In this document: piece after piece, positions 1-64,000 of the stretch
Position numbering within the stretch: position 1 is the first letter of the stretch
Layout: the number at the start of each line of letters is the position of its first letter
From: Flavobacteriaceae bacterium
GTDB lineage: Bacteria > Bacteroidota > Bacteroidia > Flavobacteriales > Flavobacteriaceae
DNA length: 64,000 bases
Reading direction: 5' to 3'
Assembly (NCBI GenBank): GCA_947451525.1
Contig: CANFZM010000001.1
Coordinates: 62,001 to 126,000 of the forward strand
Notes under the pieces: generated by a model
Databases searched by the model: none
Told to the model about the DNA's origin: nothing
Seen by the model: only the letters and a program-made list of their open reading frames with translations
Program-made: the position numbers and the translations under genes

Positions 1-797
1 GCGAAGGAGATGCTTTAGCGACAGTAAAACAGGAACTTAGTACAATAATTCAAAAATATAAAAACTACCAAGGAGTAACATCGGCATCAGTATATTTAAA
101 AGATTTCAGTCACAACGAATGGACAGCGTTTAATGAAGAAGAAAAATACGAGCCTGGATCACTTTTTAAAGTGCCAATATTAATTGCTTATCTTAAAATG
201 AATGAAGAACATCCTGGCGTTTTAGATAGAGAATTACTTTTTAATCAATCTTTTAATATAGACAAGGTTGTGGCATTTAAATCTAAATCAATACAATTAG
301 GAAAATCTTATAAAGTAAGAGATTTATTGCAATACATGATTGGATATTCAGACAATAATGCAACGGCTTTGCTAAATAACAATTTGAAACCAGAAGTACT
401 GCAAAAATTATTTAAAGATTTAGAATTAGAAGTGCCAAATGTTAGTGCTAAACAATATTTCTTTACCGTAAAGCAATATTCGTTATTTATGAGAGCAATT
501 TATAACGCTTCTTATTTAACGATTGATGATTCGGAATTTGCTGCAGAGTTATTAAGCAAATGTGAATTTAATGAAGGAATTCGAAAAGGAATTCCAACTT
601 CTGTGAAAATTGCACATAAATTTGGAGAGTCAGGAACTCCTATAGAAAAACAATTACATGAATCTGCTATAGTTTATCTTGACGATAAGCCTTATTTGCT
701 AACCATTATGACTAAAGGGAAAGATAATACTTCACTTTCTAAACTTATTGGAGAAATTTCATCGGTTGTATTTAGAAATCAAAGTAATAAATCTTAA
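1..797 (+). CDS. Class A beta-lactamase-like serine hydrolase, 5'-truncated by window start
   Basis: The frame is open upstream of the listed ORF to the window edge (EGDALATVKQELSTIIQKYKNYQGV...YEPGSLFKVPI) and contains an SxxK motif (SLFK); the 171 start is an internal GTG. Confidence 0.75.
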   Translation, partial: EGDALATVKQELSTIIQKYKNYQGVTSASVYLKDFSHNEWTAFNEEEKYEPGSLFKVPILIAYLKMNEEHPGVLDRELLFNQSFNIDKVVAFKSKSIQLGKSYKVRDLLQYMIGYSDNNATALLNNNLKPEVLQKLFKDLELEVPNVSAKQYFFTVKQYSLFMRAIYNASYLTIDDSEFAAELLSKCEFNEGIRKGIPTSVKIAHKFGESGTPIEKQLHESAIVYLDDKPYLLTIMTKGKDNTSLSKLIGEISSVVFRNQSNKS

Positions 798-1052
798 AAA
801 AGCCTTGATTCTATTTTTTCATTTCTAAATTTCACCAATAAAAGCAAAATTTATTTTCCATTTTTTTAGAATTAAACACAAATTGACAAAAATCGCGTTA
901 TAATTTATTTATTATGGAAAAAAATATTCTGTTTTTAAATTATTTTATAATAATCGCCATCTACCCCTCTATTTTTAAATAATATTCTCCTTTATTTTTA
1001 TTTTTTTATAATTTTGCCCTATAATTTTAGGGGTTAATTAAAAAATTATAGA

Positions 1053-2384
1053 ATGAAACTAGAAAAACGTTGGGTATCTGCATTTGTAATAATTACTATT
1101 GTTGCTATAACTGGCTTATTTTGGCCGCATAAAAATGCTGAAGAAGAATTTAATACTGGTGATAGTATTAATTTTGCTGATGTGGCTTGGCTTCTTACTG
1201 CATCTTGCCTAGTTTTATTAATGACTCCTGGATTGTCTTTTTTTTATGGCGGTATGGTGGGCAAGAAAAATGTGATTTCTACCATGCTCAAAAGTTTTAT
1301 TTGCCTTGGAGTAGTGAGTTTATTATGGGTAACCATTGGATTTAGTTTGTCATTTGGCTCTCCAATTGGTTTTACAATTAATAACACCTATTATGGTATT
1401 ATCGGAAATCCATTAAATTTTGCTTTCTTCGATCAGGTTGAAATGTTGCCACATAAAACAATGGCTCCAAGTATTCCTTTCATACTTTTTGCACTTTTTC
1501 AAATGAAATTTGCAGTGATAACCCCTGCTATAATCACTGGTGCTTTAGCAGAACGCATTCGTTTTATATCTTTTTTATTATTTATTTGTTTGTTTACATT
1601 GTTTATTTATGCACCACTATGCCACATGATATGGCATCCTCACGGCCTGTTGGGTGGCTATTTTGGTGTTAAGGATTTTGCTGGTGGAACTGTGGTACAC
1701 ATGAGTGCAGGATTTGCCGCACTTGCTGGAGTATTAGTTCTTGGTAAACGCAAAAAAAGCGAACACATTCCTACTAATATTCCTTTTGTTCTTTTAGGAA
1801 CCGGTTTACTTTGGTTTGGATGGTTTGGCTTTAATGCAGGTTCGGCTTTAGCCGCTAATGCAACAGCAGCAATGGCGTTTGCAACTACCACTATTGCATC
1901 GGCAGCAGCCATGATGACTTGGGTATTTTTTGACAGATTAAATGGCAGAAAAGTCTCTGCCCTTGGCGCTTGTATTGGTGCTGTAGTTGGGTTAGTGGTA
2001 ATAACGCCAGCAGCAGGATATATTACTATACCGCAAAGTATCTTTTTTGGTTTCGTTGGCGCCATAGTTTCAAACCTTATGGTAAATTGGAAAAAACTAA
2101 AACAAATTGATGACACTTTAGATGTGTTTGCTTGTCATGGTATCGGTGGAATTATGGGAATGCTATTAACTGCAATTTTCGCTCAAGGAGAAAATGCTAG
2201 TTTATTGCATGGTGGTTGGGTAATATTTGGACATCATATGACAGCCTTAATATTGGTGTCTGTGTTTACATTTGGTGGTGCTTATCTATTATTTAAAGTT
2301 ACTAATTTCATTATTCCATTGCGAGTAACCGAAGAATCCGAAGAATTAGGATTGGATCAATCGCAACATGGAGAAAAATTTTAG
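1053..2384 (+). CDS. amt: Ammonium transporter (Amt family)
   Basis: 443 aa multi-TM protein; TPGLSFFYGGMVGKKNV, DFAGGTVVHMSAGFAALAG and WFGWFGFNAGSAL are Amt signatures. Confidence 0.95.
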   Translation: MKLEKRWVSAFVIITIVAITGLFWPHKNAEEEFNTGDSINFADVAWLLTASCLVLLMTPGLSFFYGGMVGKKNVISTMLKSFICLGVVSLLWVTIGFSLSFGSPIGFTINNTYYGIIGNPLNFAFFDQVEMLPHKTMAPSIPFILFALFQMKFAVITPAIITGALAERIRFISFLLFICLFTLFIYAPLCHMIWHPHGLLGGYFGVKDFAGGTVVHMSAGFAALAGVLVLGKRKKSEHIPTNIPFVLLGTGLLWFGWFGFNAGSALAANATAAMAFATTTIASAAAMMTWVFFDRLNGRKVSALGACIGAVVGLVVITPAAGYITIPQSIFFGFVGAIVSNLMVNWKKLKQIDDTLDVFACHGIGGIMGMLLTAIFAQGENASLLHGGWVIFGHHMTALILVSVFTFGGAYLLFKVTNFIIPLRVTEESEELGLDQSQHGEKF

Positions 2385-2387
2385 TTC

Positions 2388-3977
2388 TCATTCTTTTGTC
2401 AACATCTCCATTAGACGATCGTCATTTTTATAAATATCTTTATAAAAATTAATTTTGCCTTGACTGTCAACCCACGACGTAAAATACCCAATATAAACGG
2501 GGATTTTTGTTCTTAAAGCGTACCAAGATTCTTTATTTGTATGCATTGCTTCCTCTATTTTTTCTGACGTCCAATTGGGCTCTTCTTTCAAAATCAAGTT
2601 TGCTAATTCTACTGGTTTTTCTAAACGGATGCAACCATGACTAAAGGCCCTAGTTTCTTCTTTAAATAAATTTTTAGACGGGGTATCGTGCAAATAAATA
2701 TTATTATTATTTGGGAATAAGAACTTTATTAGTCCTAACGAATTGTTGGGCCCAGGTTTTTGTCTAACTCCACCGTCATGCCACTCCATATGATGACTTG
2801 CAAGATAGTTTTTATTTCTTCGTAAAGCAGGAAGAATCTCTTTCCTTAAAATACTATTAGGAACATTCCAATAAGGACAAAAAACAATATTACTCATCAT
2901 TCCGCTAAAAATTACCGTTTTATTCATTTCCTTACCAACAACTACCTTCGAGATTAAAGCAGGCTTTTTGTCTTTAAAAAAAGTAAGTTGAAAAGAGGGA
3001 ATATTAATTACGATAAACTCTTTAGAATTAGTTAATCCGCTTGAAACCCATCGGCAACGTTCCATATTTACCATAATTGTTTTAATGCGATTACCTATTG
3101 GAACATTCATTTCTGCAATATGTTTAGCAAGTATAACATCGTCGCCCTTGAAACCTGTTCGGGATTTAAAACTTAAAACTCCGGCTTTCAATTCTTCGTC
3201 ATAAGAATTACTTTTAGTGTCTTTTGCGAGGTCTCCTTCTAAAAACAGTCTAGTTCGAATTTGCAGAACAATATCCGAAGTGTCTCTAGGTTTTAAAGAT
3301 GTAAATTTTGGCGCCATCGTTATTGTATTCCACCCTCCTTTTTTTTCTATCTCGCGATACTGTTTTAATACATCTCTTAATTTGTAATATTGAGGCAATA
3401 AATATTTCGTCTCTTCCGATTTAGTATCTACCAAAAGTGAATCTAAATAATTTAAATAGGTTGGCTTATTTCTTGGCAAATACCATCCTAATTCTCTAGA
3501 TTTTGCTACATCTATTCCATGAAAAACCTTATCTACATAAAATAAATAATAGGAAGTTAAACCAATTTCCAAATCTAAATCTGGTGTTGACGCTATATTA
3601 GAATATTTAGATTCAAACGCCTCCTTGTAGGGAACTACTGCGGTAACGCCTTCCTCTTGTAAATTATTTATTTTATTCCATATAACTGCTGCAGTTTCTT
3701 TGATACCATTGCCATCCTGCCAAATGTAATTAAAATGTTGTTGCTGGTAGATTGCAACGGCTTGTTTTTTATAGGGTAAAAACTCAGGATATTTTTTATA
3801 AAAAACTGTAACTAAGGTACTGTCAAAAGGAGTTAGATTTACAATTTTTTCTTTATTTACCGTTGCATAATGCAATGCAATAGTATTGTTTTTATTATTT
3901 TGACAAGAAACATTGGATATGCCTAACAAAAGGAGAGAAATGAAAAATATTAAATAAGGGACGCGTGCTTTTTTCAT
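2388..3977 (-). CDS. L,D-transpeptidase family protein (YcbB-like)
   Basis: Catalytic SHGCIRLEKP motif, N-terminal lipoprotein-like signal, 529 aa. Confidence 0.9.
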   Translation of the reverse strand: MKKARVPYLIFFISLLLLGISNVSCQNNKNNTIALHYATVNKEKIVNLTPFDSTLVTVFYKKYPEFLPYKKQAVAIYQQQHFNYIWQDGNGIKETAAVIWNKINNLQEEGVTAVVPYKEAFESKYSNIASTPDLDLEIGLTSYYLFYVDKVFHGIDVAKSRELGWYLPRNKPTYLNYLDSLLVDTKSEETKYLLPQYYKLRDVLKQYREIEKKGGWNTITMAPKFTSLKPRDTSDIVLQIRTRLFLEGDLAKDTKSNSYDEELKAGVLSFKSRTGFKGDDVILAKHIAEMNVPIGNRIKTIMVNMERCRWVSSGLTNSKEFIVINIPSFQLTFFKDKKPALISKVVVGKEMNKTVIFSGMMSNIVFCPYWNVPNSILRKEILPALRRNKNYLASHHMEWHDGGVRQKPGPNNSLGLIKFLFPNNNNIYLHDTPSKNLFKEETRAFSHGCIRLEKPVELANLILKEEPNWTSEKIEEAMHTNKESWYALRTKIPVYIGYFTSWVDSQGKINFYKDIYKNDDRLMEMLTKE

Positions 3978-4021
3978 CTTTAGTGTAGTTTATCTAAAGT
4001 TACTATATTTACCTCAAACAA

Positions 4022-4555
4022 ATGACTTTTTTAACTAAAAATTTTACTCGAATGAATACACAAAAACTCTTTTTTATACTGTTACTAATAGTAAGTAATA
4101 ACTTACAAGCACAAGAAAAAGCCAAACAAGAGATTAATACTACTTTAAACCATTGGCATCAGGCAGCCGCAGCGGCCAATTTTGAAGATTATTTTTCAGA
4201 TTTAACCGACGACGCTATCTTTATTGGGACTGATGCTACCGAAAATTGGGACAAAATTGCCTTTAAAGTATTTGCCAAACCCTACTTCGATAGTGGAAAA
4301 GCATGGAATTTTACTCCAATTGAAAGACATATCTATTTATCGGAAGATGGAAAAACTGCTTGGTTTGACGAATTATTAGACACCCACATGAAAATTTGCA
4401 GAGGATCGGGAGTATTGATAAAAATTAAAAATAAGTGGAAAATAAAACATTATGTTCTTTCTATGACCATTCCAAATGAGAATACTAATGAGGTGGTAAA
4501 AATAAAATCCTCTTTGGAAGATGTGCTATTATCTAAAGGGAAGCGATTGTATTAA
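4022..4555 (+). CDS. Secreted NTF2/SnoaL-like protein
   Basis: Signal peptide then nuclear transport factor 2-like pattern (HWHQAAAAANFEDYFSDLTDDAIFIGTDATENW). An internal ATG at 4052 may be the real start. Confidence 0.65.
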   Translation: MTFLTKNFTRMNTQKLFFILLLIVSNNLQAQEKAKQEINTTLNHWHQAAAAANFEDYFSDLTDDAIFIGTDATENWDKIAFKVFAKPYFDSGKAWNFTPIERHIYLSEDGKTAWFDELLDTHMKICRGSGVLIKIKNKWKIKHYVLSMTIPNENTNEVVKIKSSLEDVLLSKGKRLY

Positions 4556-4557
4556 AA

Positions 4558-4631
4558 AATAAAAAGGGTGAAATTTCTTTCACCCTTTTTGCCCCAAATC
4601 TACCATAAACTTAACCTACTAATCTCATGGT
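4558..4631 (-). ncRNA. Candidate small RNA, copy 1 (~72 nt), intrinsic terminator at 3' end
   Basis: Minus strand: TTG (4664-4666) - 20 nt - TATATTTG (4636-4643), then TACCACCATGAGATTAGTAGGTTAAGTTTATGGTAGATTTGGGGC and AAAAAGGGTGAAA-GAAA-TTTCACCCTTTTT. Second copy at 5005-5079. Confidence 0.6.
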
Positions 4632-4635
4632 GGTA

Positions 4636-4666
4636 CAAATATAATGGCACAAGAATCTTACTTCAA
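4636..4666 (-). promoter_or_regulatory. Bacteroidota-type promoter of candidate sRNA copy 1
   Basis: TTG-N20-TATATTTG matches the TTG-N17-23-TAnnTTTG consensus. Confidence 0.65.
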
Positions 4667-5004
4667 AATAAAATTGTTCAACTACAGTAAAAATCGATGA
4701 AATACACATTTTTGTTAATTTTAATGCCTAATGTCGTTTAAATTGAATTATATATAATTACATATCGACAAAAAACGCTATTTAGTCTGAATAGTAATTA
4801 TTCATCTACAAACACCAAATATTTGAATTATTTTGAAATAAAATTAATGGATTTAACTTGAAATAAAATTAAATTATCTGATACTTTCTTTTCGATGAAA
4901 GATAACATTCTTATATGTGTTTTTATGAAAGATGGCAAAAAACTAATGCAATGAAGAAAAAGCAATAACAATGTTTTACTTTAAGAGAGATGGTTGCTTT
5001 AAAA

Positions 5005-5079
5005 ATAAAAAAAAGGTGAAATTTCTTTCACCTTTTTTGCCCCAAATCTACCATAAACTTAACCTACTAATCTCATGGT
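5005..5079 (-). ncRNA. Candidate small RNA, copy 2
   Basis: Same transcribed body as copy 1. Terminator AAAAAAGGTGAAA-GAAA-TTTCACCTTTTTT: one G:C pair replaced by A:T on both arms. Confidence 0.6.
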
Positions 5080-5083
5080 GGTA

Positions 5084-5114
5084 CAAATATAAGTCCATAA
5101 GAATCTCATGTCAA
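5084..5114 (-). promoter_or_regulatory. Promoter of candidate sRNA copy 2
   Basis: TTG-N20-TATATTTG; the spacer differs from copy 1 but the -33 and -7 elements and their spacing are preserved. Confidence 0.65.
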
Positions 5115-5168
5115 AATAAAATTGTTCAACGACAGTAAAAATCGATGAAATGCACTTTTTTGTGAATT

Positions 5169-7067
5169 TTAATACGCTCTAGCGTTTTTGCCTTCGTAAA
5201 AATTCATAAATGCTCGATTAACTACACGATTCCCGCCAGGAGTGGGATAATCACCTGTAAAGTACCAATCTCCTAAATTATTTGGACATGCTTGGTGTAA
5301 ATTGTCTATAGTTTGAAAGATAATTTTAACTTCTGCTTGAATAGTTTCCGAAGTTAATAATTGTGCGATTTTATTTGATATTTCAGTATCGGTAAACGGT
5401 GCATATATTTCGGTTACATAGTTTACTACTTCGGCATCAGCCATGTTTTCTTGCGATTTGCATTTAACATAAACCTCATCCACTATGTGGTAAAGATTTC
5501 GTTCTTTTAATAAGGCCATTGTAGCCTGAAAAGCAATAAGCCCTTCTAGTTTTGCCATGTCAATTCCATAACAATCTGGATACCTTATTTGTGGTGCCGA
5601 TGAAACTACAACAATTCGTTTTGGGTGTAATCGATCCATCATTTTAAGGATACTCATTTTTAATGTAGTCCCTCTCACAATACTATCATCAATAATCACT
5701 AAATTATCTGTTGGTTGTATCACGCCATAAGTTACGTCATAAACATGAGCAACCAAATCATCACGACTGCTGTCTTCGGTTATGAATGTTCTAAGTTTGG
5801 CATCTTTAATAGCAACTTTTTCAGTTCGAATTTTAACCGATAGAATTTCTTCCAACTTTTCTTTGGTAAGGGTTTTTCTATTGTTTAAAATAAATTGATT
5901 TTTTCTTTGGTTTAAAAAATCGTTTGCCGCTTCAATCATTCCATAAAAAGAAGTTTCGGCCGTGTTAGGAATATACGAAAAAACAGCGTTATCGGTATCG
6001 TTTTCTATTGCTTCTAATACTGCTGGAAGTATTAATTTCCCCAGATGTTTACGCTCTTGATAAATTTCAGCATCACTTCCTCTTGAGAAATAAATTCGTT
6101 CAAAAGAACACGCTTTTTTAATGGTGGGAGTTGTAATTTCTTGAACTGAAACGGTATTGTTTTTTTTGATAATCAAAGCATTTCCAGGAAGTAATTCCTC
6201 CACTTTTTCAAATGGAACATTAAATACGGTTTGGATAACTGGTCTTTCAGAAGCAACTACTACAATTTCATCGTCTTCATAAAAATATACCGGACGAATT
6301 CCTGCTGGATCTCTTAAAACGAAAGCATCTCCATGACCTAACAAACCTGCCATAGCATAGCCTCCATCCCAACCTTTGGAAGCACGTTTTAATATTTTGG
6401 CAATATCTAGTTTCTCTGCAATTACTGGTGAGGCTTCTCTTTTAGATAAGCCATTATTTTTACATTCTAAATACAAGTCGGTAACCTCATCGTCAAGAAA
6501 ATGTCCTATTTTCTCCATTACGGTAACCGTATCGGCCATTTCTTTAGGATGCTGTCCTAATTCTACCAAACTATTAAAAAGTTCTTTAACATTGGTCATA
6601 TTGAAATTTCCGGCAACGATAAGATTTCGATGCATCCAATTGTTTTGACGCAAAAAAGGATGTACGCTTTCAATGTTATTTTTACCAAAAGTTCCATAAC
6701 GCACATGCCCAAGAAACAATTCACCTATATAAGGAATGTTCGCTTTTTGGAGCGCCACATTATCGGCATATTCAGGATGATCTGCCATTTCTTGATTAAT
6801 TCGCTCATTAATTTGAGCATATACATCTTGAATGGGTTGTGCATCGTTAGATCGAACCCTACTAATGTATCTTTGGCCAGGTTGCACATCAAGTTTAATA
6901 GAAGCAAACCCTGCGCCATCTTGACCGCGGTTGTGTTGTTTTTCCATTAGGAGATACATTTTCTGTACCCCATAGAAAGCCGAGCCGTATTTTTCTTTGT
7001 AAAATTCTAACGGTTTTTTTAATCGTAAAAGGGCAATTCCACATTCGTGTTTGATTGCGTCACTCAT
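5169..7067 (-). CDS. PurF-like amidophosphoribosyltransferase / class II glutamine amidotransferase, 632 aa
   Basis: HECGIALLRL...MEKQHNRGQDGAGFA (Ntn glutaminase) and VIIDDSIVRGTTLK (PRTase PRPP loop). Confidence 0.88.
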   Translation of the reverse strand: MSDAIKHECGIALLRLKKPLEFYKEKYGSAFYGVQKMYLLMEKQHNRGQDGAGFASIKLDVQPGQRYISRVRSNDAQPIQDVYAQINERINQEMADHPEYADNVALQKANIPYIGELFLGHVRYGTFGKNNIESVHPFLRQNNWMHRNLIVAGNFNMTNVKELFNSLVELGQHPKEMADTVTVMEKIGHFLDDEVTDLYLECKNNGLSKREASPVIAEKLDIAKILKRASKGWDGGYAMAGLLGHGDAFVLRDPAGIRPVYFYEDDEIVVVASERPVIQTVFNVPFEKVEELLPGNALIIKKNNTVSVQEITTPTIKKACSFERIYFSRGSDAEIYQERKHLGKLILPAVLEAIENDTDNAVFSYIPNTAETSFYGMIEAANDFLNQRKNQFILNNRKTLTKEKLEEILSVKIRTEKVAIKDAKLRTFITEDSSRDDLVAHVYDVTYGVIQPTDNLVIIDDSIVRGTTLKMSILKMMDRLHPKRIVVVSSAPQIRYPDCYGIDMAKLEGLIAFQATMALLKERNLYHIVDEVYVKCKSQENMADAEVVNYVTEIYAPFTDTEISNKIAQLLTSETIQAEVKIIFQTIDNLHQACPNNLGDWYFTGDYPTPGGNRVVNRAFMNFYEGKNARAY

Positions 7068-7174
7068 TGTAGTTGTAGTTTGTAGTTATTTATTTTCAAA
7101 CGAATTTCAATTATTTTCTCGTGTTGTATTTATACTAATTGTAAATTAATTTACATTCGTTGAACCCAAAAAAA

Positions 7175-7196
7175 ATGCCCCGAAATTTCGAGGCAT
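7175..7196 (-). terminator. Intrinsic terminator of PfkB-family kinase gene
   Basis: ATGCCTCGAAATTTCGGGGCAT followed by T-run on minus strand. Confidence 0.7.
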
Positions 7197-7200
7197 AAAT

Positions 7201-8127
7201 TTATAGTAATTCTATATCAAATTGCGTTAATAACTTGAATTGTTTTAATCTTTCTTGAACTTCTTCTTTTTTCAAGTCTTCCATTCGTTCAGTCCCAAAC
7301 TTCTCTACACAGAAAGAAGCCAAATTAGAACCTTGAATAATAGCGTTTTTCATATTGTTAAAGGAAATGTTTTCGCTTTGAGCAATATACCCTGAGAAAC
7401 CACCTGCAAAAGTATCGCCAGCGCCAGTTGGATCAAAGACTTCTTCTAACGGAAGTGCTGGAGCAAAGAAAACCTCTTTGTTGTGAAACAATAAAGCACC
7501 ATGTTCTCCTTTTTTTATTACTACATATTTAGGTCCCATAGTATGAATTTTGGCAGCAGCTTTTACTAAAGAGTATTCGCCAGACAATTGTCGGGCTTCC
7601 TCATCATTGATAGTTATGACGTCTACAAGCCTTACAACGTCTAATAATTCTGGCAAAGCACAATCCATCCAAAAATTCATAGTATCTAGCACTACTAATT
7701 TAGGCTTAGAAGTCATTTGTTTTAAGACTCCGGTTTGAACTAAAGGGTGTAAGTTGCCTAACATCACAACATCAGCATCTTTAAAATCTTGAGGAACTAC
7801 AGGATTAAAGTCTGCTAAAACATTTAGTTCTGTAATTAAGGTATCGCGTGAATTCAAATCGTTATGGTATTTTCCACTCCAAAAGAAAGTTTTACCGCCT
7901 TTTACAATTTCAATTCCAGAAATATCAATATTTCTAGCAGTTAGCAAATCTAAATATTCTTGCGGAAAATCCTCGCCAACTATGGAAACTATTGCAGATT
8001 TTACATTAAAATGAGAAGCAGAAAGTCCTATATAAGTGGCAGCACCACCAAGAATTTTATCTGTTTTCCCGAAGGGAGTTTCGATAGCGTCAAAAGCGAC
8101 CGTTCCTACTATTAAAAGTTTGTTCAT
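7201..8127 (-). CDS. PfkB family sugar/nucleoside kinase
   Basis: GGAATYIGLSAS and DPTGAGDTFAGGFSGY ribokinase-family motifs. Confidence 0.9.
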   Translation of the reverse strand: MNKLLIVGTVAFDAIETPFGKTDKILGGAATYIGLSASHFNVKSAIVSIVGEDFPQEYLDLLTARNIDISGIEIVKGGKTFFWSGKYHNDLNSRDTLITELNVLADFNPVVPQDFKDADVVMLGNLHPLVQTGVLKQMTSKPKLVVLDTMNFWMDCALPELLDVVRLVDVITINDEEARQLSGEYSLVKAAAKIHTMGPKYVVIKKGEHGALLFHNKEVFFAPALPLEEVFDPTGAGDTFAGGFSGYIAQSENISFNNMKNAIIQGSNLASFCVEKFGTERMEDLKKEEVQERLKQFKLLTQFDIELL

Positions 8128-8387
8128 TATGTATTTATGAAATTAAAAAGGCAAAGATATGTTTTAGTTTAGAAGTTTAAAAGTTTAAGGGTTTAAAAAT
8201 TTAGAACTTATAAGTCTTAAGATTACCAAAAGAATCTAAAAATAAATTCAAAATTGCTATTTGTTAAACAATTAATTCATTACATTTGAGATATTACACA
8301 ATTTTTCCTATAAACATAAATTAATTTACGCATTAGTGCGTATTTATCATAAAAAATGTTTTACAATAAATCTTTAAAATTTGCAAT

Positions 8388-8729
8388 ATGCAACATAGAG
8401 GAGAAATAATAAAATTAGCGGTTTATAAAAGTGGGTTTTCTATAACAGAACTAGCTAAGCGAATTGGCAAAAGCAGAAGATGGGTATATTTGATGTTTGA
8501 GAACAATAGTGTATCCCTTGATGTCATTTTGCAAATAGGAAATATTATACATCATAACTTCACAAAGGAAATAGAAGAACTGTACCCAATAAAGAGGACA
8601 TTGATTAATTCTATTTCAGATTTTCAAAGCACCGAAGTTTCAAATGATTATTGGAAGAATAAATATTTGAAATTACTTGAAGAATATAATACATTACTAA
8701 AAGAAAGAAGAAATTCAACAGAAAATTAG
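8388..8729 (+). CDS. Small helix-turn-helix (XRE-like) protein
   Basis: HTH pattern SGFSITELAKRIGKSRRWVYLMFENNSVSLDVILQIGNII, charged C-terminal helix. Confidence 0.6.
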   Translation: MQHRGEIIKLAVYKSGFSITELAKRIGKSRRWVYLMFENNSVSLDVILQIGNIIHHNFTKEIEELYPIKRTLINSISDFQSTEVSNDYWKNKYLKLLEEYNTLLKERRNSTEN

Positions 8730-8749
8730 GACTAAACCTAAAAATTGAG

Positions 8750-9229
8750 TTACAGTAATTTCTCTTCTTCTTTTTCATAAAAAGCATCTACTGAAAGATT
8801 CTTTAATCCCGAAGCATATACCGCAAGTTCATCACAACGTTCATTTTGCGGATGGTTATTGTGCCCTTTTATCCATTTAAAATCAACTTTATGTTGTCGG
8901 TATATTTTTAGAAAGCGTTTCCAAAGATCGGAGTTTTTACGATCAACAAATCCTTTTTTTTCCCATCCTAACACCCATTTTTTCTCTACAGAATCTACGA
9001 CATATTTAGAATCAGAAATAACCAACACGGTCATCTTTGGATTTTTTAATTTTTCCAAACCAACAATAACAGCCAAAAGTTCCATTCTATTGTTAGTCGT
9101 TAACCTAAACCCTTCGTAAAATTCTTTTTTATGTGGTGTACCAACTAATTCCATGACAACGCCATAACCTCCGTTTCCGGGGTTTCCTTTGGCAGCACCA
9201 TCGGTATATATGTGGACTTGATGAGACAT
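8750..9229 (-). CDS. rnhA: Ribonuclease HI
   Basis: IYTDGAAKGNPGNGGYG, NNRMELLAVI, WIKGHNNHPQNERCDELA. Confidence 0.95.
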   Translation of the reverse strand: MSHQVHIYTDGAAKGNPGNGGYGVVMELVGTPHKKEFYEGFRLTTNNRMELLAVIVGLEKLKNPKMTVLVISDSKYVVDSVEKKWVLGWEKKGFVDRKNSDLWKRFLKIYRQHKVDFKWIKGHNNHPQNERCDELAVYASGLKNLSVDAFYEKEEEKLL

Positions 9230-9250
9230 TATTATTTACGAGGTTAAATA

Positions 9251-9811
9251 TTAAGTTAAAAGTTTTTCAATTACTTCTGGAAAATATTGGTGCTCTAATA
9301 TATGAATTTTATCTGCTATTTCATCTGCAGTAGAACAATCTTCAATAGTTACCGATTTTTGAAAAATTATAGCCCCTTCATCATAATTTTCATTTACATA
9401 ATGAATGGTAATTCCGGTTTCCATTTCTTTATTGTCTAAAACAGCTTGGTGAACATTCATTCCGTACATACCTTTTCCTCCGTATTTTGGTAGAAGTGCA
9501 GGATGAATATTAATAATCTTATTTGGGAAATTTTTAATTATTGTCTCGGGAAATTTCCATAAAAAGCCAGCAAGAACAATTAAATCGGGAGCATCCTGTA
9601 GTATTTTATCGGCTAATTTTCCATCATTAAAATCTTGTCTATTAAAAATTTCTGCAGGAATATGAAGGTTTTTTGCACGATCAATAACTTTTGCAGTTGG
9701 ATTATTAGTGTAAACCCTAACAACTTCGATATTTTTGTTTTCTTGGCAGTGTCTAATTATTTTTTCGGCATTTGATCCAGATCCAGATGCAAACAATATT
9801 ATTTTTTTCAT
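9251..9811 (-). CDS. purN: Phosphoribosylglycinamide formyltransferase
   Basis: ASGSGSNAEKII, VLAGFLWKFP, INIHPALLPKYGGKGMYG. Confidence 0.93.
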   Translation of the reverse strand: MKKIILFASGSGSNAEKIIRHCQENKNIEVVRVYTNNPTAKVIDRAKNLHIPAEIFNRQDFNDGKLADKILQDAPDLIVLAGFLWKFPETIIKNFPNKIINIHPALLPKYGGKGMYGMNVHQAVLDNKEMETGITIHYVNENYDEGAIIFQKSVTIEDCSTADEIADKIHILEHQYFPEVIEKLLT

Positions 9812-10064
9812 TTTAGGAATTCATTCGTTGGTGCAAAAATACATAAGTTTTACCACAAAATAATAGTGTTATTTACAATCCATAAACACCCTATTTTTGC
9901 AGTGAAAACTTTTGCTAAGGCAAAAAAAAGAATAATAAATTATATAAATGAGGTCTTTGTAAAATAATTTTTTTAATTTCGTAGTCATATTTATTAACTA
10001 AAAGGTGGTATTAAGATAAAGTTTTTTATTTTTGCCAACAATTTAAATTTTAAAATTAAAGATT

Positions 10065-10301
10065 ATGTCAGACATTGCATCAAGAGTTAAAGCGATTATC
10101 GTAGACAAATTAGGCGTTGACGAGAATGAAGTTGTAACAGAAGCAAGCTTCACTAACGATTTAGGAGCTGATTCATTAGACACTGTTGAGCTTATTATGG
10201 AGTTCGAAAAAGAATTTGATATCCAAATTCCAGACGACCAAGCAGAAAACATTGCTACTGTAGGTCAAGCTATTTCGTATATTGAAGAAGCAAAAAAATA
10301 A
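10065..10301 (+). CDS. acpP: Acyl carrier protein
   Basis: 78 aa with phosphopantetheine site [12 protein letters not shown]. Confidence 0.97.
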
Positions 10302-10307
10302 TAAACA

Positions 10308-10342
10308 AAAAACCCGTATACATTAATTGTATACGGGTTTTT
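10308..10342 (+). terminator. Intrinsic terminator after acpP
   Basis: AAACCCGTATACA-ATTAAT-TGTATACGGGTTTTT. Confidence 0.8.
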
Positions 10343-10477
10343 ATTATTATTGAAAAAATTAAACTATTTTTGATTGAATTTCAATCACCAGATATTGGAA
10401 TACCCTTGTCTCTTTAAGCATGTAAACATAAAGAAAACAGGGTATTATTTATTTAAATACTATTTAAAAAAAAAAAT

Positions 10478-11731
10478 ATGCAATTAAAGCGTGTTGTTGT
10501 AACTGGTCTTGGAGCATTAACTCCTATAGGTAACTCCATCCAAGAATATTGGGATGGATTAATTAATGGAAGAAGTGGTGCGGCCCCAATAACCTATTAT
10601 GATACAGAAAAGCATAAAACAAAATTTGCTTGTGAAGTGAAAAACTTCAACATTGAAGATTATATGGATCGGAAGGAATCTCGCCGATTGGATAAATTTT
10701 CACAGTATGCAATTGCTTCTAGTGATGAAGCGATTAAGGATGCCGGAATTACACACGATAATGTAAACAAACACCGTGTTGGAGTGATTTGGGGTGCCGG
10801 AATTGGTGGCCTAGAAACTTTCCAAGATGAGGTAATGTATTATGCTAAAGGTGATGGAACTCCAAAATTCAATCCTTTCTTTATCCCTAAAATGATTGCC
10901 GATATTGCTCCTGCTCACATTTCGATGCGTAACGGATATATGGGTCCTAATTATACTACAGTTTCAGCTTGCGCTTCTTCGGCTAATGCCATGATTGACG
11001 CGTTTAACTATATACGATTAGGAATGTGTGACGTTATTGTTACAGGTGGATCGGAAGCTGCTGTAACTATTGCAGGAATGGGTGGATTTAATTCTATGCA
11101 CGCCTTATCTACAAGAAATGATAGTCCAGAAACGGCTTCAAGACCATTCGATGCAACTCGCGACGGATTTGTTCTTGGTGAAGGATCTGGTGCAATTGTT
11201 TTAGAAGAATATGAGCACGCTAAAGCGCGTGGTGCTAAAATTTATTGTGAAGTTGGCGGTGGCGGAATGTCATCTGATGCTTACCATTTAACAGCTCCAC
11301 ACCCAGAAGGAATTGGTGTAATTGCCGTTATGGAAAACACTTTGCGGGATGCTGGAATGACACCTGAAATGGTAGATCATATTAACACCCACGGGACTTC
11401 TACTCCTCTAGGAGACGTAGCAGAATTAAAAGCAATAAGTCATGTTTTTGGTTCTCACGCTAAAAACATCAATATCAACTCTACCAAATCTATGACCGGT
11501 CACCTATTAGGTGCGGCTGGCGCAATAGAATCAATAGCGGTAATTTTGGCAATGCAACACGGTATCGTGCCGCCAACTATTAACCACAAGGTTGTGGATG
11601 AAAACATTGACCCGTCATTAAATTTAACTTTAAATGTTCCCCAGAAAAGAGAAATAAATGTTGCTATGAGTAACACTTTTGGATTTGGAGGTCATAACGC
11701 ATGTGTTTTATTTAAAAAATTAGTAGATTAA
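10478..11731 (+). CDS. fabF: 3-oxoacyl-ACP synthase II
   Basis: VVTGLGALTPIGNS, VSACASSANAM, THGTSTPLGD. Confidence 0.97.
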   Translation: MQLKRVVVTGLGALTPIGNSIQEYWDGLINGRSGAAPITYYDTEKHKTKFACEVKNFNIEDYMDRKESRRLDKFSQYAIASSDEAIKDAGITHDNVNKHRVGVIWGAGIGGLETFQDEVMYYAKGDGTPKFNPFFIPKMIADIAPAHISMRNGYMGPNYTTVSACASSANAMIDAFNYIRLGMCDVIVTGGSEAAVTIAGMGGFNSMHALSTRNDSPETASRPFDATRDGFVLGEGSGAIVLEEYEHAKARGAKIYCEVGGGGMSSDAYHLTAPHPEGIGVIAVMENTLRDAGMTPEMVDHINTHGTSTPLGDVAELKAISHVFGSHAKNININSTKSMTGHLLGAAGAIESIAVILAMQHGIVPPTINHKVVDENIDPSLNLTLNVPQKREINVAMSNTFGFGGHNACVLFKKLVD

Positions 11732-11734
11732 GTT

Positions 11735-12481
11735 TTGAAACGAATTCTTACTAAAATATTTTCTAGAAATTCCCGTCCTAAAGAGGGCGGGAATTTTTTT
11801 GATATAATACATGATATTGTTGGCTTTAAGCCGATAAACTTAAAATATTATAAAAAAGCCTTTACCCATAGATCTTCCAATATCTTAGATGAAGACGGAC
11901 TTCCGTTAAACTACGAACGATTAGAGTTTCTTGGCGACGCAATGTTAAGCGCTGTTATTGCTGCCCATTTATACAAAGTGGTTCCAACAGGCGATGAAGG
12001 TTACTTAACTAAAATGCGTTCTAAAATAGTAAGCAGAGAACATCTAAACGAATTGGGTAGAGACATGAATCTTATTGAATTTGTAGAAAGTAAAGTCCCA
12101 CCACAACATTTTGGAGAAAATATTCATGGCAATCTTTTTGAAGCATTAGTTGGCGCTATTTTTCTAGACAAAGGCTATGTTGGCTGCGAAAAATTTATCC
12201 AAAAACGAGTAATACTTCCCTATGTAGATATTGCCCGATTAGAAGGCAAAGTAATTAGTTATAAAAGTTTGGTTATTGAATGGTGTCAAAAAGAGAAAAA
12301 ACAATTTTTCTATGATGTTTATGACGATAATGGTATTGATGGGCAACGTTATTTTGGAGTTAAACTAAGTATTGACGAAAAAGTAATTGCCAAATCAAGA
12401 GCGACCTCTAAAAAGAAGGCCGAAGAAATTGCTTCTAAAAGAGCCTACTTTGCATTTCAAGAAAAAATTAACAGTATTTAA
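11735..12481 (+). CDS. rnc: Ribonuclease III
   Basis: YERLEFLGDAMLSAVIA signature and C-terminal dsRBD; TTG start directly after fabF. Confidence 0.95.
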   Translation: MKRILTKIFSRNSRPKEGGNFFDIIHDIVGFKPINLKYYKKAFTHRSSNILDEDGLPLNYERLEFLGDAMLSAVIAAHLYKVVPTGDEGYLTKMRSKIVSREHLNELGRDMNLIEFVESKVPPQHFGENIHGNLFEALVGAIFLDKGYVGCEKFIQKRVILPYVDIARLEGKVISYKSLVIEWCQKEKKQFFYDVYDDNGIDGQRYFGVKLSIDEKVIAKSRATSKKKAEEIASKRAYFAFQEKINSI

Positions 12482-12595
12482 TTTAATTTGTTAAAAAACT
12501 ATAACGTTTTCGTTCATAAAATAACGTTAATCTAATCTAGTAGAGGTATTTTAAGTTTCTATTAACACTATATTTACAACTTATTTTGGTAATAT

Positions 12596-13084
12596 ATGGC
12601 TATTCATAAAGTATATATTGAAGATTTTGAAGAGGAAGATTATCATTTAATTGCACTTCATACTTCTTTAGAAGATTATCGATTGGCCTATTTTTTAAAT
12701 AAAGAACTTGGCATTGGTTTATGTAAAAGTAAATTAGATATTCCGTTGCGGGTTAAAAAAGTGAATACTTCTTTTGTTAGATTCACTTTTGAAGATGAAA
12801 AAAAAGTGATGCTTTGGGATTTAGTGCAAAATAGAAATGAAGTAGAAAATATTGAAAACACATCTTCTACCGATTTATTTTCGAATACCAAAAATTCATT
12901 TTCCTCGTCTGCTTATCTTTTACCTGAATATAAAAAAGTTGATTTCTTTGTAAAAATTGAAAATGCCGCTAACGGAATTGATCTTGACAGAGTAATTGCA
13001 AAAATTAGTAAAATAGACGCTATTAAACTAGCATATAGTATAGCGAAAGATAAAATAAAATCGAAAAATAATTTAATTTTTTAA
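12596..13084 (+). CDS. IPExxxVDY family protein
   Basis: LPEYKKVDFFVKIE motif; located rnc-[this]-pyk. Confidence 0.75.
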   Translation: MAIHKVYIEDFEEEDYHLIALHTSLEDYRLAYFLNKELGIGLCKSKLDIPLRVKKVNTSFVRFTFEDEKKVMLWDLVQNRNEVENIENTSSTDLFSNTKNSFSSSAYLLPEYKKVDFFVKIENAANGIDLDRVIAKISKIDAIKLAYSIAKDKIKSKNNLIF

Positions 13085-13089
13085 TAAAA

Positions 13090-14520
13090 ATGTCAACAAG
13101 AAAAAAGACTAAAATTGTAGCCACGCTAGGTCCAGCTTGTAGTTCAAAAGAAGTAATTAAAGACATGATTGATGCTGGAGTAAATGTATTCCGTATCAAT
13201 TTCTCTCACGCAGATTATGCAGATGTAAAGGAGCGAATAGATATCATCCGTGAATTGAACAAAGAATACGGTTATACTACTGCTATATTAGGAGATTTAC
13301 AAGGACCAAAACTTCGTGTAGGAGTAATGAAAGAAGATGTAGTGGTAAATCCTGGTGATATTATTACTTTTCAAACTGCCGAAGACGTTCCTGGTACTAA
13401 AGAACGCGTTTACATGAACTATAAAGAATTTCCTAGAGATGTAAAACCGGGAGAAAAAATACTTTTAGACGATGGAAAACTAATGTTTGAAGCTATAGAA
13501 ACCAACGGAACTACCGAAGTTGTTTGTAAAGTTATTCAAGGTGGACCGTTGAAATCTAAAAAAGGAGTAAACTTACCAAATACTAAAGTTTCGCTTCCTG
13601 CTTTAACCCAAAAAGATATTAAAGATGCCATTTTTGCAATAGAGCAAGATGTAGATTGGATTGCGCTTTCTTTTGTAAGAACACCTGCTGATTTAGAAGA
13701 ATTACAAGATTTAATTGCTAAACATTCCGATCATAAAATTCCAATTATAGCCAAAATTGAAAAACCAGAAGCAGTAGAAAACATTGATAAAATTGTTGCT
13801 TTTTGCGATGGTTTGATGGTTGCTCGTGGGGATCTTGGAGTAGAAATTCCGGCACACGAAGTACCGTTAATTCAAAAGAAATTAATACACCGAGCAAAAA
13901 CGGCTCGTATTCCTGTAATTGTGGCAACACAAATGATGGAAACAATGATTACAAGTTTAACACCAACACGTGCAGAAGTTAACGACGTTGCCAACTCAGT
14001 AATGGATGGTGCTGATGCCGTAATGCTTTCAGGAGAAACTTCAGTAGGAAATTATCCAGTTCAAGTTATTGAAAAAATGACTCAAATTATTGAAGCTGTT
14101 GAAGATTCACCGCTAATTACAGTTCCTCAAAACCCACCTCACGTGAGAACCAAACGATTTATTACTAAATCAATTTGTTACCACGCGGCTACTATGGCTA
14201 ACGATATTAAAGCAAAAGCAATTTCTACCTTAACCAATAGTGGCTATACTGCTTTCCAAATTTCGGCATGGAGACCATCAGCACATATTTTGGTGTATAC
14301 TTCTAATAGAAGAATCTTAACCCAACTGAATTTACTTTGGGGAGTGAATGCTTTTTTCTATGATAAATTTGTAAGCACCGATGACACTGTAGAAGACATC
14401 AACCATATTGCTAAAGAGAATGGTTATGTAAAAAAAGGCGATATTCTTATCAACCTTGCCGCAATGCCTGTTGTAGATAAAGGAATGGTAAATACCTTAA
14501 GAATTACAGAAATAGAATAG
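13090..14520 (+). CDS. pyk: Pyruvate kinase
   Basis: TKIVATLGPACSS, MVARGDLGVEIP, VANSVMDGADAVMLSGETSVGNYP. Confidence 0.97.
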   Translation: MSTRKKTKIVATLGPACSSKEVIKDMIDAGVNVFRINFSHADYADVKERIDIIRELNKEYGYTTAILGDLQGPKLRVGVMKEDVVVNPGDIITFQTAEDVPGTKERVYMNYKEFPRDVKPGEKILLDDGKLMFEAIETNGTTEVVCKVIQGGPLKSKKGVNLPNTKVSLPALTQKDIKDAIFAIEQDVDWIALSFVRTPADLEELQDLIAKHSDHKIPIIAKIEKPEAVENIDKIVAFCDGLMVARGDLGVEIPAHEVPLIQKKLIHRAKTARIPVIVATQMMETMITSLTPTRAEVNDVANSVMDGADAVMLSGETSVGNYPVQVIEKMTQIIEAVEDSPLITVPQNPPHVRTKRFITKSICYHAATMANDIKAKAISTLTNSGYTAFQISAWRPSAHILVYTSNRRILTQLNLLWGVNAFFYDKFVSTDDTVEDINHIAKENGYVKKGDILINLAAMPVVDKGMVNTLRITEIE

Positions 14521-14542
14521 TTTACTACTTCATTTTATATAC

Positions 14543-14578
14543 AAAACCTCGTTTCTTAATTGGAACGAGGTTTTTTGT
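14543..14578 (+). terminator. Intrinsic terminator of pyk (copy 1 of a duplicated hairpin)
   Basis: AAAACCTCGTTTC-TTAATT-GGAACGAGGTTTTTTG; the 31-nt core recurs exactly at 22009-22039. Confidence 0.85.
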
Positions 14579-14598
14579 TTTTTCCTTATTTTATTGGG

Positions 14599-14829
14599 GT
14601 TCGGTAGAACACTATTGAGTTTCCGCAGGTCACTAATGAGCTTCCGCATATTACTATTTAGTTTCGGTAGCTTACTATTTGATTTCCGTAGAACATTATT
14701 TATCTTCGGTAGGACATTATTTATCTTCGGGAAGTAACTATTTAGTTTCGGTAGCTTACTATAGACCTTCGGCAGGTTATTATTTAACTTCGGCAAGGCA
14801 CTATTGAGTTTCGGTAGGTCTTAATAAGT
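14599..14829. repeat. 21-bp tandem array, 11 units, consensus about TTCGGTAGGTTACTATTTAGT
   Basis: Every unit is exactly 21 bp starting TTCGG/TTCCG, at 14599, 14620, 14641, 14662, 14683, 14704, 14725, 14746, 14767, 14788 and 14809. Confidence 0.95.
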
Positions 14830-14986
14830 TTGGATAACTAAAACGCTTCGCTTTGACTGGAACGCGGATGAAACGGATGCTTTGCAACGCGGATTAGGGC
14901 GTATTTTTAAATACAAAAGGCATAAAAGATTTTGAAGAAAACTGAAAAAAGTTTAGTATTTGAAGTAGTATTGTGATTTTTTTACT

Positions 14987-15018
14987 AAAAAACCGTTTCA
15001 AATTATTGAAACGGTTTT
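14987..15018. terminator. Hairpin between convergent transcripts
   Basis: AAAACCGTTTCAA-ATTAT-TTGAAACGGTTTT with T-runs on both sides. Confidence 0.65.
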
Positions 15019-15067
15019 ACTTTTTTGATTCGGGCATGATATTGGGTCTTGAGTTTTAGGTTTGGGG

Positions 15068-15799
15068 TTAGGATTGGGTTTGTGGGGTTGTTGCGGTTTT
15101 TCTATTCCTGTTTAGTGTGTTAGAAATTTTATTGAAACTGAATTGGTCTTTTAGTGCTGCGTTGTCTTTGTAAAACTTGGTAGATATTTTTGCAACACTT
15201 ATTACTTTATTGTAAATTTTGTTGAACTCTGTTACTGCTTCTGCTGTGATTACTTTTCGAATGCCTTTGTTTCCTTCTTGGGAGATATCGGCATCTTTTA
15301 GCAGATTGGAATGGTTGCAAATGTTATCCAAAATTGCATCGGGTGTGCCTTTAGCAACAATTTCGGCTCTTACTGGATTAATGTTGGTTTTGAATTGGAA
15401 TAATAAATTGATTAATGCTTCTTGGTCTCCTTTTTGCGCTGCTTTGTGGTAAGTTGTAAAACCGAGTTGGTTTAGCAGTTCGGATTGGCGGGAAGGATTG
15501 TCTTTGAAATCTTCCATTAATTGGATTTTAACTTCGGCTAAGTCTTTTATTGCATTGCTTTGAATGCTGTAAACTACTTGAGATGCCTCTCGAAGTGCTT
15601 TGGCACTGTCGACTCCTAAATGGGTTTGGATGGCTTTGTCTATTTCAATTTGTAAATCTCCAAAAAATGGGTCTGCCCAAGTGGTACGTTTGGAAATTAA
15701 AAAATCTTTGTTAGCAATTGCTGCTTGGGTGATGGTTGCTGCTGTAATTAGCATGTCTACATCTTTGGCTTTGTAAGCGCGAAGCAATGTTGTTGTCAT
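15068..15799 (-). CDS. Hypothetical protein (243 aa, mostly helical)
   Basis: Long clean ORF with plausible start; family not recognised. Confidence 0.7.
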   Translation of the reverse strand: MTTTLLRAYKAKDVDMLITAATITQAAIANKDFLISKRTTWADPFFGDLQIEIDKAIQTHLGVDSAKALREASQVVYSIQSNAIKDLAEVKIQLMEDFKDNPSRQSELLNQLGFTTYHKAAQKGDQEALINLLFQFKTNINPVRAEIVAKGTPDAILDNICNHSNLLKDADISQEGNKGIRKVITAEAVTEFNKIYNKVISVAKISTKFYKDNAALKDQFSFNKISNTLNRNRKTATTPQTQS

Positions 15800-16044
15800 G
15801 GTTTTAAAAATTTAAATTATTAATAGAACCAAAAACGGAAATTAATTTGGAATATTCTATTTCTTAAGAAAGTTTAACACTCATTTGTAGGAAATTAAGA
15901 GTTTTTTGTGGGAATTAGAGATTTAAAAACAAAATCTCAAACTGTTTTTTAATAACTATGAATAAACTATATTTGTTAACCAATAAAAAATTTATAGATA
16001 TAAACTAAAGACATATTAAAAATTAGCGTTTAGCGAAAGAACCT

Positions 16045-16159
16045 GTATTCTGAAAAGTCGAAATTCACAATGCCTACAGGGAAGTTTAAGCTAACGTTCA
16101 CGCGTAGGCGTGGGCGTTACTTTGCTTTGTAGGCACGGGCTTCGACTCCCGCAGAATAC
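16045..16159. other. Highly nested inverted-repeat element (structured RNA or REP-like)
   Basis: GTATTCTG(16045)/CAGAATAC(16152); AGTCGAA(16056)/TTCGACT(16141); GCCTACA(16072)/TGTAGGC(16128); TAACGTTCACGC(16092)/GCGTGGGCGTTA(16108) with loop GTAG. Confidence 0.8.
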
Positions 16160-16206
16160 GAGTAAGGTAATTAGCCTGCGCCTATTTTTTGTTACCTAAC
16201 AAAAGC

Positions 16207-18102
16207 ATGAAACTATACGCTACTCTTGAAAAACTTTTAAAGACCGAAGCCAATTTTGTTACTGATGAAGGCGAACTCAAAAAATGGGTAGTTATCAGTA
16301 AAGCCCAAAACTATGATGCCGAACTTATAGGTTTATTGCTTGATGAGCCTGAACTTAAAGCCCATTTTTTTATTCCTGTTAAAGATGTATTGGTATTTAA
16401 CCAAGACTTGTTTGTGGAATTTATGGAACAAAAAAACTATTTGAATGATAGTTATACTTCGTATAAAAACAAAATTGGACTTACTATAAATGGTAAGTTC
16501 TTGAATCAAAGAAATGAAGTGGCTTTAGTTTGGCCTTACAAAGATTGTGTGCTAGAAGGTGGACAAAGCCGAGAAGAAGACAAACGAGAAGAAATTTTCT
16601 TTAATGAGGTTTTGGCACAAGATGAGATTAACCAATTGCTAGAGCCTAAAGCTTTGACTAATGCTAAAACTTATACTGTTGATGGAGAAAAAGCATTTGA
16701 ATGTTTTACTAGGAATGAAGAAGGGACAATAACTGATAATTTGATTATTAAAGGGAATAATCTTTTGGCTTTGCATAGTTTGAAAGAGGAATTTACCGGA
16801 AAAGTGAAGTTGATTTATATAGACCCACCTTATAATACGGGAAAAGATGGTTTTGGTTACAATGATAATTTCAATCATTCTACTTGGTTGACTTTTATGA
16901 AGAATAGATTGGAAGTAGCTAAAGAATTGTTGAAAGAAGATGGAGTTATTTTTATACACTGCGACGATAATGAACAAGCTTATTTGAAGGTTTTGTTAGA
17001 CGAGATATTTGTAAGAGATAATTTTATTTCGAATATTGTTTGGAAAGGTAGAGGAGGACGTCAAGACAGTAAGTATATAGCGCAAATTCACGAAACTATT
17101 ATAGTGTTTGCAAAAAATAAGGAGCTATTAATTATCAATAAAAATAAAGTGATTGATGATTCAAAATATTCTTTTTTAGATAACAAAAACGGGAAAAAGT
17201 ATAAAATTCAACTTATTAGAAAATGGGGTAGTAATAGTAAAAGAGAAGATAGGCCAAATTTATTTTATGAAGTTGAGTTTGAAGGAAAAAAAATTCTTCC
17301 ATTTTTACCAAATGGAGCAGACGGTTGTTGGAGGTGGAGCAAACAAAAATTATATAAGGCAATTGAAAATGATTTAGTTGTCAAAATAGAAAAAGAAAAT
17401 AAGATTGAATTATATGAAAAACTATATGAAACAGATGGTAGTAAAGAAATTGTGAATAACTCTTGGATTGAAGAAACTTTTTCAGGGCAAGGAGCAAAAC
17501 ATTTAGAAATACTATTCTCTGACAAAGTATTTAATTATCCTAAACCAGAGCCACTCATAAAACAATTTATTGAAATTGCTTCACTTGAAAATGACATTAT
17601 TTTAGATTATCATCTCGGAAGTGGCACAACAGCAGCAGTTGCACATAAAATGAAGCGTCAGTACATTGGTATAGAACAAATGAATTATATCGACGATGTA
17701 TCGGCAGAAAGGCTTAAAAAAGTAATTGCTGGTGAGCAAGGCGGTATTTCAAGATCTGTCAATTGGCAAGGGGGAGGTTCATTTACTTACCTAGAACTAA
17801 AAAAATACAATCAAACCTTTGTAGATAAAATTCAAGAGGCTAAGGACACTAAAGCGTTATTGGTCATTTGGGAGGAAATGAAAGCAAAGTCGTTTATGAG
17901 TTATAATATTGCTATTCAAAAACAGGAGCAACATATTGAGGAGTTTAAACAATTGACCTTTGAAGAGCAGCAAAAGTTATTAATAACGTTGTTGGATAAA
18001 AATCAATTGTATGTGAATTTGTCTTCTTTGCATGATAACGATTTTGAGTGTAGCGCAGAAGAAGTTAAAGTAACGGAAGATTTTTATCAATTGAAGAAGT
18101 AA
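16207..18102 (+). CDS. mod: Type III restriction-modification DNA methyltransferase (Mod)
   Basis: IYIDPPYNTGKDGFGYNDNF (DPPY motif) and DYHLGSGTTAAVAHKM; ATG at 16207 (MKLYATLEKLL) preferred over the listed 16189 start. Confidence 0.92.
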   Translation: MKLYATLEKLLKTEANFVTDEGELKKWVVISKAQNYDAELIGLLLDEPELKAHFFIPVKDVLVFNQDLFVEFMEQKNYLNDSYTSYKNKIGLTINGKFLNQRNEVALVWPYKDCVLEGGQSREEDKREEIFFNEVLAQDEINQLLEPKALTNAKTYTVDGEKAFECFTRNEEGTITDNLIIKGNNLLALHSLKEEFTGKVKLIYIDPPYNTGKDGFGYNDNFNHSTWLTFMKNRLEVAKELLKEDGVIFIHCDDNEQAYLKVLLDEIFVRDNFISNIVWKGRGGRQDSKYIAQIHETIIVFAKNKELLIINKNKVIDDSKYSFLDNKNGKKYKIQLIRKWGSNSKREDRPNLFYEVEFEGKKILPFLPNGADGCWRWSKQKLYKAIENDLVVKIEKENKIELYEKLYETDGSKEIVNNSWIEETFSGQGAKHLEILFSDKVFNYPKPEPLIKQFIEIASLENDIILDYHLGSGTTAAVAHKMKRQYIGIEQMNYIDDVSAERLKKVIAGEQGGISRSVNWQGGGSFTYLELKKYNQTFVDKIQEAKDTKALLVIWEEMKAKSFMSYNIAIQKQEQHIEEFKQLTFEEQQKLLITLLDKNQLYVNLSSLHDNDFECSAEEVKVTEDFYQLKK

Positions 18103-18110
18103 TCTAATCA

Positions 18111-18146
18111 TAACCCTCGAAGGGGTTTTGAACCCTTCGAGGGTAG
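18111..18146. repeat. Palindromic hairpin between mod and res
   Basis: ACCCTCGAAGGGGTTTTGAACCCTTCGAGGGT; 12-bp perfect arms. Confidence 0.8.
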
Positions 18147-18165
18147 TAAACAACAACAATTATCT

Positions 18166-20733
18166 ATGGCCTATTTATACGATACCCTAATTGAAGAGTT
18201 TGGCAAAAGAGCCATAACTAAGGTTAAAATACCCAATTATATTACTGATAACTTGAAGCCTGGTTATGGTGAAAGAGACTATCAAAAAGAAGCTTTTCAG
18301 CGATTTATTCTTTTTTATAACGAAGATTTTGAAGGCAAGCCAAGAAAGCCTTTTCACTTAATGTACAACATGGCTACCGGAAGTGGTAAAACACTTATTA
18401 TGGCTGGGTTGATGCTGTATTTGTATGAGAAAGGGTATCGCAATTTTTTATTTTTCGTGCATTCCAATACGATATTGGATAAGACAAGAGAGAATTTTTT
18501 GAATCCGAAAGCAAGTAAGTATTTATTTAATTCGAGTATTGATGTTAATGGTCAGAAAGTATACGTAAAAGAAGTTCGCAACTTTGATGAGGCGGATGAT
18601 AAAAACATTAATATTCATTTTACTTCAATACAAAAACTACATTCGGACTTGGTGCAAAGTGAAAAAGAAAATGCGTTGAGTATTGAAGATTTTAAGAATA
18701 GAAAAATAGTTTTGTTAGGGGATGAGGCGCATCATTATAATGCCAATACACAAAGTCAGACGCAATTGTATCAGAGTTGGGAACGATTGATTGAGGCTAT
18801 TCATCAAGCCGATTTAAACAATATTTTGTTAGAGTTTACCGCTACTTTGGATTATGAAAGCAAAGATATTGTAAAGAAGTATGAAGATAAAGTATTGTTT
18901 AAATATGATTTGAAGCAGTTTCGATTGGATAAGTTTTCCAAAGAAATTAATTTAATACGTTCTAACTATGACGAGAAAGAACGAGTGATTCAAGCCGTTA
19001 TATTAAATCAATACCGACAAGAATTAGCCACTAAACAAAATATTAATTTAAAGCCTGTTATTCTTTTTAAAGCGAAGCAAACAATAAAAGAATCGGAGCA
19101 AAACAAATTAAACTTTCATCAATTGATTGACAATTTGGACGGAGTTACAATAGAAAATATTAGAAATACTTCAACGGTTGCAATTGTCCAGAAAGCATTT
19201 TCATTTTTTGATAGGATTCATTTATCCGATAATGAATTGGCTAGACGATTGAAATCGAATTTTAGACCTGAAAATTGTTTGAGTGCTAATGATGATAAAG
19301 AAGCAGAGGCTAACCAGATAAAACTGAATACCCTTGAAGATGCTAACAATCCAATACGCGCGATTTTTGCCGTTCAGAAATTGAATGAAGGTTGGGATGT
19401 TTTGAATTTGTATGATATTGTTCGTTTGTATGAAGGACAAAATTCTGGAGGATCTAACAAATCGTTTGGAAAAACAACCGTTGCAGAAGCGCAATTAATA
19501 GGTAGAGGTGCGAGGTATTTCCCATTTATTTTAGATATTGACCAAGATAAATTCAGACGAAAATATGATGATGATATTGAAAATGATTTTAAAGTTTTGG
19601 AAGAGTTATATTATCATACCAAAGATGAAAGCAAATATATTTCGGAGTTAAAGAAAGCTTTAGAGCATTTTGGAAGTACTGAAAAAGAAGAGGATATCAT
19701 TCAATTATCTCTTGAATTGAAAGATGACTTTAAAGCGACAGATTTTTATAAAACAGGAACCGTTCATTTTAATAAACGCAAAGAGAAAAGTTATTCAAAT
19801 GTGAAATCGTTTGCTGATTTGGGTGTGGTTAAAAAGAATTATGAATATATTTTGTCTTCTGGAAGTGGAAAAATGTCGGGTATGTTTACTATTGATTATG
19901 AAATAACTGAGGATAAGAATATAGCAAAAGACATCCAATTAAATGAAATTTTTGATCAGCATATTATTCGATATGCTTTAGCACAAAATCCATTCTTTCA
20001 TTTTAATTCCTTGTCAAAGTATTTTCCAAATATCCCATCAACCAGTTTTTTTATTCAAAATAAAAACTATTTAGGGGGTGTTGAAATTGCTTTTATAGGA
20101 ACAAAAAAAAGATTGGAAAACATATTTAATAAAGATTATTTATTAGCAATTCAAGGATTATTATCCGCAATTGAAACCGAGATAAAACTTAATTTAACAC
20201 AATATGAAGGATCTGATTATATTCAGAAAAAAGTTCATGAAGTTTTTAAAGACAAACCTTTGCGAATAAACAAATATGATGAAAGAGCAGATGGTCAAGA
20301 AAGTTTGGTTGTAAATGAACCTTGGTATGTTTACAATGCAAATTATGGCACTAGCGAGGAAAAGGATTTTGTAAAAATGTTTGCCAAACGATTTGAGAGT
20401 TTGAATAAGAAGTTTGATAATATCTTTTTGATTAGAAATGAGCGAGAAGTAAAGATTATTGACAAGTTAGGGAGAGCATTTGAACCTGATTTTATTTTGT
20501 TTTGCAAACAAAAAGATGGAGAAGAATTAACTTTTCAAGTTTTTATTGAACCTAAAGGAGGTCATTTGCTAAATCATGATAAATGGAAAGAAGATTTCTT
20601 GAAAGAGATTAAAGCGGAAAAGAAGACTATAAAAATAAGTACCGATAACTATTTAATAACAGGTGTGCCATTCTATAACAACAAAATAGAAAATGAATTT
20701 AGAAGTTCATTGGAGGATGTTTTAGGAATGTGA
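18166..20733 (+). CDS. res: Type III restriction enzyme, helicase/nuclease subunit (Res)
   Basis: MATGSGKTLIMAGL (Walker A), GDEAHHYNA (DEAH), QLIGRGARY (motif VI), C-terminal FEPDFILF...QVFIEPKG nuclease-like motif. Confidence 0.93.
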   Translation: MAYLYDTLIEEFGKRAITKVKIPNYITDNLKPGYGERDYQKEAFQRFILFYNEDFEGKPRKPFHLMYNMATGSGKTLIMAGLMLYLYEKGYRNFLFFVHSNTILDKTRENFLNPKASKYLFNSSIDVNGQKVYVKEVRNFDEADDKNINIHFTSIQKLHSDLVQSEKENALSIEDFKNRKIVLLGDEAHHYNANTQSQTQLYQSWERLIEAIHQADLNNILLEFTATLDYESKDIVKKYEDKVLFKYDLKQFRLDKFSKEINLIRSNYDEKERVIQAVILNQYRQELATKQNINLKPVILFKAKQTIKESEQNKLNFHQLIDNLDGVTIENIRNTSTVAIVQKAFSFFDRIHLSDNELARRLKSNFRPENCLSANDDKEAEANQIKLNTLEDANNPIRAIFAVQKLNEGWDVLNLYDIVRLYEGQNSGGSNKSFGKTTVAEAQLIGRGARYFPFILDIDQDKFRRKYDDDIENDFKVLEELYYHTKDESKYISELKKALEHFGSTEKEEDIIQLSLELKDDFKATDFYKTGTVHFNKRKEKSYSNVKSFADLGVVKKNYEYILSSGSGKMSGMFTIDYEITEDKNIAKDIQLNEIFDQHIIRYALAQNPFFHFNSLSKYFPNIPSTSFFIQNKNYLGGVEIAFIGTKKRLENIFNKDYLLAIQGLLSAIETEIKLNLTQYEGSDYIQKKVHEVFKDKPLRINKYDERADGQESLVVNEPWYVYNANYGTSEEKDFVKMFAKRFESLNKKFDNIFLIRNEREVKIIDKLGRAFEPDFILFCKQKDGEELTFQVFIEPKGGHLLNHDKWKEDFLKEIKAEKKTIKISTDNYLITGVPFYNNKIENEFRSSLEDVLGM

Positions 20734-20904
20734 TTTAATAACGCACGTGCGAATATGTCCATCCCCCGCTATCCGAAGTCTCCTGACTTCGGATCCACTA
20801 AACACTTGGAGTGGCACTGGGGTGTACTTTGTGAAAATTTATGATGCTTCTAATAATTTATTGAATACCAAGAAAATTATTTTGCAGTAAATTATAGGCG
20901 TTTA

Positions 20905-21052
20905 TTTCTTTGTGAAACTTCGTGCCTCTTAGTGTTTCTTTTTGAAAGAACTTAGTACTGTAACACATAGAGCCACAAAGGTTACACAAAGTAGCGCAAA
21001 GGTTATGCTTTTAAAATAACGGAAACCATCAAAAGCAATTTTGGTGGTTTTT
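20905..21052. repeat. MITE-like imperfect palindrome, copy 1, upstream of toxin-antitoxin pair
   Basis: TTTCTTTGTGAAACTTCGTGCCTCTTAGTG...CACATAGAGCCACAAAGGTTACACAAAG; aligns end to end with 21729-21876. Confidence 0.85.
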
Positions 21053-21124
21053 TATTAAGTAAAAATCAAACAATTCATTTTTTACACGATTTTTGTATAT
21101 TTGTGTTTCAAAATAGTGGAAATC

Positions 21125-21364
21125 ATGATAACTATAAAATTAAAAGACGATAGCAAGCAGGCAAAAACAGTTTTAGAAATGCTAAAGACTTTTTCATTTG
21201 TTGAAATTATTCCTAATGTAGTTAGTACTCCCAAAACATCTTCCAAAAAAAATACTGCCTCAAAAGTTTTACAAGATTTAGATTTGTCTTTTAAACAATT
21301 AACAATTGTAAAGAAAAGCAACTCAAAACGTAAAACTTTAGATGATTTATTAGATGGAAAATAG
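21125..21364 (+). CDS. Putative antitoxin of type II TA system
   Basis: Small ORF overlapping the downstream toxin by 11 nt; start ATG 21125 (MITIKLKDDSKQAKTV); TATATTTG promoter element just upstream. Confidence 0.6.
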   Translation: MITIKLKDDSKQAKTVLEMLKTFSFVEIIPNVVSTPKTSSKKNTASKVLQDLDLSFKQLTIVKKSNSKRKTLDDLLDGK

Positions 21365-21689
21365 AATTGTAACATTGCCTATTTTTGATACTCGTTATAA
21401 ACGATTTTCTAAAAAATTTCCATCTTTAAATATGGAACTATTAGAATTAAAAAAAATACTTTTAGAGAATCCTAAAAGTGGCGTTTTAATAACTGAAAAT
21501 ACCTATAAAATAAGGTTGGCTAGTTCTGATAAAAATTCTGGAAAAAGTGGTGGCTTTAGAATTATCACCTATTTAATTGACGAAAAAGAAGATGGGGTTG
21601 AAATAAATTTAATGCTTATTTATGATAAATCGGAAGAAAGTTCCATTACAAAATCAGAAATAATAAAAATAATAAAAAAGTATTTTTAG
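21354..21689 (+). CDS. Type II toxin, RelE/ParE family
   Basis: FDTRYKRFSKKFPSL...KIRLASSDKNSGKSGGFRIITYLI...IYDKSEESSITKSEIIKIIKK. Confidence 0.75.
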   Translation: MENRIVTLPIFDTRYKRFSKKFPSLNMELLELKKILLENPKSGVLITENTYKIRLASSDKNSGKSGGFRIITYLIDEKEDGVEINLMLIYDKSEESSITKSEIIKIIKKYF

Positions 21690-21728
21690 TATTTATTTCC
21701 TTTTTATAGTTCTTGTATCATGGTTGTT

Positions 21729-21876
21729 TTTCTTTGTGAAACTTCGTGCTTCTTAGTGTTTCTTTTTGAAAGAACTTAGTACTGTAACACAAAAAGCCGC
21801 AAAGGTTACACGAAGCAACACGAAGTATTATTTATTAAAATATAAGAGAGCCTCAAAAGTAATTATGGTGGTTTGA
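21729..21876. repeat. MITE-like imperfect palindrome, copy 2, downstream of TA pair
   Basis: Direct-repeat partner of 20905-21052 over ~148 bp, including the GGTGGTTT end. Confidence 0.85.
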
Positions 21877-21877
21877 T

Positions 21878-21900
21878 ATTGCTTCGTGCCTCGCAATGAC
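21878..21900 (-). repeat. GTCATTGCGAGGCACGAAGCAAT dispersed repeat
   Basis: Same 23-mer at 50170; close variant at 22108. Confidence 0.85.
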
Positions 21901-22008
21901 AACTTGGTGGGGAAGTACAACTTGATGTGAAAGGACTTATTTTTATAACACAAAGAGCCACAAAGGTTGAGCGAAGTAACGCAAAGGATTTACTTTTTGA
22001 ACTTATAG

Positions 22009-22039
22009 AAAACCTCGTTTCTTAATTGGAACGAGGTTT
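22009..22039 (+). repeat. Second copy of the pyk terminator hairpin
   Basis: Exact 31-nt match to 14543-14573 (AAAACCTCGTTTCTTAATTGGAACGAGGTTT), not adjacent to any gene end. Confidence 0.9.
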
Positions 22040-22050
22040 CTGCTTTTTTA

Positions 22051-22262
22051 AGAAGCGAAACTTTGGGGCATTTTAGTAAACGTCTTTCCCGCTTTTCGTT
22101 GCAATCTGTCATTGCGAGGGACGAAGCAATCTAATAACACTATTTCATTTATCGCAATGCCAGGATTTTCACTGTAATCGCGGCTAGCAAGTAATGGTAT
22201 GGAATAGAGGCAAAATTACTAAGAAACCTTTGCGCAAAGTTGACCTTCTGACGAAGGAAGAA
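22051..22262 (+). repeat. Variable-core dispersed element, copy A
   Basis: AGAAGCGAAACTTTGGGGCATTTTAGTAAACGTCTTTCCCGCTTTTCGTTGCAATCT-[core]-AGGATTTTCACTG...GACCTTCTGACGAAGGAAGAA; matches copy B at 30737. Confidence 0.85.
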
Positions 22263-22539
22263 TCTCAAACATTTTTATTGGAAGTAAACCCGTATTGTTT
22301 GTAAAGACCTATCCGCAAAGTCGATTTGTCTTTGTTTAAAATTTAAAAACCACCCCGCCCTTCGGGCACCCCTCCAAAGGAGGGGAATTCCTACTCCATA
22401 ACTTGTTACTAAATTTTATTTGTTTTTGTTCTTCACAATAACAGAATGAAAATCCATAAATTAGGTTAAATATTTTGGTAAATATTTTTTCATTTCAAAA
22501 GAAGAAGTATATTTGAACAACTAAAAAATTAATTTTATT

Positions 22540-23289
22540 ATGAGCTCTAAAAATCCATTTTTTAAAACGGACACTTTTAATAATACATCCATTACCCACG
22601 ATGCGGTAGTGATGGATTATAACCAAACCATGACGGTTGCAGGTACTATTAATAAAAGTTTTATACTTTTATTGTTGCTAGTTGCTGGTGCTTTTGGTAC
22701 TTGGAACATGACTTTTAACGGTCAGAATCCTATAGTTTTTACCATTGGTGGTGCTATTGTTGGACTTATTTTAGTCTTGATTACTACTTTTAAACCACAC
22801 CTTTCTACTTATTTATCGCCTGCTTATGCAGTTGCAGAAGGTTTGTTTATTGGAGGTATTTCTGCAATTTTTGAAAGAATGTATCCTGGAATTGTAATTC
22901 AAGCGGTGAGTTGCACTTTTGTAACGTTCTTAGTTTGCCTTGGATTGTATAAATATAAAATCATTCAAGTAACCGAAAAATTTAAATCGGTAGTGATTGC
23001 TGCAACAGCTGCAATTGCTATTTATTATATGCTTTCATGGGTTTTGACTTTTTTCATCAGTTACCAACCAGTGCATTATGGCAACTCTTTGATGAGTATT
23101 GGGATTAGCCTTTTTGTAATTGTAATTGCTGCTTTAAACTTATTCTTAGATTTTGATCAAATAGAAAAAGGCGCTGCTCAAAAAGCCCCAAAATATATGG
23201 AATGGTATGGCGCTATGGGATTAATGATTACTTTAGTATGGCTTTACATTGAATTCTTACGTTTACTATCTAAATTAAACAGAAAATAA
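22540..23289 (+). CDS. Bax inhibitor-1/YccA family membrane protein
   Basis: Seven-TM pattern, LNLFLDFDQIEKGAAQKAPKYMEWYGAMGLMITLVWLYIEFLRLLSKL; TATATTTG promoter at 22508. Confidence 0.9.
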   Translation: MSSKNPFFKTDTFNNTSITHDAVVMDYNQTMTVAGTINKSFILLLLLVAGAFGTWNMTFNGQNPIVFTIGGAIVGLILVLITTFKPHLSTYLSPAYAVAEGLFIGGISAIFERMYPGIVIQAVSCTFVTFLVCLGLYKYKIIQVTEKFKSVVIAATAAIAIYYMLSWVLTFFISYQPVHYGNSLMSIGISLFVIVIAALNLFLDFDQIEKGAAQKAPKYMEWYGAMGLMITLVWLYIEFLRLLSKLNRK

Positions 23290-23364
23290 TTTTACTTATA
23301 AATAAATACAAGACCAGCAGCAATGTTGGTCTTTTTTTACCTCTTAAAACTAAAAAACGAACGA

Positions 23365-25383
23365 ATGAAAAACATCAAAATCACGCTTTTAGCAGCCACG
23401 GTTCTTTTGGCATCGTGCAACAAGAAACAAGAACTTGTTTCGGGTATTACAAAAAAAAATATGGACACTATTGTTAAACCTGGCGATAATTTTCAGGCTT
23501 ATGTAAATGGAACTTGGTTGAAAAATAATAAAATTCCAGCAGACAAATCGTCTTACGGTTCGTTTGATATGCTGTACGATCAATCGCAAAAAGACGTTAA
23601 AGCGATTATTGAAGAGGCTTCGAAAGGAAGTTTTGCAGAAGGTAGCGACCAACAAAAAATTGGCGATTACTATGCTTCGTATATGAACCGAAAAGAACGG
23701 GATGCTAAGGGGATTTCTCCTATTCAACCCGAATTAAAAAATATTGATGCTATTGCAAACTATTCGGACTTGGCGGCTTATTTTGGAAAAGCAAATAGAA
23801 CTGGAGTTTCTATTCCGTTTGCGATTTCGGTAACTCAAGATTTTAAAAACCCGAATGAATATACTTTAATGACTTGGCAAAGTGGATTGGGACTTCCGGA
23901 ACGGGAATACTATCTTCAGAACGATACTAAAATGGTAGATGTTCGAAAAAAATATGTTGCTCATATTGAGAAAATGCTGACTTTAACAGGCATGCCAACT
24001 CCGGCTGAAAGTGCTGCTAAAATAATGGCGCTGGAAACCACTATGGCAAAAGTGCAAATGACCAAAGAAGATACTCGAGAAACAGCCAAGTTGTATAATA
24101 AATATGCTACGGGTGATTTAAAAAAGTTAATGCCCGATTTCGATTGGACAGCCATGCTGAAAAATGCTGGAATTGCTAAGGAAAAAATCGTAGTTGTATC
24201 GCAAGTAGAATATACTAAAAGTTTGAACAACATTATTAAAAACACCCCAATTGCTACTTGGAAAACGTATTTAAAATGGAGTTTAATTAACAATGCTGCT
24301 AGTTATTTAACAACTACCTTGGACAAAGCCAACTTTGAGTTTTATGGCAAAACATTATACGGAACCGAAAAACAACAAGACGATTGGAAACGAGGAGTGA
24401 ATTCGGTAAACGGAAGTTTAGGCGAAATGGTTGGCAAAGTTTATGTAGAGAAACATTTCTCTCCAGAGGCTAAAGAACGCATGGTTGCAATGGTGAAAAA
24501 CCTATTGAAAGCCTATGCCGAAAGCATTAAAAAATTGGATTGGATGAGTGAAGCGACCAAAAAACAAGCATTACAAAAGGTAGATAAATTCATGATTAAA
24601 ATTGGTTATCCTGACAAATGGCGAGATTATTCTACTTTGAAAGTGGTGAAAAATGATTTATATGGTAATGCGGAACGATCTACTGAATTTGAATACAACC
24701 GTTTAGTTAACAAATTAGGAAAACCTGTAGATAGAACCGAATGGGGAATGACACCACAAACCGTAAATGCCTATTACAATCCTTCATTGAATGAAATTGT
24801 ATTTCCTGCTGCTATTTTGCAACCGCCTTTCTTTGATTTAAATGCGGATGATGCTGTAAATTATGGTGGAATTGGAGCAGTTATTGGTCATGAAATTGGT
24901 CACGGTTTTGACGATCAAGGGGCGACTTTTGATGGCGATGGCGTAATGAGAAACTGGTGGACTGCAGAAGATTTAACTAAGTTTAAAGCAAAAACAGAAG
25001 CGTTAGTTGCTCAATACAGCGGCTTTAAAGCGTTTCCAGATTTAAATGTAAATGGTGCTTTTACTTTAGGGGAAAACATTGGCGATTTAGGTGGATTAAG
25101 TATCGCAATTAAAGCCTACAAAATGAGTTTAAATGGCAAAGAAGCCCCAGTAATGGATGGTTATACTGGTATGCAACGTGTTTTCTTAGGTTGGGGACAA
25201 GTATGGTTGGATAAATCTAGAGAAGAAGCGGTGCGTAGTCAAATTGCAAATGACCCACACTCTCCTGCTAAATTCCGTATTAACGGAGTGGTTCGAAATG
25301 TTCCTGAATTTTATGAAGCATTCCATATTAAACCAACCGATTCACTTTATTTAGCACCTGAAAAACGTGTTAAGATTTGGTAA
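23365..25383 (+). CDS. M13 family metallopeptidase (neprilysin/PepO-like), lipoprotein
   Basis: VIGHEIGHGFDDQGATFD zinc motif; signal MKNIKITLLAATVLLASC; start moved to 23365. Confidence 0.93.
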   Translation: MKNIKITLLAATVLLASCNKKQELVSGITKKNMDTIVKPGDNFQAYVNGTWLKNNKIPADKSSYGSFDMLYDQSQKDVKAIIEEASKGSFAEGSDQQKIGDYYASYMNRKERDAKGISPIQPELKNIDAIANYSDLAAYFGKANRTGVSIPFAISVTQDFKNPNEYTLMTWQSGLGLPEREYYLQNDTKMVDVRKKYVAHIEKMLTLTGMPTPAESAAKIMALETTMAKVQMTKEDTRETAKLYNKYATGDLKKLMPDFDWTAMLKNAGIAKEKIVVVSQVEYTKSLNNIIKNTPIATWKTYLKWSLINNAASYLTTTLDKANFEFYGKTLYGTEKQQDDWKRGVNSVNGSLGEMVGKVYVEKHFSPEAKERMVAMVKNLLKAYAESIKKLDWMSEATKKQALQKVDKFMIKIGYPDKWRDYSTLKVVKNDLYGNAERSTEFEYNRLVNKLGKPVDRTEWGMTPQTVNAYYNPSLNEIVFPAAILQPPFFDLNADDAVNYGGIGAVIGHEIGHGFDDQGATFDGDGVMRNWWTAEDLTKFKAKTEALVAQYSGFKAFPDLNVNGAFTLGENIGDLGGLSIAIKAYKMSLNGKEAPVMDGYTGMQRVFLGWGQVWLDKSREEAVRSQIANDPHSPAKFRINGVVRNVPEFYEAFHIKPTDSLYLAPEKRVKIW

Positions 25384-25406
25384 ATCGATAATTATAGAAC
25401 ATCCTA

Positions 25407-25434
25407 AAAGCCCATCAGAAATGTTGGGCTTTTG
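25407..25434 (+). terminator. Intrinsic terminator after M13 peptidase
   Basis: AAAAGCCCA-TCAGAAATGT-TGGGCTTTT. Confidence 0.7.
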
Positions 25435-25554
25435 TTATTTTAAGTCAAATTCTAGTTTTTAATTAACAATAAAACTAGTATAATTAATTTATATTTGCCA
25501 ACCTATACTGCCTAAGGGGAGTCTATTTGGTTTTGAATTAGAAAATCTTTTTAC

Positions 25555-26787
25555 ATGTTCTCGATTAAATCTCTTTTTACTATTGTTTTGTTAGCGCTTT
25601 TGGCGGTACCCTTGCAGGCGCAAAAAACAGATGATTGGTTGTTTAAAAAGATAGATTCGGTTGCATTAAATTGTATTGATTATTCTAAAAACAACCTCGA
25701 GAATACTAATTCGATGTTTCCGTTGTTGGCTAAATTGTATAAGATTAAACATTTTAGCAAAGAAAATGCGGTCTTTGTTCATATTGGAGATTCGCATATT
25801 CAAGCCGATGTAGCAACTTCGGTTATCCGAAATGAATTGCAAAGTTATTTTGGTAATGCCGGCCGCGGATTGGTTTTTCCGTACCAAGTAGGGAAATCGA
25901 ATGCACCTTACGATATTGTTTCGAGTTCTAAAAGCAGCTGGAAAAGCAACCGCTTGGCGCGAATAGACACGCTTATTACTTGTGGGGTTTCTGCATTTGG
26001 TTTGCAATCGCAAAGCGTTAATCCGGAATTTAATTTGGAACTACGATCTATTAACGGAATTCGAGATAGTTTTGATAAAGTACATTTGTTTATGGGTGGA
26101 CCGATATCCGAATTGTATATGGAATACAACGACACCCAAGCCGAAAATGGCTGTTACCCGTTGGCTCCCGATTATACCGTTTTTAATTTGAAATCACCTA
26201 CTTATGGCTTCCGATTGACGTTCCCCACTACCGATTCCATTCGTTTTTATGGGGCTTCTCTTGAAAAAAAGGAGGCTTGCGGAATTATCTACCATAGCAT
26301 TGGTGCCAATGGTGCAAAATATTCGGATTATAATAAAACCAAGCAATTTTGGAAACAACTCAACAAGTTGCATGCCGATTGCTACATTGTATCCCTTGGA
26401 ACTAATGAAGCACAAGATCCAAATTTAACTGCCGATGGGTTTCTTAAGGAGGTGAAAATTATGGTCGCTAAATTACGATTGGCTTCTCCCGATGCTTGTA
26501 TTATTCTTACTACACCACCAGTTTCGTATTATAAAAAAATGAGACCCAATTTTTCGTTAGAAGTTATTACGAGTGCTTTAATAGAGTATTGCAATGCCAA
26601 TAACTTGGTCTATTGGGATTTATTTAATGTCTCCAAAGGATTGGAAGGTGCTAAAATTTGGAAGAAGAAACAACTCCTCCGACAAGATTTAGTGCATTTC
26701 TCTAGAGAAGGTTATGTCTTGCAAGGAAACTTATTTGTAGATGCTTTCGCAAAAGTGTGGAACGAATTTTTATGTAAGAATTATTAA
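25555..26787 (+). CDS. SGNH/GDSL hydrolase family protein
   Basis: Signal peptide; HIGDSHIQAD block, SLGTNEAQD, DLVHFSREGY; TATATTTG promoter near 25491. Confidence 0.8.
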   Translation: MFSIKSLFTIVLLALLAVPLQAQKTDDWLFKKIDSVALNCIDYSKNNLENTNSMFPLLAKLYKIKHFSKENAVFVHIGDSHIQADVATSVIRNELQSYFGNAGRGLVFPYQVGKSNAPYDIVSSSKSSWKSNRLARIDTLITCGVSAFGLQSQSVNPEFNLELRSINGIRDSFDKVHLFMGGPISELYMEYNDTQAENGCYPLAPDYTVFNLKSPTYGFRLTFPTTDSIRFYGASLEKKEACGIIYHSIGANGAKYSDYNKTKQFWKQLNKLHADCYIVSLGTNEAQDPNLTADGFLKEVKIMVAKLRLASPDACIILTTPPVSYYKKMRPNFSLEVITSALIEYCNANNLVYWDLFNVSKGLEGAKIWKKKQLLRQDLVHFSREGYVLQGNLFVDAFAKVWNEFLCKNY

Positions 26788-26791
26788 GGTT

Positions 26792-27127
26792 TTACCCAGC
26801 AATTTTCACAACACTGTCTAAAAGTTCTACATTAAAATTTACTTTTGCATTTAATGCTTTAAAAACTTTAAGAATGGTTTCGAATCGAGCATCCGTTAAA
26901 CTATTTTCAATTTTTGAAATTTGTGCTTTTCCCACACCAACTAAATCACCAAGTTGTTCTTGAGTTAGATTTCTTTCTTTTCTAATGTTTTTTATTGTTT
27001 CGCCAATAATATCCAATTGCAATTCGCTTTCAAAAACATTTCGTTTTTCCGTGCCAATTGTTCCGATATGTTTGTCAATTAAAACATCTAAACTTGTTGT
27101 TTTTAATTTTCTGTTTTCCATTTTCAT
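26792..27127 (-). CDS. XRE-family antitoxin (HigA-like)
   Basis: HTH IRKERNLTQEQLGDLVGVGKAQISKIENSLTDARFETILKVFKAL. Confidence 0.85.
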   Translation of the reverse strand: MKMENRKLKTTSLDVLIDKHIGTIGTEKRNVFESELQLDIIGETIKNIRKERNLTQEQLGDLVGVGKAQISKIENSLTDARFETILKVFKALNAKVNFNVELLDSVVKIAG

Positions 27128-27132
27128 TTAAT

Positions 27133-27465
27133 TTATTGGTTAAAATAAATAGTTCTTAGATTTTCTGCTTTCTGTATCTCACTTTTTGGCACCTTCCCTG
27201 TTTTCTTTTCAATACCGTGAGTCGAAATTACTAAGGTTTCCTGTTTATTAGTTTTATCCCAAAAAGCAAAAAATCTATAGTAAGTTTTATTATACAAGGT
27301 TCTAAATTCCCAAATAGTATCGGTTAATTTTTTAAATAATTCATTGTCATTTTTATATTGCGATAATTTTATATTGTATAATATTTTCGCTTTAGTCTTT
27401 TCATCTAGACTTTCTAAAAACGCAATTGCATCCTCTAAGAATTCAACTTTAAACTTTGGTTCCAT
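27133..27465 (-). CDS. RelE/HigB-type toxin
   Basis: DTIWEFRTLYNKTYYRFFAFWDKTNKQETLVISTHGIEKKTGKVPKSEIQKAE; toxin-first order with downstream XRE gene. Confidence 0.85.
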   Translation of the reverse strand: MEPKFKVEFLEDAIAFLESLDEKTKAKILYNIKLSQYKNDNELFKKLTDTIWEFRTLYNKTYYRFFAFWDKTNKQETLVISTHGIEKKTGKVPKSEIQKAENLRTIYFNQ

Positions 27466-27589
27466 TCATTTTTTTATCAAAGATAAAAGTTTCCTAATTA
27501 AGAAACAAATTTTGATAAATGATTTTGATAAAAGAGGATTTATTGTCATTTACAGACAACATTCGTAGATACATTTGCATTCAAATATT

Positions 27590-29068
27590 CTAAAACTGTA
27601 AATAAATTGGCATTACCGGTTGTGCGCTTTTAAAGAACGAATACAATGCAATGAATACAAACATCCCCACAACATAGTACACCATAGGAAAACGCTTTTG
27701 TCTTTCTATAATCTTATCTTGAAAACTGTCCGGAATTAGGTGAATTAAATAGCCAATTACAATTAGTATAATAACATATTTGTAATTTTCTACATATTCA
27801 TAAGCACCGTCAAAAGTGAATTGGTATACTATCTGATGGATGAATTGCAAAGCGTTGTCCAAATTGCTTGCTTTGAAGAAAATCCAACAAAAACACACAA
27901 AATGAAAGGTTATAAGAGCAAAGAAAAAATTGCTAACTGCCGATGGAAAAATTTTAATTCTTCCGAAAAGGAACGTCCAAAGTTTGTTAATCATCAAACC
28001 CGTTCCGTGCATTGCTCCCCAAATAATAAAGTTCCAACTAGCACCATGCCAAAAACCGCCAATTAACATCGTTAAGAATAAATTCAAATTGGTTCTGAAT
28101 GTACCTTTTCTATTACCACCCATCGAAATATACAAGTAATCGCGCAACCAACTAGACAACGATATGTGCCATCTGCGCCAGAATTCACTCACTGATTTAC
28201 TTTGATAAGGCGACAAAAAGTTAGTTGGGATAGTAATTCCCATCCATTTAGAAATTCCGATAGCAACATCGCTATAACCACTAAAGTCACAGTAAATAAC
28301 AATAGCATAGCCGTACAACGCCACTAAACATTCTAAGCCATTATGCAGGTGTGGGCCATCAAAAACATAGTTTACTAAATTCACCGAAATATAATCGGAG
28401 ATGATTAATTTCTTGGTCAATCCCGTAATTATCAAATAAAATCCTTTCGAGAAATCGGTGTCGCTTACAAAATAATCTTTCTTTAACTGCGGAATAAAAT
28501 CTTTAGCACGAACTATTGGTCCCATTACCAATTTCGGAAAGAACGAAAGAAACAGCATATAATTCACGATTCCTTTTTCGGGTTCTATTTCCCCGCGGTA
28601 TACATCTATAGTGTAACTTAGATTTTCGAAAGTGAAAAACGAAATTCCTATTGGCAATAAAATATGTAAAGCATCAAATTTTAACGTAGAAAAATTATTC
28701 AAAACCTCTAAAAAGAAATTGGTGTATTTGAAATAAAACAACAATCCGAGATTGAAAATTACACTTAAAAACAGTAAGAATTGTTTGCCGCCTTTCTTCT
28801 TCACCTTGAAAATCCAATTGGAAATACCATAGTTAAAAAATGCCGAAAGAATTACAATTAGCACAAAACCACCGCTGGCTTTATAGAAAAAATACAACGA
28901 AAACAAGGTAAGAACCATCGCTCTATGTTTGTAGTTTTTTCTAAAAAGATAGTAGAACACGATAAACGCCGATAAAAAATACACGAAAAACCCATTGTTA
29001 AACAACAACGGACTATGAGCATCATACAACAACTGCTCTTTTACGCTATTCCAATCTATTTGTATCAT
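27590..29068 (-). CDS. MBOAT family O-acyltransferase (AlgI-like)
   Basis: SVSEFWRRWHISLSSWLRDYLYISMGGN and GGFWHGASWNFIIWGAMHG. Confidence 0.93.
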   Translation of the reverse strand: MIQIDWNSVKEQLLYDAHSPLLFNNGFFVYFLSAFIVFYYLFRKNYKHRAMVLTLFSLYFFYKASGGFVLIVILSAFFNYGISNWIFKVKKKGGKQFLLFLSVIFNLGLLFYFKYTNFFLEVLNNFSTLKFDALHILLPIGISFFTFENLSYTIDVYRGEIEPEKGIVNYMLFLSFFPKLVMGPIVRAKDFIPQLKKDYFVSDTDFSKGFYLIITGLTKKLIISDYISVNLVNYVFDGPHLHNGLECLVALYGYAIVIYCDFSGYSDVAIGISKWMGITIPTNFLSPYQSKSVSEFWRRWHISLSSWLRDYLYISMGGNRKGTFRTNLNLFLTMLIGGFWHGASWNFIIWGAMHGTGLMINKLWTFLFGRIKIFPSAVSNFFFALITFHFVCFCWIFFKASNLDNALQFIHQIVYQFTFDGAYEYVENYKYVIILIVIGYLIHLIPDSFQDKIIERQKRFPMVYYVVGMFVFIALYSFFKSAQPVMPIYLQF

Positions 29069-30609
29069 ATAGAATCGCCTTTTTTAACTGGAGGTTTCGG
29101 AACTACTTCTTTCGGAATTACTTCTTTTACCACTTTGGGTTTTAGTACCTCCACTTTTGGGGATGCTGGTTTTGGAGTGTCTTTTTTAACCTGAATTATT
29201 TCTTTTACAATCGTTTTAGGAACTACCACTGCAGGAACAACAATTGGTTTGCCACCTTTTTTGAGCAACACCCCTTTTTGGTAATCGTGCAATAGTGCCT
29301 TAAAAATGATTTTACTTACCGCTTTAGCGCCTCTAAAATTAAAATGGATATAATCCTTATTAGCATATTGAACGGTGCTGTCTGCCCATTTTACGATGGT
29401 TCCGCTTCCGCCAATAGATTTATAGAAATTATAAAACGGAATATCGGTATCATAAGCCAATCTTGCCTGAGTATGAATCAACGAATCAATTCCTACAGCG
29501 GTTTTCCATTCGCCATCATAATTAAACGCTCTATCCGAACAACTAAACAATAAAAACTCGGTATTGGGTAGGTTGTTTTGAAACTTTTTAAGCACCGGTC
29601 GCATGCCGCGATAGTAATAATCGTAGTTGGTGTCGTTGGGTTGGAACATCAGGTTCACCCCATATTGAAAAACAATCAAATCATAATAGCCCGATCGGCT
29701 AATTTCTGCCAATAAATCACTGTTTATTTTCTTCAATTCTACACCGGTAATTCCTCTAAACGAATAATTATCCAATACAATTCCCGATTGTGGTTCCGAA
29801 CTTACTCCAAAAATCGGAGTTCGCTTTGCCGAAACCGTAAACTTCGCTTTGTTAGAAACTCCACTTCCTACCAATATTCGGTTGAACTCCGAATTAGCCG
29901 GGTATTTCCGAACCGAATCGTTTATCTTCACCGAAATAGAATCGCCTTTGCCATAAAGCAACCATTTTTGAGTAATTTGAGTGCTACTTTTCTTTACATT
30001 ATCTCTAAAATCAACCTCTAAGTTGTTACTATAAAAAGAATAACCCGACAAAAACAAGCCACCATTATGTTCTTGTTTCTTAAAGTTATCCACGTTCACA
30101 TCACCAGTAGTAAAAACTTTAGCAGTTCTTCTAAAGTCCGATGAAACACAAGAAATAGGAACATAACCAACCCCTTTTTGTTGTCCAAAATAATTCTGAA
30201 GTTGCTCCCTAACATCCTGCGTAATAAAATCGCCTTCAATCTGGCTATCACCAAACCAGGCAATTCGTATTTTCACATTTTTACCTTCCGATAAAGCAAT
30301 TAATTTTTGTGTAAGTTTAGGCAAGGCAGGCGCCACGGTATCGGCATTAAAACGAATAAGAGCATCTTTGTTTTCGTAAGCCTCAAATTCATTTTTAGGC
30401 AAACTATCGTCCGAAACCGAATTTCCAATCCCTTTAGTTGTAACAGCCCCTTTTTTGGCTTTTTCCTTCACCAAAATATCCGAAAGCAAATTCACATTTT
30501 TAAAATACGGATACTGCCCAATAAACTCTTTCGAGAATACCGACAACAGCAACTGAATGCTAGTGACTACTAAAATTAAGGTAATAACTTTTTTGCTCTG
30601 GTTCATCAA
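29065..30609 (-). CDS. SGNH/GDSL hydrolase-like protein, acyltransferase partner, Pro/Lys-rich tail
   Basis: IAWFGDSQIEGDFIT, overlaps MBOAT start by 4 nt; tail KKDTPKPASPKVEVLKPKVVKEVIPKEVVPKPPVKKGDSI; TACTTTTG promoter element near 30675. Confidence 0.8.
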   Translation of the reverse strand: MMNQSKKVITLILVVTSIQLLLSVFSKEFIGQYPYFKNVNLLSDILVKEKAKKGAVTTKGIGNSVSDDSLPKNEFEAYENKDALIRFNADTVAPALPKLTQKLIALSEGKNVKIRIAWFGDSQIEGDFITQDVREQLQNYFGQQKGVGYVPISCVSSDFRRTAKVFTTGDVNVDNFKKQEHNGGLFLSGYSFYSNNLEVDFRDNVKKSSTQITQKWLLYGKGDSISVKINDSVRKYPANSEFNRILVGSGVSNKAKFTVSAKRTPIFGVSSEPQSGIVLDNYSFRGITGVELKKINSDLLAEISRSGYYDLIVFQYGVNLMFQPNDTNYDYYYRGMRPVLKKFQNNLPNTEFLLFSCSDRAFNYDGEWKTAVGIDSLIHTQARLAYDTDIPFYNFYKSIGGSGTIVKWADSTVQYANKDYIHFNFRGAKAVSKIIFKALLHDYQKGVLLKKGGKPIVVPAVVVPKTIVKEIIQVKKDTPKPASPKVEVLKPKVVKEVIPKEVVPKPPVKKGDSI

Positions 30610-30736
30610 CCTTCGTTTGGGTATAAAGTCCGCGAAATCCTTTTTAGAGTGTTAAGCGATTGTAAAATTCACGGCAAAAGTAAAAAAAAGGAAGCGTGTT
30701 TTACACTTTAAATAAAAATAATTTTTCAGCACAATT

Positions 30737-30942
30737 AGAAGCGAAACTTTGGGGCATTTTAGTAAGCGTCTTTCCCGCTTTTCGTTGCAATCTTTTTTAT
30801 ATATAGCCCATGGTTTAAACCATGGGCTATATATAAAAAAGGATTTCCACTGCAATCGGGGCTAGATAGTAATCGTATGGAACAGATGCAAAATTACTAA
30901 GAAACCTTTTCGTAAAGTTGACCTTCTGACCAAAGGAAGAAC
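30737..30942 (+). repeat. Variable-core dispersed element, copy B
   Basis: Flanks match copy A; core is a 50-bp perfect palindrome. Confidence 0.85.
30792..30841. repeat. 50-bp perfect palindrome
   Basis: CTTTTTTATATATAGCCCATGGTTT|AAACCATGGGCTATATATAAAAAAG, 25-bp arms, no loop. Confidence 0.97.
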
Positions 30943-31071
30943 CCCAATTTTATCCGCGTTGCTTGCATCCGTTTTATCTGCGTCCAATTCACTTTAAATT
31001 TAATAGGCAATCGTGATGGCACGCGGATTTTACGGATATTCTAGCGCGGATTTGCATTATCGAAACCGTTA

Positions 31072-32154
31072 TTAAAACTCAAACCGCAACTGCACCACTA
31101 CCGTTTTCTTTATATCCGTATTCAAGTTGTTTAACGAAATACCCAGCAACCGCACCGAGTCTTTCATTCGTTCTTGAAACAACAACTCTTTAGCGGTTTC
31201 CAAAAGCAACCCTTTATCGGCAATAAAGTAAGGCAAGGTTTTGCTTCGGGTTTGGGTAGTAAAATCGCTGTATTTTATTTTCAGGGTAACCGTCTTCCCC
31301 GAAAGGGTATATTTCTTTAATCGTTTTTCTAGTTCGGCAGCAATTCGTTCTAATTTCTCCAACATAAAAATCTCCGAAGTAAGATTTTCATTAAACGTAT
31401 GCTCTGCCGCAACCGACTTTGAAATTCTATTGGGTTTCACCTCGCTGTTGTGAATTCCTCGTACAATATTGAAGTAGAATCCGCCACTTTTACCAAAATG
31501 ATGTTCTAGATATTCTCTGGTTTTAGACTTTAAATCTTTACCCGTAAAAATGCCATGTTGGTACATTTTCTCTTTGGTAACCTTACCAATTCCGTAGAAC
31601 TTTTTAATCTCTAAGTTTTCTAAAAATCGTTCTACTTCTTCCGGATTAACTGTTTTTTGACCGTTAGGTTTATTGTAATCACTTGCAATTTTGGCAACAA
31701 ATTTATTTACTGAAATTCCCGCAGAAGCATTCAAGCCCACTTCATCGTGAATACGTTTCCGAATTTCTTGAGCAATCAAACTCGCACTCGGATTTCCTTT
31801 TTTATTTTGGGTAACATCCAAATAGGCTTCGTCCAACGAAAGTGGTTCCACCAAATCCGTATAATCCAAAAAGATCTTCCGGATTTTGTTAGAGATTTCT
31901 TTATAGCGGTCAAAACGTGGTCGTACAAAAATTAAATCGGGGCAATTTCGTTTGGCTTGCACACCGCTCATGGCACTTCGCACTCCAAATTTTCGAGCCT
32001 CATAACTCGCAGCCGAAACCACACCACGCACTTCACTTCCGCCCACAGCCAAGGGTTTTCCGCGAAGTTCGGGAAAGTCCATTTGCTCCACCGAAGCGTA
32101 GAACGCATCCATATCTACATGGATTATTTTTCGTAATTGCATTTCTTCTGACAC
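31072..32154 (-). CDS. dinB: DNA polymerase IV (Y-family)
   Basis: IIHVDMDAFYASVEQMDFPELRGKPLAVGG and EPLSLDEAYLDVT. Confidence 0.96.
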   Translation of the reverse strand: MSEEMQLRKIIHVDMDAFYASVEQMDFPELRGKPLAVGGSEVRGVVSAASYEARKFGVRSAMSGVQAKRNCPDLIFVRPRFDRYKEISNKIRKIFLDYTDLVEPLSLDEAYLDVTQNKKGNPSASLIAQEIRKRIHDEVGLNASAGISVNKFVAKIASDYNKPNGQKTVNPEEVERFLENLEIKKFYGIGKVTKEKMYQHGIFTGKDLKSKTREYLEHHFGKSGGFYFNIVRGIHNSEVKPNRISKSVAAEHTFNENLTSEIFMLEKLERIAAELEKRLKKYTLSGKTVTLKIKYSDFTTQTRSKTLPYFIADKGLLLETAKELLFQERMKDSVRLLGISLNNLNTDIKKTVVVQLRFEF

Positions 32155-32210
32155 ATTACAAATTTAGTTTTTTTATTGCACCAAGAAATAGTATTTTTGA
32201 ACAAAACAAG

Positions 32211-32684
32211 ATGGTTATGATAGAAATAGAACGAAAGTTTTTAGTGACTTCTACGGCATTTATAGCCGAATCTTATACGCAACACACTATTGCGCAAGGT
32301 TACCTTAACTCCAATCCCGGAAGAACGGTTCGCATCCGAATAAAAGGAGAAAAAGGGTTTATTACCATTAAAGGAATTGGGAATGAAAGTGGCGCCTCTC
32401 GATTGGAATGGGAAAAAGAAATTCCACTAGAAGAAGCCAAATTATTGTTGCCTTTATGCGAAAAAGGGGCTATAGAAAAAACCCGTTACGAAGTAAAATC
32501 GGGCAACCACATTATAGAAGTAGATATTTTTCACGGTGAAAATGAAGGCTTAATTCTTGCCGAAATTGAACTAAAAAACGAAAACGAAACGATAGAAAAA
32601 CCTAGTTGGCTTGGCACAGAAGTAACTGGAGATAAGCGCTATTATAACTCCTATCTCAGTTTACATCCGTATAAAATTTGGTAA
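32211..32684 (+). CDS. CYTH domain-containing protein
   Basis: MIEIERKFLV (ExExK-type) start and TVRIRIKGEKGFITIKG; TATTTTTG promoter element just upstream excludes the longer listed ORF. Confidence 0.9.
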   Translation: MVMIEIERKFLVTSTAFIAESYTQHTIAQGYLNSNPGRTVRIRIKGEKGFITIKGIGNESGASRLEWEKEIPLEEAKLLLPLCEKGAIEKTRYEVKSGNHIIEVDIFHGENEGLILAEIELKNENETIEKPSWLGTEVTGDKRYYNSYLSLHPYKIW

Positions 32685-32685
32685 T

Positions 32686-33177
32686 TTATTTTTGTAAAAC
32701 CTCTACAGAAACATTGATATAACCAGCACCACTACTGGATGCAATGCTGAAAAATGCTCTTTTAGACAAATCAATTTCACGACCTCTGACAAAGGGTCCT
32801 CTATCTGTAATTTCAACCACTACCGATTTTCCGTTAGCAGCATTAGTAACCCGAACCATAGTTCCAAAAGCAAGTGTTTTATGAGCAGCAGTAAGTTTAT
32901 TCATATCATAAACTCTTCCGCTGGCAGTACGTCTTCCATGAAATTTATTGGCATAATAAGAAGCGCGCGCGCTTTTTTTGTAAGGCTTAAATTTTCCTTT
33001 ATATGCAAATATTGAATCTATAGTTAAAGATTCTTTTTCGGGCAACTTAATTTTTTTTACTGTGTCTTTACTAACTGCTTTGGCATCTTTTTTTCCTATT
33101 AAAATAGATTGCGCAAAAAAACTCGTGCCAATTAAAGCAATAATAAGATATAATAATATAGTTAATCGTTTTTTCAT
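32686..33177 (-). CDS. RlpA-like septal ring lytic transglycosylase
   Basis: [41 protein letters not shown]...[21 protein letters not shown]. Confidence 0.9.
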
Positions 33178-33203
33178 CTTGTATAATCTGTAAATTAAAA
33201 GTG

Positions 33204-33695
33204 CTAATTTATAGGCCCATTAATTGTCTTAATTACATAATCATAAAGGGGGTCAATACTATCATTATACCACATTTCCCATGGTATTCTGGTTAGTATT
33301 AACACCAATCCTAATCCGTAAAAAACAGCTATAGATTTAAATTTAGCCTCATTAGTTGTCGCTTTTTTATGTTTAGACCACCCAATGGTGATTAATGCAA
33401 TTGCAATAATGTTTATTAATGGATGCTCTAACATTGTTAGTCTCAATGTAGGGTTTTTCATTGCTCCTTCAATTGAAAATGCTTTCATTCCAACTTCAGA
33501 AACAAAATATAAAATTAATCCAACAAGTAATTGAATGTGGGTAAACATCAATCCGAATAAGGCGATTTTTCTGTCTTTGGCAGTAAATTCTTTTTTAGAT
33601 ATAATTCCAATTACAGAATTAAGAACTGTAATTACTAAAAATAAAAGTGCTAAATAAGCCCAACCGGAATGAAATTTTTGAAGAAAATTGTACAT
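33204..33695 (-). CDS. Four-TM membrane protein (cytochrome b-like/uncharacterised)
   Basis: Hydrophobic 163 aa with histidines near helices; family uncertain. Confidence 0.55.
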
Positions 33696-33740
33696 AAAAA
33701 ATATTTTTGTTTTAACAAATATACCAAAAAAAAGGAATAA

Positions 33741-33772
33741 AAAAAACCTCCTCCGTTAAGGAAGAGGTTTTA
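33741..33772 (-). terminator. Intrinsic terminator of TonB-dependent receptor gene
   Basis: AAACCTCTTCC-TTAAC-GGAGGAGGTTTTTTTTATT (minus strand). Confidence 0.75.
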
Positions 33773-33793
33773 GAAAATTATTTAAGGAAACTT

Positions 33794-36559
33794 TTAGAAA
33801 TTATAAGAAATTCCAAAATTCCAAGTTCTTCCAAATCCGAAGAAAACTTTATTTGTTTCGTTAATTCCTTTGTAATTTACAGAAGAACTTGTTGTGAAAT
33901 TATTTGTGCTAGATTCTGAAATATAAACTCTATCAAAAACATTGTTCATGTTAAATCTAAAGTTTACAGAATCTGCTTTGTCTTTACCTACATGCAATTT
34001 ATAAGTCATTCCTGCATCAACTAACCCAAAATCAGGTAATTCTAATGAACCTTGATTAACTTCAGAAGAGAAATTTGTTGGAGAAATGTTAGCATACAAT
34101 TTTTGGAAATAATTGTAGTTTGCATCAGCGGTTAAGTTTCTAACGATTTCATAAGAGGCTCCTAATGCAGCAGTTACTTGCGCAGCGTTACCAACTTTTA
34201 CTTTGTCTAAATATAAAGGTTTAGATACTCCTCCAGCTATTGGATTATTACTTACATCATAACGATTACTTGTTGCTGTTCCGTTATAAGTCCAGTTTCC
34301 AACAGAAACCATTCCATTAAGTTTTAATTTGGTAAACACTTTTGCATTCATTTCCAATTCAACTCCTGTATGCGTTTCATTCACGCCAGAAAAAGTGTAG
34401 TATCCACCAGGGTTTGTTGTTTGATCTGTTTCTGTTCCAGTTGTAAATCTATTTTTCCAAGTTGTGTAGTAAGCATTTAAGTTAGCATTAAATACTGAAG
34501 AGTGGTATCCGTAACCAACTTCTGCTGCTTGAATTTTTTCATTAACTAAATTATCATTTACTATAGAAGCATTATTTGGGTAAACTGCATTAAAGAATGG
34601 TTGTTTAGAATACATTCCTGCATTAGCAAACACATTCATTTTTTTAGTCAAATTGTAGTTAAGTCCTACTTTTAAATCACCACCTATTAAATTTTTATAA
34701 CCTGTTTTAGCTAAAGGATCAGTTGATACATATTTAAAATAATCATCTCTTTTAAATCCTTGTTGTGAAATTGCTCCTTGAACAAAAGCAGACAAATTCT
34801 TTTTTGAATATTCAAATTGAGTGAAAGCACCATACCAATTTACACTATTAATATTATAATAGTTGATTTTTTGTTGGTAGTCTGTACTTACAAATGGATT
34901 TCCACTTGGTTTAGGAGCATAAACAGTTGAATAATAATTATAAACTCCCAATTGATTAGCATCTGTTTTATCTTTAAAACTAGAAGCTCCAAATAAGTTT
35001 ACTAAGTTTTGGTAATGAATACCTTTATAAAGTCTTCCTTCAACACCAAAATCAACAGTTAAATTTTCGGTAATTTTTTTGTTTAAATTAACAACACCAC
35101 CATACCAGTTATGAGAGTTTACAGAAGCAATTTCAGTAACACCAGTACTTTTATCTGAAGCAGATCCTGAACCTGAACTATTCACATAACTACCTCCAGA
35201 TGTTGTTCTAGTACCTAAAGCAGTTGCTTGACCAGAATTCCAAGAATTAATCAAATCAAAATTAATTAATCCATCATTAGTTCTAAGTGGGTTAACAATG
35301 TTTCCTGCAGCATCTGCAGAATACGGATTTTTCCCTAAAATTCCTCCAGTAGAAGTTGTACCTCCACCACGACCCCAAGAGCCATAAACAACTGTAGATA
35401 ATTTTGTTTTGTTATTAATAGCATAATCCCAATTCACAGAAGCAACTGGTTTATGATAGTAATTAGTTTTTAAACTTTGTTGTTCTCCATTCATATATCC
35501 CCAATCTGCATTATATTTTGTATTTGGTTGGTCTACACCATTACCATATTTAATATAATCAGCAATTGTTGATGAAGTTGAATGTTGGTTGTGCCATTGT
35601 GGTGCACCTGTAAATGTAAATTGAAAATTGTGTTTTTGACCAGCTTTGTATCCTAAAGCCATAAAATAATTGAATCCTTCAAATTTTGATCCATCAACAT
35701 ACATACTTCCAGCAGTTCTGCTTAATAAAACTGAAGCCGAAAATCCATTTTTCATTAAACCTGTATTGTAAGCAGCTTGAGTTTTTAAATAATTGTTATT
35801 AGCAACTGTTGATCCAACAGATCCACCTTCTTTCATGTCAGAAGTTTTAGTAACCACATTGATAGTTCCTCCTACAGAAGAAATTGCCAATTTAGATGCT
35901 CCTAATCCTCTTTGTACTTGCATTGCAGAAGTAACATCAGACAAACCCGCCCAGTTACTCCAGTAAACAGAACTATTTTCCATGTCATTAACAGGAACTC
36001 CGTTAATCATAACTGCAATGTTTTTTTGGTCAAATCCACGAATTACAATTCTTGAATCTCCAAAACCACCACCAGATTTACTTGCGTAAACCGAAGGAGT
36101 GTTTTTTAAAATCTCAGGAAATTCTTGATTTCCAAGTTTTTGTTGAATTTCAGAAGCTCTAATTGTAGAAACTGCAACTGGCGTTTTTCTGTCTTTAGCA
36201 ATGTCAATTAAGTTGCTTTTTACCACAACTTCTTCTAATTGGTTAGAAGTAGAAACCAATTTAATAGATCCTAAATCTACGGTTTCTCCATTTTTAACTG
36301 TAAAACTTACCATTTTGGATTGAAATCCAACATAAGAAATAACTACTTGACCAGAAGTTGCTGTAGTATTTAAAATAAATTTACCATCTATGTCTGTTGA
36401 AGCTCCAGTAGAAGAACCTTTAACAATAACATTTACACCCGGTAAAGCGCCGTTAAGCTCACTATCCGATACTGTTCCTTTTATTTTTCCTTGCGAAAAC
36501 ATGGATGTAGCCACTAAAAGAAACATCATCGAAAATAAATTAATTGTACTTTTTTTCAT
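33794..36559 (-). CDS. TonB-dependent receptor with carboxypeptidase-like regulatory domain
   Basis: GTVSDSELNGALPGVNVIVKGSSTGASTDIDGKF N-terminal domain, plug FPEILKNTPSVYASKSGGGFGDSRIVIRGFDQKN. Confidence 0.93.
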   Translation of the reverse strand: MKKSTINLFSMMFLLVATSMFSQGKIKGTVSDSELNGALPGVNVIVKGSSTGASTDIDGKFILNTTATSGQVVISYVGFQSKMVSFTVKNGETVDLGSIKLVSTSNQLEEVVVKSNLIDIAKDRKTPVAVSTIRASEIQQKLGNQEFPEILKNTPSVYASKSGGGFGDSRIVIRGFDQKNIAVMINGVPVNDMENSSVYWSNWAGLSDVTSAMQVQRGLGASKLAISSVGGTINVVTKTSDMKEGGSVGSTVANNNYLKTQAAYNTGLMKNGFSASVLLSRTAGSMYVDGSKFEGFNYFMALGYKAGQKHNFQFTFTGAPQWHNQHSTSSTIADYIKYGNGVDQPNTKYNADWGYMNGEQQSLKTNYYHKPVASVNWDYAINNKTKLSTVVYGSWGRGGGTTSTGGILGKNPYSADAAGNIVNPLRTNDGLINFDLINSWNSGQATALGTRTTSGGSYVNSSGSGSASDKSTGVTEIASVNSHNWYGGVVNLNKKITENLTVDFGVEGRLYKGIHYQNLVNLFGASSFKDKTDANQLGVYNYYSTVYAPKPSGNPFVSTDYQQKINYYNINSVNWYGAFTQFEYSKKNLSAFVQGAISQQGFKRDDYFKYVSTDPLAKTGYKNLIGGDLKVGLNYNLTKKMNVFANAGMYSKQPFFNAVYPNNASIVNDNLVNEKIQAAEVGYGYHSSVFNANLNAYYTTWKNRFTTGTETDQTTNPGGYYTFSGVNETHTGVELEMNAKVFTKLKLNGMVSVGNWTYNGTATSNRYDVSNNPIAGGVSKPLYLDKVKVGNAAQVTAALGASYEIVRNLTADANYNYFQKLYANISPTNFSSEVNQGSLELPDFGLVDAGMTYKLHVGKDKADSVNFRFNMNNVFDRVYISESSTNNFTTSSSVNYKGINETNKVFFGFGRTWNFGISYNF

Positions 36560-36723
36560 GTTGTTTTGTTTTTAAATAATTTTCTGCAAAATTCTTGTTT
36601 TATTATTTTATACATGTTAAATAAATGTTAACAAAATTATTTTTAGAATATTATTCTAAGAGAAAGTAATAAAAATAAATAATTAATAACTAATTAATAT
36701 AGTTTTAATGAAATTCATAAAAA

Positions 36724-36754
36724 AGTCTCAATATTATTAAAATATTGAGACTTA
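36724..36754 (-). terminator. Intrinsic terminator of pgi
   Basis: AAGTCTCAATATT-TTAAT-AATATTGAGACTTTTTT (minus strand). Confidence 0.8.
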
Positions 36755-36773
36755 AGTTTACTACCAGATTTAT

Positions 36774-38414
36774 TTATTTTTTAAGGTACCTATTTAATAA
36801 TAAGGTTGTTGAACTGTCGTGTTGGGAGACTTTTTTGGAATTAATTTCTTCCAAGATAGATTTGGCTAATTGTTTTCCTAACTCTACCCCCCATTGATCA
36901 TAACTAAAGATATTCCAAATAATTCCTTGAACAAATATTTTATGTTCGTACATTGCCACTAAAGACCCAAGGTTTTCTGGAGTTAATTTTTGTATAAGAA
37001 AAGTATTAGTAGGTTTATTACCAGTAAAAACTTTAAAAGGTTTTAAATAATCTGCTTTAGATTTTTCCATTCCTTGTTTGTCAAATTCTGCTTGCACTTG
37101 TTCGGCTGTTTTACCGTTTAATAGTGCTTCGGTTTGTGCAAAGAAATTAGACATTAATTTATCATGGTGGTCTTCATTGCCATATAAAGGAGTCACAAAT
37201 CCAATAAAATCGGTAGGAATTAATTTAGTTCCTTGGTGAATTAATTGAAAAAAGGCGTGTTGTGAATTGGTTCCTGGCTCTCCCCAAATAATGGTTCCGG
37301 TTTGATAATTTACAGGCTTACCATCTCTACCGATACTTTTCCCATTGCTTTCCATAATTCCTTGTTGTAAATAAGGAGCCAATTTTTGTAAATACTGAGT
37401 ATATGGAATAATTGCTTCACTTTCGGCACCAAAAAAATTATTATACCAAACACTAAGTAAGGCTAAAATAACTGGGATATTCTTATCGAACGATTCGTTT
37501 TTAAAATGTTCGTCCATTTGGTTGGCGCCTTTTAATAATTTGTCAAAATTATCAAAGCCAACTGCCAAACTAATGGATAAACCAACCGCAGACCAAAGAG
37601 AAAAACGACCGCCAACCCAATCCCACATTGGGAAAATGTTATTAGCATCGATTCCAAATTCGGTAACTTTTTGAATATTGGTAGAAACCGCTACAAAATG
37701 TTTAGCAACATCTTCTTGTTTAGCCGATTGTAAAAACCAAGTTCGAATTGTTTCCGAATTGGTAAGTGTTTCTTGTGTGGTAAAGGTTTTTGAAACAATT
37801 ACAAAAAGAGTTGTTTCAGGATTTATTTTCTTAATGATTTCATTTACATGGTCTCCATCAACGTTAGAGACAAAATGAACGTTTAAATGATTTTTATAAT
37901 ATTGTAATGCTTCCACAACCATTGCAGGGCCAAGATCAGAACCTCCAATACCAATATTAACTATATCTGTAAAAGGTTTTCCAGTATATCCTGTTCGAAG
38001 TCCAGAGGTTATTTCGTTAGTGAATTTTTCAATATTTTGTTTTACCTCATAAATTTCCGGCATTACATTGATTCCATCCACTAAAAAAGTAGCCGATTCG
38101 GGTGCACGTAATGCAGTGTGTAATACGGCTCTGTTTTCGGTTTGGTTAATAATATTTCCATTAAAATACTGAGTGATTGCTTCTTTTAAATGTACTTCTT
38201 CTGTAAGTTTTAAAAGTAAATCAAGGGTTTCTTGGGTGATATTATTTTTCGAAAAATCTACTAAAAAATCATTCCATTGGATGTGAAATTTTTCGGCTCT
38301 AGTTCCATCCTTTTGGAACATTTCTTTAATGGAATTGGTTTCCATAGCAGAAAAGTGTTTTTGTAAATTCTGCCAAGCGTTAGTATTGGTCGGATTGGTA
38401 TTTGGTAAAGACAT
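36774..38414 (-). CDS. pgi: Glucose-6-phosphate isomerase
   Basis: [49 protein letters not shown]. Confidence 0.97.
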
Positions 38415-38533
38415 ATTGTTAATTTTTGAAAGGCAAAATTAGATAAAAGATTGTAGATAAAACTAAGACTTTACTAATTAATATCATTAAAAAAGAATGC
38501 AAACGTTGTAGTTGTAAGTAATTTAGGATTCTG

Positions 38534-39757
38534 CTACTTTTTAAATCGAATATCGGTAACACTATCTAATTCTCTTTTTAGAGGTCGCATTTGTTCTTTA
38601 AATCTTGGCAGATTTCTACCTTCCATAACTTGAGAATTTGGAAGTTTTAGTTTTAATGCATCTACTTGAATTCCATTTTTCCAGAAACGGTAACATACGT
38701 GAGGGCCTGTTGCTAAACCAGTGCTTCCCACTTTACCAATAATTTCTCCTTGTTTAACACGCTGTCCTCTGCGCACTAGAATACGGGACATGTGTAAATA
38801 TTGAGTAGAATAGGTTTTATCGTGTTTTACTTTTACAAAATTTCCGTTTCCGGTGGTATACCCTGCTTGTTCTACTACTCCAGCAGCAGTAGTCATAATA
38901 GGAGTTCCAGTAGGTGCGGCATAATCGGTTCCTTTATGGGCTTTCCAAATTAATTGAACAGGGTGGAATCTGTTTTTTGTGAAATGAGAGGTAATATTCA
39001 CAAATTTCAATGGGGCTTTTAGAAAGAAATTTTTTAATGCTTTTCCGTTTTCATCATAATAATCTACTCTGCCATTACGATCTTGCGCAAATGGAAACGC
39101 ATAAATTTTCTCACCTTTATATTCAAAATAAGCGGCTCTTAAACTATCTACACCATCATAAACAGTGTCATTAATATATCTTTCGGTGAAACTTAGTGCA
39201 AATTTATCTCCTTTTCTTGATTTGAAAAAATCTATAGACCACGCAAAAACTTTGGTTAATCGTCCAGATAAGGTAGGTTCAATTTTCATACTGCGCAGTG
39301 TTTGCGTAAGCGAACCTGTTAGTTCACCAGCAACTGTTCTTGTTCTGAAAGTTAAGGGTCTAGATTTTTTGAATCCAACAATAGAATCGGTTAAATCTAT
39401 TAAATAGTAATCTAAACGGTTGGGTTGGTAAATAAGATATTGTAATTTATTGTATTTGTCTTTAGATCGAAGGCATACGTAAGGTCTTTTAAATCGGACG
39501 CTTGTAGGGAAGGAATCTTTAACAATTCGGATGATTTGTGCAACTTTTTTTCCGTTAAGGTTTTGTTTTTTTAAGATTCTTTCAAAAGTATCTTGACTCT
39601 GAATAGTATCGTAATGCACATTAAAATCATCGTAATGAAACCCAAAATCTACAATAGGTTTTTGAGGCTCAGCATCTTCAATTACAAATTCTTCTTGTGA
39701 TTTTTTACAAGAAGTTAGTGCCAGTAATACCAATAAAAGAAGTGCAATTTTTTTCAA
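38534..39757 (-). CDS. M23 family metallopeptidase, lipoprotein
   Basis: HKGTDYAAPTGTPIMTTAAGVVEQAG, LHMSRILVRRGQRVKQGEIIGKVGSTG; a TTG start at 39757 gives a clean lipoprotein signal (LKKIALLLLVLLALTSC) without overlapping the upstream gene. Confidence 0.88.
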   Translation of the reverse strand: MKKIALLLLVLLALTSCKKSQEEFVIEDAEPQKPIVDFGFHYDDFNVHYDTIQSQDTFERILKKQNLNGKKVAQIIRIVKDSFPTSVRFKRPYVCLRSKDKYNKLQYLIYQPNRLDYYLIDLTDSIVGFKKSRPLTFRTRTVAGELTGSLTQTLRSMKIEPTLSGRLTKVFAWSIDFFKSRKGDKFALSFTERYINDTVYDGVDSLRAAYFEYKGEKIYAFPFAQDRNGRVDYYDENGKALKNFFLKAPLKFVNITSHFTKNRFHPVQLIWKAHKGTDYAAPTGTPIMTTAAGVVEQAGYTTGNGNFVKVKHDKTYSTQYLHMSRILVRRGQRVKQGEIIGKVGSTGLATGPHVCYRFWKNGIQVDALKLKLPNSQVMEGRNLPRFKEQMRPLKRELDSVTDIRFKK

Positions 39758-39774
39758 TATGCTTGTATTATATT

Positions 39775-40701
39775 TTAACAGTTTTCTCCCCAATTTTTTA
39801 ATTCGTCTTCGCTCCAAAGTTCGGGAAAAAATATTCTTCTTTGGTATTTTGGATGCATGTATTTTTTCCAGTCGCTTCCACCAGTTGCTTCTCCAGATCC
39901 TTGACCGCTTTCAATGTATTTTTTGGCGGCATTTAAATGACCCATTACCCAAGTAATGTTAACCGTTCTGTCATAATGACGCATGGCAGCAATTAATTCG
40001 GTGTTTTTTTGATCGGCTTCAGGAAGTTGTTTGAATTTTTGCCAAACGTTAGTAGTGTTATAGTCCTCCATATAACGCAAAAACTCGGCTTTGTATTTTC
40101 TTTCAAATTCTAAAAGCAAGAATGATTTTTCTCCTGTTTTGTAATCCTTGCCCGCGGCCTGCCAATATAGATGTTCAAAAGCATGTGTATATGGCGTGTT
40201 GCGGTCTATAGTTGCTCTAAAACGATAATCAATAAGGTTTATTAAATCGGTTGAAGCAAATTCAATTAATCGATATTGGGCACTTTGAAAACCGCTTGCT
40301 GGAGTTAAAGTATTTCTGAATTTCATGTATTGCTCTACTTCCATCCCGTCTCCCATAATGTCAAATGACGTTGTAAGCATATCAAAATAGCGACTTATGC
40401 GCATTAATCTTTCTGCAAAAAATTTAGTTTCGGGTTGTTCGCATTGGCAAACCTGATCTATTTCCCAAAGAATCATTTTAAACAACAATTCGTTGACTTG
40501 ATGGTACATAATAAAAACCATTTCGTCAGGCAAAACAGTTCTTTGTGTTTGCAAATTAAGTAGCGCATCTGTTTGAATATAATCCCAATAGGTGATTGGT
40601 TTAGACCAAAGCAGTCCTTCAAGATGGGTATCGGTTTTTTGATTTATGGCATCAAATTTTTTTTCTAATGCTTCAATTAAATTAGGCGTATCTGATGTCA
40701 T
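39775..40701 (-). CDS. kynA: Tryptophan 2,3-dioxygenase
   Basis: DEMVFIMYHQVNELLFKMILWEID and GDGMEVEQYMKFRNTLTPASGFQSAQYR. Confidence 0.93.
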   Translation of the reverse strand: MTSDTPNLIEALEKKFDAINQKTDTHLEGLLWSKPITYWDYIQTDALLNLQTQRTVLPDEMVFIMYHQVNELLFKMILWEIDQVCQCEQPETKFFAERLMRISRYFDMLTTSFDIMGDGMEVEQYMKFRNTLTPASGFQSAQYRLIEFASTDLINLIDYRFRATIDRNTPYTHAFEHLYWQAAGKDYKTGEKSFLLLEFERKYKAEFLRYMEDYNTTNVWQKFKQLPEADQKNTELIAAMRHYDRTVNITWVMGHLNAAKKYIESGQGSGEATGGSDWKKYMHPKYQRRIFFPELWSEDELKNWGENC

Positions 40702-41474
40702 GGTGTTACTTTTATTGTAAATGGATTGGATAATCCTTTAAAGGATTCTAAATCGGCTTTGATGGAACCAATCGCTAAACTTGCTTTAATTCGCACTGGT
40801 ATTTTATTATCATCATCTGAAATCCAAACAGTTAAACTTTCTTGTTCTTTAAACACGCGTCCAGATTGCACCAAAGGGCGAAAAATCATACAAGGAACGG
40901 TGCCAAATTTAGTATCTAAATCTTCTTTACCAACATATTTTAACTTAAATTTTGTGGACTCTTGGTCAAAAAACATATCAATTGCTATAGATTCTCCAAC
41001 TTTTAGTTTATTTACTGAAGGATGTTTTCTTAAATAATAAAAAGTTGAAACAATATCCTGAATGTTTTCGGAAGTTGCAAAAGTTTGGCTGTTATTGTTT
41101 TTATAATCTTTTACCAAGATGGTGTTTTTATCTTGATTAAAAAAACCCTCTTCATCTTTTGTGTATCCGCCTTCGTCAATTTTTCTTACATACTGGTAGG
41201 GTTTTCCGGTGGTCTTGTCAAAATAAGTTTCATAATTATCATCCACATTAAATAACCATTTAGACATTCCAGTAGTATATCCTTTCCCTACGGCATGGAA
41301 TACTTTTTTGTTGTTTTTAACGGCTTCCTTAACTTCTAGTGTGGCATAACCTGCGGTCACTAAACCATAGTGAATTCTAAATTTGAACCATTCTCCCGTG
41401 TCAAATGCTGAACTTTGAAAAGAATCAAAACTGACTGAAAGAAAAAACAGAGCAAGAACTAGTATCTTTTTCAT
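40698..41474 (-). CDS. DUF3108 domain-containing protein
   Basis: Signal peptide, GEWFKFRIHYGLVTAGYATLEV...VWISDDDNKIPVRIKASLAIGSIKADLESF. Confidence 0.85.
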   Translation of the reverse strand: MKKILVLALFFLSVSFDSFQSSAFDTGEWFKFRIHYGLVTAGYATLEVKEAVKNNKKVFHAVGKGYTTGMSKWLFNVDDNYETYFDKTTGKPYQYVRKIDEGGYTKDEEGFFNQDKNTILVKDYKNNNSQTFATSENIQDIVSTFYYLRKHPSVNKLKVGESIAIDMFFDQESTKFKLKYVGKEDLDTKFGTVPCMIFRPLVQSGRVFKEQESLTVWISDDDNKIPVRIKASLAIGSIKADLESFKGLSNPFTIKVTP

Positions 41475-41535
41475 GTGTAAATATTATTAGGTTATACCCT
41501 TAGTAATACAATTTCTGTTCCAAATGTATTAAAAC

Positions 41536-41650
41536 AAAAAAACTCCATCAAATAATGATGGAGTTTTTATGCTATTAACCAACCTAAAAACTATAAATTA
41601 TGAAAACTTATATAAAAAATTAAAGGAAACCACTCCTTTTCTTTTTTGTG
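41536..41650 (-). ncRNA. Candidate small RNA / leaderless short transcript between hppD and DUF3108 gene
   Basis: Minus strand: TTG (41684-41686)-N21-TATCTTTG (41655-41662), ~110-nt AU-rich body without a substantial ORF, ending AAAAACTCCATCA-TTATT-TGATGGAGTTTTTTTG. Confidence 0.55.
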
Positions 41651-41771
41651 AGTACAAAGATAGTACTGTTTTTAAGTTATTCTCAACAAAAAAAGAACTT
41701 TAACATATTTTTATTAAAAATATGGTTACTATAACGTTATATGATGTTAATTTTTTAACGAAATGAATGCT

Positions 41772-42932
41772 TTACAATGTTCCTCTTAATGCTTGTTCTC
41801 TTTCTATTGACTCAAAAAGAGCCTTAAAATTACCTGCGCCAAAACCTTTGGCACCCATTCTTTGAATTATTTCAAAAAATAAAGTAGGACGATCTTCTTG
41901 TGGTTTGGTAAAAATTTGCAATAGATACCCATCTTCATCGGCATCTACCAAAATTGAAAGTTCTTGTAATTTTTTTATGTCTTCTTTCATCATGTCCATG
42001 TGAACACCCAATCTTCTTGGGATATCATCATAATAAGCCTGTGGAGGTGGCGGTAAAAATTCAATTCCTCTTGCTTTTAAACCGGAAACGGTTTTTATAA
42101 CATCGTCCGTAGCAACGGCTATGTGTTGCACCCCTGGACTTTCATAAAAATCTAGGTATTCTTCAATTTGTGATTTTTTGTTTCCTTTGGCAGGTTCGTT
42201 TATAGGGAATTTAATTCTTCCGTTACCGTTAGACATTACTTTACTCATTAAAGCAGAATATTCGGTATGGATTTGTTTGTCGTCAAAAGACAGGAAATTT
42301 TCAAATCCCATCACGTCTTCGTACCATTTTACCCATTGGTTCATTTCGCCCCAGCCTACATTTCCTACCATGTGGTCAATGTATTTTAACCCTAGTGGCT
42401 CTGGATTGTAGTCCGATTTCCATTCTTTAAATCCTGGCAAAAATGCGCCGTTGTAGTTTTTTCTTTCTACAAATATGTGAACGGTTTCTCCATAAGTATA
42501 AATCCCAGATCGAACAACTTCGCCATGTTCGTCTTTTTCAACGGTTGGTTCCATAAAGGATCTTGCACCACGTTTTGTAGTTTCTTCATAAGCAGATCGC
42601 GCGTCTTCTACCCAAAGTGCAACCACTTTTACTCCATCACCATGCTTTCTTAAATGCTCGTTGATAGGAGAATCGCTATTTAAAGGTGTGGTTAAAACCA
42701 AACGAATTTTGTCTTGTTTTAATACATAACTCACCGAGTCGCGAGAGCCTGTTTCCAAACCACGATAGGCATGTGATTGAAAACCGAATGCTGTTTTGTA
42801 ATAATGTGCCGATTGTTTTGCATTACCTACGTAAAATTCAACATAATCGGTTCCTAATAGTGGAAGAAAATCTTGTGCTCCACTAAATATTTTTTCTAGT
42901 CCGTATTCTACGGATTTTATTTCTTTGGCCAT
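41772..42932 (-). CDS. hppD: 4-hydroxyphenylpyruvate dioxygenase
   Basis: YIDHMVGNVGWGEMNQWVKWYEDVMGF, SPGVQHIAVATDDVI, FEIIQRMGAKGFGAGNFKALFESIEREQ; start placed at MAKEIKSVEYG. Confidence 0.95.
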   Translation of the reverse strand: MAKEIKSVEYGLEKIFSGAQDFLPLLGTDYVEFYVGNAKQSAHYYKTAFGFQSHAYRGLETGSRDSVSYVLKQDKIRLVLTTPLNSDSPINEHLRKHGDGVKVVALWVEDARSAYEETTKRGARSFMEPTVEKDEHGEVVRSGIYTYGETVHIFVERKNYNGAFLPGFKEWKSDYNPEPLGLKYIDHMVGNVGWGEMNQWVKWYEDVMGFENFLSFDDKQIHTEYSALMSKVMSNGNGRIKFPINEPAKGNKKSQIEEYLDFYESPGVQHIAVATDDVIKTVSGLKARGIEFLPPPPQAYYDDIPRRLGVHMDMMKEDIKKLQELSILVDADEDGYLLQIFTKPQEDRPTLFFEIIQRMGAKGFGAGNFKALFESIEREQALRGTL

Positions 42933-42992
42933 GTGTTTATTTTTTTTAAGTCTTTCCGAATTTTTAAATTCGAAAATTTTGGTCTTCATCAA

Positions 42993-44150
42993 TTATTCTA
43001 CCCAAGATTTGTAATATTTCCCATCATCAATCCCCATGGCTTCTTCCGTAACCATTAACGGGTGAAAGGTATCTACCATGACAGCCAATTCTTCTGTCAC
43101 TGTTTTTCCAATACTTCGTTCCATTGCTCCAGGAGCAGGTCCGTGTGGAATCCCTTTAGGGTGCAAAGTAATATGCCCTTGCTCTATATTGTTTCTTGAC
43201 ATAAAATCGCCATCGACATAATATAAAACCTCATCGGAATCTATATTACTATGGTTGTAAGGTGCCGGAATAGATTTTGGATGGTAATCATAAAGTCGAG
43301 GAACAAAAGAACAAACTACAAAAGTTGCTGTTTCAAATGTTTGATGCACTGGTGGTGGTTGATGTACTCTTCCTGTTATGGGTTCAAAATTATGAATAGA
43401 AAATCCATACGGAAAATTATACCCATCCCAGCCTATGACACCAAAAGGATGCGTAGCATAAATCACTTCATGCATCATTCCTTCTTTTTTAATTTTGATT
43501 AGAAAATCCCCTTTTTCATGGTGCGTCTCTAATTCTGTTGGCAGTTTAAAGTCGCGTTCACAAAATGGCGCATGCTCTAAATGTTGGCCAGATTCATTTT
43601 TATATCGTTTTGGCGTATAGAAAGGCGCAAAACTTTCTACATAAAATAATCTATTGTCTTCGGTGTCAAATTGAATTTGATAAATCATTCCACGCGGAAT
43701 AATAAGGTAATCTCCGTATTCAAAAGGGATGTTTCCCATCATGGTGCGCAATTTCCCTTTTCCTTTATGGATGAAAATCATTTCATCAGCATCGGCATTT
43801 TTATAGAAATATTCGGTTAGAGATTTTCTAGGAGCCGCCAATCCAATTGTACAATCTTTATTAACCAGCATTGCTTTTCTGCTGTCTAAAAAATCATCTT
43901 CTGGCTTTAGTTCGAATCCTTTTAATAATAAAGATTTTATGTTTTTCCCGATAGCAATTTTGGGCTCAACCGAATAGGATTTTAAGATTTCTTTTATTTG
44001 CGTTGGCCGATGCACCTCGTATAATAATGACGAATGTCCATTAAAGCCTTCAGTGCCGAAAAGTTGTTCGTAATACAAACCTCCATCAGGATTCTCAAAC
44101 TGAATGTGACGTTTATGGGGAATATTTCCTAGTTTATGATAAATTGGCAT
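42993..44150 (-). CDS. hmgA: Homogentisate 1,2-dioxygenase
   Basis: FVVCSFVPRLYDYHPKSIPAPYNHSNIDSDEVLYYVDGDFMSR and HPKGIPHGPAPGAMERSIG. Confidence 0.93.
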   Translation of the reverse strand: MPIYHKLGNIPHKRHIQFENPDGGLYYEQLFGTEGFNGHSSLLYEVHRPTQIKEILKSYSVEPKIAIGKNIKSLLLKGFELKPEDDFLDSRKAMLVNKDCTIGLAAPRKSLTEYFYKNADADEMIFIHKGKGKLRTMMGNIPFEYGDYLIIPRGMIYQIQFDTEDNRLFYVESFAPFYTPKRYKNESGQHLEHAPFCERDFKLPTELETHHEKGDFLIKIKKEGMMHEVIYATHPFGVIGWDGYNFPYGFSIHNFEPITGRVHQPPPVHQTFETATFVVCSFVPRLYDYHPKSIPAPYNHSNIDSDEVLYYVDGDFMSRNNIEQGHITLHPKGIPHGPAPGAMERSIGKTVTEELAVMVDTFHPLMVTEEAMGIDDGKYYKSWVE

Positions 44151-44353
44151 TTTCTTTTTGTTTAAAGGTTTGAAAAATAAAAGTTTGGGGGTAACCCAAC
44201 TTTAGTTAACACTCAAAAAGAATTTCTACTCATTCCGGATTTCTCTTGATAAGGTATTTTAATAGAATAAGTAAATCGTCCCAGTTTTTCATTATCACAA
44301 ATGTCGTAAAAAATGTTTTTAAAAATTACTTTTTATAAACTTTTCTAAAAAGA

Positions 44354-44395
44354 AAAAGGCATTAGTTATTGAGTTGTCAATTACTAATGCCTTTT
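44354..44395 (-). terminator. Intrinsic terminator of APC permease gene
   Basis: AAAAGGCATTAGT-ATTG-loop-CAAT-ACTAATGCCTTTT. Confidence 0.75.
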
Positions 44396-44412
44396 ATTGC
44401 GATTTACGCTAA

Positions 44413-45909
44413 TTATTCTTTTTCTGGATTGTTCAATTTGCTATTTTTTTTGCTGTATCCAAAATAAACTATAAGTCCTAATGCTAGCCAGCCTATTAAT
44501 CGCAACCAGTTGGTCCATCCTAAACCAAAAATCATAGCAAGGCAAACCAGGATTCCTAAAATTGGAACTAAAGGAACGAATGGTGTTTTGAATTCTCTTT
44601 TTAAATCGGGTTCCGTTTTTCTTAGAACAATTACCGAAATACAAACTAAGATAAAAGCAAATAAGGTTCCGATACTAGTCATATCTCCTACGATATCACC
44701 AGGAATGAAAGCCGCAAAAGCACCAACAATAACAAGGATTACTAAATTAGCTTTGTACGGAGTTTTATATTTTGAATGTAAATCACCAAAAGCTTTTGGT
44801 AATAAACCGTCTTTACCCATTGCATAAAAAACTCTAGATTGTCCCAATAACATAACCAATATTACAGAAGAAAATCCTGCAAGAATTGCTATGGTTACAA
44901 ACTGCGCTAACCATTCGTAGCCAATCATATATTTATTAATTGCAAAAGCAACAGATGCTTCTTTTCCGCCAGTTCTAAAATCTTCAACAGTTGCAATACC
45001 AGTTAATACGTGTGCAAAAAGAATATACAAAACAGTACAAACCGCTAGCGAACCAAGAATTCCTATAGGCATATCCCGTTTTGGATTTTTAGTTTCTTGC
45101 GCTGCTGTACTTACTGCATCAAATCCGATGAAAGCAAAGAATACCGTTCCGGCTGCACCTAGAATCCCCATTATTCCTCCAAAATGATGTCCGATTCCTT
45201 GATCATCTTTATATATTGCATCAGCAGGGATATATGGAGTATGATTAGCAGGGTTAATAAAATGCCATCCAAAACCAATTATTAATATTACGATTGCAAC
45301 TTTGGTGATAACGATCAATCCATTTACAAAAGCAGATTCTTGGGTTCCTTTTATCAATAATAAACTGATGATTGCCACAATAAAAAAGGCAGGAAGATTG
45401 ATAATTCCATGCTCTAAAACTTGATGAGTTACTGGATCTAAAACCTTTTGAAATGGCGAATGCGATAACGAATAAGGAATTGGGCTAGTATGTACCACAT
45501 TGACCAGCAGATTATTTAGATATTCACTCCAAGCAATACCAACTGTTGCAGCACCTACTGCATATTCTAAAATTAAATCCCACCCAATAATCCAAGCCAA
45601 TAATTCGCCCATAGTGGCGTAAGTATAGGTATAGGCGCTTCCAGAAATTGGAATAGAAGAAGAAAGTTCAGCATAACATAGTCCTGCTAAAGCACAACCA
45701 ATAGCTGCCACAATAAATCCGATAGTTACGGATGGTCCTGCGTTTTGCGCTGCAGCAGTTGCAGTTCTAACAAAAAGTCCAGCACCAATAATAGCGCCAA
45801 TTCCAAGTGCTACCAAAGACCAAGCAGTTAAGGTTCTTTTCAATCCTTTTTCAGATTCTGTAGCTTCTGCTAATAAAAGGTGTAAAGGTTTTTTCTTCCA
45901 AATAGACAT
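44413..45909 (-). CDS. APC family amino acid permease
   Basis: GIGAIIGAGLFVRTATAAAQNAGPSVTIGFIVAAIGCALAGLCYAEL, 12-TM pattern. Confidence 0.92.
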   Translation of the reverse strand: MSIWKKKPLHLLLAEATESEKGLKRTLTAWSLVALGIGAIIGAGLFVRTATAAAQNAGPSVTIGFIVAAIGCALAGLCYAELSSSIPISGSAYTYTYATMGELLAWIIGWDLILEYAVGAATVGIAWSEYLNNLLVNVVHTSPIPYSLSHSPFQKVLDPVTHQVLEHGIINLPAFFIVAIISLLLIKGTQESAFVNGLIVITKVAIVILIIGFGWHFINPANHTPYIPADAIYKDDQGIGHHFGGIMGILGAAGTVFFAFIGFDAVSTAAQETKNPKRDMPIGILGSLAVCTVLYILFAHVLTGIATVEDFRTGGKEASVAFAINKYMIGYEWLAQFVTIAILAGFSSVILVMLLGQSRVFYAMGKDGLLPKAFGDLHSKYKTPYKANLVILVIVGAFAAFIPGDIVGDMTSIGTLFAFILVCISVIVLRKTEPDLKREFKTPFVPLVPILGILVCLAMIFGLGWTNWLRLIGWLALGLIVYFGYSKKNSKLNNPEKE

Positions 45910-45989
45910 AATTTATTCTTTTTAGTTTTATTTGTTCAAATATACTTTTTTTGTTTAATATTTCTATATAAATAGAAAATTTCTGACGT

Positions 45990-48356
45990 TTAAAACCAAA
46001 ATCCAACATTGAATCCTATAAATCCTTTGGGTAATTCTGGTGACCAAGAGTATTTAATTTCAAGTGGTCCTAACACGGTTTCTAACCCATAACCTACTGC
46101 ATATCCTGAATATCTAGGTGTTGCAAGCCAATTTCCGGTGCTGAATAATTTATCTTCGGCATTGGCATAATTAGCCGAAAAATTAATGTGGTTTTTTTTG
46201 TAAAACTCAATATCCAAAGTCGCTAAAGCCTTAACATAACTATCGGCAGAGATGCTGATAAAATCATAACCATAAAATTGTTTAAAATTATTGATAGGAT
46301 TAAAACCATAACCTCCAAGCACAAAATCTAAAAAGTGCATGCTTTTTTGTCCAAAAGATAAACCCGCTTCCGATTCAAATTTTAGGTTGATTACTTTGTA
46401 AAAGGTTCGTGTGATTCCTATTTCGGAACTAGCAATGGAGAATCGATTAAATTGATTGGTGTAATTAGAAGAAAATAAATACGATTGCAGATTACTATTA
46501 AAATACCATCCTTTTTTAGGAAAATATTTACTATCCAAGGAATCGTATTTTAAATATCCGAAAACACTTGTGTAATTGCTGTTTTCAAAAACGGGATTGC
46601 TATTTTCTAATGTTTTAGAAGATATTTTTAGGTGTTTTATTTCTACTCCGGCTCCAACAAGGAACTTTTGTTCGAAAATAGTTTGCAAATAGGCCGAGTT
46701 AGTCCAATCGGAATAATCTAAGTTCAAAGAATTTATTCCTAGTTGTTGAAAAACCGAACCATTACTAAAGTCGGTAGCAACATTTTTATTAAACTGATTG
46801 AACAAGGATTTAAATCCGAAACTGAAATAAAATCCATTATCAACATAATAATCTAAATTGTATCTAAAATTATCGCCAATACCTAAATCCACAGACAAGA
46901 CATCATTTTTGAAAAGCGATTTTTTTTGTGTAACGTTTATTAAAGCAGCACTTTTATAAAGCCCATCATAATGCAAACCAAATTTTAAAAAAGTGCTATT
47001 TCCACTTTCTTTAATTGTTAAATCTAGTTCGTCTCCCAAATCCAATTCATTTAATTGGTAACTAATACTAGTGAAATTTCCAGTTGCATTAAGTGTATTA
47101 ATTCCTTGTTTTAATTGCTCGTAACTAATTTTGGTTCCTTGTTTAAATCCTAGTTTACCAATTACATAAGCCCGGGTGTAATCTTTAACATCGTTTATAG
47201 TTATTCTGGTTATATTTATGCTGTCATTTTTACAGTTAAGTTTAAGGTATTGTTTATCCTTTTGTGTGATTTTATTTATTTTATCCAAAACATTTAATGC
47301 AGCATCCTCTCCTTTTTTAATAATTTCATCTTCTTTATCAAAGGAGATTACCGAATATCCTGAAATATCTGGCTTAATATAAATATCGGTCTTACTAATT
47401 TTATTTTGCATCTTTCCAATCATTTGAAGATTGGATATTTGAAGCAGAATTTGCGTGGCTTCCTTTAAGGAGTTCCTGGTTTTTAAACCATCTTGAACAT
47501 CGACTCCAATGATTATATCGGCACCCATTTTTCGCACCTCATCAATAGGATAGTTATTGGAAACTCCACCATCAATAAGCATTTTGCCGTCTATTTCTAC
47601 TGGGGAAAATAGTGTAGGAAATGCCGAACTTGCCAATAATGCTTGGGGCAAACTCCCACTTTTTAATATTTGTTGTTCTCCTGTTTCTATATCGGTAGCA
47701 ATACATAAAAATGGAATTGGCAATTGGTTAAAATCTCTAATATGCCGAACCGAGTGGGTTAATTTGTTTAGCAAATTATAGTTATACATTCCTTTAGATA
47801 AAGCAATTGGAACGCCTATACTAAGTTTTTTAAAGGGTAAAGAAATGGCATACAACTCATCGTTGCGTTTTTCATAAAAACTTTTGTTTGCTCTTGGAAC
47901 GTAATCTTTTAGAAGTTCATTAAAATTAGTGTGATGAAAAATAGAATCAATTTGTTGGGCGCTGTAACCTGTGGCATACAACCCTCCAACTACGGCTCCC
48001 ATGCTGGTTCCTCCAATATAATCTATTTTTACACCTGCTTTTTCTAGCACTTTTAAAACTCCAATATGTGCAAATCCTTTGGCACCACCTCCGGTTAAAA
48101 CCAATCCAATTTTTGGTCGTTTTATGGAATCTTGAGAATAGGTAGTTTGAGAAAATAGAGAAAAGAAAATAGAAAATAGAATAAAGGTTGTAGGTTGTAG
48201 GTTGTAGGTTGTAAGTTGTTTTTGAAAAACAGATTTTTGCAAAATACCTTTACTGCTTAGCCCCGACAGCAACGGAAATCCTTTTTCTTTCTTCTTTAGA
48301 AAGGAAAAGATTGCAGTGTATGGCGGGAAAATGGATTGCAAGTAGGCCTTAAACAT
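45990..48356 (-). CDS. Patatin-like phospholipase with C-terminal outer-membrane beta-barrel; N-terminus overlaps repeat copy C
   Basis: IGLVLTGGGAKGFAHIGVLKVLE, YIGGTSMGAVVGGLYA (GxSxG), POTRA/barrel C-term ending FNVGFWF. True start unclear. Confidence 0.88.
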   Translation of the reverse strand: MFKAYLQSIFPPYTAIFSFLKKKEKGFPLLSGLSSKGILQKSVFQKQLTTYNLQPTTFILFSIFFSLFSQTTYSQDSIKRPKIGLVLTGGGAKGFAHIGVLKVLEKAGVKIDYIGGTSMGAVVGGLYATGYSAQQIDSIFHHTNFNELLKDYVPRANKSFYEKRNDELYAISLPFKKLSIGVPIALSKGMYNYNLLNKLTHSVRHIRDFNQLPIPFLCIATDIETGEQQILKSGSLPQALLASSAFPTLFSPVEIDGKMLIDGGVSNNYPIDEVRKMGADIIIGVDVQDGLKTRNSLKEATQILLQISNLQMIGKMQNKISKTDIYIKPDISGYSVISFDKEDEIIKKGEDAALNVLDKINKITQKDKQYLKLNCKNDSINITRITINDVKDYTRAYVIGKLGFKQGTKISYEQLKQGINTLNATGNFTSISYQLNELDLGDELDLTIKESGNSTFLKFGLHYDGLYKSAALINVTQKKSLFKNDVLSVDLGIGDNFRYNLDYYVDNGFYFSFGFKSLFNQFNKNVATDFSNGSVFQQLGINSLNLDYSDWTNSAYLQTIFEQKFLVGAGVEIKHLKISSKTLENSNPVFENSNYTSVFGYLKYDSLDSKYFPKKGWYFNSNLQSYLFSSNYTNQFNRFSIASSEIGITRTFYKVINLKFESEAGLSFGQKSMHFLDFVLGGYGFNPINNFKQFYGYDFISISADSYVKALATLDIEFYKKNHINFSANYANAEDKLFSTGNWLATPRYSGYAVGYGLETVLGPLEIKYSWSPELPKGFIGFNVGFWF
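48185..48219. repeat. AGGTTGT heptamer tandem repeat (4 perfect + 1 degenerate)
   Basis: aggttgtaggttgtaggttgtaggttgtaagttgt, inside the N-terminal frame of the patatin ORF. Confidence 0.9.
48257..48330 (-). repeat. Variable-core dispersed element, copy C (inverted)
   Basis: TTAGCCCCGACAGCAACGGAAATCCTTTTT-[CTTTCTtctttAGAAAG]-GAAAAGATTGCAGTGTATGGCGGGAAA: reverse complement of the copies A/B core flanks. Confidence 0.75.
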
Positions 48357-48368
48357 TCGCTTCCAATA

Positions 48369-50168
48369 TTAATTATCGATTTTATGGTAAAAGTCGGAAA
48401 TTTTTTTGGCTTTTGATACACCAATCACCTCAGAAATTTCTTTTTCGGAGGCTAATTTCAATCTTTTAACACTTTTAAAGTGGGTTATTAGCGTTAACAT
48501 AGTTTTTTCGCCAATTCCTGGGATGGTTTCGATGGACGAATTGAGTGCTGCTTTGCTTCGTTTATCGCGGTGAAAAGTGATCCCGAATCGGTGGGCTTCG
48601 TTGCGTAAAAACTGGATTACTTTTAGGGTTTCCGATTTTTTATCGAGGTATAATGGTGCCGAATCGCCTGGGTAAAAAAGTTCTTCGAGGCGTTTTGCAA
48701 TTCCGATGATCGCGATTTTTCCGCGCAAGCCTAAATCGTCGATACTTTTTAGTGCCGAGGATAATTGCCCTTTTCCACCATCGATAATGATGAGTTGTGG
48801 CAAGGATTGGTTTTCGTCTAAAAGGCGTTTGTAACGTCGGTAAACGACTTCTTCCATAGAGGCGAAATCGTTGGGGCCTTCTACGGTTTTTATGTTGAAA
48901 TGGCGGTAGTCTTTTTTGGATGGTTTTCCGTCTTTAAAAACCACGCAAGCCGCCACAGGATTGGTTCCTTGTATGTTGGAATTATCAAAACATTCAATAT
49001 GTCGAGGCTCTACCGAAAGGCGTAAGTCTTTTTGCATTTGCGCCATAATTCGGTTGGTGTGCCGCTCGGGATCTACAATTTGGATTTGTTTTAATTGATC
49101 CATTCGGTAGTATTTGGCATTGCGTTCGGAGAGTTCTAAAATCTGTTTTTTATCGCCCAATTGCGGAACGGTAACTTTTATTTTATCGCCAAAATCTAAG
49201 GCAAAGGGTAGAATTATTTCCCGCGAAAGCAAATGAAAACGCTCCCGAAGTTCTACCACCGCCAATTCTAGAAGTTCTTCGTTGGTTTCTTCTAGTTTTT
49301 TCTTCAATTCTAAAGTATAGGATCGAATGATCGCGCCATGGGCAATTTGTAGAAAATTTACATACGCCACGGCTTCATCGGAAATAATTGAAAACACATC
49401 AATATTAGATATCTTCGGATTAATGATGGTAGATCGGGATTGGTAGTTCACTAAAACCTCAATCTTATCTTTAATTTTTTGGGCTTCCTCAAAGTGCATG
49501 CTGGCTGCCAATTCTTGCATTTTAATTTTGAATTCCTTCAAACTTTCTTTGAAATTTCCTTTCAAAATTTCGCGAATGGCGTCGACTTGTTTTTGGTAAT
49601 TTTCTAATAGTTCGTAGCCTTCGCAACCGCCTTTGCAGTTGCCAATGTGAAATTCTAAACAGACTTTATATTTATGGTTTCGAATGTTATTCTCGGTTAA
49701 ATCGTAATTGCAAGTTCGCAATGGATACAATTCTTTGATTAATTCTAAAATAGTATTCACCGTTTTGAAACTGGTGTAAGGCCCGAAGTATTCCGACCCG
49801 TCTTTTACCATTCTTCTGGTTGGGAAAATTCTTGAAAAAGGTTCTTTTTTGATGCAAATCCACGGATAGGTTTTGTCATCGCGCAACAAGACATTATAAC
49901 GTGGCTGCAGTTTTTTAATCAGATTGTTTTCCAACAACAAGGCATCCTGCTCGGAGGAAACTACGATGTGTTTTATCTCGACTATTTTGCGAACCAGCAC
50001 ATTGGTTTTAGCATTATCGTGGACTTTATTGAAATAAGAAGAAACCCGTTTCTTGAGGTTCTTGGCCTTTCCTACATATAAAATTTTTCCTTCTTTATCA
50101 TAATACTGGTACACCCCGGGATTATCGGGTAAGGTTTGTATTTGAAGTTCGAGAGAAGGGTTGTTCAT
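48369..50168 (-). CDS. uvrC: Excinuclease ABC subunit C
   Basis: LPDNPGVYQYYDKEGKILYVGKAKNLKKRVSSYF (GIY-YIG), IECFDNSNIQGTNPVAACVVF; start ATG 50168 preferred because the listed ATG (50174) lies in a dispersed repeat. Confidence 0.95.
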   Translation of the reverse strand: MNNPSLELQIQTLPDNPGVYQYYDKEGKILYVGKAKNLKKRVSSYFNKVHDNAKTNVLVRKIVEIKHIVVSSEQDALLLENNLIKKLQPRYNVLLRDDKTYPWICIKKEPFSRIFPTRRMVKDGSEYFGPYTSFKTVNTILELIKELYPLRTCNYDLTENNIRNHKYKVCLEFHIGNCKGGCEGYELLENYQKQVDAIREILKGNFKESLKEFKIKMQELAASMHFEEAQKIKDKIEVLVNYQSRSTIINPKISNIDVFSIISDEAVAYVNFLQIAHGAIIRSYTLELKKKLEETNEELLELAVVELRERFHLLSREIILPFALDFGDKIKVTVPQLGDKKQILELSERNAKYYRMDQLKQIQIVDPERHTNRIMAQMQKDLRLSVEPRHIECFDNSNIQGTNPVAACVVFKDGKPSKKDYRHFNIKTVEGPNDFASMEEVVYRRYKRLLDENQSLPQLIIIDGGKGQLSSALKSIDDLGLRGKIAIIGIAKRLEELFYPGDSAPLYLDKKSETLKVIQFLRNEAHRFGITFHRDKRSKAALNSSIETIPGIGEKTMLTLITHFKSVKRLKLASEKEISEVIGVSKAKKISDFYHKIDN

Positions 50169-50169
50169 T

Positions 50170-50196
50170 GTCATTGCGAGGCACGAAGCAATCTCA
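50170..50196 (+). repeat. GTCATTGCGAGGCACGAAGCAATCTCA dispersed repeat at uvrC 5' end
   Basis: Same 23-mer as the complement of 21878-21900. Confidence 0.85.
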
Positions 50197-50345
50197 TTAA
50201 AATGGAGAATGTTCTTTAATTAATTCAAACAAAAATAACTCTAATTTGTACACAAAACAAGTTTGCTAAAAGACAAATCGGTAACCTAACAATTATCATA
50301 TTTTAAGCACTTGTCTTCGTGTAGTTTTGAGGAAATTTTAAAACT

Positions 50346-51593
50346 ATGATTTACTGGAAAAAACTATCCAAAGAAGAACGAAATAACAAGGTTCAAAAGG
50401 CATTGAATGCCAACGTGAACTTTTCAAAAGACACCTCCTTGGGTTATCCTGCTTCCAAATTGGATGGCAAAGTATTTTATGATGCTGATTTTTTAAAGGA
50501 TGCTCCCGTTTTACAAACGTTTGTTGCCAACCCCAATCACATTGGATGCCACACTTTAGGCGATTCCGAAAGTGCTTTTAAAGGAACCCATGTGTTGGAA
50601 AAAGAAGTGTTGGATGTTTTGGCTGTGGATGTTTTTAAAGCAAATCCCAACGAATATGATGGTTATATTTCTCCAGGCGGTACCGAAGCGAACATTCAAG
50701 CCATTTGGATGTATCGGAATTTCTTTCAATACAAAAACCATGCAACACTAGCGGAAATTGTAATTCTTGCATCAGAAGATACGCACTATTCTATTCCGAA
50801 GGCGGCAAATGTATTGCAATTGGATTGGTTGAAAATTCCGGTTGCTTTTGAAAACAGAGAAATTGATGCAATAGCATTAGAAGCAATTATTGTTACTGCC
50901 AAAGAAAACGGAAAAAAATATTTTATAGTGGTTTCCAATATGGGAACGACCATGTTTGGCTCGGTAGATAATCCGGAAGTCTATACCACTATTTTAGAAA
51001 AATACAATTTAGATTATAAACTCCACATTGACGGTGCTTATGGCGGATTTGTATATCCGTTTAGCAATGAAAAATCGATTATAAATTTCAGTAATCCCAA
51101 AATTAGTTCGATTACTATTGATGCTCATAAAATGCTACAAGCACCTTATGGCACTGGCGTTTTCATTTGCCGCAAAGGCTTAATTGAAAATGTACTAACC
51201 AAAGAAGCGCAGTATGTAGAAGGAATGGATTTAACCCTTTGCGGAAGCCGTTCTGGTGCCAATGCAGTTGCTGTTTGGATGATTTTATTTACTTACGGGC
51301 CACACAAATGGTTTGAAAAAGTGAGTGTTTTGCAAATGCGAACCCAATATCTGTGCACCGAATTGGATAATTTAGGCATCCGCTATTTTAGAGAACCGCA
51401 CATGAATATTGTTACCATTCATTCCGAATTTATTCCGAAAACCATAGCCGAAAAATACGATTTAGTTCCAGAAACCCACAATTCGGAAAATAAATGGTAT
51501 AAAATTGTGCTGATGAATCACGTTGAAGTCCAACATTTGACTATTTTTATAGACGAATTGAAGGAAACACTTTTATGTTTAAAACAGAACTAA
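50346..51593 (+). CDS. PLP-dependent group II amino acid decarboxylase
   Basis: HIDGAYGGFVYPF, SITIDAHKMLQAPYGTGVFICRKG (PLP Lys), GSRSGANAVAVWM. Confidence 0.88.
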   Translation: MIYWKKLSKEERNNKVQKALNANVNFSKDTSLGYPASKLDGKVFYDADFLKDAPVLQTFVANPNHIGCHTLGDSESAFKGTHVLEKEVLDVLAVDVFKANPNEYDGYISPGGTEANIQAIWMYRNFFQYKNHATLAEIVILASEDTHYSIPKAANVLQLDWLKIPVAFENREIDAIALEAIIVTAKENGKKYFIVVSNMGTTMFGSVDNPEVYTTILEKYNLDYKLHIDGAYGGFVYPFSNEKSIINFSNPKISSITIDAHKMLQAPYGTGVFICRKGLIENVLTKEAQYVEGMDLTLCGSRSGANAVAVWMILFTYGPHKWFEKVSVLQMRTQYLCTELDNLGIRYFREPHMNIVTIHSEFIPKTIAEKYDLVPETHNSENKWYKIVLMNHVEVQHLTIFIDELKETLLCLKQN

Positions 51594-52138
51594 GAAAAAA
51601 ATATAAAGAATTACGGCACGAATTTACTTCTGAAAAAGTGGAAGAATGGAGTTTGGCTGTTGCCAATCAGTTGCTCTCGTTGGATATTTGGGACAAAACC
51701 TACTATCATTTATTTTTAACTATTGCCGAACAAAAAGAAATCGACACCGAGTTCCTCCTACACATTTTAGCAGGAAAAGACAAAGAAATTGTAGTTTCCA
51801 AAAGTGATTTTGCAACTTTAGGAATGACACATTACCTTGTAACTGACAATACAAAATTTCAAAAAAACGCTTATAATATTCCAGAACCAATAGAGGGTTT
51901 GGAAGTTCCTGTTGTTAAAATGGATGTGGTTTTTGTACCGCTTTTAGCATTTGATGTAAAAGGAAATCGCGTGGGTTATGGCAAAGGGTTTTACGATAAA
52001 TTTTTATCGGAATGCAAGCCCGAAACCATAAAAATAGGATTGTCTTTCTTTGATGCAGAAGAAATCATAGAAGATGCTTCCGAAAAGGACATCCAATTGG
52101 ATTATTGCGTAACTCCAAATAGGATTTATAAATTCTAA
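51575..52138 (+). CDS. 5-formyltetrahydrofolate cyclo-ligase
   Basis: VVFVPLLAFDVKGNRVGYGKGFYDKFL. Confidence 0.93.
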   Translation: MFKTELRKKYKELRHEFTSEKVEEWSLAVANQLLSLDIWDKTYYHLFLTIAEQKEIDTEFLLHILAGKDKEIVVSKSDFATLGMTHYLVTDNTKFQKNAYNIPEPIEGLEVPVVKMDVVFVPLLAFDVKGNRVGYGKGFYDKFLSECKPETIKIGLSFFDAEEIIEDASEKDIQLDYCVTPNRIYKF

Positions 52139-52147
52139 AGTATTGCA

Positions 52148-52750
52148 TTAATTAGAATGTGCGAATGCTTTTTTGTTGAAGAAAATCAAAATTCCAACTC
52201 CGGTAGAAATTGCAAAATCGGCAACATTAAAAATAGCATTGAAGAAAGTAATTTGTTTTCCGCCAAGGAAAGGAACCCAACTAGGCATTAAATAATCTTC
52301 TATAAATGGGAAGTAAAACATGTCAACTACTTTACCGTGAAACAAGGTGCCATAAGGTGTTTTTGGAAAAAATGTGGCTACATGGTGGTGGCTATCGTCA
52401 AACATAATGCCATAAATAACCGAATCAATAATATTTCCGAGTGCTCCTGCAAAAATCAAACAAATAGCAACTATTAAATAGCGCGATCTGTTTTTTCTAG
52501 TAGCATCCCAAAGCCAATATCCGATGGCACCAACAGCAAAAATTCGGAAAACCGTTAAAAACAACTTGCCATATTCCCCAGGAATAACAGTTCCCCAGGC
52601 CATTCCTTCGTTTTCAATAAACAAAATTTTAAACCATCTAAAAACTTCCACTTGTTCGCCTAAAACAAAATTCGTTTTCACAAACATCTTTGAATATTGA
52701 TCAATAACTAATATCAAAAAGATAATAAATGCCGAATTGCGTAGTTTCAT
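52148..52750 (-). CDS. lspA: Lipoprotein signal peptidase
   Basis: IDQYSKMFVKTNF, NEGMAWG, FAGALGNIIDSVIYG...VVDMFYFPF, FNVADFAISTGV. Confidence 0.93.
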   Translation of the reverse strand: MKLRNSAFIIFLILVIDQYSKMFVKTNFVLGEQVEVFRWFKILFIENEGMAWGTVIPGEYGKLFLTVFRIFAVGAIGYWLWDATRKNRSRYLIVAICLIFAGALGNIIDSVIYGIMFDDSHHHVATFFPKTPYGTLFHGKVVDMFYFPFIEDYLMPSWVPFLGGKQITFFNAIFNVADFAISTGVGILIFFNKKAFAHSN

Positions 52751-52796
52751 GTTTTTCTGGATTTGCTGATTGCAAAAGTAGTATTATTTTTCTAAA

Positions 52797-52823
52797 AAAA
52801 ACGCCCCTAAAAAGGAGCGTTTT
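52797..52823 (-). terminator. Intrinsic terminator of DksA-like gene
   Basis: AAAACGCTCCTTTTTAGGGGCGTTTTTTT (minus strand). Confidence 0.7.
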
Positions 52824-52845
52824 GAATTGTATATAAAAAGAGGTT

Positions 52846-53226
52846 TTATCGTTGCAAGTTTTTTGCTTCGATACTCATAGTTGCATGAGGAACAATTTTC
52901 AATCGTTCTTTTCCTATTAACTTTCCAGTTACTTTACAAACCCCATAGGTTTTGTTTTCAACACGGAAAAGCGCATTTTTTAAATCGCGAATAAACTTCT
53001 CTTGACGAATTGCCAATTGCGAGTTCGCCTCTTTACTCATGGTTTCGCTTCCTTCTTCAAATGCTTTAAAGGTTGGCGATGTATCATCGGTACCATTATT
53101 TAAATCATTCATATAAGCACTTTTGATTAATTCTAAATCGTTTTGTGCTTTTTCAATTTTGTTAAGGATAATTTCTTTGAACTCGGCTAAATCAGCCTCT
53201 GAGTATTTCATTATTTCATCAATCAT
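52846..53226 (-). CDS. TraR/DksA family protein with eroded zinc finger
   Basis: Coiled-coil plus YGVCKVTGKLIGKERLKIVPHATMSIEAKNLQR; only one cysteine left. Confidence 0.85.
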   Translation of the reverse strand: MIDEIMKYSEADLAEFKEIILNKIEKAQNDLELIKSAYMNDLNNGTDDTSPTFKAFEEGSETMSKEANSQLAIRQEKFIRDLKNALFRVENKTYGVCKVTGKLIGKERLKIVPHATMSIEAKNLQR

Positions 53227-53233
53227 CTGTATT

Positions 53234-56200
53234 CTATTTTGAGATTAATATTTTAGTTTTTATATCGTCAAACTCAATTTCTATGCCATTTTGTACTTCT
53301 TGTACAAAAAGTAATTCCTTTGTTAAGGTTTCCGACATAATATAGTCTTCATTATTTTTTATTGCTGGTTCCAATTCTACCTGGTGTTGAATTTGAACTT
53401 TTATTTTGTCGGTAACTTCAAATCCAGAATCTTTTCGGATGTTTTGAATTCTATTTACCAATTCTCTTGCTATTCCCTCCTGCTTTAATTCTTCAGAAAT
53501 GGTTATGTCTAAAGCCACAGTAATTCCGTTGGCACTTGCAACTAACCACCCCGGTATATCCTGTGAAGTAATTTCTACATCTTGGGAGGTTAAAATTACA
53601 CATTTTCCTGAAATTGCAATTTCTAGTTCTCCATTAGCTTCCAAAGCATTGATTTGTTCCGCGGCTAAACCTTGTATCTCTTTAGCAATCAGATTCATAT
53701 CTTTTCCAAAACGAGGTCCAAGGGCCTTAAAATTTGGCTTAATTTGCTTCACTAAAACTCCAGATGCGTCGTCTAAAAGTTCAATTTCTTTGACGTTTAC
53801 TTCTGCTTTTATCAACTCAGAAACTGCCTCAATTTCAACACGTTGGTTCTCGTCAAGTATCGGAATCATTACCCTTTGCAAAGGCTGACGTACCTTAATC
53901 ATTTCCTTTTTTCGAAGGGACAAAACAAGAGAAGAAACGGTCTGCGCTTTCATCATTCTGCTCTCCAACGATTTATCAACAAAGTTTTCAACCGAACTTG
54001 GAAACTTTGCCAAATGTACACTGTCAAATTCTTCTGATTGTGTAGCCTGCGTTAAATCTCTGTAAAGTTTGTCCATGAAAAAAGGAGCAATTGGTGCCGA
54101 AAGTTTCGCTACGTTTAACAAACACGTGTATAATGTTTGGTAAGCAGCAATTTTATCGGTGCCGTATTCGCCTTTCCAAAAACGTCTTCTACACAGTCGA
54201 ACGTACCAGTTGCTAAGGTTTTCTTGAACAAAATTAGATATTGCTCTAGCGGCTTTAGTTGGTTCATATTCTTCATAAAAACCATCCACTTCTTGTATTA
54301 AAGTGTGCAATTCGGATAATATCCAACGGTCAATTTCTGGTCTTTCGTTTAACGGAATTTCCGCTTCAGCATACGTAAACCCATCGATATTTGCATACAA
54401 ACTAAAGAACGAATAGGTATTGTATAAAGTCCCAAAGAATTTTCTACGAACCTCAGCAATTCCTTCTAAATCAAATTTTAAATTGTCCCACGGATTGGCG
54501 TTAGAAATCATGTACCAACGCGTAGCATCCGGACCATATTCTGCTAAAGTTTCAAATGGATCTGCAGCATTTCCTAGACGTTTGGACATTTTTTGTCCGT
54601 TTTTATCTAATACTAATCCATTAGAAACTACATTTTTATAAGCAATTTTATCGAAAACCAAAGTTGCAATGGCGTGTAAAGTATAAAACCATCCACGTGT
54701 TTGATCCACTCCTTCTGCAATAAAATCGGCAGGGAATGCTTTGTTTTCGTCAATTAAATCTTTATTTTCAAATGGATAATGCCATTGCGCATAAGGCATG
54801 GCACCCGAATCGAACCAAACATCAATCAAGTCGGATTCGCGTTTCATTTCTTTTCCAGAAGGAGAAACCAACACAATTCCATCGACTACATTTTTATGTA
54901 AATCGACTAAATCGTAGTTTTCTTCGCTCATGTTTCCAACTTCAAACCCTTGAAACGGATTTTCTTTTTGGAAGCCTGCTGCGATAGATTTCTCTATTTC
55001 CGAACATAATTCTGCAACAGATCCAACTAATAATTCTTCCGTTCCGTCTTCGGTTCTCCATATTGGCAATGGAATTCCCCAATATCTGGAACGCGATAAG
55101 TTCCAATCGTTGGCATTTTTTAACCAATTTCCAAAACGTCCTTCACCAGTTGCTTTGGGCTTCCAGTTGATGGTTTCGTTAAGATCAAACATTCTATCTT
55201 TGATTTCGGTTACTTTGATGAACCAAGAATCTAACGGATAATATAAAATTGGCTTGTCGGTTCTCCAACAATGTGGGTAACTGTGCACGTATTTTTCGAC
55301 TTTAAAAGCCTTATTTTCTTCTTTTAATTGGATGGCAATTTCCACATCGGCAGAACGTTCTGGTGCTTCCCCATCGTTGTAATATTCGTTTTTAACGTAT
55401 TTACCAGAGTATTCTCCCAAACCTTGAATGAATTTACCTTGTAAATCTACTAAAGGAACAGGGTTTCCGTTTTCATCCAAAACCAACATTGGCGGAACTT
55501 CTGGAGTTGCTTCTTTGGCAACTTTAGCATCATCTGCTCCAAAAGTTGGCGCAGTATGTACAATTCCGGTTCCGTCTTCGGTGGTAACAAAATCTCCAGC
55601 AATTACTCTAAATGCATTTTCTGGATTTTGATACGGCAATGCTAATGGCATCAATTGCTCGTAACGAATTCCAACTAAATCGGCACCTTTGCATTCGGCA
55701 AGTATTTGAAATGGAATTTTTTTATCTCCTTCTTTAAAATTTTCAAAATCAGAAGGTTCTGTAGATTCAAAAAATCCTTTTCCGAATTGTTTTCCAACTA
55801 AATTTTTAGCCAAAACTACTTTTGCAGGACGGAAGGTATATTGGTTGAACGTTTCTACTAATACATAATCAATTCTTGGTCCAACGGTTAAAGCCGTATT
55901 GCTTGGTAAAGTCCAAGGTGTGGTGGTCCAAGCAAGAAAATATAAATCCCCTCCCCGACCCTCCCCAAAGGGGAGGGAGGAAAGACGAAATGCTTTTAAG
56001 ACATCGTTGGCAGTTCCCCCTTCGGGGGCTAGGGGGCTTTTAAATTGTGCTACAACGGTTGTATCCGTAACATCTCTATAACTTCCCGGTTGGTTTACTT
56101 CGTGAGAAGATAATCCAGTTCCGGCTTTTGGAGAATACGGTTGTATCGTGTAGCCTTTGTATAGTAAATCTTTGTTATAAATTTGTTTCAATAACCACCA

Positions 56201-56683
56201 AACGGTTTCCATGTATTTGGATTTGTAGGTCACATACGGATCTTCCATATCTACCCAATAACCCATTTTTTCGGTAAGGTCGTTCCAAACATCCGTATAA
56301 CGCATTACCGTTTTCTTACACGCTTCGTTGTATTCTTCTACCGAAATGGTTTTCCCGATGTCTTCTTTGGTGATGCCTAATTCTTTCTCGGTTCCTAATT
56401 CTACTGGCAAACCATGAGTATCCCAGCCGGCTTTACGCTTGACTTGGAACCCTTTTTGAGTTTTATAACGACAAAAAATATCTTTAATAGCACGCGCCAT
56501 AACGTGGTGAATTCCTGGCAATCCGTTAGCAGAAGGTGGTCCTTCAAAAAAAACGAATGGCGTATTCCCTTCTCGTGACGTTACTGATTGTTCAAAGATG
56601 TTCTTTTCTTTCCAAAATTTTAGAACTTCTGACGCTACCGTTGGCAAGTCAAGTCCTTTGTATTCCGTGAATTTTGTGCTCAT
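53234..56683 (-). CDS. ileS: Isoleucyl-tRNA synthetase, with in-frame 30-aa repeat insertion
   Basis: GPPSANGLPGIHHVMARAIKD (HIGH variant), KMSKRLGNAADPFE (KMSKS), WTTTPWTLPSNTAL. Confidence 0.97.
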   Translation of the reverse strand: MSTKFTEYKGLDLPTVASEVLKFWKEKNIFEQSVTSREGNTPFVFFEGPPSANGLPGIHHVMARAIKDIFCRYKTQKGFQVKRKAGWDTHGLPVELGTEKELGITKEDIGKTISVEEYNEACKKTVMRYTDVWNDLTEKMGYWVDMEDPYVTYKSKYMETVWWLLKQIYNKDLLYKGYTIQPYSPKAGTGLSSHEVNQPGSYRDVTDTTVVAQFKSPLAPEGGTANDVLKAFRLSSLPFGEGRGGDLYFLAWTTTPWTLPSNTALTVGPRIDYVLVETFNQYTFRPAKVVLAKNLVGKQFGKGFFESTEPSDFENFKEGDKKIPFQILAECKGADLVGIRYEQLMPLALPYQNPENAFRVIAGDFVTTEDGTGIVHTAPTFGADDAKVAKEATPEVPPMLVLDENGNPVPLVDLQGKFIQGLGEYSGKYVKNEYYNDGEAPERSADVEIAIQLKEENKAFKVEKYVHSYPHCWRTDKPILYYPLDSWFIKVTEIKDRMFDLNETINWKPKATGEGRFGNWLKNANDWNLSRSRYWGIPLPIWRTEDGTEELLVGSVAELCSEIEKSIAAGFQKENPFQGFEVGNMSEENYDLVDLHKNVVDGIVLVSPSGKEMKRESDLIDVWFDSGAMPYAQWHYPFENKDLIDENKAFPADFIAEGVDQTRGWFYTLHAIATLVFDKIAYKNVVSNGLVLDKNGQKMSKRLGNAADPFETLAEYGPDATRWYMISNANPWDNLKFDLEGIAEVRRKFFGTLYNTYSFFSLYANIDGFTYAEAEIPLNERPEIDRWILSELHTLIQEVDGFYEEYEPTKAARAISNFVQENLSNWYVRLCRRRFWKGEYGTDKIAAYQTLYTCLLNVAKLSAPIAPFFMDKLYRDLTQATQSEEFDSVHLAKFPSSVENFVDKSLESRMMKAQTVSSLVLSLRKKEMIKVRQPLQRVMIPILDENQRVEIEAVSELIKAEVNVKEIELLDDASGVLVKQIKPNFKALGPRFGKDMNLIAKEIQGLAAEQINALEANGELEIAISGKCVILTSQDVEITSQDIPGWLVASANGITVALDITISEELKQEGIARELVNRIQNIRKDSGFEVTDKIKVQIQHQVELEPAIKNNEDYIMSETLTKELLFVQEVQNGIEIEFDDIKTKILISK
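55949..56038 (-). repeat. 90-bp palindrome-rich repeat inserted in frame in ileS
   Basis: Encodes SPLAPEGGTANDVLKAFRLSSLPFGEGRGG (residues 216-245); ends CCCCCTAGCCCCCGAAGGGGG and CCCTCCCCTTTGGGGAGGG; far more GC-rich than its surroundings. Confidence 0.85.
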
Positions 56684-56793
56684 TTTGCCTTTTATATATA
56701 CGATTTGCGAAAGTAATAAATTTATGCCGAAATCAAAAGTTGAAAGTCAAAAGTTAAGGTTTTGATTTGAAATGAAGTGTTTAAGAAGATTTC

Positions 56794-57621
56794 TTACTTC
56801 TTTTCGAGGATTTTTTTGGAAATCACTTCCACTTCATTTAATAATAATGGATATGCTGGCTCGGCCATTCCGGAATGGTTAAATCCTTGCAGTTCATATA
56901 ATCGGATTTCTTTATTGTTGTTCAATTTCATCATTCGCAAGAAATAGGCATTTTCTTCATAACGCCCTAATAATTCCATTTCGCGATCGCCGGTTATGAG
57001 CAAAATTGGAGGAGTATCTGCGCGAACGTAAAAAATTGGAGCATACTTATCAATAGTTGGTTGCGTGCTTTTAATTCCTTGTTCTTTTCGGATGGTAAAA
57101 TGCGTAATGGCTTGTCCGCTAAAAGAAATTAGTCCTGCAATTTCCATAGGATCTATGCTATATTTTGCCAAATACGACTTGTCCATAGTTATAATTGTTC
57201 CCAAATAAGCACCTGCAGAATGTCCAGAAATAAAAATTAGTTTTTTGTTACCTCCATATTTTTCAATAGTATTGAACACCCAAGAAACTGCTGCCGCTGC
57301 ATCTTCAATATAGGCTGGCGCATTGACATTTGGAGATAATCTATATTCAACACCGATTACGGCATAGCCTTTATCCTTTAAGGCTTTTGGGATTTGTTTT
57401 TTACCTTTGGTTAGTCCGCCACCATGAAACCAAATAATTGTTACAAAATCTTTTTTATTTTCAGGATAATAAACATCCAGAGTACATTGAGAATCTATAT
57501 ACGGATCCTTTTTATTAGTACTTTCGTCATAATAATGAATGTCCGTTTCCGTAATGTATTTCTGTTGTGCATTTGCAAAAAATGCATTTGCAAAAAATAA
57601 AAGGATAAGTAATTTCTTCAT
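56794..57621 (-). CDS. Secreted alpha/beta hydrolase (esterase/lipase)
   Basis: IIWFHGGGLTKGKK, FISGHSAGAYLGT, GFNHSGM; start at MKKLLILLFFANAFFANAQ. Confidence 0.88.
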   Translation of the reverse strand: MKKLLILLFFANAFFANAQQKYITETDIHYYDESTNKKDPYIDSQCTLDVYYPENKKDFVTIIWFHGGGLTKGKKQIPKALKDKGYAVIGVEYRLSPNVNAPAYIEDAAAAVSWVFNTIEKYGGNKKLIFISGHSAGAYLGTIITMDKSYLAKYSIDPMEIAGLISFSGQAITHFTIRKEQGIKSTQPTIDKYAPIFYVRADTPPILLITGDREMELLGRYEENAYFLRMMKLNNNKEIRLYELQGFNHSGMAEPAYPLLLNEVEVISKKILEKK

Positions 57622-57691
57622 TTGGGGTAAATTAAGATTCAAAGATATCAAAAGTAAAACAAATTAACATTGCCAAATTTTATGGATTCAT

Positions 57692-58405
57692 TTAACTAAA
57701 AACTTCTTTCAAAACCTCAAGAGATTTTGGTTTTTTAAATCCGTCTAGGTGAATGGTATAGTATTCCAAAAGAATTTTTAGGAGTATTTGACGTTCAATT
57801 CCTGCGAAAACTTTTTGATCGGAATCAAATTTTAAAGCAATTAATTTTTGAAACAAAAAAGTTTCGTGTTCTGAGAGGCAACTAATTCCTTGAAAAGGAG
57901 TGAAAAACCCTTCATTCATTACAAAAAACTTAGCCTCAACATCGGAAATATCCGGATAAAATCCGAGGAATTTGGTGATTTCTAAAAGTAAAATTAAATG
58001 AAAATTAGTGGTCTCTTCGTGTGTGTCGAGCCAAATTAAAGCCGTTTCTAAAAAGGTAAATAAATCTTCATTTTTTTCTTCTTCTTGAATACTATGGTGC
58101 AGCATTTCCGAAAGGAAAATCACCATGGTACTTTTAACTACATCCGTATTTATGGTTTGATATGCGGTTGCGAGTTTAATGTCTTTAAAATGTTCTAAAG
58201 TGCCTTTATTTTTATGGTTGGCTTCAATTTCTAGAATAGTTAATGGCTGAAAATAAGCGATTTTTTGATTGGCTTTTTTTCCAGAATAGGCACTTGGAAC
58301 GAAATAACTTTTTAGCCCATCCGAAAGGGTAAAGCATTTTACAATCAAACTTTTTTCTTGATATCTTAAGGAAGAAAGAACAATCGCTTTGGTTTTTACC
58401 AACAT
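57692..58405 (-). CDS. recO: DNA repair protein RecO
   Basis: MLVKTKAIVLSSLRYQEKSLIVKCFT, RecO OB-fold pattern, LEITKFLGFYPD. Confidence 0.9.
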   Translation of the reverse strand: MLVKTKAIVLSSLRYQEKSLIVKCFTLSDGLKSYFVPSAYSGKKANQKIAYFQPLTILEIEANHKNKGTLEHFKDIKLATAYQTINTDVVKSTMVIFLSEMLHHSIQEEEKNEDLFTFLETALIWLDTHEETTNFHLILLLEITKFLGFYPDISDVEAKFFVMNEGFFTPFQGISCLSEHETFLFQKLIALKFDSDQKVFAGIERQILLKILLEYYTIHLDGFKKPKSLEVLKEVFS

Positions 58406-58407
58406 TA

Positions 58408-58480
58408 TTTGTTGTTTATGGTTTGTTGTTTATGGTTTGTTGTCGTTAACTATAAACGACAAACTGTAAACCATAAACTT
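58408..58480. repeat. Tandem + inverted repeat in recO 5' region
   Basis: 14-bp unit TTTGTTGTTTATGG twice, then GTTTATGGTTT(58428)/AAACCATAAAC(58468) and TTGTCGTT(58440)/AACGACAA(58455). Confidence 0.8.
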
Positions 58481-58481
58481 T

Positions 58482-60818
58482 TTATCTAATTATCATTACT
58501 TTTTTAATAGTAGTTTCAATACCATCTTGGGCGGAAACCAAAATCATGTATACGCCAGAGGCAACTTTGTATTTACCGAATGCAGTTGTGTCCCATTCAA
58601 TAGTACCTCCTTCGGAAGTAGTTTCAAAAACCAAATTACCTTCAATATCAGTTATTTTAACGGTGGCTTTATTAGTTAAATTGGCAATTTTTACCGTCCC
58701 AGTATATTCTGGGCGAACTGGATTTGGATAAGCATACACGTTATTCAAATCGCCGCTTGCAGCAGTTGAAGTTCCTTTAAAGGAAACCAATCCTTTATCG
58801 GTGGCAAAAAAAACCTCGCCTGTAACTCCATCGATTTCAATGTCATTAACGTTATTAGAAGGCAAAGGCGAATTTTCTTTAGTAAAATGATAAATGGTTT
58901 CTTGTCCGTTAGAAGAAACAAGATACACTCCCGATTCGGCTATGGCAACCCACTTTCTGTTGGCACCATCTACAGCAATATCAATTATAAATTGATCGTA
59001 AAATAATTCTTGTGCCAAATCATTTTCTAGAATAATAATTGCTTTAGATTGAATATCGGTTTCAGAAATAAAAGAATCTACTGATGGAATAATTCGCAAG
59101 CCATTAATAGTACCTATCCAAAGTTGGTTTTTATTGTCTATGGCTAAACATCTCACATCTAGATTTGGAAGATTTCCAGAAGACCCTAATTTAATTGCAA
59201 TGAATTTATTACTGTAATTTTCATTAAATGCTACAACTCCATTTCGATCTTGGGAAATCCATTTGGTGTTGTTTTTATCCACTACAGGTATTCCGTAACT
59301 AGTATCTTTTAAATCGGAAGCAGATTCTATTGGCGTAAAATCATACGATTGCCATTGCCCATTGCTTCTTAAAACTTTTAAGGGTTTAGTTACAAAATTA
59401 TTGGTCATCCATATATCTCCATTTTTATCAAATGCTGGTCCGTTAACTCGAATATCTACATAACTTGGATTTGGCGGTGACAACTGCAACGATTGCAGGC
59501 CATTGGTTCCGGTATTAGTATCATTATATAAAACAGTCGGTATTTCATTATCCACTTTTAAAAGTCCCGAAAAGTAAGAACTTACATAAAACTGCTTTTC
59601 ATTTTTTGGATTAAAGGCTATAGCCGATAACGATTTTGCACCCAATAAATTTGAATATGGAATTTGATCCCAGCCATTACTTGAATATTTACTTATTGGA
59701 TATTGAAACAAACCGTATGGATAATCAAGATTATATGGATTATAGGTTTGGTTATAACGCCCGTATAAAGCCCAGAGTGCAGTACTTGATTTTTTTAATC
59801 TAAATATTTTATTTCTAATTGGTCCATTTGGAAGTAAAACACCCAAATTAGTAGGGTTGGAAATACTAGAAGTAATCAATCCATTTTCGGTGGTACCAAT
59901 ATAAACTTCGTTATTGATGACCGTTGCGCAAGTAAAAGTTGGTGTACTACTGGGTATTTGTGTGCTTTGGATATGATACACTTGAATCATAGTAGCATCG
60001 TAAACAAAAACTTCATTGAGAGTGGCAACAATTAAATAGTTGTTGTAACTTCTTATGTCCACTACTTTCTGAGAATACTGTGCGATTTGAGTAAAAGAAA
60101 TTCCATCATATTTAAATAATTTATTGTCGGATCTTACTGCAAAAACCAAATTATTAAAGGCTGTAATTCCGTTCCAATAGTATCCTGAAATGTCAACCCA
60201 TTGGTTGTAATCGTTTAAAAATGGATTGGTTAAACTCACTTTTCGTACGCCACTTCCTACCGAATTTCCTTGGGTTGCAGCATAAATAAATCCGTTGTTG
60301 ATGCAGGTTTGTTGAACCGAAATATAGTTTCCTTGTGGTCCCATATAATAAGTGTCTCCAAATTCAAAAGTATCTAAATCAAAAACGGAAATACCATAAT
60401 TAGTGGAAACATAAAGTTTATTATTGTATTCTAAAAAATGATTAATTTGCTTAATCCCAGCTGGAACGGGAACCTCATCCCTGATTCCTGCTTTGTACAA
60501 AATCGTTCCGTCTTGGTTCACTACTAATAACAAACCATTACTATTACCTACAAATGTTTTGTTTACCGAATCGCTATGGTAAAAAGCTGTGATTGTTTCT
60601 GCCTTCAAGCCATCAACTGATGTTATGGTTTTAATATCGTTGGTGTCCAGATTATTAGAAAAAAAAGCATTCTCGGAAGAAGCAAAAATGCTTTGAGATG
60701 ATTCTGAAATATCCGTAATTTGATTGAATGAAAAATAACCTTGCCATTTTGGATTATTTTGAGCAAAACCAAAGGCAAAACTGAATAAAACTAGGATGTA
60801 GGAAATTCTCTTGAGCAT
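58482..60818 (-). CDS. PorZ-like beta-propeller protein with C-terminal sorting-like domain
   Basis: Signal peptide, N-terminal NPKWQGYFSFNQITDISES propeller, C-terminal VYAYPNPVRPEYTGTVKIANLTNKATVKITDIEGNLVFE...GVYMILVSAQDGIETTIKKVMIIR. Confidence 0.8.
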   Translation of the reverse strand: MLKRISYILVLFSFAFGFAQNNPKWQGYFSFNQITDISESSQSIFASSENAFFSNNLDTNDIKTITSVDGLKAETITAFYHSDSVNKTFVGNSNGLLLVVNQDGTILYKAGIRDEVPVPAGIKQINHFLEYNNKLYVSTNYGISVFDLDTFEFGDTYYMGPQGNYISVQQTCINNGFIYAATQGNSVGSGVRKVSLTNPFLNDYNQWVDISGYYWNGITAFNNLVFAVRSDNKLFKYDGISFTQIAQYSQKVVDIRSYNNYLIVATLNEVFVYDATMIQVYHIQSTQIPSSTPTFTCATVINNEVYIGTTENGLITSSISNPTNLGVLLPNGPIRNKIFRLKKSSTALWALYGRYNQTYNPYNLDYPYGLFQYPISKYSSNGWDQIPYSNLLGAKSLSAIAFNPKNEKQFYVSSYFSGLLKVDNEIPTVLYNDTNTGTNGLQSLQLSPPNPSYVDIRVNGPAFDKNGDIWMTNNFVTKPLKVLRSNGQWQSYDFTPIESASDLKDTSYGIPVVDKNNTKWISQDRNGVVAFNENYSNKFIAIKLGSSGNLPNLDVRCLAIDNKNQLWIGTINGLRIIPSVDSFISETDIQSKAIIILENDLAQELFYDQFIIDIAVDGANRKWVAIAESGVYLVSSNGQETIYHFTKENSPLPSNNVNDIEIDGVTGEVFFATDKGLVSFKGTSTAASGDLNNVYAYPNPVRPEYTGTVKIANLTNKATVKITDIEGNLVFETTSEGGTIEWDTTAFGKYKVASGVYMILVSAQDGIETTIKKVMIIR

Positions 60819-60891
60819 TATTTTCTATAAATTATAGTTGCAAATATACTATAAAACGCAATTATATCTGTTTTCATATATCGCAATAAAA

Positions 60892-60921
60892 AAACCTTCT
60901 TTCCATGACAGAAAGAAGGTT
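60892..60921 (-). terminator. Intrinsic terminator of gdhA
   Basis: AACCTTCTTTC-TGTCATG-GAAAGAAGGTTTTTTT (minus strand). Confidence 0.8.
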
Positions 60922-60945
60922 AGTATATAAATTTTAAGGTTGTTA

Positions 60946-62289
60946 TTATACGATACCTTGAGCAAGCATGGCATCGGCAACTTTAACGAAACCTGCAATA
61001 TTAGCACCTTTTACATAGTCAATATAACCAGTAGCGTCAGAACCATATTTTACACAAGCGGCATGAATATTTGCCATAATTGCTTTAAGTCTTTCATCAA
61101 CTTCTTCTGAAGTCCAACTTAAACGTAAAGAGTTTTGAGACATTTCTAGACCAGAGGTAGCAACACCACCAGCATTAGAAGCTTTTCCTGGTGCAAATAA
61201 TATTTTAGCGTTTTGGAAAACGATAACTGCTTCTGGAGTAGAAGGCATATTAGCACCTTCGGCCACACAGATACATCCGTTAGCCACTAATGTTTTAGCT
61301 TCCTCTTCGTTTAACTCATTTTGAGTAGCACAAGGTAGTGCGATATCACATTTAACTTCCCAAGGGCGTTTACCAGCAACGAATTTTGCATTAGGAAATT
61401 TAGTTACATAATCCGAAATTCTGCCATAGTTAATGTTTTTAATTTCCATTACATAAGCTAATTTCTCAGCTGTAATTCCGTCTGCATCGTAGATATATCC
61501 AGAAGAATCTGACATTGTTACTACTTTACCTCCTAATTGAGTTGCTTTTTCGGTTGCATATTGAGCTACATTTCCAGAACCAGAAACTACTACAGTTTTT
61601 CCTGTAAAACTATCTCCTTTAGTTGCAAGCATGCTTTGTGCAAAATACACATCGCCATATCCTGTAGCTTCTGGACGGATTAATGAACCTCCAAAAGAGA
61701 TTCCTTTTCCTGTTAAAACTCCAGTAAATTCATTTCTTAATCTTTTATATTGACCAAACATGTAGCCAACTTCTCTTCCACCAACACCAATATCTCCAGC
61801 AGGAACGTCGGTATCAGCACCAATATGTTTAGATAATTCGGTCATAAATGCTTGACAGAATTTCATAATTTCAATATCCGATTTTCCTTTTGGATCAAAA
61901 TCTGCTCCACCTTTTCCTCCGCCCATTGGCAAAGTAGTTAAACTGTTTTTGAAAGTTTGCTCAAAAGCAAGGAATTTCAAAATACTTAAGTTTACAGAAG
62001 GATGGAAACGAATTCCTCCTTTGTAAGGACCGATAGCCGAATTCATTTGAATTCTGTAACCTCTATTAACTTGCGTTTCGCCAGCATCGTTAATCCATGT
62101 TACACGGAACATGATAACTCTTTCTGGTTCAACCATTCTTTCCAAAAGCATTTTGCCTTCGTACTTTTTATTTTCTTCGATAAATGGAATTACTGTTTCA
62201 GCTACTTCCTTAACTGCTTGAAGAAATTCAGACTCGTTAGGGTTTTTTTTAGCAACCGCTTCAATAAAGTTGTGGATACTTTGTGACAT
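60946..62289 (-). CDS. gdhA: NADP-specific glutamate dehydrogenase
   Basis: GPYKGGIRFHPSVNLSILKFLAFEQTFKNSLTTLPMGGGKGGADFDPKGKSD. Confidence 0.97.
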   Translation of the reverse strand: MSQSIHNFIEAVAKKNPNESEFLQAVKEVAETVIPFIEENKKYEGKMLLERMVEPERVIMFRVTWINDAGETQVNRGYRIQMNSAIGPYKGGIRFHPSVNLSILKFLAFEQTFKNSLTTLPMGGGKGGADFDPKGKSDIEIMKFCQAFMTELSKHIGADTDVPAGDIGVGGREVGYMFGQYKRLRNEFTGVLTGKGISFGGSLIRPEATGYGDVYFAQSMLATKGDSFTGKTVVVSGSGNVAQYATEKATQLGGKVVTMSDSSGYIYDADGITAEKLAYVMEIKNINYGRISDYVTKFPNAKFVAGKRPWEVKCDIALPCATQNELNEEEAKTLVANGCICVAEGANMPSTPEAVIVFQNAKILFAPGKASNAGGVATSGLEMSQNSLRLSWTSEEVDERLKAIMANIHAACVKYGSDATGYIDYVKGANIAGFVKVADAMLAQGIV

Positions 62290-62312
62290 AAATTAATAAT
62301 ATTAATGTTTAA

Positions 62313-62324
62313 GAAAACGTTTTC
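62313..62324. promoter_or_regulatory. Perfect palindrome GAAAACGTTTTC near gdhA transcription start (candidate operator)
   Basis: 12-bp palindrome with central CG; gdhA promoter -7 TATATTTG at 62336-62343 (minus) places it just downstream of the predicted start. Confidence 0.4.
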
Positions 62325-62552
62325 GTAATATTTGACAAATATACATTTTATTAAAATAATGATGCTATTTTTTTTATATTCTCATAAATATTATATTTTC
62401 TTTAATTTTTTTTGATGATAATTGAATTAATCCTCTGTATTTAAATGTAATTCCACTTTTTTTCGCACTTATCTAAGTATTTTTTTTATTTTATTTCATT
62501 ACTAGTGATGTTTTTATATATTTGTCGGGAATTGATTTAATCTGTATAAAAA

Positions 62553-63341
62553 ATGACCAAATATATTATCCTCCCTTTTCTGGTATTGTTCGGTTTTACC
62601 AATATAGCAATTGCACAGCTTGGTTTTTCACATGAAATTGGAGTAATAGCAGGACCTGTAGCATTCCAATCAGATTATGGACAAAGTGGAAATGCAGCTA
62701 CTACTTTTGGAAATACCGGTTATGGAATCGGAATCGTGCATTATTTAAATTTTGCTTACCAAGCAGAATGTAATTGCTACACTCCTGAAACTTATTTTAA
62801 TGATCACTTTAAACTAAGAACTGAATTATCTTACAACAAAGTTAATTTTAAAAATTATGGTAAATGGGTTGATCCAAGTAGTACTAGTTTATTTGCAAAC
62901 CAATTGCGCGCCATGAGAGGAAGCACTGCCATAACCAATATTGGTATGCAATTAGAATTCTTCCCATATAGTATTAGAGATTTTTCTGCTACTCCTGGAA
63001 GTTTTGCCCCTTTTATTAGTTTAGGAGGTCAGTTTAGTTTTTATAATCCTAAGGCTTATTCTGAAATGGGACCTGGTTTAGGGCAATTAACTACAGTAAC
63101 GCCAACAAAATATATTGATGCTTTTGATCTTAAAGGCGGAACAACTTTATCTGTAGTTACTAGTATGGGTACTCGTTATAAATTATCACCTCTTTCGGAT
63201 TTAATGGTTGATTTAAGATTTCAGTATTATTTTTCTAACTGGGTAGATGGATTGAGTCCAAACCCAGATCTTCATCCAGAAAATAAATCGAACGACTGGA
63301 ATGTTTGGTTGAACTTTGGTTACATCTACTACATTCAGTAA
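62553..63341 (+). CDS. Secreted outer-membrane beta-barrel-like protein (possibly THC0290_0291 family)
   Basis: Signal peptide ending AIAQ, alternating strands, C-terminal aromatic WLNFGYIYYIQ; TATATTTG promoter near 62515. Confidence 0.6.
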   Translation: MTKYIILPFLVLFGFTNIAIAQLGFSHEIGVIAGPVAFQSDYGQSGNAATTFGNTGYGIGIVHYLNFAYQAECNCYTPETYFNDHFKLRTELSYNKVNFKNYGKWVDPSSTSLFANQLRAMRGSTAITNIGMQLEFFPYSIRDFSATPGSFAPFISLGGQFSFYNPKAYSEMGPGLGQLTTVTPTKYIDAFDLKGGTTLSVVTSMGTRYKLSPLSDLMVDLRFQYYFSNWVDGLSPNPDLHPENKSNDWNVWLNFGYIYYIQ

Positions 63342-63359
63342 ATCATTATAAAACATAAA

Positions 63360-63395
63360 AAAATCCCGATTTCTAAATTCAGAAATCGGGATTTT
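63360..63395. terminator. Bidirectional intrinsic terminator
   Basis: AAAATCCCGATTTCT-AAATTC-AGAAATCGGGATTTT between convergent genes. Confidence 0.8.
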
Positions 63396-63400
63396 GTTTT

Positions 63401-64000
<600 letters not shown>

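Follow-up and report, generated by a model that had tools for sequence, protein, structure and literature searches.

Two closely similar stretches of intergenic DNA stand one after the other behind a purF-like gene in the 64,000-nucleotide window of a Flavobacteriaceae genome analysed here, and the question raised by the locus is what such a doubled unit might produce and on what its product might act. The original prediction took the stretches for two direct copies of a small RNA gene, each with its promoter, body, GAAA-loop hairpin and T-run. To our knowledge targets have been assigned to few small RNAs of Flavobacteria and, since translation in Bacteroidota starts without a Shine-Dalgarno sequence, the way in which small RNAs silence mRNAs in Flavobacteria is largely open.

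Anatomy of the two units

The prediction of two gene copies holds: 172 bp are present twice as a direct repeat (4554–4725 and 5002–5173; 91% identity, well beyond chance), and these are the only two full-length copies that BLAST finds in the whole 2.84-Mb genome. Both are on the minus strand, flanked on one side by a SnoaL-like gene (4022–4555, plus strand) and on the other by the purF-like amidophosphoribosyltransferase gene (5169–7067, minus strand; TIGR01134 with E 1e-35, which is under that model's cut-off). Along the direction of transcription each unit has a direct-repeat box, a Bacteroidota promoter of the form TTG-N20-TATATTTG, four variable bases and then a predicted RNA of 71 nt whose 5′ end is ACCAUGAG; after the variable bases each copy reads ACCATGAGATTAGTAGGTTAAGTTTATGGTAGATTTGGGGC and passes into the GAAA-loop terminator hairpin and T-run that form the 3′ end. 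The predicted ends follow from promoter spacing and the T-run. Copy 1 would extend over 4561–4631 (minus strand, 5′ end at 4631; 99.2 bits with covariance model R1) and copy 2 from 5079 to 5009 (5009–5079, minus strand; 98.0 bits with the covariance model). When copy 1 is compared within a set of 126 copies, sequence conservation sets in exactly at the A of 4631, the predicted 5′ end. Elsewhere in the window there is a weak match to the model (11708–11802, plus strand; 19.6 bits, E 0.14) that overlaps coding sequence and is probably due to chance.

The −7 box occupies 4636–4643 in copy 1 and 5084–5091 in copy 2 (both minus strand), and the TTG of the −33 element lies at 4664–4666 and 5112–5114, respectively. 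TA..TT of the −7 box is invariant in the 126-copy set and fits TAnnTTTG, the −7 consensus that has been reported (PMC9723704). That the spacer between the two elements has diverged was correctly seen at the outset, though the second spacer had been given one base short (ACATGAGATTCTTATGGACT).

The predicted fold has two hairpins in all: a 5′ hairpin with the loop GUAGGU, which includes the ACCAU/AUGGU stem that had been anticipated, and the terminator, with a single-stranded linker, AGAUUUGGGGC, between them. Its z-score is −4.53 for copy 1 and −4.59 for copy 2, and each beats 200 of 200 shuffles. Loop and linker present the seed words GUAGGU and AGAUUUGGGG, respectively, and are exposed at 4614–4619 and 4591–4601 in copy 1 and at 5062–5067 and 5039–5049 in copy 2 (all minus strand). 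The intrinsic terminator, with a 13-bp stem, GAAA loop and T-run, is at 4561–4590 in copy 1 and at 5009–5038 in copy 2 (minus strand); the former may double as the terminator of the convergent SnoaL-like gene. Only two positions differ between the two transcripts, and these face each other in a single base pair of the terminator, G:C in copy 1 and A:T in copy 2. This compensated change, part of the original prediction, is real and is one case of a more general covariation, with two-sided changes at 6 of the 13 terminator pairs among 30 diverse copies. A five-codon ORF, MRLVG, had also been proposed for the RNA but does not survive comparison, as 112 of the 126 copies have ACCATA in place of the ACCATG that its start requires.

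Spread and conservation of the RNA family

The observation extends further than first stated, the two copies being members of a small-RNA family. Within the genus, BLAST with the unit matches 48 of 61 genomes, and two of these have the box only, which leaves the sRNA in 46 of the 61. With a 91-nt query about 243 of 301 genomes of the bacterial family match at E≤0.001, a few of the matches being marginal. The covariance-model search that had been suggested as a check was done with a model built from 30 diverse copies; among 41 genomes of the family it matches 33, while it finds nothing in some 207 further genomes of the order and, in a 198-genome sample of the class, nothing beyond the family. 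The RNA family is accordingly broad, reaching roughly four in five of the genomes sampled from a single bacterial family, and it is syntenic. Its members form tandem arrays of one to six copies, and in all 23 stretches with a visible purF the array follows immediately behind that gene, in the same orientation, so that the position noted for the window's pair is a family-wide one. The purF-like gene is the conserved upstream neighbour of the array and lies outside the sRNA itself. An origin from the purF 3′ UTR is ruled out: every copy comes with a promoter of its own, and therefore the sRNA is not a purF 3′ UTR product, and the arrays vary from one to six copies.

When free drift of the body among relatives was looked for, the opposite was seen. 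From the 5′ ACCAT through TTAGTAGGTTAAGTTTATGGTAGATTTGGGGCAAAAA, a stretch that includes a 35-nt core, the 126 copies are close to invariant, and the terminator is conserved, while the spacer between the −33 and −7 elements drifts freely. Selection on transcript and structure, as originally put forward, is borne out by the near-invariant body and can be refined, as the strongest constraint is on what is antisense to mRNA leaders rather than on structure.

No Rfam family matches the sRNA locus at gathering scores; weak sub-threshold matches to STnc40 and HrrF are driven mostly by the terminator and were set aside. A full-text literature search for the core sequence found no description. This is an RNA family absent from Rfam with a conserved, strong predicted target, and its description fills that gap. 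An exact 18-mer, ATGAGATTAGTAGGTTAA, is present in two Prochlorococcus contigs (L065 and L067) that have no match to the sRNA profile, and it is taken as chance.

Antisense leaders and a shared upstream box

Two features were absent from the original prediction, complementarity of the RNA to a gene at another place in the genome and the conserved direct-repeat box that precedes the promoter. The antisense match is strong and falls just ahead of the ATG in a gene, adjoining pdxH, for a secreted lipoprotein with a CAP domain (PF00188; G000:C2:140695–141189, locus L069), and in a genome-wide BLAST this leader is the sole antisense site outside the sRNA loci. The predicted duplex spans −39 to +3 of the ATG with −49.0 kcal/mol (z −8.6 against 500 shuffled sRNAs), and the next best start region among 1120 genes (44% of the genome) has −30.1 kcal/mol, inside the control range. 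A duplex scan of all sequence windows in 44% of the genome gives many sites of −30 to −37 within genes, which were treated as background, and deep inside coding regions chance scores get to −36 to −37, so that only strong leader sites are convincing.

Across the genus z is below −3 for 30 of 31 CAP leaders (median −7.9), the typical motif ahead of the ATG being TTTGCCCCACAATCTACTTTAAACTTAAACTACT, and the strong sites in a genus-wide search with the leader motif are mostly CAP paralogues, some with two sites. The GUAGGU loop is complementary to ACCUAC of the leaders and the linker to GCCCCA(A/CA)AUCU; each half of the leader motif has its complement in exactly one of the two unpaired segments. 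A CAP gene is found in 41 of the 46 sRNA-positive genomes of the genus versus none of the 15 that are sRNA-negative (Fisher p 2e-10, a value that ignores kinship; the negative genomes may form one clade). In the five remaining positive genomes, and in several small genomes of other genera, no CAP gene is detectable, and so there must be other targets unless the gene escaped detection. Pairing of the CAP leaders is weaker in other genera (z below −3 in 9 of 28), and a bipartite motif search there finds the CAP leaders in a short form, CCAAATCTAAATTTACCTACTTATG. At L344 (G045:C146) pdxH has beside it the box and an almost perfect antisense leader of CAP type that apparently no ORF follows; this would be an orphan leader or a decayed gene.

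The same bipartite search in other genera brings to light a microprotein gene that is conserved and carries several sRNA sites. The product has 42–43 amino acids (MNxAPNLPKPTFFE...LTKKIFML), is recognisable in 78 of 251 genomes and has no Pfam or NCBIfam family; its gene (loci L285–L293, L296, L300, L301, L305 and L313) sits between genes for a CoA-transferase subunit and an ABC-transporter ATPase, names that were read from the sequences. At 14 loci the leader and first codons contain one to five sRNA-antisense sites, on average 2.6 versus 0.01 in shuffles, with a median duplex z of −9.0, and one such site, when translated, gives the conserved N-terminus PNLPxPT. The bipartite search also finds a 40-amino-acid membrane-type peptide (MKNFKRLVLLITLIFVASK...) at L176, L181 and L191, with CCAAATCT..CCTACT just ahead of its ATG, and the mRNA is a candidate for another target class.

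The upstream box, TGTATTTCATCGATTTTTACTGTAGTTGAACAATTTTATT in copy 1 (4667–4706, minus strand; PWM score 31.5) and TGCATTTCATCGATTTTTACTGTCGTTGAACAATTTTATT in copy 2 (5115–5154, minus strand; 35.1), has a period of 20 bp and a consensus of roughly TGCATTTCATCGAT followed by GTAGTTxAxCGAT. It recurs in nearly all CAP promoters of the genus, about 125–140 nt ahead of the ATG, with scores of 13–32 versus about −4 for shuffles, and a similar box is present in the microprotein promoters of other genera. In the 44% of the window's genome that was scanned the matrix finds eight strong sites and the reversed matrix none. The box precedes genes for two very large GEVED/fn3 secreted surface proteins and for a DUF3078 protein (C7:16309, C7:21808; C1:178632), which suggests a wider regulon of surface proteins, LytTR-like in character.

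Own promoter and terminator, lack of a conserved ORF and conserved complementarity to start regions of mRNAs encoded elsewhere, all of them seen here, are the features of a trans-acting base-pairing sRNA. What the gene anatomy, conservation, synteny, antisense leaders and shared box, all of them legible in the DNA, are best read as is a multicopy trans-acting antisense sRNA that blocks the start of translation on its target and is controlled together with it, and we consider this reading likely. Each copy would be an independent gene for an RNA of about 71 nt, with transcription from a sigma-A promoter presumably driven by a factor, probably of LytTR type, on the direct-repeat box. Loop and linker would recognise the bipartite leader motif GCCCCA..AUCU...ACCUACU, and pairing that starts at these exposed segments could zip up to a duplex of about 40 nt reaching the start codon, with ribosome entry blocked and translation repressed; that the effect is repression is, like transcription and the identity of the regulator, something we infer. 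The main target, in this genome and throughout the genus, would be the CAP-domain lipoprotein mRNA encoded beside pdxH. Because the CAP promoter carries the same box as the sRNA, regulator, sRNA and target may constitute an incoherent feed-forward loop, and tandem copies would raise the dosage of the sRNA. The predicted target is unusually strong and conserved, which makes the mechanism testable. An extension to the whole family, with one LytTR-type regulator co-activating both the purF-linked array and the mRNAs that it silences (CAP and microprotein), is possible, though we hold it doubtful; the microprotein mRNA would there be at once a target and a sponge that sets a threshold, because the tandem antisense sites in its leader extend into the codons.

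A reversal of roles, with the CAP and microprotein leaders as the regulators and acting as sponges that titrate the sRNA, is unlikely. It would accommodate the up to five sites per microprotein leader, the duplicated sites in some CAP leaders, the apparently ORF-less leader of L344 and the box common to mRNA and sRNA promoters. However, the sites coincide with start codons and go so far as to influence the codons of the N-terminus (PNLPxPT), which is what regulated mRNAs would be expected to show; the window's genome has only a single strong leader with one site; and titration needs another target, of which none as strong was found in that genome. There is only a slim chance that the conserved core is mainly a binding site for a protein, such as one with an RRM, that the RNA sequesters or by which it is carried. 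The core varies less than most pairing seeds do, the FopS sRNAs of Bacteroides bind RbpB via their 5′ part (PMC11697453), and the genome has one RRM_1 protein, yet a protein site fails to predict near-perfect antisense leaders of unrelated genes exactly at their ATGs. Protein binding and antisense pairing can both be true together, and any helper protein of the antisense sRNA is likewise a matter of inference; the single RRM_1 protein (G000:C33:17460–17669) is a candidate partner like RbpB. Activation of the targets, by opening of an inhibitory leader structure or by protection of the mRNA, is very improbable as well. Loss of Rfp18 leads to lower protease mRNA in F. psychrophilum (PMC9723704), and therefore positive sRNA effects exist in the genus, but the −39 to +3 pairing in the window's genome includes the AUG, and translation is repressed where FopS pairs with start codons (PMC11697453). 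The idea of an intergenic repeat of mobile or REP-like kind, or of a chance duplication, with no transcript at all deserves next to no credence: the copies are tandem, identical and intergenic, but they are always behind purF and never scattered, and only a transcript explains the conservation pattern of promoter, core and terminator.

Relation to known RNAs and regulators

Flavo-1 RNA (RF01705) is likewise a conserved RNA motif of Flavobacteria, and its covariance model has no match at the sRNA locus; it does score above its gathering score at three other places in the window (30767–30867, minus strand; 48255–48334, plus strand; 22081–22189, minus strand). Among conserved sRNAs from the same bacterial family are the Rfp RNAs of F. 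psychrophilum, for which mRNA targets have been predicted (PMC9723704). Rfp18, which uses its third stem-loop for pairing and has been connected with metalloprotease mRNAs (PMC9723704), is described with at least three stem-loops versus the two hairpins here, a description by which the present sRNA is probably not Rfp18; it may be one of the other Rfps (Rfp1–89).

With respect to the upstream box, the sites of the LytTR regulator YpdB are GGCATTTCAT repeats, with a word, GCATTTCAT, known for LytTR regulators (PMC4847170) that the sRNA box shares, and the site of AlgR, also of LytTR type, is CCGTTCGTC (PMC4064291). Like the box, these sites are direct repeats with a period of about 20–21 bp. 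The likeness is one of sites only and a lead to the regulator; on this sequence resemblance a LytTR-type protein probably binds the box.

The closest parallel is with FopS of Bacteroides (RF04319, BTncRNA_FopS; PMC11697453), also a set of multicopy paralogous sRNAs of Bacteroidota, about 65–75 nt long, with their own sigma-A-type promoter and terminator, a 5′ pairing region and pairing at start codons; there is even a short common stretch, UUYAUGGU(AUU)AGAUUU. With the FopS model, copy 2 scores 19.4 bits and copy 1 16.8 bits versus a gathering score of 56, and, as locus, arrangement and predicted targets are different too, membership was rejected and homology is not established. FopS copies are dispersed, being intergenic, antisense or in 3′ UTRs, whereas the sRNA here is in tandem behind purF. 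FopS targets susC mRNAs, in contrast to the CAP lipoprotein and microprotein leaders predicted here; in the 44% of the genome examined no susC-type gene is among the strongest predicted targets, the top one being the CAP lipoprotein gene. What further sets the present sRNA apart from FopS is the upstream box that it has in common with its targets.
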